This document shows, piece after piece, positions 1-24,604 of a stretch of DNA of 24,604 nt. The notes under the pieces are model-generated. The model was not told the DNA's origin. It saw only the letters and a list, made by a program, of their open reading frames with translations, and did no database searches. Both the position numbers and the translations under genes were made by a program. Numbering within the stretch: the stretch's first letter is position 1; each line of letters opens with the position of its first letter. The stretch is from a virus, in IMG/VR virus record IMGVR_UViG_3300031659_000090, positions 1 to 24,604 of that record. The stretch is one strand, 5' to 3'.

Positions 1-2
1 AG

Positions 3-836
3 TTAGCCAACCCGCTGTCGGTACCGAGGTTCTTCGGTGCGTGGAGAGACATGGTGATGCACAAGGTTACACAGTTCACCTACAAGCCGAAAGATACCGC
101 CAAGGACACGGTACACCACGTACTGCAGCCTGCGATTAGGTTTACTAAAGAAGAGTGCCTTGACCTGCCAGATATGGTCTACACTAAACGCTTTGTCGAA
201 ATGACCGCACAGCAGAAGAAATACTACGACACACTACGAAAGCAGATGTTGATGCAGGTAGCTGGGGAATCCATAACCTCTGCGAACGCTGCGATCAACA
301 TGAACAAGCTACTGCAGATCAGCGCAGGGGCAGTGTATACTGACGACGGTGACTCCATAGAGTTCGACATCAGGAGCCGATATCAAGCACTCCGAGAGAC
401 CATTGACGAAAGCAGCCAGAAAATCCTCGTGTTCGTACCGTTCCGACACACTATCGACATGCTAACTAGGAAGCTCCGAGCTGACGGCATAACGTCAGAG
501 GTCATACGAGGAGACGTATCTGCGTCTAACCGCACAGATATATTCGAACGCTTCCAAAACAATCCCGACCCGAGAGTTCTAGTGATCCAACCACAGTCCG
601 CTGCACACGGCGTCACACTTACGGCGGCGAACACAATCGTATGGTGGGGTCCGACCCCCTCTCTGGAGACGTATCTACAAGCTAACGCACGTATTCACCG
701 TGCCGGACAGAAGCATAAATGCACGGTAATTCAGATCGCTGGCTCCGCTGCAGAGAAACGTATTTATAAGCTGCTGGATGACCGTAAAAACATACATTCA
801 GCTATAATAGATTTATACAAAGAAATGCTTGACTAA
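3..836 (+). CDS. SNF2-family DNA helicase, C-terminal part (5' end outside window)
   Basis: The reading frame is open to the left edge with no stop, so the gene starts before the window and about 277 C-terminal residues remain. ATG codons at 51 and 57 are internal. The visible part is the second RecA-like lobe of a superfamily 2 helicase. The stretch KILVFVPFRHTIDML resembles motif IV, and VLVIQPQSAAHGVTL followed by NTIVWWGP resembles motif V. ARIHRAGQ, encoded at 687-710, is the hallmark motif VI with the arginine finger of SNF2 proteins. The ATP-binding lobe (Walker A and DExH) would lie upstream and is not seen. Phage SNF2 proteins are ATP-driven DNA translocases placed in replication or recombination modules, which fits the genes that follow. 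Family assignment is firm; the exact role is not known. Confidence 0.93.
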   Translation, partial: LANPLSVPRFFGAWRDMVMHKVTQFTYKPKDTAKDTVHHVLQPAIRFTKEECLDLPDMVYTKRFVEMTAQQKKYYDTLRKQMLMQVAGESITSANAAINMNKLLQISAGAVYTDDGDSIEFDIRSRYQALRETIDESSQKILVFVPFRHTIDMLTRKLRADGITSEVIRGDVSASNRTDIFERFQNNPDPRVLVIQPQSAAHGVTLTAANTIVWWGPTPSLETYLQANARIHRAGQKHKCTVIQIAGSAAEKRIYKLLDDRKNIHSAIIDLYKEMLD

Positions 837-841
837 CCGAT

Positions 842-889
842 ATAAAGTACTGTACGACGGTGACACAACTATAAGGTACTATAAAACGG
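842..889. repeat. Imperfect 20-bp direct repeat upstream of replication operon
   Basis: TATAAAGTACTGTACGACGG at 841-860 and TATAAGGTACTATAAAACGG at 870-889 match at 16 of 20 positions, with start-to-start spacing of 29 bp. They fill most of the 62-bp gap between the helicase stop and the next start. The second copy ends at the GGAG ribosome site (888-891). Possible roles are a repeated operator, a phage-specific promoter pair, or binding sites for the HTH protein encoded just downstream. No well-spaced sigma-70 promoter is evident. Confidence 0.45.
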
Positions 890-898
890 AGAACTTAA

Positions 899-1288
899 AT
901 GAGCATTTCAGTCGATAAGCTGGTCAGTACGTACACTAAGATACGTGACAAGCGTGCGGAAGTAACCGCAAAATACAAAGAAGAAGAGGGCCAACTCCGC
1001 GAAAAGCAGGACAAGGTAAAGTTCGCTTTACTGCAATACTGCAAGGAGCATGAAGTCGATAGTGTTCGCACTGCATCGGGCCTCTTTTACCGTACTGTGA
1101 AGCAGCGTTACTGGACGAGCGACTGGGAATCCATGCACAAGTTTATCATGGAACATGATCTCCCTGAGTTCTTCGAGAAGCGTTTAAATCAAACGCATGT
1201 ACGTCAGTTCCTAGAAGAGAACCCTGACCAACTACCCGCAGGTCTTAATGTGGATTCTGAGTACGCAATTTCTGTGAGGAAGAAATGA
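899..1288 (+). CDS. Conserved-type phage protein, coiled-coil, possibly Gam/nuclease-inhibitor-like
   Basis: The 129-residue product begins seven bases after a GGAG ribosome site at 888-891. Residues about 5-45 are charged and helical (KIRDKRAEVTAKYKEEEGQ) and look like a coiled coil. They are followed by a compact part with RYWTSDWESMHKFIMEHD and a C-terminal region with VRQFLEENPDQLPAGL. From memory, this combination of N-terminal coiled coil, aromatic SDW segment and ENPDxLPxGL end occurs in small proteins beside phage replication genes, sometimes annotated as host-nuclease inhibitor (Gam-like). I cannot confirm that by search, so the function is unassigned. The stop overlaps the next start as ATGA (1285-1288), showing translational coupling to the HTH gene. 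Confidence 0.85.
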   Translation: MSISVDKLVSTYTKIRDKRAEVTAKYKEEEGQLREKQDKVKFALLQYCKEHEVDSVRTASGLFYRTVKQRYWTSDWESMHKFIMEHDLPEFFEKRLNQTHVRQFLEENPDQLPAGLNVDSEYAISVRKK

Positions 1289-1515
1289 CAGAAGTAGAGG
1301 CGAAATACGCCAACATGAATATGGTAGCGGAGTACTTTAACGTATCTTTGTCTACCATTCGAAAGTGGGTACATTCTGGGCATATCCCTACCAGTGCCTA
1401 CATCAATATCGGCGGAGTTTACCGGTTTCGGTTAGACGACGTTGAAGCAGCCTTGACTGATAAAACCAAAAAGGTGCAGACTCGTACCTCTAAAACAAAA
1501 AAAGATGGAGAATAA
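1285..1515 (+). CDS. Excisionase/MerR-like helix-turn-helix DNA-binding protein
   Basis: This is a 76-residue protein whose residues about 11-58 form a winged helix-turn-helix of the excisionase-like HTH_17 type. MVAEYFNVSLSTIRKWV supplies the two helices. The stretch from SGHIP to GGVYRFRLDDVEAAL corresponds to the wing and closing helix. The C terminus is a lysine/threonine-rich tail (TKKVQTRTSKTKKD) that could contact DNA non-specifically. The start overlaps the upstream stop in an ATGA, and a GGAG inside its 3' end (1507-1510) serves the next gene. No integrase or attachment site is visible, so a role in excision is not supported. Transcriptional regulation of this operon or architectural DNA binding during replication are alternatives; the repeat at 841-889 is a natural candidate target. 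Confidence 0.85.
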   Translation: MTEVEAKYANMNMVAEYFNVSLSTIRKWVHSGHIPTSAYINIGGVYRFRLDDVEAALTDKTKKVQTRTSKTKKDGE

Positions 1516-1517
1516 AA

Positions 1518-2396
1518 ATGTCAGATATGACACTATTTGAGGGTACAAATTCCCTCGTGAGCAGTGACCTGTTTAAGTCCCTACAAGAAGCCGATGACAA
1601 TCTTGCTGGCGGTAGCGGTGGCGGCGGTTCAAACCGTATTAGCCTTCGTGGTGGACGTTTCCGTCAAATGGTCGGCGGTGAACAGGTTAATGTTAAAACC
1701 GATGGCCTACTGAACGTGGTCATTATTAATGCAGCTAAGCTATCTCGTACATTCTACGAAGGTTCGTATGACGCGGATAACCCTTCCAAGCCAGCCTGCT
1801 GGTCTATTGATACGCAAGTATCCGCTCCCAAAGTACCAACGGAGACACGCCAATCGACCCGCTGCATGGACTGCCCACAAAATATAAAGGGTTCTGGGCA
1901 AGGCGAAAGCCGCGCATGCCGCTATAATCAGCGTATCGCTGTGATGTTAGAGGGTGAGTTTGATACAGTGTACCAAATGCAACTGCCAGCTACGTCTATC
2001 TTTGGTGAGGCCAAAGACGGTAAGATGGGAATGCAAGCGTACGTTAAGTATCTAAGGGCGCACAAGACGCCATCCATTGCTGTACTCACACAGATGTATT
2101 TTGACGAGAATAGCGCCACACCGAAACTGATGTTCAAGCCAGTCCGTCCGTTGACGGAAGAGGAACTACATCAAGCCGTGGCTATGAAAGATAGCGAAGA
2201 CGCTATCAAAGCAATTACGCTGACTGTATCCGAAACTGATAACGTGCAGGATAAGCGTGATGGTCCAGTTGCAGTAGACGAGATTGATATCGACGCTGTG
2301 CCTGAGCCGAAGAAGGTCGCCAAGAAGAAAGAGGTATCTGCTCCCTCTACCAACGAGGCCGATCTCGCTTCTATCGTGGACGACTGGGATGATTGA
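1518..2396 (+). CDS. Putative single-stranded DNA-binding protein with Cys cluster and acidic tail
   Basis: The 292-residue product follows the HTH gene by two bases, with GGAG at 1507-1510 as ribosome site. A glycine/serine linker (residues about 31-39) precedes a predicted beta-rich core. Four cysteines, C94, C116, C119 and C134 (C-x21-C-x2-C-x14-C), could hold a zinc ion. The C-terminal third is low-complexity: a Lys-rich stretch (PKKVAKKKE) and then an acidic end, SIVDDWDD. Acidic C-terminal tails are typical of phage and bacterial ssDNA-binding proteins such as T7 gp2.5, T4 gp32 and SSB, where they recruit partners. The location directly before the primase-helicase fits that role. This is inference from composition and context; no OB-fold motif could be proved by eye. 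A recombination mediator is an alternative. Confidence 0.6.
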   Translation: MSDMTLFEGTNSLVSSDLFKSLQEADDNLAGGSGGGGSNRISLRGGRFRQMVGGEQVNVKTDGLLNVVIINAAKLSRTFYEGSYDADNPSKPACWSIDTQVSAPKVPTETRQSTRCMDCPQNIKGSGQGESRACRYNQRIAVMLEGEFDTVYQMQLPATSIFGEAKDGKMGMQAYVKYLRAHKTPSIAVLTQMYFDENSATPKLMFKPVRPLTEEELHQAVAMKDSEDAIKAITLTVSETDNVQDKRDGPVAVDEIDIDAVPEPKKVAKKKEVSAPSTNEADLASIVDDWDD

Positions 2397-2429
2397 GGGG
2401 TCACTCACCTAGTCTAAACGATAGGTAGT

Positions 2430-2474
2430 CGTGGCGGGTTCATCACCCTTTTAGAACCCGCCACGTTATATTTT
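2430..2474 (+). terminator. Rho-independent terminator-like hairpin inside the replication operon
   Basis: CGTGGCGGGTTC (2430-2441) and GAACCCGCCACG (2454-2465) are exact reverse complements, giving a 12-bp GC-rich stem with a 12-base loop. It is followed by the T-rich run TTATATTTT (2466-2474). The GGAG of the primase gene begins at 2475, immediately after it. The structure would stop or attenuate transcription between the putative SSB and primase genes. Confidence 0.75.
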
Positions 2475-2486
2475 GGAGCAGCAACA

Positions 2487-5300
2487 ATGAACATACCAGA
2501 TTTTTTACGTAGCCTTCTCAGTGACTCCGGCCATTACTGCGTATTCGCGGCCAAGGATGACGTACTAATACAGAAGTTCTACGATACCCTTGAGGAAGTA
2601 GACCGCGCGACACGAAAGTTTGGCGCAGATGGCCTCAACACGTATTTTGCTTTGGGTACCTACAACGAGGTAGGCAGTCGTAAGGCTATAAACGTCCGCG
2701 AGATGAAGTCTCTATTCCTTGATTTGGATTGCGGACCACTCAAAGAGTACCCGTCACAACAAGCTGCGGTAAACGCACTGCGTGAATTCTGTAAGAAACT
2801 CGACCTACCCAGACCGTTTATGATAAACAGTGGTAATGGGGTGCACGTGTATTGGCCTCTTACCGAAGCAGTTTCGGCGGAGCGGTGGGTGGTAGAGGCC
2901 CAGCGGCTAAAGCAAGCGTGTGTTGATAATGGCCTTCGCGCTGACCCTGTAGTCACTGCAAACCTCGCGCAAATCCTCCGCGTGCCGGGTTCATACAATC
3001 AAAAACAAGACCCGCCCCTGCCCGTAGAGTTTCTTGGTTTGGAGATACCGGAGCCTGTGGTACTGGAGGATTTTACATCCAAGCTGGGTGTCCTAGCGAA
3101 GCCAGTTATCAAGATTGATCTGGGTACCGACGCGCTTTACGAAGCCTACGCCGAAAACTCTGAGAACATCTTCAAGACTATTATGAAGAAGACTGTTGAG
3201 GGTCGTGGGTGTGAGCAGTTAAAGTATATCGCGATGAACCAGTCAGAGGTTAGCGAACCTTTATGGAGGGCTGGGCTGTCGATTGCTAAGTTCTGCAGTG
3301 ATGGGGACATAGCCGCGACTAAGATATCCAACAAACACCCCGCATATAACGAAGAAGATATGCGCAAGAAGATGGGTGAGATTAAAGGTCCGTACACCTG
3401 CGCACGTTTTGACGAGTTGAACGAAGGCACGTGCCGAGACTGCCCACTGTGGGGTGAGATCAAATCCCCTATCGTACTGGGCAAACGTATTCGGCAGTCT
3501 GAGGGCGATGTGGTGGTGTCTGCACCGATCCTCAAAGGCGGTATGAAGAAGTCCGAAGATTTTGAGATACCAGAGTACCCCAAGCCATATTTTCGTGGTG
3601 CGGCTGGTGGGGTGTTCCTGCGTAGTAGCAATGCTGACGGGGACATCGACGAAGACCTGATCTACCACCACGACATCTACATTACGAGAAGACTACACGA
3701 CTTCGAACTGGGCGAGACGTTAGTGTTTCGCCTACATTTACCACAAGACGGTGTACGCCAGTTTAACGTACCCCTTACGAGTATAACTTCACGTGAGGAG
3801 TTCCGTAAGTGCATGGCGAAAGAAGGCGTAACCGCATTCGGGAAAGGAATGGATAAGTTAATGGCATATACGACAAAGTGGGTAGACGAACTGCAACGTA
3901 CCACCATTGCAGATGAAGCACACCGCCAATTCGGCTGGACCGGTGACGATATGGGGTCTTTCGTGCTGGGCGACAAGCTAGTCACGGCGGCAGACGTAGA
4001 TTTTAATCCGCCTTCGTCTACAACAGCAGGGCTGATAGATGCGTTCGAGCCGAAAGGTACGCGCGAGAAGAACCTTGATCTGCTTAATTTTTATAACAAA
4101 CCGGGGTACGAGTTGCACCAATACGTTGTCGGCGTCGGTTTTGGCTCGCCGCTGATGGCAGTCACAGGACTCAACAGTATGTCTATACACCTATATGGTG
4201 GTTCGGGTGTTGGTAAAACAACGGCACAAATGGCAGCTATTGGTATCTGGGGTAGCCCCGAGGAACTGATGAACAGCAAAGAGGATACGCACAACGCTCG
4301 TATGTTGAGGGGTGAGGTGATGCACAATATCCCGCTGGTGTCTGATGAGATGACGAACGTAAACGGCGAACAGATGTCTGACTACACCTATCAAGTATCC
4401 AGCGGGCGGCAGAAAAACCGCATGTCCGCTAATGGCAATACCGAACGCGCTCGGGGTAAGCCTTGGCAACTACTTGCTCTGAGTTCGGGTAACACGAGCG
4501 CGTGGGAAATCTTGGGTCGGTATAAGGCAACGCCGAAAGCAGAGATGCTGCGGATGTTTGAGCTAAACGTGAAGATGATGAACTTTACCAAAGGCGACAA
4601 TACTGCCACTGCCCACCTCATAGAAGACTTTAAGTCGAACTACGGGCATATCGGCATTGAGTACATCCAGTGGGTCATCAACAACAAAGACGAAGTGCGT
4701 AAGATCGTAGACTCTGTGCGTATACGCCTAGACAAGTCCGCAGGTCTTGGGCCGGAGCATCGGTTCTGGACGAACGGTAACGCCGCGATTATCGCTGGTT
4801 TGATGATCGCTAAAAAGTTGGACCTCGTAAACTACGATGTAGCCTCAGTGTATAGATGGATTGTGGGTGAGTTGATATCTCGTCGTAACTACGTCAAAGA
4901 CGCAGGGGCATCCGTCACTGAAACACTGAACAACTACTTGTCAGAAAACTACAACAACATGCTCAAGATCGAAAGCACTGAGGACTTGCGTGGTAAGAAT
5001 GACAATGGGCTAGACCAACTTGTTCCAGTCGGTGCGACTCCCCGCAATACTTTGGTTGCACGCTACGAGCCAGATACCAAGTTGTTGTTCCTGCGCCTCA
5101 AGCCATTCCGAGAGTGGTGTATTGACCAGCAAATAAACTACCAAGGCGTAGTGGATGACTTGAAAGAAAAGCTAGGAGCCAAGCGCGTTAAGAAGCGCCT
5201 GACTAAAGGCACGGACTTTAACCTTCCACCTGACTGGGTGCTAGAGATGAAGTTTACAGAGATGGAGCATGATAATGGACCAGAAGGTACTAAAGGTTGA
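2487..5300 (+). CDS. Primase-helicase fusion: AEP primase, DUF927 and P-loop ATPase
   Basis: This 937-residue protein probably synthesises primers and unwinds DNA at the phage fork. The N-terminal archaeo-eukaryotic primase part carries FLDLDCG, with acidic metal ligands D79 and D81, then NSGNGVHVYW with H120, then RVPGSYNQK, the order seen in RepB/AEP primases. A cysteine cluster (C305, C316, C319) near residues 300-320 could bind zinc. A DUF927-type region spans roughly 365-540. The C-terminal ATPase has Walker A GGSGVGKT (571-578, K577) and Walker B PLVSDE (D620, E621). GGAG at 2475-2478 lies eight bases before the ATG. The 3' end overlaps the next small gene. All catalytic motifs are intact. 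No separate replicative helicase or primase is seen, consistent with one protein doing both jobs. Confidence 0.92.
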   Translation: MNIPDFLRSLLSDSGHYCVFAAKDDVLIQKFYDTLEEVDRATRKFGADGLNTYFALGTYNEVGSRKAINVREMKSLFLDLDCGPLKEYPSQQAAVNALREFCKKLDLPRPFMINSGNGVHVYWPLTEAVSAERWVVEAQRLKQACVDNGLRADPVVTANLAQILRVPGSYNQKQDPPLPVEFLGLEIPEPVVLEDFTSKLGVLAKPVIKIDLGTDALYEAYAENSENIFKTIMKKTVEGRGCEQLKYIAMNQSEVSEPLWRAGLSIAKFCSDGDIAATKISNKHPAYNEEDMRKKMGEIKGPYTCARFDELNEGTCRDCPLWGEIKSPIVLGKRIRQSEGDVVVSAPILKGGMKKSEDFEIPEYPKPYFRGAAGGVFLRSSNADGDIDEDLIYHHDIYITRRLHDFELGETLVFRLHLPQDGVRQFNVPLTSITSREEFRKCMAKEGVTAFGKGMDKLMAYTTKWVDELQRTTIADEAHRQFGWTGDDMGSFVLGDKLVTAADVDFNPPSSTTAGLIDAFEPKGTREKNLDLLNFYNKPGYELHQYVVGVGFGSPLMAVTGLNSMSIHLYGGSGVGKTTAQMAAIGIWGSPEELMNSKEDTHNARMLRGEVMHNIPLVSDEMTNVNGEQMSDYTYQVSSGRQKNRMSANGNTERARGKPWQLLALSSGNTSAWEILGRYKATPKAEMLRMFELNVKMMNFTKGDNTATAHLIEDFKSNYGHIGIEYIQWVINNKDEVRKIVDSVRIRLDKSAGLGPEHRFWTNGNAAIIAGLMIAKKLDLVNYDVASVYRWIVGELISRRNYVKDAGASVTETLNNYLSENYNNMLKIESTEDLRGKNDNGLDQLVPVGATPRNTLVARYEPDTKLLFLRLKPFREWCIDQQINYQGVVDDLKEKLGAKRVKKRLTKGTDFNLPPDWVLEMKFTEMEHDNGPEGTKG

Positions 5301-5502
5301 TGACCTAAACCCTGACGGGTTGCGGGTAACGGTAGCATGGGAGGATATGGGTGTTACGGCATCTGTATTCATCCCGTGTGTCAACACCGAGAAGGCTAAA
5401 GAACAACTGCAGAAGCTCGCAAAACGTAAAAAATGGGAGTTCGATACCCAAGCGTGCGTGGAAAGTGGTAAATTAGGTTTACGAGCATGGCGTACTGTGT
5501 AA
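5275..5502 (+). CDS. Small uncharacterised phage protein, last gene of the replication operon
   Basis: The product is 75 residues from the ATG at 5275. An in-frame ATG at 5269 is only one base from the GGAG at 5264-5267, whereas the 5275 ATG lies seven bases away, so I prefer 5275. The gene overlaps the 3' end of the primase gene by 26 bases, suggesting coupling. The sequence has alternating beta-like segments (LRVTVAWEDM, TASVFIPCV), then a basic helix (EQLQKLAKRKKWEF), and ends in GLRAWRTV. There is no signal peptide or membrane segment. I do not recognise the family. The basic helix and position behind a primase make nucleic-acid binding possible, but that is a guess. A terminator follows at 5564-5590. 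Confidence 0.7.
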   Translation: MDQKVLKVDDLNPDGLRVTVAWEDMGVTASVFIPCVNTEKAKEQLQKLAKRKKWEFDTQACVESGKLGLRAWRTV

Positions 5503-5563
5503 CAGTGCAGGCACGACATTACTGCTCATAATGTTGTTCTCTGTACTTTAAAAGTACTTACTG

Positions 5564-5590
5564 GCCCCCACTTCACGTGGGGGCTTTTTT
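5564..5590 (+). terminator. Rho-independent terminator between convergent operons
   Basis: GCCCCCAC (5564-5571) and GTGGGGGC (5577-5584) form a perfect 8-bp stem with loop TTCAC, followed by six T residues (5585-5590). It ends the plus-strand operon. The minus-strand gene stops at 5592, directly abutting it. In the minus direction the stem is not followed by an immediate T run, so it looks one-directional. The 60 bases before it hold only a short palindrome-like GTACTTT/AAAGTAC pair at 5543-5557. Confidence 0.88.
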
Positions 5591-5591
5591 A

Positions 5592-8500
5592 CTATTGGTT
5601 AAACTCGTCCCGTATCTTATCCATAAAGGGCGTGTGCATTACGCCGCCCCGTGATTTGCCCGAGTTAGTAACGAAAGCCTTGTAAGAACTTTCCCGGGTT
5701 GCGTTTGTAATCCTACGGTCTTCGGCACCTTTGGGTAGACTTACGTTAAATTCGTCCATCATCGCACGTATCTTACGCATCTCTGATCTATCCCCTACCA
5801 TCTGTGCCATGTTGTGACGTTTGTTTAGCTTAGAGCGTCTTTCTTCTACAGTCTTTTTACGGCGCATAACATTCCGATTGTACTCAAGCTCACGGACATA
5901 TGCTTCTGGCGCGAACCCACTTGCCTGCATTAGGGCATTGTACAAGCTGATGTCTTCTGTGACTGGATCACCTCGACGTGTGGTTGCGCCTTCGTTGTAG
6001 AACCTAAACCCCTTGGATATGTTCCGTAAGAACGCGGGCATCACTGTTTCGCTACCGCGTCGGATGGCATCACTGTTGCTCGTTTTAAGACCATCTATAA
6101 CTTCTGCACCGCCGCGAAGGGCGTTGTTAGTCAAGCCTACCAAAGGACCACCTAGCTGTTCCACGAAGGTAAAGATAGGGCTTTGGTCTTTCTCGATAAA
6201 CGGTGGGCGATATAGCAGGCTGTTGAGTGATATACGACTAGCAACGTCGATACCAAGAACTTCATTGGCTAGACCCCCGTATATACCTTCTCCAATATAT
6301 TTGCGTAGTGCGGATTCGAAATCGTCCTCGTCGTCATCAGCGAACATGTTGTATATGGCACCCAAAGCACCCATCAGCGGCATACCACCAGCACCTGCCA
6401 TAACACCCGTGCTAATTAAGAAGTTCCGGAGTCCAAGCCGCGCTATCTTACGCTCGGCTACAATTTGTTGCGCTTGCTCTTGGGTTACACCCTGCTCCTG
6501 CATGATGGTCTGGATGTTTGTCGAGCCAATAGAGTCGATACCCAACTTATACATCATGTAGTATTTGGCGATGGCGAACCGTTTGAACAAGAAGGCTACG
6601 TTACCAATACCACTTTGTGCCCATACCGGACGCCCCGCAGCTGCAGTCGAACCAAGCGTAAACTCGGTCGTGTCAATAGCTTTCTGCGCCGCGTCTTTGT
6701 ACTGTTGGTCGGTAAGCTGTCTGCCCCCAACCTGCAGTTTTTTAACTTCTAGCATGTACGCCGCAGTTAGAGTTGTTTCTCTGTTGAAGCGTTCTGAGTG
6801 GTGAAACATAGCACTGCTCCACTTGTTAATACCCTCTAAAGGAGCATCACGACCTACTTCAAGACTTTCCTGTGTCATAGACTGGTTGGCTTGACCTTGG
6901 TCACTAGCCATATCAATCAAGATGTCAGCCCGAACCGCCTGCATTTCTGGAGGCAGTTGGTCCGGCGTATAGTTAAAAATAGCCTTACCGATTACGCCCA
7001 TTTTTACTTCTTGCTCTATAGGTACACCGTCTGGACCAGATACCATGATACCCCGTGTTTTTGGGGCGTTCGCCATTAGTTTAATAGCGGCGCGGTATGC
7101 AGCGGCGGTTTCTACTACCCCGTACTCTGCGGAAATAATCGGCATAGCACTCATAGCCACATCGAAGAACGTGATAGCCGCCGACGAAAAGTTTAAACCC
7201 ATGGTCAGGTTAAAGCCGACACCGTTAGCTACCTGCGACCAACGAGGGACGTTAGGTTTCTGAGCGAACGCTGCGATCTGGTCTAACTTCCGTGCAATTT
7301 CCGCAGTCTCAGGGTTGCTTAGGTAGCCTCCATCTTTCAACTGAATACGGAACTTCTCGATCTCCGCTGCCGATTGTATCTGCACAATCTGGCGGTTCAG
7401 GTCACGGCCCTTCCCCTTCATCATAGTTATAGCATCGAACTCGGTGTCACCTATTTTGGTAGGTGTCATGTCCCCAATATAACCGCGTACGTTTTTACGT
7501 CTGCGGAACCCCTGCATGAGCGAACGCTCGGGCATAGCATCGAGGGCTAGGTCTACAACGCCTTGGACAGCCGCCTCATACGCTTTGTTGTCTAGATTAC
7601 CGTTTTTATCCCGAAAATTATTCTTGGAAAACTCCATCTGCTTTAAGATGTCGTACACAAACGAAGAGCTAGGGACAGCGTTGAAGTTCATCGGCTGATC
7701 TGCACGAGTATACTCCGGCTGAGTCCCCGCTACACTTACGCCTTTCGCGAGTTCAAACGCTCTATTCAGCGATCTGCGGTTCTCGTAGTATTCCACTATT
7801 ACGTCAGGTTGGCCTTTTTCGTTTAAGGCTGTGTACTGCAAGCGGTGCTTACCCTTACGCATCAATGGGAAGTAAGGACGGATAATACCACTTTCCTTCA
7901 TAAGAATATCGGACAACTTCTCAAAAGCCGAGGCACGGGTAGCAGGGTCACTAATAGTAGCCTCTAAACGAGTACGTAGCGCAGGTAAAATTTCGTCATA
8001 CGTATCTTGGAAAAAGTTACGCATCTGACGGTAGAACGCCTGACCCTGCGTTCCCATGCTGACATACTGCTCGCGTAAGGCGTCATAGACTTCCAAATCC
8101 TGCGGATTAGGGTCTTTCATGTTTTTTGCCTTGGTAGTTTTAGCTGCATCTACCTTAGCGTTAAAATTTTGCACCCAAGCAGTCCGCGCCTGTTCAGTCG
8201 AAAACTCTTTTACCACAGATTTCTTGGTAACTAAGTCGTGATACGCGGTCTTGTAGGAGCTATAGAACCCGCGAAGAAGTGAGGGGTCTACTTTCAGTGC
8301 GGTAGACTTAGGGATAATATTGTTAAGTATTTTTACCGCTGCTTTGTTATCAGCCTTCCGTGCCCACGCTGCGTAATTACCAACCATGGCATCCAGTGCA
8401 TCAGTGCGTTTACGCATAGCGCCGCTCATCTTGCGGATCATAATGTTTAACTGCGGAGCAAACGGAATCTTTTTCTTCGCAACATCTGCAAGGATGCGGG

Positions 8501-11500
8501 AGTCCAGCGATCCGAGGATAATATTCTTCACACCACGTAAGGCAGGTTCGCCGCTGTTATAGACGACGTCCGCTGCCATCTCTACGTACTCGGCACGTTT
8601 ACTCGTTGGTACAGCTTCTACTGTGCTCCCGGCAATATTTAAGCTACCTTCGGAAGTTCCTGATTCTAGCAGTATGCTAGGAGCACTACGTGTAGCGGGT
8701 GACGGGGCCAGCATGCCGTTGATAATGCTATCCACTTGGTCTAACACTGACGTTTGGTTTTTTGGGCGCAGACCTATGAGCTTGCGCACAATGTTGCGCA
8801 CTGCGCTGGTAAACTTCTCCCAGCCTGACATCTTGCCGTTGTCTAACTTTAGCAAGGCTAACGCACTCTGGAACTCAGGGTTGCTGAAGGCTTCGGCCAC
8901 GAACTCATCGAGGCTACGGGTGCCGTATACGTCGCCCAGTTCCTTACGAACTGCCGTCAACAAGTTCTTCAACTGCATGGTTTCCGGTAGTAGCGGGTTT
9001 GCCAAAGACGCCGAGGTAGTAGCGTGAGTCATCTCGTGCAGAACAGTATGCACGTTCATGCCATTAGCAGCGTCGATGTAGATGGTATTCGTTTTGGGTG
9101 CGAACATACCTGCAGCTTTACGCCCCGCCAAAGGCGAGATATCGTCAACCACTTGCACCTTCGTAGTGCCAACAACTCCGGCCAACTTGGCAGCGATCTG
9201 GCGGATGCGGTCTACTTGGCTAGTCGCAGCAATAGCGTTGAGAGCGAACTGCAAGTCACCACGTTGCAGCGCGTTACGGATGCTGGGCAACAACGCTTGG
9301 TTAAGGCCATGCACAGGATCAATAAGTAAGAAGCCCAGCTCGTTCTGAGTATAGGCAAGACCATCGTAGTACTCTTGTACTTCTTCTGGTGTTAGGACTC
9401 GATTGTCATTTTCCGGGTCGAAATAATTATACTCATCTTTATTAGGAACTTTACGCTTCTTAAAGCCCATGCCGAGCATGTAAGAATCAAATGCGGTCTG
9501 GCCTTTTATGGGCTTGATCGCGCCTACTGGCCCTTCGCCGCGCATCTCTTGTCCTAGCGCAGCGGGTTCTTTAGCTTGTAGTTCCAGAGAAGCAAGTTCA
9601 CGATTCATCTGTTTTGCAAACGCCGTGTCTTCTTTCTCTTGGATACCCTTCATCGCTTTAGTAACGCCGATATAGGCATCGGATGGGCTGAACTTAGCGG
9701 TATCCTGTCTTGCTAGTGCAGCTGCATCAACGATAACAGCCATAGCTTGGGGGGACATGTTACTACGTACCCACTTCCCTGCGTTCATAGCAGACTTGTT
9801 AGTCATACCTTTATAGAACGAGAACTGTGCGGGCGTGTAATCTCTCTCTATGGACTGCGTAGGTCCGACTGCCGACACTGCGCCCATTTCGGCGAGGGCA
9901 TCTACAGGTCTACGGAACCGCTTGAAGTACAACTTAGCAGCTTTAGCTGTCACACCCAAGTCAGCGTCCTTGGTGTTGATAAGTTCTACAATACCTTCTT
10001 TGTCCACCGCAGTTGTAACCTCTGGGGTATCGCGAGGGTCGAGTTGAGAGTCGTGGTATTCACGTATTTCAGGTTGTTTGCCACGATTATTCTCGAATGT
10101 ACTGTCGAGCTGTGCTTGAGCTACGGCACTGCGCGCATCATCTACGGCTTGTAGATCAGCTTGAGGTATGGATGCACCTCGTACTTGGGCGGGGGCAACA
10201 CGAGGTGCTGGAGGTATCGCAGGGGGAATAACTTGCCCTGCAGTCTCAGTAACTTGGCCGGGAGCCGCCGCTTGCACCATTGCAGGTGTAGCTTCTGGGG
10301 TGCCTTGTGGTTGTGGAGCCACTGGCTCCTGTGTAATCGGCTCGGTGACGATTGCGTCGACTTCTTGCTCGAGGGCTTCAACCGCCCTTTTTGCGTTGGC
10401 GGCGGCTACAAGTCTTTCGGCAGTTGCTTTATTTCTGGTAGGATCGTCAACTTGTGACGCCTCTAGTGTATCTGCGCCCAGTCCAGTTGGTATTGCATCT
10501 CCGCTAACATCTCGCAGATTATCTCCCACTGGTCCCGTGACAGGTGGTGCAACGCCGGTGGTATCTCCACTTGTGCCATCTGCTGGTTCGAGTTGCTCCA
10601 AGCTCGGTCCACGACCTTGAACGCCATCTCCAAGTCCGGCATTGATATCTGTAGGTGTGATTCCCAATCCCGCATCTGCGCCTCCTAACAACGCATCTAC
10701 CTTAGCTATTGTCTTAGCGGGAGCGCCTGATGTTTTTACGTACGTATCCAACTGCTCTTTTACTTTAGGGTCAGTAATAGGCAAACCTACTATTTTCCGA
10801 GCCTTGGCTTTACGTAGAGGCGAGTTTTTACTGATACCTAAATCGGTGAGCATCTCTTCAGTGACTACTTGCTTTGCAAGGAACTTGGCTTGCGCCTGAT
10901 CGAACTTTTGTTGGGCGTTTAGCTCTACGGTAGGCTCTACGGCAGGTTCTGCTGAGTACTCAGCAACTTTAGCTTTAGCAACTTTGACGATTGCTTCAGC
11001 CTGTGGCCCCTCTTCCGCCACAACAGCTTCCTGTGCAGGGGTTAGCTCCGTTGGATCGGCGGGGGCAACTGGCTCGGCTGCGGCTACATCGTCCGCTACA
11101 AGTTCGTTAGCCTGAGCTTCTACCGCAGCTGCAGCTTCTTCCTCGGGGGTTAGTATTATTTCGGGCACGACAGGAGTTATCTCGCTGCGTTCGCCGAAGC
11201 CTGTGGCACGTACGCCGCCACCGATTAGACCACCTGCGATGGCAGCTTCGCGGTATTCGGCAATAGCTTCGTCACTATCAACTTCTAGCCCCGCTTGAGC
11301 ACGTTCCATCATTTGCTGACCGACTTCAGTCAAGCCCTCAGTAGTAGCACCACCGCCGAAACGCGCAGTTGTACGGACAAATAAAGACTTACCTATTTTA
11401 GGTAACGCACCACCCAGCAACAATTTGTCAGACACACCTTCAAGGAGTGCTTGGCCGAAAGTAGCGGTTAACGCGTCACCCACATCGACACTAAGTTTAG

Positions 11501-12101
11501 TGCCTGCAGCTACTTCGTCTTCCTGACGTTGGATGTTGTTACCGAACAAGATCGGTGCCGATACAAGGGCGGCAGCACCTGCACCGATAACAAACGGGGC
11601 AGCAACACCTGTGGCACCAGCTAAAATTGGGGCAGCTACGGCAGCACCTAGACCAAGACCTAGCTGTGTAATTTGTTCGCCAGCAATTTCACCCGCGTAC
11701 GTTAGCCCAGAACCAAAACCTTCTACGTCGGTAGACTGCATACGTTCTGGTTGTTCCAACTGCAGTTCGCCTAGCTCTTGCCTAGCACGTTCTTCTAAAC
11801 CCTGCCCATAGTTTGCAAGGAACCCAAGACCTGACTGCTCACCCGCTGTGCCGAGTGTTTCACCAAAAGCCTGCTTAACTTGCTTCTTACCACGCTCATA
11901 GCCACGACCTAATGCAGTGCCATCGTCAAACGCTTCTGGGGCTTCCCCAAAACGACTTTCGTATTCCTGAGCAATCTGCGTTCGGTCTTGCCGCAATACA
12001 CCAGCTAAAACCGCAAAGTCTTCGTCGGTTGGGGCGTCCCCAGCGTGCTCTAGTTCGTACGCTTTACCTGTCTGCGGATCAATGTATTGGTACAGGCCCA
12101 T
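5592..12101 (-). CDS. Giant polyvalent/internal virion (ejection-type) protein with zinc-metallopeptidase domain
   Basis: This 2169-residue protein is the last gene of the late operon. Residues 1-60 form a small charged domain. Residues about 147-187 are a Gly/Ala-rich hydrophobic stretch able to enter a membrane. Residues about 300-680 are Ala/Pro/Glu-rich linker. A metallopeptidase site follows: VLHEMTHA with H1022, E1023 and H1026, then DEFVAEAF with E1066 and E1070, one of which is probably the third zinc ligand. The C-terminal third contains FLFKRF (1837-1842), resembling the PLxRFG-type motif of phage polyvalent proteins, and a second hydrophobic stretch near 1892-1920. Such proteins are packaged and injected with DNA, like T7 gp16 or P22 gp16. 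The peptidase could process virion proteins or open the host envelope. Ribosome site AAAAGGGG precedes the ATG. Virion location is inferred from size, architecture and neighbours. Confidence 0.88.
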   Translation of the reverse strand: MGLYQYIDPQTGKAYELEHAGDAPTDEDFAVLAGVLRQDRTQIAQEYESRFGEAPEAFDDGTALGRGYERGKKQVKQAFGETLGTAGEQSGLGFLANYGQGLEERARQELGELQLEQPERMQSTDVEGFGSGLTYAGEIAGEQITQLGLGLGAAVAAPILAGATGVAAPFVIGAGAAALVSAPILFGNNIQRQEDEVAAGTKLSVDVGDALTATFGQALLEGVSDKLLLGGALPKIGKSLFVRTTARFGGGATTEGLTEVGQQMMERAQAGLEVDSDEAIAEYREAAIAGGLIGGGVRATGFGERSEITPVVPEIILTPEEEAAAAVEAQANELVADDVAAAEPVAPADPTELTPAQEAVVAEEGPQAEAIVKVAKAKVAEYSAEPAVEPTVELNAQQKFDQAQAKFLAKQVVTEEMLTDLGISKNSPLRKAKARKIVGLPITDPKVKEQLDTYVKTSGAPAKTIAKVDALLGGADAGLGITPTDINAGLGDGVQGRGPSLEQLEPADGTSGDTTGVAPPVTGPVGDNLRDVSGDAIPTGLGADTLEASQVDDPTRNKATAERLVAAANAKRAVEALEQEVDAIVTEPITQEPVAPQPQGTPEATPAMVQAAAPGQVTETAGQVIPPAIPPAPRVAPAQVRGASIPQADLQAVDDARSAVAQAQLDSTFENNRGKQPEIREYHDSQLDPRDTPEVTTAVDKEGIVELINTKDADLGVTAKAAKLYFKRFRRPVDALAEMGAVSAVGPTQSIERDYTPAQFSFYKGMTNKSAMNAGKWVRSNMSPQAMAVIVDAAALARQDTAKFSPSDAYIGVTKAMKGIQEKEDTAFAKQMNRELASLELQAKEPAALGQEMRGEGPVGAIKPIKGQTAFDSYMLGMGFKKRKVPNKDEYNYFDPENDNRVLTPEEVQEYYDGLAYTQNELGFLLIDPVHGLNQALLPSIRNALQRGDLQFALNAIAATSQVDRIRQIAAKLAGVVGTTKVQVVDDISPLAGRKAAGMFAPKTNTIYIDAANGMNVHTVLHEMTHATTSASLANPLLPETMQLKNLLTAVRKELGDVYGTRSLDEFVAEAFSNPEFQSALALLKLDNGKMSGWEKFTSAVRNIVRKLIGLRPKNQTSVLDQVDSIINGMLAPSPATRSAPSILLESGTSEGSLNIAGSTVEAVPTSKRAEYVEMAADVVYNSGEPALRGVKNIILGSLDSRILADVAKKKIPFAPQLNIMIRKMSGAMRKRTDALDAMVGNYAAWARKADNKAAVKILNNIIPKSTALKVDPSLLRGFYSSYKTAYHDLVTKKSVVKEFSTEQARTAWVQNFNAKVDAAKTTKAKNMKDPNPQDLEVYDALREQYVSMGTQGQAFYRQMRNFFQDTYDEILPALRTRLEATISDPATRASAFEKLSDILMKESGIIRPYFPLMRKGKHRLQYTALNEKGQPDVIVEYYENRRSLNRAFELAKGVSVAGTQPEYTRADQPMNFNAVPSSSFVYDILKQMEFSKNNFRDKNGNLDNKAYEAAVQGVVDLALDAMPERSLMQGFRRRKNVRGYIGDMTPTKIGDTEFDAITMMKGKGRDLNRQIVQIQSAAEIEKFRIQLKDGGYLSNPETAEIARKLDQIAAFAQKPNVPRWSQVANGVGFNLTMGLNFSSAAITFFDVAMSAMPIISAEYGVVETAAAYRAAIKLMANAPKTRGIMVSGPDGVPIEQEVKMGVIGKAIFNYTPDQLPPEMQAVRADILIDMASDQGQANQSMTQESLEVGRDAPLEGINKWSSAMFHHSERFNRETTLTAAYMLEVKKLQVGGRQLTDQQYKDAAQKAIDTTEFTLGSTAAAGRPVWAQSGIGNVAFLFKRFAIAKYYMMYKLGIDSIGSTNIQTIMQEQGVTQEQAQQIVAERKIARLGLRNFLISTGVMAGAGGMPLMGALGAIYNMFADDDEDDFESALRKYIGEGIYGGLANEVLGIDVASRISLNSLLYRPPFIEKDQSPIFTFVEQLGGPLVGLTNNALRGGAEVIDGLKTSNSDAIRRGSETVMPAFLRNISKGFRFYNEGATTRRGDPVTEDISLYNALMQASGFAPEAYVRELEYNRNVMRRKKTVEERRSKLNKRHNMAQMVGDRSEMRKIRAMMDEFNVSLPKGAEDRRITNATRESSYKAFVTNSGKSRGGVMHTPFMDKIRDEFNQ

Positions 12102-12120
12102 AGCAGATGCCCCTTTTTAG

Positions 12121-14646
12121 TTAAGTTTTTACCGAAGCACCGGTAACTCTAGACGGTCCGCCATCTCCGCCAGCTCTTGGCGTTATGCCCAGACTTGCAG
12201 CGTACCTTTGAGTAAGCTCGTTCTGGTAGTATAGCGCGTCTTCAAGAGCTTTGTCAGCTGCTAACTTGTCAGCTGGAGTTTTCGCCTCGGCGAGCGCTTC
12301 TCGCGCACTTTGAACTCTGCTATCAGCGTTATTTAACGCCGCTGCGGCTACTGTAGGGGGCTTAGTCGTACCCTTGCGGTTTGCCGCTGCCATCTGTACG
12401 TCCCTAAGCATCAGTTCAGCTTCTAGCTTACGCTCTTCGCGGTCGCCTTTTTTGGACTCTCGGAGCGAGGCTAGGCCCGCTGATCCCGCTTTGCCGAAAT
12501 CACCAGTGCTCATCAGCGTAAAGCCAGCTTGTGCCAGAGCCAACCACTTGTCTTGGTCCATCTGATTCTTCGCGGCCACAATACCGCTCTTCTTGCCGGT
12601 ACCTGTGCCACCAGTGCCAGTGTCCGGTTTTACCGCAGGGGGCATCGCAGCCGGGTCAGTAACGGTTTTTAAGGCAGCGCCGATCTTTTCCTGTTGCGCC
12701 GCAGTCTTTACGCCCTGACCCGGTATCTTATTTATCTCTTTCATGCGGGCGGCGTCATTGATAGAGGCTATGCCAGTATTGGCGGCAGTAGGTACAGTCG
12801 TTGCGCCGCCTTCTAGAAGTTTTATTCTTGCCTCGCGTTCTCTTTCTGCGGCATTGGCTTTTACCCTTTCTGCGGCTAAGGTATCAAGACTTACAGCGGC
12901 CTCTTGAGGGCTAGTAATAAACGGAGCAACACGCGTACTATATTGTTCCCGCACGAAGTTCGATATACCGGGGTTAAAAACCTCACCTACATCTTTTGCA
13001 GCTTCGCTTAAATTTTCTTGCATAAGCAACTGTTTACGGCGGGTATCTAGTGTAATAACTAAGTTGCTGTTACCCGCAGCTTCAGCCTCTGCTATTTCTA
13101 TGTTTATACGCGCAATCTCTTCTTGGTTATTAACGGATTGCGTTTCTGGATCAGGCACGCGGTACTTGTTTAAAACATCCCTAAATGTGCTGGCCTCCGC
13201 ATTTTTCAGCGTGTCGAACATGTCCATAAAGCTAGAAGTTTCTCTACCATCTTGGCTCGCTTCAGCCGCATTACGTAGCCCAGTAGCAAGACCCGCGCCG
13301 CTATCAGTAGAGAGAGCGTTACGCATCGCGGGAGTATTTAGCTCTGTGGGGCGTATGTTTGTGGGAATGTAGCCACCATCTCCACCATCTCCACCATCTC
13401 CACCACCTTGATCCTTAGCGACCTGAGCCTGCTGATAAGGTGTATCATAGGGGTTCCTAGCAACATAACCGGTTTCATCAGGTTCAGGTTGAGTGAGGAC
13501 AGGTTCCCCACCATAGATTAAATCTTCGGGCATTGCGGCCTGTGCCGCTAAACGCTCTTCGTTACGCCGCTCTTGTTCTGCTCTACGACGAGTTAACCCT
13601 GCGATGCCGTACTCTCCGCCGTCACTCTCTTGAATAAGAGGACCACTTTCTAGAACAACACCACTCCCATCACCTTGGTCTGCAGCGACTAGAGCTTGCT
13701 GCTGTGGAGTATCACCGGGATAACGAGGTTGGAACACACCCTGTAAATTGGTGGTAAACCGATCTATTTCACTAGCTAAAGGTTCTCTCACATCCATCTG
13801 TGGCGCACTAGAATAGCTCTGCGTGGCGTCGAATGCACTGCCCGGTACAAAGTCAGAAGCACCAGCACCAGCACCAGCACCAGCACCGGCACCGGCGGAT
13901 GCTATGCCTTGTGGAGAATCAAATACATTTGTGGGAGACTTAGAACCCCGAGCCTCGGCTTGAGCCGCCATTGACTGGGCTATACTATTCAGGATGCTAG
14001 ACTCTGTAACTACTGTGCCATCTCTATCAACAATGGACCGACCGTCTCCTGAAACGTAGAAAGGAAGACCCCCAACAAACGCTACAGGCTTAGGAGTTGC
14101 CGCCTGCTCTGCAGCTAAAGATTCCAAGCCAGTCATTTCTGAGTCTTTGGCAGAGGTGAGGAGGAATTCCGCAGCTAATTCAAGCATCTCAGGATCGTCT
14201 TTGTACTCTTCGTACAAGTCTGGGCGCATAACTTTTAAGTTAGCAATAGCAGATAGCGTTCCACCAGACATACTCCCGCCGGGGGCAAGACGTAAAACAC
14301 CACCGTCGGCCATCCTTTGAGGTTGGTTAGGTTGTGCAGGGAGGTTCGATGCCTGTGCGTTAGGTACACCAGTATTTTGTGTCATATCGGTCTTCGGGGC
14401 GAGAGACTGTGCAATCCCCGCAAGTCCCTTTTGAGGTACACCCGCGCCGTTAACCGCTTCTTGAGCCACCGTAGGCTGCATAAGACCCTCTTGCCGCTGC
14501 GCATCTTGGCGCATACGCTTACGGCGTTCGATCTCGCCCAAGACCATAAACTGAGGTGCAGACCCTGAAGGCATCTGCATTTCTTTTATTAACTGATCTT
14601 CTGAGAAGTTTTTCAGTTTGTCTTGGGTGTCGATCATATTAAGCAT
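12121..14646 (-). CDS. Putative virion-associated protein with low-complexity repeats
   Basis: This is an 841-residue protein, start-coupled to the upstream gene by a TAATG overlap at 14646. The N terminus is the best-ordered part: FSEDQLIKEMQMPSG and APQFMVLGEIERRKRMR (about 14-46), a pattern I associate with marine podovirus structural proteins. A short RMADGGVLRLAPGG segment (111-124) follows. The middle is low-complexity: a GAGAGAG run (251-263), an 18-residue repeat (308-325 and 397-414) and a GGDGGDGGDGG run near 415-425. Predicted helices with Glu/Ala/Arg runs occupy much of the C-terminal half. No enzymatic motif is seen. Position between the 351-residue protein and the giant ejection-type protein suggests an internal virion or tail component. 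Function is inferred from context only. Confidence 0.8.
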   Translation of the reverse strand: MLNMIDTQDKLKNFSEDQLIKEMQMPSGSAPQFMVLGEIERRKRMRQDAQRQEGLMQPTVAQEAVNGAGVPQKGLAGIAQSLAPKTDMTQNTGVPNAQASNLPAQPNQPQRMADGGVLRLAPGGSMSGGTLSAIANLKVMRPDLYEEYKDDPEMLELAAEFLLTSAKDSEMTGLESLAAEQAATPKPVAFVGGLPFYVSGDGRSIVDRDGTVVTESSILNSIAQSMAAQAEARGSKSPTNVFDSPQGIASAGAGAGAGAGAGASDFVPGSAFDATQSYSSAPQMDVREPLASEIDRFTTNLQGVFQPRYPGDTPQQQALVAADQGDGSGVVLESGPLIQESDGGEYGIAGLTRRRAEQERRNEERLAAQAAMPEDLIYGGEPVLTQPEPDETGYVARNPYDTPYQQAQVAKDQGGGDGGDGGDGGYIPTNIRPTELNTPAMRNALSTDSGAGLATGLRNAAEASQDGRETSSFMDMFDTLKNAEASTFRDVLNKYRVPDPETQSVNNQEEIARINIEIAEAEAAGNSNLVITLDTRRKQLLMQENLSEAAKDVGEVFNPGISNFVREQYSTRVAPFITSPQEAAVSLDTLAAERVKANAAEREREARIKLLEGGATTVPTAANTGIASINDAARMKEINKIPGQGVKTAAQQEKIGAALKTVTDPAAMPPAVKPDTGTGGTGTGKKSGIVAAKNQMDQDKWLALAQAGFTLMSTGDFGKAGSAGLASLRESKKGDREERKLEAELMLRDVQMAAANRKGTTKPPTVAAAALNNADSRVQSAREALAEAKTPADKLAADKALEDALYYQNELTQRYAASLGITPRAGGDGGPSRVTGASVKT
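13373..13408. repeat. Tandem 9-bp CCACCATCT repeat within coding sequence
   Basis: CCACCATCT is repeated three times and followed by a partial copy, encoding Gly-Gly-Asp units on the minus strand. It is a slippage-prone microsatellite inside a low-complexity linker of the 841-residue protein. Confidence 0.85.
13859..13898. repeat. Tandem ACCAGC hexamer repeat within coding sequence
   Basis: ACCAGC repeats, grading into ACCGGC, encode an alternating Ala-Gly run (residues about 251-263) of the 841-residue protein. This is a second slippage-prone linker in the same gene. Confidence 0.85.
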
Positions 14647-15701
14647 TATTGGAACGCCTTGTATAGAGATAGTCCAGAAAGACCCGCACCAGTTACCTGC
14701 GAAAGTGTGCTCGGGTTTTGTTGCGGGCTAGTAGTCGTACCTGAAGATGTCGTTGTGCCCGTTGCAGCAATAGGCATGCCGGAAAGGATGCCGGTCATGT
14801 TACCGATCTGCTCACGAGTGTAACCTTGCTGTTCAAGGAAGTTAGCATATTCTAAATCGAGGCCCGCTTGGCCTTCCGCTTGTATATTTTGACCAACACC
14901 TTCACGCAGCTGCTCGTTTTGGATATCTGTTTGCCGCCCGATCTCTCCCAAACGGGTAAGTTCTGAACCAAGCCCCTGCCCTGTCTTTAATGCTGCGAGA
15001 CCTGTGTTTGCCCCGAATTGACCACTTGCTTCAGTGCTAGTTTGCACGCGCGCGGCGTCCACGGCACGGCGGTTTTCGTCAGACATCGCGGCAGTTCTAT
15101 CGGCACCAAACTGCTTGGAGGCGTCTTCGTAGGCTTTCTGCTGCCCAGTGGCTTGGATACTAGCTAGTTGGCCGAGCACTTGCTCTTGTGCTAGACCTTG
15201 CTGAACGCCTTGACGTGAGCCACCGAATGCACCTGCTTGTACTGCTTTTGCGTCCCTAGAACCTTGTAGACGGTTAAAGTCTTCTATAGCAGCGTCCTTC
15301 TGTATGTTAGTTACATTCTGCATATAAGGAGACATGTACTCAGATACTGCGTCGCCGGTAAACTTACCCGGCTCTTGGAAACCATACTCCGAGAACTCAG
15401 TACCAGTGTAGTTACCCAGCTCTGTAGCGCGGTCCATACCCGTTGTGGCGTAGTTTTGTGCGGTATTAAGCCCCGCAACGCCTGTATCGGCTATACCCAG
15501 CATGTTATCGCGAGATGCAGCTACATTAGGGTCGGTACCTGCAATGCGCTCGCCTGTGTAGCCTTCGTAGGGCTTAGAGAACTCTGCCTCTGCCTTGGCG
15601 ATATTGCGCTCAAAGTAAGGTTTCGCCCACGCAGGTAAGTCTGCCTGAGCAGCACTGTTAGTCGTTGTCGTATTATACGTTGTACCACCACCGCCACACA
15701 T
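14646..15701 (-). CDS. Putative internal virion / DNA ejection protein, MCGGGG N terminus
   Basis: The 351-residue product starts at the ATG at 15701, which has AAGGAG six bases upstream and lies ten bases after the previous stop. A longer frame to 15755 would overlap the upstream gene and lacks that site. The N terminus MCGGGGTTYNTTTTN gives way to LPAWAKPYFERNIAKAEAEF. A conserved-looking core holds YMSPYMQNVTN (122-132) and GAFGGSRQGVQQGL (157-170), followed by Gln/Ala-rich helices. From memory, proteins with this GAFGGSRQ core and glutamine-rich helices occur in structural clusters of many environmental tailed phages. No catalytic motif is visible. The TAATG overlap with the next gene implies coordinated production with the 841-residue protein. 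The ejection role is an inference. Confidence 0.8.
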   Translation of the reverse strand: MCGGGGTTYNTTTTNSAAQADLPAWAKPYFERNIAKAEAEFSKPYEGYTGERIAGTDPNVAASRDNMLGIADTGVAGLNTAQNYATTGMDRATELGNYTGTEFSEYGFQEPGKFTGDAVSEYMSPYMQNVTNIQKDAAIEDFNRLQGSRDAKAVQAGAFGGSRQGVQQGLAQEQVLGQLASIQATGQQKAYEDASKQFGADRTAAMSDENRRAVDAARVQTSTEASGQFGANTGLAALKTGQGLGSELTRLGEIGRQTDIQNEQLREGVGQNIQAEGQAGLDLEYANFLEQQGYTREQIGNMTGILSGMPIAATGTTTSSGTTTSPQQNPSTLSQVTGAGLSGLSLYKAFQ

Positions 15702-15711
15702 AATTAGCTCC

Positions 15712-17277
15712 TTACGCTTTCTTCGCCATGTACTCACGCATAGTGCGTGGTGCATTAGTTTCGGCTTCGTTTACAGCATCGAGGAACCCGCCCCCATACT
15801 TCTTTTCTAGTGCATCTGCAGTCTTCTTGCGCAGTACAAACTCTCCGTCGGCAAGTAGTACGTCTTGCTGTCCTTCGAGAGATGCAGGGACTTTGTCGTC
15901 CACACCGGAACCATCGCCCGGCCCGTTAACCTCACCAGCTTCGCCGTTTGCGAAACGGTCTACTGTATCATCCAGCTCGCCAGACTGCACCTTGTCTACC
16001 AAATCTCGTAGCGCGTCTTCACCATAAGCTGCTAAAAACTGCCCTAATACAACCGCTGATTTCTCTTGAGACATCTCACCTTTTACGGCGCTCACTGCAT
16101 CAGCGATCATAGTCTTTTCGTTACCACCTGCTACTTCGCCGCCTTCAGCCATTCCGAAGGCAGGGGCTGCGAGGCTCGGACCGAACGACAACATGGACTT
16201 TTCTCCTAGCCCCGCGCGATCAGCTTCTTCCATGGAGTTGAACCCAGTAGACAGCATAGGCCCCGAGTTATATGCCAGCGGTACGTCTCCCGTAGAGTTA
16301 AACCCAAAAGCCGTATTGCCACCAGAAAAAGTTTCTTTTTCTTTTTGGTGGACTTCATTCAGGAAAGTATCTCTTTTCTGGTCAAAGGTCGGGTCGCCGT
16401 ACGTTTTCTCTATGTAGCTACGATACATCTCTAGCGGTGGAGTACTACGAGACTGTGGATTACTCATCATCATAGCCGTCATATACGCTGGCGGTAGCGA
16501 GCGACTACCTAACATGCCCCCCATAGCCATACCTGTAGCTTGACTCTGTTGATAGGCAAGCAGCTGTGCGTAGGTAGGGTTAGATATGAACTGCTGAGAC
16601 ATTGGATCATTAGGGTCGTAGTCAGGGTTAGGGACCGGTTTAAACGCCCCCTGTGCCGCAGCGCCGCTCATATCAGAGCCACCTGTCTGGCCGGGCAGTG
16701 CCACTGTAGGCGCAGTCGTCGGGGTAACGCTGGGACCATCGTTACCACTCTGCATTGACGCCATCATAGCGTCGCGCCGTTCTTTTTGTGTAGCGCGATA
16801 TGCTTCTTCCTCTGCCTTATTTTTAAAATCTGGCTCGGCTAACAAACCTTTAAAGCCGCTAACTGCATCACCAGCCGTTTCCCCAATCCCCAAAATACCC
16901 GCACCGGTTTTACCCTTGGTAAGCTCGTTAGTAGCAATACTGCTTAGTAGACCCGGAAGACCACCAGTCGCGGCACCGAAAAGGGCGGACGCATACCGTT
17001 GTTTGTATTTGTCGTTAGCATCCCTACGGATTTTCTTCTGTTTGCCATTCACCATGATATTTGCATATCCGGGGCCGTCGTCGTTTTTATTGTTGGGGCT
17101 ATAGTCGTAAAACTGCGAATCACGGCTACTGTTGTCTTCCGTCAGAACACCATCATTATAAGACATGCCGTCACCCGGCGTGAAGAAGTTCGCTAAAGTC
17201 TCTTTAAGGCTATTACCAGAGTCTTTTTTGTCATCGTTGCTGCTATCGTTAGCTGAACCTACACCGTCACCACACAT
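15712..17277 (-). CDS. Putative virion protein with GPGDG / LADGEF C-terminal domain
   Basis: This is a 521-residue protein with AAGAGG eight bases before the ATG. The N terminus (MCGDGVGSANDSSNDDKKDS) is acidic and disordered. A Gly/Ala-rich segment lies at about 98-135. A proline-rich, Met-rich middle follows. The C-terminal part contains GMAEGGEVAGG (375-385), then GPGDGSGVDDKVPASLEGQQ (452-471), then LLADGEFVLRKKTADALEKK (474-493). The GPGDG...LxDGEFV arrangement recurs, as I recall, in structural proteins of marine phages, often annotated hypothetical. The Met-Cys-Gly start is shared with the next gene. Function is unknown; placement before the two putative ejection-type genes makes a virion component most likely. 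There is no signal peptide or clear transmembrane helix. Confidence 0.8.
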   Translation of the reverse strand: MCGDGVGSANDSSNDDKKDSGNSLKETLANFFTPGDGMSYNDGVLTEDNSSRDSQFYDYSPNNKNDDGPGYANIMVNGKQKKIRRDANDKYKQRYASALFGAATGGLPGLLSSIATNELTKGKTGAGILGIGETAGDAVSGFKGLLAEPDFKNKAEEEAYRATQKERRDAMMASMQSGNDGPSVTPTTAPTVALPGQTGGSDMSGAAAQGAFKPVPNPDYDPNDPMSQQFISNPTYAQLLAYQQSQATGMAMGGMLGSRSLPPAYMTAMMMSNPQSRSTPPLEMYRSYIEKTYGDPTFDQKRDTFLNEVHQKEKETFSGGNTAFGFNSTGDVPLAYNSGPMLSTGFNSMEEADRAGLGEKSMLSFGPSLAAPAFGMAEGGEVAGGNEKTMIADAVSAVKGEMSQEKSAVVLGQFLAAYGEDALRDLVDKVQSGELDDTVDRFANGEAGEVNGPGDGSGVDDKVPASLEGQQDVLLADGEFVLRKKTADALEKKYGGGFLDAVNEAETNAPRTMREYMAKKA

Positions 17278-17310
17278 CTGAGGAACCTCTTCATATAAAC
17301 TGTTAAGCTA

Positions 17311-17766
17311 CTATACAACACGCAGCTTATAATTTCCACCCACAACATCATATCCGAGTTTCTGGAGCATACCCCCAGTTTTCTCGGCACTTAGCCCACT
17401 CGAAACACCCATGCAAACTTCGGCAGCGCTGTGGTCTTTGGCCCATTTTTCGAAGGCACGTAGCAACTGCAGGCCTACTCTAGAGCCTCTACTTTGTGGA
17501 GACACATACCACAGTGTGTCGGATGCTATCAAGTCTGTACCGAAATAATGCTCTCCGATAGAACCTAACAGCACTCCCGTGTAGTCGCCATTGGCAAAAC
17601 CGACATAGGCGAAGAACTTATCGGGGTTAGATATGAAGCGATGCACCATGTTCCCAGACTTGATCGGGTTGTAGTCGAAGTCCCGGTACACACTCTCTTG
17701 GTGCATCTGGTACCCCAGCACTACAACCGCTGCTATATCGTCTTCTTCTATTGGTCTGATAGGCAT
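17311..17766 (-). CDS. GNAT-family N-acetyltransferase
   Basis: The 151-residue protein has the size and layout of a single GNAT domain. The N terminus MPIRPIEEDDIAAVVVL gives the first strand and helix. The acetyl-CoA binding motif A is LWYVSPQSRGSRVGLQLL (about residues 85-102), where PQSRGSRVG is the pyrophosphate-binding loop and the following helix is LLRAFEKWAK. A later strand (AEVCMGVS) and GGMLQKLGYDVVGGNYKL close the fold. It would transfer an acetyl group to an amine; the substrate is not deducible. It sits six bases after the endolysin stop and before the virion genes. Phage GNATs in late operons are known but poorly understood; a virion protein, envelope precursor or host protein are all possible targets. 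Confidence 0.88.
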   Translation of the reverse strand: MPIRPIEEDDIAAVVVLGYQMHQESVYRDFDYNPIKSGNMVHRFISNPDKFFAYVGFANGDYTGVLLGSIGEHYFGTDLIASDTLWYVSPQSRGSRVGLQLLRAFEKWAKDHSAAEVCMGVSSGLSAEKTGGMLQKLGYDVVGGNYKLRVV

Positions 17767-17772
17767 AACCTA

Positions 17773-18228
17773 CTACACCACTAATTCGAAGTGAGGTCCA
17801 TCAATGAAAGGACGCCGGTTCTGTGAGCGGCGCTCATCAATGTAGCTGTTCATAGCATCTTCCATAGTGCCACCGTGAAACTGGGCTATGTTTGATACCG
17901 TCCACGCTGCGCCCCAACGGATTGGAACGTCAACTTCACGAGCGGCTTCGGCCATAGCGTCAGCAATGTCATCGTAAAGATTTAATTCCCAAGACCCACG
18001 CGATCCAATATACGCCATTAAGTCAACGGCATGCCCGTCAAGATGTTTACTTTTCATGGTTTGAGACGCGCCTTTTTCAACCAAGGCACGTTGCTCTTCC
18101 AGAGTTCTCATACCGCAAATGACGCCGAAGTCGATTTTAGACTTGTGGATAGCCAGCTTAACGACGCCAACAAGACGCTCATCTAAGCCGTCTAGCCTAT
18201 CAAGGCTACGCTGTGATAACTTGTACAT
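17773..18228 (-). CDS. Endolysin: M15-family peptidase (L-Ala-D-Glu / D-Ala-D-Ala endopeptidase type)
   Basis: The 151-residue protein matches single-domain M15 (VanY/CwlK-like) peptidases that cleave the peptide stems of peptidoglycan. Zinc ligands are readable: SKHLDGHAVDL gives the SxHxxGxAxD motif with H66 and D69 (H62 just before), and GPHFEL near the C terminus supplies H146. Upstream, DFGVICGMRTLEEQRALVEKG is the usual CwlK-like segment preceding the zinc site. No signal peptide or membrane segment is present, so release across the inner membrane must depend on a holin. It is coupled by a TAATG overlap to the preceding holin gene (18228). Length is normal and no key residue is missing. 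It is the clear host-lysis enzyme of this phage. Confidence 0.93.
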   Translation of the reverse strand: MYKLSQRSLDRLDGLDERLVGVVKLAIHKSKIDFGVICGMRTLEEQRALVEKGASQTMKSKHLDGHAVDLMAYIGSRGSWELNLYDDIADAMAEAAREVDVPIRWGAAWTVSNIAQFHGGTMEDAMNSYIDERRSQNRRPFIDGPHFELVV

Positions 18229-18617
18229 TACTTCTTTCCTCCAAAAAACTTAGTTGCTGACCTTACGGCAAAGCTACTGGCTACAATTACACCTAACGTG
18301 TATTGATACCAATCTGGCATGGTGGACAAAGCGTCGAACCCATCGGCCACCGTCTTCCTACCCCATTCCCCGCAGAACGAGAGTATGAGCGGGATACTGA
18401 AAAGGCCCACAAGATACTCATCTTTCCACGAGTTCTGAGTTCCCTGCGCCATGATACGCTCCCAATCGGCCTCAGACGTAGCAGCGGAGAGCATGATCTT
18501 TGCCTTCGCATCAGCCTCAGAAACCTTCATGCGTGTCTCAGCGGCTTTCGTTTCGACCTTAGAGGATAACCATGTACCCGCAAGAGAGCCTATCGGTCCT
18601 AGTAGAGCTTGTAACAT
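18228..18617 (-). CDS. Holin, three-transmembrane GTA-type
   Basis: The 129-residue protein resembles the GTA holin 3TM family (PF11351). It has an N-terminal hydrophobic segment (about 1-16), a charged alpha-helical part (KVETKAAETRMKVSEADAKA), the signature NSWKDEYLVGLFSIPLIL with a membrane helix at about 68-85, then MPDWYQYTLGVIVASSFAVRS as the last membrane helix (about 103-120). The end is basic (KFFGGKK). It would form lesions in the inner membrane to release the endolysin encoded immediately downstream, to which it is coupled by TAATG. It is likewise coupled to the 64-residue membrane protein upstream (18617). Family recognition is by motif, not search. Confidence 0.88.
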   Translation of the reverse strand: MLQALLGPIGSLAGTWLSSKVETKAAETRMKVSEADAKAKIMLSAATSEADWERIMAQGTQNSWKDEYLVGLFSIPLILSFCGEWGRKTVADGFDALSTMPDWYQYTLGVIVASSFAVRSATKFFGGKK

Positions 18618-18811
18618 TATTTAGACTCCTTACCCATCCAAATGCCAAATGACCCTGTAAAGGCCCCAGTTACGACTGATATTAGACCCGCCTGTGATAC
18701 TGACAGGTCCGGTTGCGAGAGCGCCCATTCTAGGCAGCGTATATACATAATGGTTGTCACCAGCATCATCAGACGTGGTAAAACTTTCCACTCATCAAGT
18801 CTTGTTGCCAT
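18617..18811 (-). CDS. Small two-TM membrane protein, second holin or holin partner
   Basis: The 64-residue protein has AAGGAG eight bases before its ATG. It has two predicted membrane helices, about 11-31 (LPRLMMLVTTIMYIRCLEWAL) and 40-59 (QAGLISVVTGAFTGSFGIWM), joined by a short polar turn and ending in KESK. Size, topology and position directly before a three-TM holin and endolysin fit a holin, antiholin or pinholin role. The helices with small residues (G, A, S, T) near the C terminus could self-associate. No experimental family is recognised with certainty. The stop overlaps the next start (TAATG). Confidence 0.82.
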   Translation of the reverse strand: MATRLDEWKVLPRLMMLVTTIMYIRCLEWALSQPDLSVSQAGLISVVTGAFTGSFGIWMGKESK

Positions 18812-18926
18812 CTTCTATACTCCTTGCGTACGCAATCGCGTACCTCTTGTGGTGCGTTATTATAACAACTTCCCCATGCTTGTCATATACAACGTAGTCA
18901 CCCTTCTTGTTCCGGTACAATTTCAA
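18795..18926 (-). CDS. Possible 43-residue protein with non-ATG (TTG) start
   Basis: This frame bridges the gap between the 57-residue and 64-residue genes. It reads LYRNKKGDYVVYDKHGEVVI followed by ITHHKRYAIAYARS and ends NKT, a plausible small beta-plus-helix protein. It lacks ATG or GTG; the available starts are TTG at 18926 or 18920, after in-frame stops just upstream. No Shine-Dalgarno sequence is evident, so expression would depend on coupling to the overlapping 57-residue gene (stop at 18898). The stop lies 17 bases inside the next gene. It could be a real coupled gene with a rare start, or the decayed end of one. Function unknown. Confidence 0.42.
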   Translation of the reverse strand: MKLYRNKKGDYVVYDKHGEVVIITHHKRYAIAYARSIEDGNKT

Positions 18927-19071
18927 AGCAATACGTCACTATGTTGGAGTTGGTAATAAGCACCTTTGCGTCGTCTTTTGCCCTAGCGCACTCGCCGCTG
19001 GATACAAACTGACCAAGCTCAAAATGAGCGACATTGTTGTTGATTATCTGAAACCAAATGAGAACCCACAT
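18898..19071 (-). CDS. Small protein with N-terminal hydrophobic helix, lysis block
   Basis: The 57-residue product starts at the ATG at 19071, which overlaps the previous stop as TGATG and has GGAG eight bases upstream. ATG codons further upstream (19077, 19149) are too close to that site or lie deep inside the previous gene. The N terminus MWVLIWFQIINNN is hydrophobic and could be a signal or anchor. The rest (FELGQFVSSGECARAKDDAK, then VTYCFEIVPEQEG) is polar with two cysteines, C28 and C48, that might pair outside the cytoplasm. I recall similar short Cys-containing proteins in marine phage lysis regions, but have no function for them. Confidence 0.7.
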   Translation of the reverse strand: MWVLIWFQIINNNVAHFELGQFVSSGECARAKDDAKVLITNSNIVTYCFEIVPEQEG

Positions 19072-19538
19072 CACCATTTCTCCATGTAGCGACCAAGTAC
19101 AAAAATAAGTGCGACCATACCACTTACTGCAAACAGACAACCCACGCATATCATTACTATTTCGACCAACTCTTCGCGTTCTTTTTCACGTTGTTTTTGT
19201 GCGGCCCTGCGAGCCTTACGGGCTTCGGCCTGATATAATTGCCACTTGTCCCAAGTGCCGGGAGGCCCGTACAATCTGCACCAAGACTCCAGTTCACGGC
19301 GCTGTTCTTGAATATTTTCAAGAGCTTGGAACTCTTCCCAGTCGCCCTCCGACCCGCCAGTTATGGCTGTTATTGGAGAATTCTTTTTACGCTTTACCGC
19401 TTCCTTTAGTTCGTCTTCGGCGGATAAGAATTTACCAACTTGGCCGATAATCCCGCCAACCTCACGCCCATTCTCAAGGCATTTCTTGATAACTCCGTAG
19501 GCTGCGTTTGCTGCCATGATGGTTTCAAGGACTGCCAT
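19071..19538 (-). CDS. Membrane-anchored coiled-coil protein of the lysis block, function unknown
   Basis: The 155-residue protein has a modestly hydrophobic N terminus (VLETIMAANAAYGVIKKCLE), a segment rich in Lys/Glu (about 41-54), the conserved-looking CRLYGPPGTWDKWQLYQAEA (87-106), then a basic helix RKARRAAQKQREKEREE. One strong membrane helix follows at about 124-148 near the C terminus, ending YMEKW. From memory, proteins with the ELxxWxxLYG...F/YQAEARKAR pattern are widespread in phages and unnamed. A C-terminal anchor with a cytoplasmic helical body suggests membrane association late in infection. A spanin role is not supported, because the orientation and lack of a lipobox do not match. 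Its stop overlaps the next start. Confidence 0.82.
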   Translation of the reverse strand: MAVLETIMAANAAYGVIKKCLENGREVGGIIGQVGKFLSAEDELKEAVKRKKNSPITAITGGSEGDWEEFQALENIQEQRRELESWCRLYGPPGTWDKWQLYQAEARKARRAAQKQREKEREELVEIVMICVGCLFAVSGMVALIFVLGRYMEKW

Positions 19539-19544
19539 AGCATG

Positions 19545-19784
19545 TTACCGCTCCATTAACCGGTCTATTTTTTCTTCCAGCTTGTCGAACTTGTTCATAA
19601 TCTGCATCAAAACTTGATTACTGTCGGCCTTGCTAACATAATCACGACCAAACTCTTCGCGAGTTCTGTTCAGCAGAATGGTAACGCGTTTTATTTCTTC
19701 GTGTTGGGATTTAAGCCACCAACCTAGGCCGCTAATTACTACGGCAAAAAGTATATTCAAGAGTAAGTCCATTTCCATTTCCAT
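19545..19784 (-). CDS. Small membrane protein with C-terminal coiled coil (Rz-like topology)
   Basis: The 79-residue protein has an N-terminal membrane helix at about 7-24 (LLLNILFAVVISGLGWWL) followed by a long charged helix that ends in a coiled coil (FDKLEEKIDRLMER). This is the topology of an inner-membrane spanin subunit or a phage membrane-anchored coiled-coil protein. Three in-frame ATGs occur at 19784, 19778 and 19772. I chose the first, because it overlaps the stop of the preceding 27-residue gene as TAATG; the third is also plausible. No outer-membrane lipoprotein partner is visible, so a spanin call is tentative. Confidence 0.78.
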   Translation of the reverse strand: MEMEMDLLLNILFAVVISGLGWWLKSQHEEIKRVTILLNRTREEFGRDYVSKADSNQVLMQIMNKFDKLEEKIDRLMER

Positions 19785-19867
19785 TAGAACACGCTACCGC
19801 CTATAGGGGCGGGGGCCGTAATAGGCACGGATACATCTTTACGCTCAGGAGTTTCTTTATCAGTCAT
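19784..19867 (-). CDS. 27-residue mini-protein between tail and lysis genes
   Basis: An ATG at 19867 overlaps the stop of the upstream 84-residue gene as ATGA, and the TAA at 19784-19786 overlaps the next start as TAATG. It therefore exactly tiles an otherwise empty gap. The product begins MTDKETPERKDVSVP and ends in a proline/glycine stretch, APAPIGGSVF. The N terminus is charged, with no membrane segment. The tight double overlap is the main evidence of translation. Function is unknown; a short virion peptide or a coupling leader for the following membrane protein are possibilities. Confidence 0.6.
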   Translation of the reverse strand: MTDKETPERKDVSVPITAPAPIGGSVF

Positions 19868-20118
19868 ACCACTATCCTCAGTTCACCTGTTGAAGTTTTA
19901 TACACATCATTTACGGCAAGTCCGCCAGTAAGAGCCGCAGCGTTGTTCGCAAATACAGAAAGACCCGTCAAGTTAAGTGTGTACGCTCTGATAGGCCCGG
20001 GGTTTGCTAGTTGCTGAGCGTACACAGAAAAAGACCGCGTAATCTGTGACGTATAGGTTTGGCTATACTCAGCTGGGGCTTGGGCAAAGAATGGTACAAC
20101 AGCGTTACTTACCGACAT
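19864..20118 (-). CDS. Small structural-type protein following the tail nozzle gene
   Basis: The 84-residue product is coupled to the preceding tail gene by a TAATG overlap at 20118 and to the next mini-gene by ATGA. It is rich in Ala, Thr, Ser and Asn with short beta-prone segments: YSQTYTSQITRSFSVYAQQL, then YTLNLTGLSVFANNAAALTG, ending in VYKTSTGELRIVV. There is no charge-rich or membrane segment. Composition and location suggest a tail or virion accessory protein made together with the nozzle protein. No family is recognised. Confidence 0.78.
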   Translation of the reverse strand: MSVSNAVVPFFAQAPAEYSQTYTSQITRSFSVYAQQLANPGPIRAYTLNLTGLSVFANNAAALTGGLAVNDVYKTSTGELRIVV

Positions 20119-21983
20119 TACCTTCTCCCGTCGGGTCTTAGGTCAATACGTGTCGTCCCAAGTCTCCACTGAGTGTTTACTTGGTTGGACTCCACTTTTA
20201 TAGAAACCGCGCGTCCTCGTACCCGAACGTCAAGTTGCTCAGTATATTGCTCTACCGGACTAGCTACAGTGCGAACGGTGTTTCCGCTCTGGGTCTGTGT
20301 GGTGCCGCTACCGGGATAAGTCCGTGCATTTAGCGTGAACGTAGCCAGCGGATCGCCCGTAGAGTTTCTAAAGCCTATGTCGGGCATGATTCGTTTAACG
20401 GACATAAATTGCTGCCCATCCCCGATATCAACGCCGCTTGACTCGATGTAACTGTTGATTGGGCTTGGGGGGTTCGTACTTCCATCGGAAAAACCGTTTT
20501 CTTGGAAGTAGATGTTGCCGTCAGGGGATGCAGCGATAGGGAAACCAGAAACGCCGCTCTGATCCCAAGCGGTACGATCAATAGTACCGTAAAACCATAG
20601 GTTATCGGCGTAGTTATACACAACGTAGCGGTCGTTATTTTCGCTAGATGCAGATGGGTAAAACCACCAAACCTCGTTAAATTCGGTGTTGCTGCCCGCC
20701 GTGACCTTACTAAGCTGGGAAGTGTTTACATTATCAAATACGTATTCTTCCACAGGGCACGGTATAAGGCTTACGTTACCATCGTAACGGTAAAACACAT
20801 CGTTACCCATCCAGTAAACAGCGTCTCCAATGGCTACAGCAGCGTTCTGGCCCAATATAGAAGTGTTAGTCGATACCTCGCTTAGACCAAAGGTAAACGG
20901 ATCACCGATATACTGCAGGGCGCTAACTGATCTATCAGTAAATACGACAACCTGCTGTTTTGTCTGCACGGCTGCTACGATTTTGGAACCCGTACCAATA
21001 CGCAATTCACCAGCAGTGGTGGTAGGCGATGCGTTCCAAACAGTAAAGCTCTCCTGAGTAGAGAACCGTATGGTTAAAGGGTCTAGAACACCGGGGTCGT
21101 CTTCTGGGTCGCAGCCAAACGCCATAACGTGACGATCTCGTTCGGAAACCAGCACAATATTAGCTACTTGAGGTTGAGCACTACCACTTACACTGGTAAT
21201 GTTTACAGCACGGGAAGATGTCCCTGCAGAGGTGTCCCAGTAGTAAATGCCCCCACCACGGGGGTTTGCCAAAAGGTCTTCACCAAAATTATCCATAGAC
21301 CAAAGTCGGAGACTAGCCCCCGGGATAGTGACGGAAGCCGCAGAGTTCCAAGCCCCACGCCCCCAAACACCCGCGCCCCAACCGCTACCCGAAGCTGCCG
21401 AGTCCAGACCAACGTTGATCTGGTACGCTGCAACCACAGAAGACCCGCCGCCCGTTGCAACGGACGTGGCGGTCCCACCAGTATCTACAATATAGGTATT
21501 AGCGTTTACGACCTCAATAACTTGTTGTTCTTGGTTTATTTGAGCCGCCGTTATACCGCCTACGGTGGTAGCTCCAGAGAACGTCACATAGTCCCCAAGA
21601 AAAACTCCGTTGTTTGAGTCGGTAATTCTTATATACCCATTGCCGGAGGGATTCCCCGAATTGATCGTTTGGATGGGGTTTGCTCCGAGAGTGACGGTGC
21701 GGCGAATGGGCGTAATGTCTACAGGTTGAGCACCATCTAAGACGTAGAGCTTTATATTAGTCCCCGCACCGACAAGTCTAGTTCCTATTAAATTTGTCCA
21801 AGGGTGAAGATCACGGCACGTCCCAAGCATCGTAGAACTCGTCAGCTTAGTCCACCCGCCGATTGTCTCAGGCATGCCCAAACGAAATCTTATCTTGTCG
21901 CCGTCACGCCACCCACCTTCGTTGGTGTAGTCCGTAGCATCTTGCACGATACCCGGGCGGAACTGGAGCTTTTGTAGTGGCAT
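20118..21983 (-). CDS. Tail nozzle / packaged-DNA stabilisation protein, P22 gp10-like
   Basis: The 621-residue protein has GGAGG before its ATG. The N terminus MPLQKLQFRPGIVQDATDYT, then NEGGWRDGDKIRFRLGMPET (21-40) and IGGWTKL, is, as I recall, a recurrent signature of a podovirus tail protein annotated as structural or gp10-like. The body is all-beta-like, with repeated segments such as GDYVTFSGATTVGGITAAQI, GDAVYWMGNDVFYRYDG and VVYNYADNLWFYGTIDRTAW that resemble propeller blades. In P22, gp10 forms the tail hub between portal adaptor and needle; in T7 the counterpart nozzle is gp12. It supports short-tailed (podovirus) morphology. The match to P22 gp10 is inferred from architecture and was not searched. 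Confidence 0.82.
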   Translation of the reverse strand: MPLQKLQFRPGIVQDATDYTNEGGWRDGDKIRFRLGMPETIGGWTKLTSSTMLGTCRDLHPWTNLIGTRLVGAGTNIKLYVLDGAQPVDITPIRRTVTLGANPIQTINSGNPSGNGYIRITDSNNGVFLGDYVTFSGATTVGGITAAQINQEQQVIEVVNANTYIVDTGGTATSVATGGGSSVVAAYQINVGLDSAASGSGWGAGVWGRGAWNSAASVTIPGASLRLWSMDNFGEDLLANPRGGGIYYWDTSAGTSSRAVNITSVSGSAQPQVANIVLVSERDRHVMAFGCDPEDDPGVLDPLTIRFSTQESFTVWNASPTTTAGELRIGTGSKIVAAVQTKQQVVVFTDRSVSALQYIGDPFTFGLSEVSTNTSILGQNAAVAIGDAVYWMGNDVFYRYDGNVSLIPCPVEEYVFDNVNTSQLSKVTAGSNTEFNEVWWFYPSASSENNDRYVVYNYADNLWFYGTIDRTAWDQSGVSGFPIAASPDGNIYFQENGFSDGSTNPPSPINSYIESSGVDIGDGQQFMSVKRIMPDIGFRNSTGDPLATFTLNARTYPGSGTTQTQSGNTVRTVASPVEQYTEQLDVRVRGRAVSIKVESNQVNTQWRLGTTRIDLRPDGRR

Positions 21984-22004
21984 TATAAACCTCCGGCGGA
22001 CTTA

Positions 22005-22838
22005 TTATGAAATTGTTGCGGCACTGCCCACGTTACCCGTAACAGTCAGATTCCCTGACCCGTCTATCCGCATGACATTTGTACCTGCGTACGAGAACGT
22101 AAGATTAGCGCCAGAGGCTGTAGCGACCCAGCTTTGAGTGCCCCCTGTAACGGTTAAAGGCGAAACGAACGTAGGGGCAGTGGTGATGTCGTCGAGCTGC
22201 GTTTGAATAGCAGACGAGACTCCATCTACATACCCAAGCTCTACAGCCGTCAGTGTAGCAGGGATACCGTCAAGAACATTTAACTCCGCAGTAGTCGAAG
22301 TCATGCTTGTCAACACATTCAACTCCGCCGTGGACGAGGTCATGTTGTCAAGAACATTTAACTCTGCCGCCGAAGCAGTGACTATGGTGCCACCTAATAT
22401 CAAAGAACCCAGACTTAAATTTCCGGTAATGTCACTAACATTCGAAGTTGAACCGTCACCTGCGCAGGATACAATTTTAGTCGTATTCCCCGGGATATTA
22501 ACGCGGGAACCGCCAGAAGCTCCTTGATTAATTTGCACTGTTACTGAGGTGTTATTCCGCATAATATACACATGTTCAGCGTTGTTTGGTGCAACCGTAA
22601 GAACATGCCCGTTAGTAGGGCTACCGGACAACTCCAGTACTTTAAAATGCCCTGTCGAAACCTGACCGTCTGAAATAGTAAGTGTGCTGCTGGAACCCGA
22701 AAGCCCTAACTGACCTACACCGTTAGTGATACGGTCTATAATTTCCATATTGGTATTTACGGTGTTGCCCCATGTGGCGGACTGTTCGCCGTTAGCAGGC
22801 AGCTCTATGCCTGTGTTATCTGTAAATGTACTAGGCAT
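22005..22838 (-). CDS. Tail fibre-like protein with AELNVL repeats
   Basis: The 277-residue protein begins MPSTFTDNTGIELPANGEQS followed by TWGNTVNTNMEIID, the usual N-terminal adaptor of many phage tail fibre or appendage proteins. A beta-rich domain follows (about 40-135). Then come three 13-residue repeats around AELNVL (DNMTSST, TSMTSTT, DGIPAT) and VELGYVDGVSSAIQTQLDDI, typical of fibrous trimeric shafts. The C-terminal part (WVATASGANLTFSYAGTNVM) is short, so the receptor-binding tip may be elsewhere. Virion location and host contact are inferred. It lies between the next fibre-like gene upstream and the tail nozzle gene. Confidence 0.85.
   Translation of the reverse strand: MPSTFTDNTGIELPANGEQSATWGNTVNTNMEIIDRITNGVGQLGLSGSSSTLTISDGQVSTGHFKVLELSGSPTNGHVLTVAPNNAEHVYIMRNNTSVTVQINQGASGGSRVNIPGNTTKIVSCAGDGSTSNVSDITGNLSLGSLILGGTIVTASAAELNVLDNMTSSTAELNVLTSMTSTTAELNVLDGIPATLTAVELGYVDGVSSAIQTQLDDITTAPTFVSPLTVTGGTQSWVATASGANLTFSYAGTNVMRIDGSGNLTVTGNVGSAATIS
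22269..22385. repeat. Three 39-bp tandem repeats coding for fibre shaft
   Basis: Copies begin near 22269, 22308 and 22347 with an exact 39-bp period; two share GTCAAGAACATTTAACTC. They encode the repeated AELNVL units of the fibre-like protein. In-frame periodicity keeps the gene open if copies are gained or lost. Confidence 0.85.
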
Positions 22839-22847
22839 TGGTCATCC

Positions 22848-23729
22848 TCATGCTGCTATCCCCGTCCAAACCGTACTCGGAGTAGGGTTTACACCCGTCC
22901 AAGTGTTCCCGGGATTTGGTATAATTGGCCCCCAAACAACGGCAACCCCTATCTCGCCTTGAGCTACCACTCCGAAAGGTATTACTACCGCTGTCCCTGT
23001 TGTTACTACCGATCCTACACTACCTGTAGCAGAAACTCCAGTTACATCTACGTCAGCGCCCGCGTCTACCACAACGAAGTCGGCGTTTACTACCGCCGTG
23101 CCAGATACACCTGCTACACTGAACGCGGCGGTCCCTGTAATCGTCGGACTTCCGACTTCGCCTGTACTCTGGACTCCGTCAGGGAAGACGTTAGCCGTGC
23201 CCACAAGAATAACCGTGCCTATCGCGCCTGTAGCCGCAACATTAGTTACTGGCACAACGATATTTTCCGTTGCGAATATTGTGACCTCGTCCACAGCGCC
23301 TGCAGCTGCAACGCCAGTAATAGCAAAAACAGCGTTGCCTTTTACTGTTGGAGAACCAAGAACACCAGATAGTTGTGGTGAGGTTACTGCTATATTGGCA
23401 GTGCCCACTGCCGTAGTTGATCCAACCGCAGACGTAGCGGAAACACCCGTAACTGCGACCCCCGCGCTCGCAGCGGCGGTTATTGAGCCAACAAGCCCGT
23501 TCAACTGATCTATAGCAAACGTGCCTGTCGCACCCGCGTCTACCACTACGGTATCGGGATTAACTAGAGCGGTCCCCTCTACGGACCCAAGCGTTAGACC
23601 GATCTGATCCCCAGTAACTGTAACAGAACCAACGGCGGTTGTCCCCACAACACCTGTAGGGATAAACAGAAGCTCGCCGCTGCCCGCATCGGCAAGGGCT
23701 GCACCAGAAAAGGGGGCAAAACCTAGCAT
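22848..23729 (-). CDS. Repetitive fibre/appendage-like protein with about 22-residue beta repeats
   Basis: The 293-residue protein has TAAGGA upstream of the ATG. After the short N terminus MLGFAPFSGAALADAGSGEL it is almost entirely repeats of about 22-24 residues built on VTGVSATGxVGSVxxxGTAxV. There are at least seven copies, some with an inserted VVVDAGA motif. The C terminus changes to NPGNTWTGVNPTPSTVWTGI. The composition is Val/Gly/Thr/Ala with almost no Lys or Arg, as in extended beta-helical or beta-solenoid appendages. I recall similar repeats in tail fibre or decorating proteins of marine phages. It probably forms a rod-like virion appendage; adhesion to the host surface is inference. 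Confidence 0.8.
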   Translation of the reverse strand: MLGFAPFSGAALADAGSGELLFIPTGVVGTTAVGSVTVTGDQIGLTLGSVEGTALVNPDTVVVDAGATGTFAIDQLNGLVGSITAAASAGVAVTGVSATSAVGSTTAVGTANIAVTSPQLSGVLGSPTVKGNAVFAITGVAAAGAVDEVTIFATENIVVPVTNVAATGAIGTVILVGTANVFPDGVQSTGEVGSPTITGTAAFSVAGVSGTAVVNADFVVVDAGADVDVTGVSATGSVGSVVTTGTAVVIPFGVVAQGEIGVAVVWGPIIPNPGNTWTGVNPTPSTVWTGIAA

Positions 23730-23738
23730 TGTAAGTCC

Positions 23739-23773
23739 TTATTCAGGTTTAGTGGGCCAAGTGATGTCTGCAT
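23739..23773 (-). other. Out-of-frame continuation of the small fibre-associated gene
   Basis: The 35 bases after the in-frame stop hold the end of a -1 frame that is open from 23825 to the TAA at 23739-23741 and closes with DADITWPTKPE. The next gene starts nine bases after this stop, in keeping with the tight spacing elsewhere in the operon. It also carries that gene's TAAGGA ribosome site. Confidence 0.55.
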
Positions 23774-24004
23774 CTAACCCGAGTACGGGTTGTCTAAGGG
23801 AACCCCGTCTAATGGTTCTCTTTCTTCAGTGTCATCGACGTAAACACCATTCACAATTTGCTTCCTGAATGGCTCTGGATACGTATCAGACTCCATAGTT
23901 ATAATCGTAGCGTCTTGTGGGCAATTGAAATCAGCGTCTGCCCGTTCACTATAAATTGCTATTATTGACCCATCTGATCTATGGGAAATATAAAAAGTTG
24001 CCAT
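23774..24004 (-). CDS. Small fibre-associated protein (tail assembly chaperone-like), possibly frameshifted at 3' end
   Basis: The frame gives 76 residues, with GGAGG upstream. It begins MATFYISHRSDGSIIAIYSE and contains RKQIVNGVYVDDTEE; the compact acidic fold recalls small tail fibre assembly proteins placed beside fibre genes. It stops at 23774 after PLDNPYSG, leaving a 44-base gap. In the -1 frame from 23825 the sequence is open to a TAA at 23739. It encodes SLRQPVLGLDADITWPTKPE, whose D-x-TWPTKP end also occurs in the truncated gene at 24533-24604. The likely full product would end at 23739, through a programmed shift or a recent indel. Function as chaperone is tentative. Confidence 0.72.
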   Translation of the reverse strand: MATFYISHRSDGSIIAIYSERADADFNCPQDATIITMESDTYPEPFRKQIVNGVYVDDTEEREPLDGVPLDNPYSG

Positions 24005-24043
24005 CGTAAAACCTCCAAAAACTTCTGCACCTAATGTCTTATA

Positions 24044-24514
24044 TTAAACTACCGTAAACACCTGATAGTTGACGTACTGGGAATTCGTGCCACTAGGAGT
24101 AAATGTTACGTTACTGCCCGCTTTGACCTCAAAGTAAACCAAAGGTCTGTTATACCCGTTGTTGGAACCACCGTCACCTCGCACAGCAGCTGCTACTGAA
24201 CTAACTCCGTAATAAGTTGACGCCGTTGGAGCGTTCCCAATAGTCCAGTATCTATAACTTGTTATGGTGCCTGTAACCGTAAGAGTCAGTGTTGAGGATG
24301 TTGTGGCACTAGTTGCAAAGAGAGCAAGGTAACTTATAGCGCCAGCGGTTGTGGTGTAGGCACCAGTACCAAAATGTACTCTGTTGTATGTTGGGTAATA
24401 CGAACCGCCCGCTGCCGCCGCAATAGTAGCCGTTGTTGTGGAATCCAGAGACGCAATGTTTTGCAACTGCCTGCTGTCGTTAATAACGGACGTGCCGCTT
24501 ATCTGTATAGCCAT
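24044..24514 (-). CDS. Fibre/appendage-like protein with ISGTSVINDSRxLxNI N terminus
   Basis: The 156-residue protein has AAAGGA a few bases before the ATG. It opens with MAIQISGTSVINDSRQLQNI, a motif that I recall at the N terminus of many phage tail fibre or collar-fibre proteins. Next come TTTATIAAAAGG and a Ser/Thr/Tyr-rich beta domain (SATTSSTLTLTVTGTITSYR, then PLVYFEVKAGSNVTFTPSGT). The globular C-terminal domain could bind a receptor or cap a trimer. No membrane or catalytic motif is present. It is followed by the small fibre-associated gene at 24004, so the two may work as a fibre-chaperone pair. Confidence 0.78.
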   Translation of the reverse strand: MAIQISGTSVINDSRQLQNIASLDSTTTATIAAAAGGSYYPTYNRVHFGTGAYTTTAGAISYLALFATSATTSSTLTLTVTGTITSYRYWTIGNAPTASTYYGVSSVAAAVRGDGGSNNGYNRPLVYFEVKAGSNVTFTPSGTNSQYVNYQVFTVV

Positions 24515-24532
24515 CTTCGTGTCCTTTCACTA

Positions 24533-24604
24533 TTAGCTGTTAAGTTGTGTATGTAAAGCAGGCTTAGTGGGCCAAGTTACGTCCGTTGGGAAGTCAGCTT
24601 GATC
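24533..24604 (-). CDS. C-terminal end of a gene truncated by the window edge
   Basis: A minus-strand frame open from the right edge reads DQADFPTDVTWPTKPALHTQ and stops at the TAA 24533-24535. Only 23 residues are visible. The TDVTWPTKP segment matches the D-x-TWPTKP tail found out of frame after the small gene at 23774, so this is probably a related fibre-associated protein. It is followed 18 bases later by the fibre-like gene start at 24514, which fits operon spacing. Confidence 0.6.
   Translation of the reverse strand, partial: DQADFPTDVTWPTKPALHTQLNS

Follow-up and report, generated by a model that had tools for sequence, protein, structure and literature searches.

A zincin metallopeptidase domain predicted in a giant, probable ejection protein of a marine phage

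Zincins in injected phage proteins have already been predicted (Iyer et al. 2017, PMC5512222), and the published proposals for such domains are self-processing, release of domains after injection, or action as effectors (PMC5512222). In phage N4, a structure preprint places an HExxH domain, C1, at residues 2124-2375 of the vRNAP, followed by a large helical domain, C2 (PMC12633501). For the phiKMV-like phages, a limited literature search did not find a zincin domain named in phiKMV gp37. Many records of gp37 and of its Klebsiella phage F19 counterpart gp44 annotate a lysozyme or endolysin region instead, which was not detected in the Pfam scan used here.

The window analysed here is the whole of a 24.6 kb stretch from a virus record, and the phage is described as marine. 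Its largest feature is an ORF of 2169 residues at 5592-12101, with the coordinates and length given in an earlier, sequence-only reading; the strand is minus, with the ATG at 12101 and the stop at 5592, and the start is kept in relatives. One viral record is near-identical (98-100 % in the shared proteins), and about 40 more relatives were found among viral contigs. Comparison of the relatives divides the protein into a conserved N-terminal module (residues 1-300; 11202-12101), a variable, low-complexity Pro/Ala/Glu linker (residues 301-690; 10032-11201; dN/dS 0.58) in which no DNA repeats were found, a small conserved module (residues 690-800; 9702-10034), a highly conserved domain (residues 926-1140; 8682-9326) predicted to be a zincin, LPD39 (PF18858; residues 1187-1395; 7917-8543) and a PLxRFG/tail-700 domain (NF032893; residues 1409-2157; 5631-7877), all on the minus strand. 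Hydrophobic, Gly/Ala-rich stretches had been proposed, and the one at residues 143-190 (11532-11675) is clear, with Kyte-Doolittle values up to 1.93, while those at 1632-1665 (1.52) and 1894-1917 (1.37) are weaker.

The divergence of the giant gene from three related loci (L034, L074 and L115) is uneven, suggesting exchange of modules by recombination. The C-terminal part is 90 % identical to that of L034, with residues 690-800 very different, and in L115 the neighbouring proteins are 65-78 % identical and the giant protein 38 %.

The protein contains both HEMTH (residues 1022-1026; 9024-9038), predicted to supply two zinc-binding His and the catalytic Glu, and DEFVAEAF (residues 1065-1072; 8886-8909). 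There are only 12 His among the 2169 residues, and about 0.005 HExxH motifs would be expected by chance in a protein of this composition. H1022, E1023, H1026 and E1066 are invariant in all 58 distinct relatives, a count that is inflated by kinship among them. These relatives were fetched using six seeds, none of which covers the zinc-site motifs, though one, KMSGWEKF, lies about 20 residues beyond DEFVAEAF. In a second viral scan DEFVAEA was itself a search seed, and its conservation there was left uncounted. Given both the expected number and the invariance, the HEMTH site, as a sequence-predicted zinc site, is no chance occurrence, and the earlier claim of an intact metallopeptidase site stands. 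One further metagenome relative (L174) has a frame break within the zincin, at 4500-4950, perhaps an assembly error, and was excluded from the 58.

Either E1066 or E1070 had been suggested as the third zinc ligand. E1070 is present in 57 of the 58 relatives. However, N4, CB1, Littlefix, LUZ19, F19 and Parlo have W, Y or L at that position and yet retain a Glu corresponding to E1066, which makes E1066 the likely third ligand.

A structure prediction, which the sequence-only reading had proposed as a check, gave a zincin order of elements. In the AlphaFold model the core has a pLDDT of about 90 and runs helix, three strands, HExxH helix and second Glu helix; E1066 lies in model helix 165-174. 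The features of zincin-like metallopeptidases (MPTases) found here are an invariant HExxH, a Glu on a later helix, and a core of one helix, three strands and two helices. The domain also has the lowest amino acid divergence in the protein (median pN 0.154; dN/dS about 0.12). It is predicted to fold as a zincin, and zinc binding and peptidase activity are predicted with it. A Foldseek search against viral models gave 22 matches below 1e-3, including LPD/ART-PolyVal proteins, a phiKMV-like internal core protein, internal protein D of Bordetella phage BB8 and a structural protein of a Cellulophaga phage; a vRNAP fell narrowly outside, at 1.5e-3. Against the PDB, the sole fold match was weak, to a distant M34-type zincin (E 0.026), and a remote M34-type link for such polyvalent MPTase domains has also been noted by Iyer et al. 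2017 (PMC5512222). No Pfam peptidase model reached its cut-off on this zincin. Members of the family scored weakly, below the curated cut-offs, against DUF6782 and Tox-MPTase4.

Searched alone against PDB sequences, the protein gave no match. The profile search of the zincin region, also proposed earlier as a check, joins it, together with the fold search, to the HExxH domains of N4-type vRNAPs, phiKMV-like gp37 and DarB/PLxRFG polyvalent proteins. The PDB chain 9sfn_G, an 'internal virion protein', was matched with an E-value of 1.2e-5. Over the 152 aa matched it is identical to LUZ19 gp37, and likewise to gp37 of other phiKMV-like phages; 9sfn_G and LUZ19 gp37 are also equally long, at 1337 aa. 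The motif in 9sfn_G is H423-E-A-V-H427. Among PHROGs, 24 of 32 members match N4-type vRNAP (phrog_2206), at 2070-2249; the predicted catalytic Glu of N4 gp50 is E2229. The zincin profile also matches the giant protein of Serratia phage Parlo and those of two contigs from bacterial MAGs, the E-values of the Parlo comparison referring to a very small database. The related HExxH domain is intact in phiKMV-like gp37 (L125, 3259-7272) and in F19 gp44 (L126, 3376-7095). The Parlo giant protein (L127, 6431-17725) has two HExxH sites, at 1195 and 2557. The two MAG contigs (L052 and L053; Verrucomicrobiales and Betaproteobacteria) encode the same zincin, which in L053 is combined with LPD1, ART-PolyVal and LPD38.

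A polyvalent C-terminal region carrying FLFKRF had been recognized earlier, and it was recovered here as LPD39 (31.6 bits against a cut-off of 27 in the Pfam scan) and PLxRFG/tail-700 (245.8 bits against a curated cut-off of 100), with FLFKRF invariant at 1837-1842. Some of the C-modules matched phrog_12003, 'internal virion protein'. A predicted structure for the last 770 residues (mean pLDDT 54.9, pTM 0.36) was too poor for a fold search. At the other end, the N-modules of all 21 members compared matched phrog_6958, a family of virion structural proteins, and there was a weak match to phrog_2206, N4-type vRNAP; a tblastn search with this module against phages gave no match. Two proteins without HExxH, each about 2100 aa long (L192 and L197), contain relatives of the N-module, and the C-terminus of L192 is LPD38. 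This N-module goes with other C-termini as well.

The giant gene lies at the end of a P22-like tail/ejection operon, and an early operon converges on it, with a terminator-like hairpin between the convergent genes at 5563-5585 (plus strand). Directly upstream is a gene for an 841 aa protein (12121-14646), possibly a second ejection protein, followed by genes for a 369 aa protein matching phrog_4287, 'DNA ejection protein' (14646-15755), a 521 aa protein of the same operon (15712-17277) and a tail hub of gp10/stabilization type (phrog_3287; 20118-21983), all on the minus strand. Relatives keep the order of gp10-type hub, small genes, M15 endolysin, GNAT, 521 aa protein, 369 aa protein, 841 aa protein and giant gene. 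Because of this synteny and of the homology to internal virion proteins, the earlier proposal that the giant product is an ejection or internal virion protein is supported; packaging and ejection are what we infer from them. The 369 aa ORF probably starts at an internal ATG at 15701 (MCGGGG...), which would end its overlap with the 521 aa gene. Elsewhere in the window, 22848-23729 encodes a 293 aa protein of imperfect short repeats of GTA/ITGVSA type, probably a tail or appendage protein.

The explanation that we favour, with some confidence, is a virion-packaged, polyvalent-type ejection protein whose zincin is a working protease acting at delivery. The chain would run from a hydrophobic N-terminal virion module through a flexible linker to the zincin, LPD39 and the PLxRFG C-terminal module, and would be ejected along with the genome via the short tail. 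Zinc would be held by H1022, H1026 and E1066, with E1023 as the general base, and at delivery the zincin would cleave a protein of the host, one ejected along with it, or else its own chain, freeing the C-terminal half from a membrane-anchored N-terminus. The two readings weighed next are branches of this explanation and overlap with it.

Action on another protein is placed slightly ahead of self-processing because the zincin is the only enzyme recognized in the chain. In its strict form, with the protease injected to cleave an envelope, defence or metabolic protein of the host early in infection, this is a serious possibility, falling somewhat short of an even chance. The active site is invariant, and the same class of domain supplies effectors in conflict systems (PMC5512222). 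However, phages whose hosts differ widely all keep the domain, and it is also present in proteins with other jobs, such as vRNAP, which a general role in delivery fits better.

Self-processing, as proposed by Iyer et al. for polyvalent MPTases (PMC5512222), is a tentative second. The zincin would cleave its own chain, either inside the head or once ejected, parting the membrane-anchored N-terminal part from LPD39/PLxRFG. Its place, with the flexible linker on one side and the C-terminal modules on the other, suits this, as does the precedent inferred for P1 DdrB (PMC5512222). However, full-length N4 vRNAP, with its HExxH domain, gave no evidence of degradation (PMC12633501), so self-cleavage does not follow automatically from such a domain. 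The linker is a mosaic with no conserved cleavage site, and the chain holds no second recognized enzyme to release. Cleavage of the linker in the manner of a Pro-Pro endopeptidase was rejected, as Pro-Pro pairs are not enriched (70 observed, 92 in shuffled sequence).

A structural or metal-stabilized module, conserved but without catalysis, is a rather unlikely reading of the fold. The N4 C1 domain, which has no reported activity (PMC12633501), would be a parallel, but the general-base Glu is invariant alongside the metal ligands, and this argues for catalysis.

The sequence-only reading had placed a peptidase in the gene analogous to that of T7 gp16, and this was not borne out: PDB sequence searches found no homology to gp16, the neighbouring tail hub is of P22 gp10/stabilization type rather than T7 type, and a single Parlo protein carries both SLT and zincin, so the two are not alternatives. 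A wall-opening role in genome entry, in which the peptidase would substitute for the gp16 transglycosylase, is accordingly very improbable, even with the gene in an ejection operon and no SLT transglycosylase domain matched by Pfam in its product, since the fold is also closest to protein-cutting zincins.

A bolder extension, doubtful in our view, is that the zincin is itself the injected weapon. An abundant lineage of marine phages would then have a minimal, 'protease-only' ejection protein, and its homologues in the model phages N4 and phiKMV-like phages would be an overlooked class of proteases, injected to cleave one shared host target while the genome enters.

This locus is a well-supported new example of the protease-bearing injected phage proteins predicted in 2017, not a new kind of system. 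It connects that predicted domain with LUZ19 gp37 and N4 gp50, internal virion proteins of phages grown in the laboratory, and it shows the zincin persisting in a lineage where the same protein has no other recognized enzyme.

Among known systems, T7 gp16 is likewise the third and largest protein of its ejection operon, but has an N-terminal lytic transglycosylase that the giant protein lacks. N4 gp50 and other Schitoviridae vRNAPs share with it a hydrophobic N-terminal part, a low-complexity linker, the HExxH C1 domain and a large helical C-terminus, and are the last and largest ejection proteins. However, the giant protein has no RNA polymerase domain (no polymerase family in the Pfam scan), and profile comparison of its N- and C-modules with N4 gp50 gave no significant match. 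LUZ19 gp37 and F19 gp44 carry the related HExxH in the third, largest protein of the internal-virion operon, but are shorter (1239-1337 aa), and LPD39/PLxRFG was not found in them. The DarB-like PLxRFG protein of Parlo (YP_009845088) shares the homologous zincin, LPD39 and the PLxRFG C-terminus, but has 3764 aa, with an additional SLT transglycosylase, helicase, methyltransferase and second HExxH. The protein studied here resembles the polyvalent MPTase proteins (PMC5512222) in its giant size, its late operon, its LPD39 and PLxRFG modules and a zincin that combines HExxH with a Glu on a later helix. Those proteins combine several different enzymatic domains per chain, whereas here the Pfam and NF032893 scans recognized the zincin alone, itself without a Pfam peptidase match at cut-off, and the predicted product is of polyvalent type rather than a full polyvalent toolkit.
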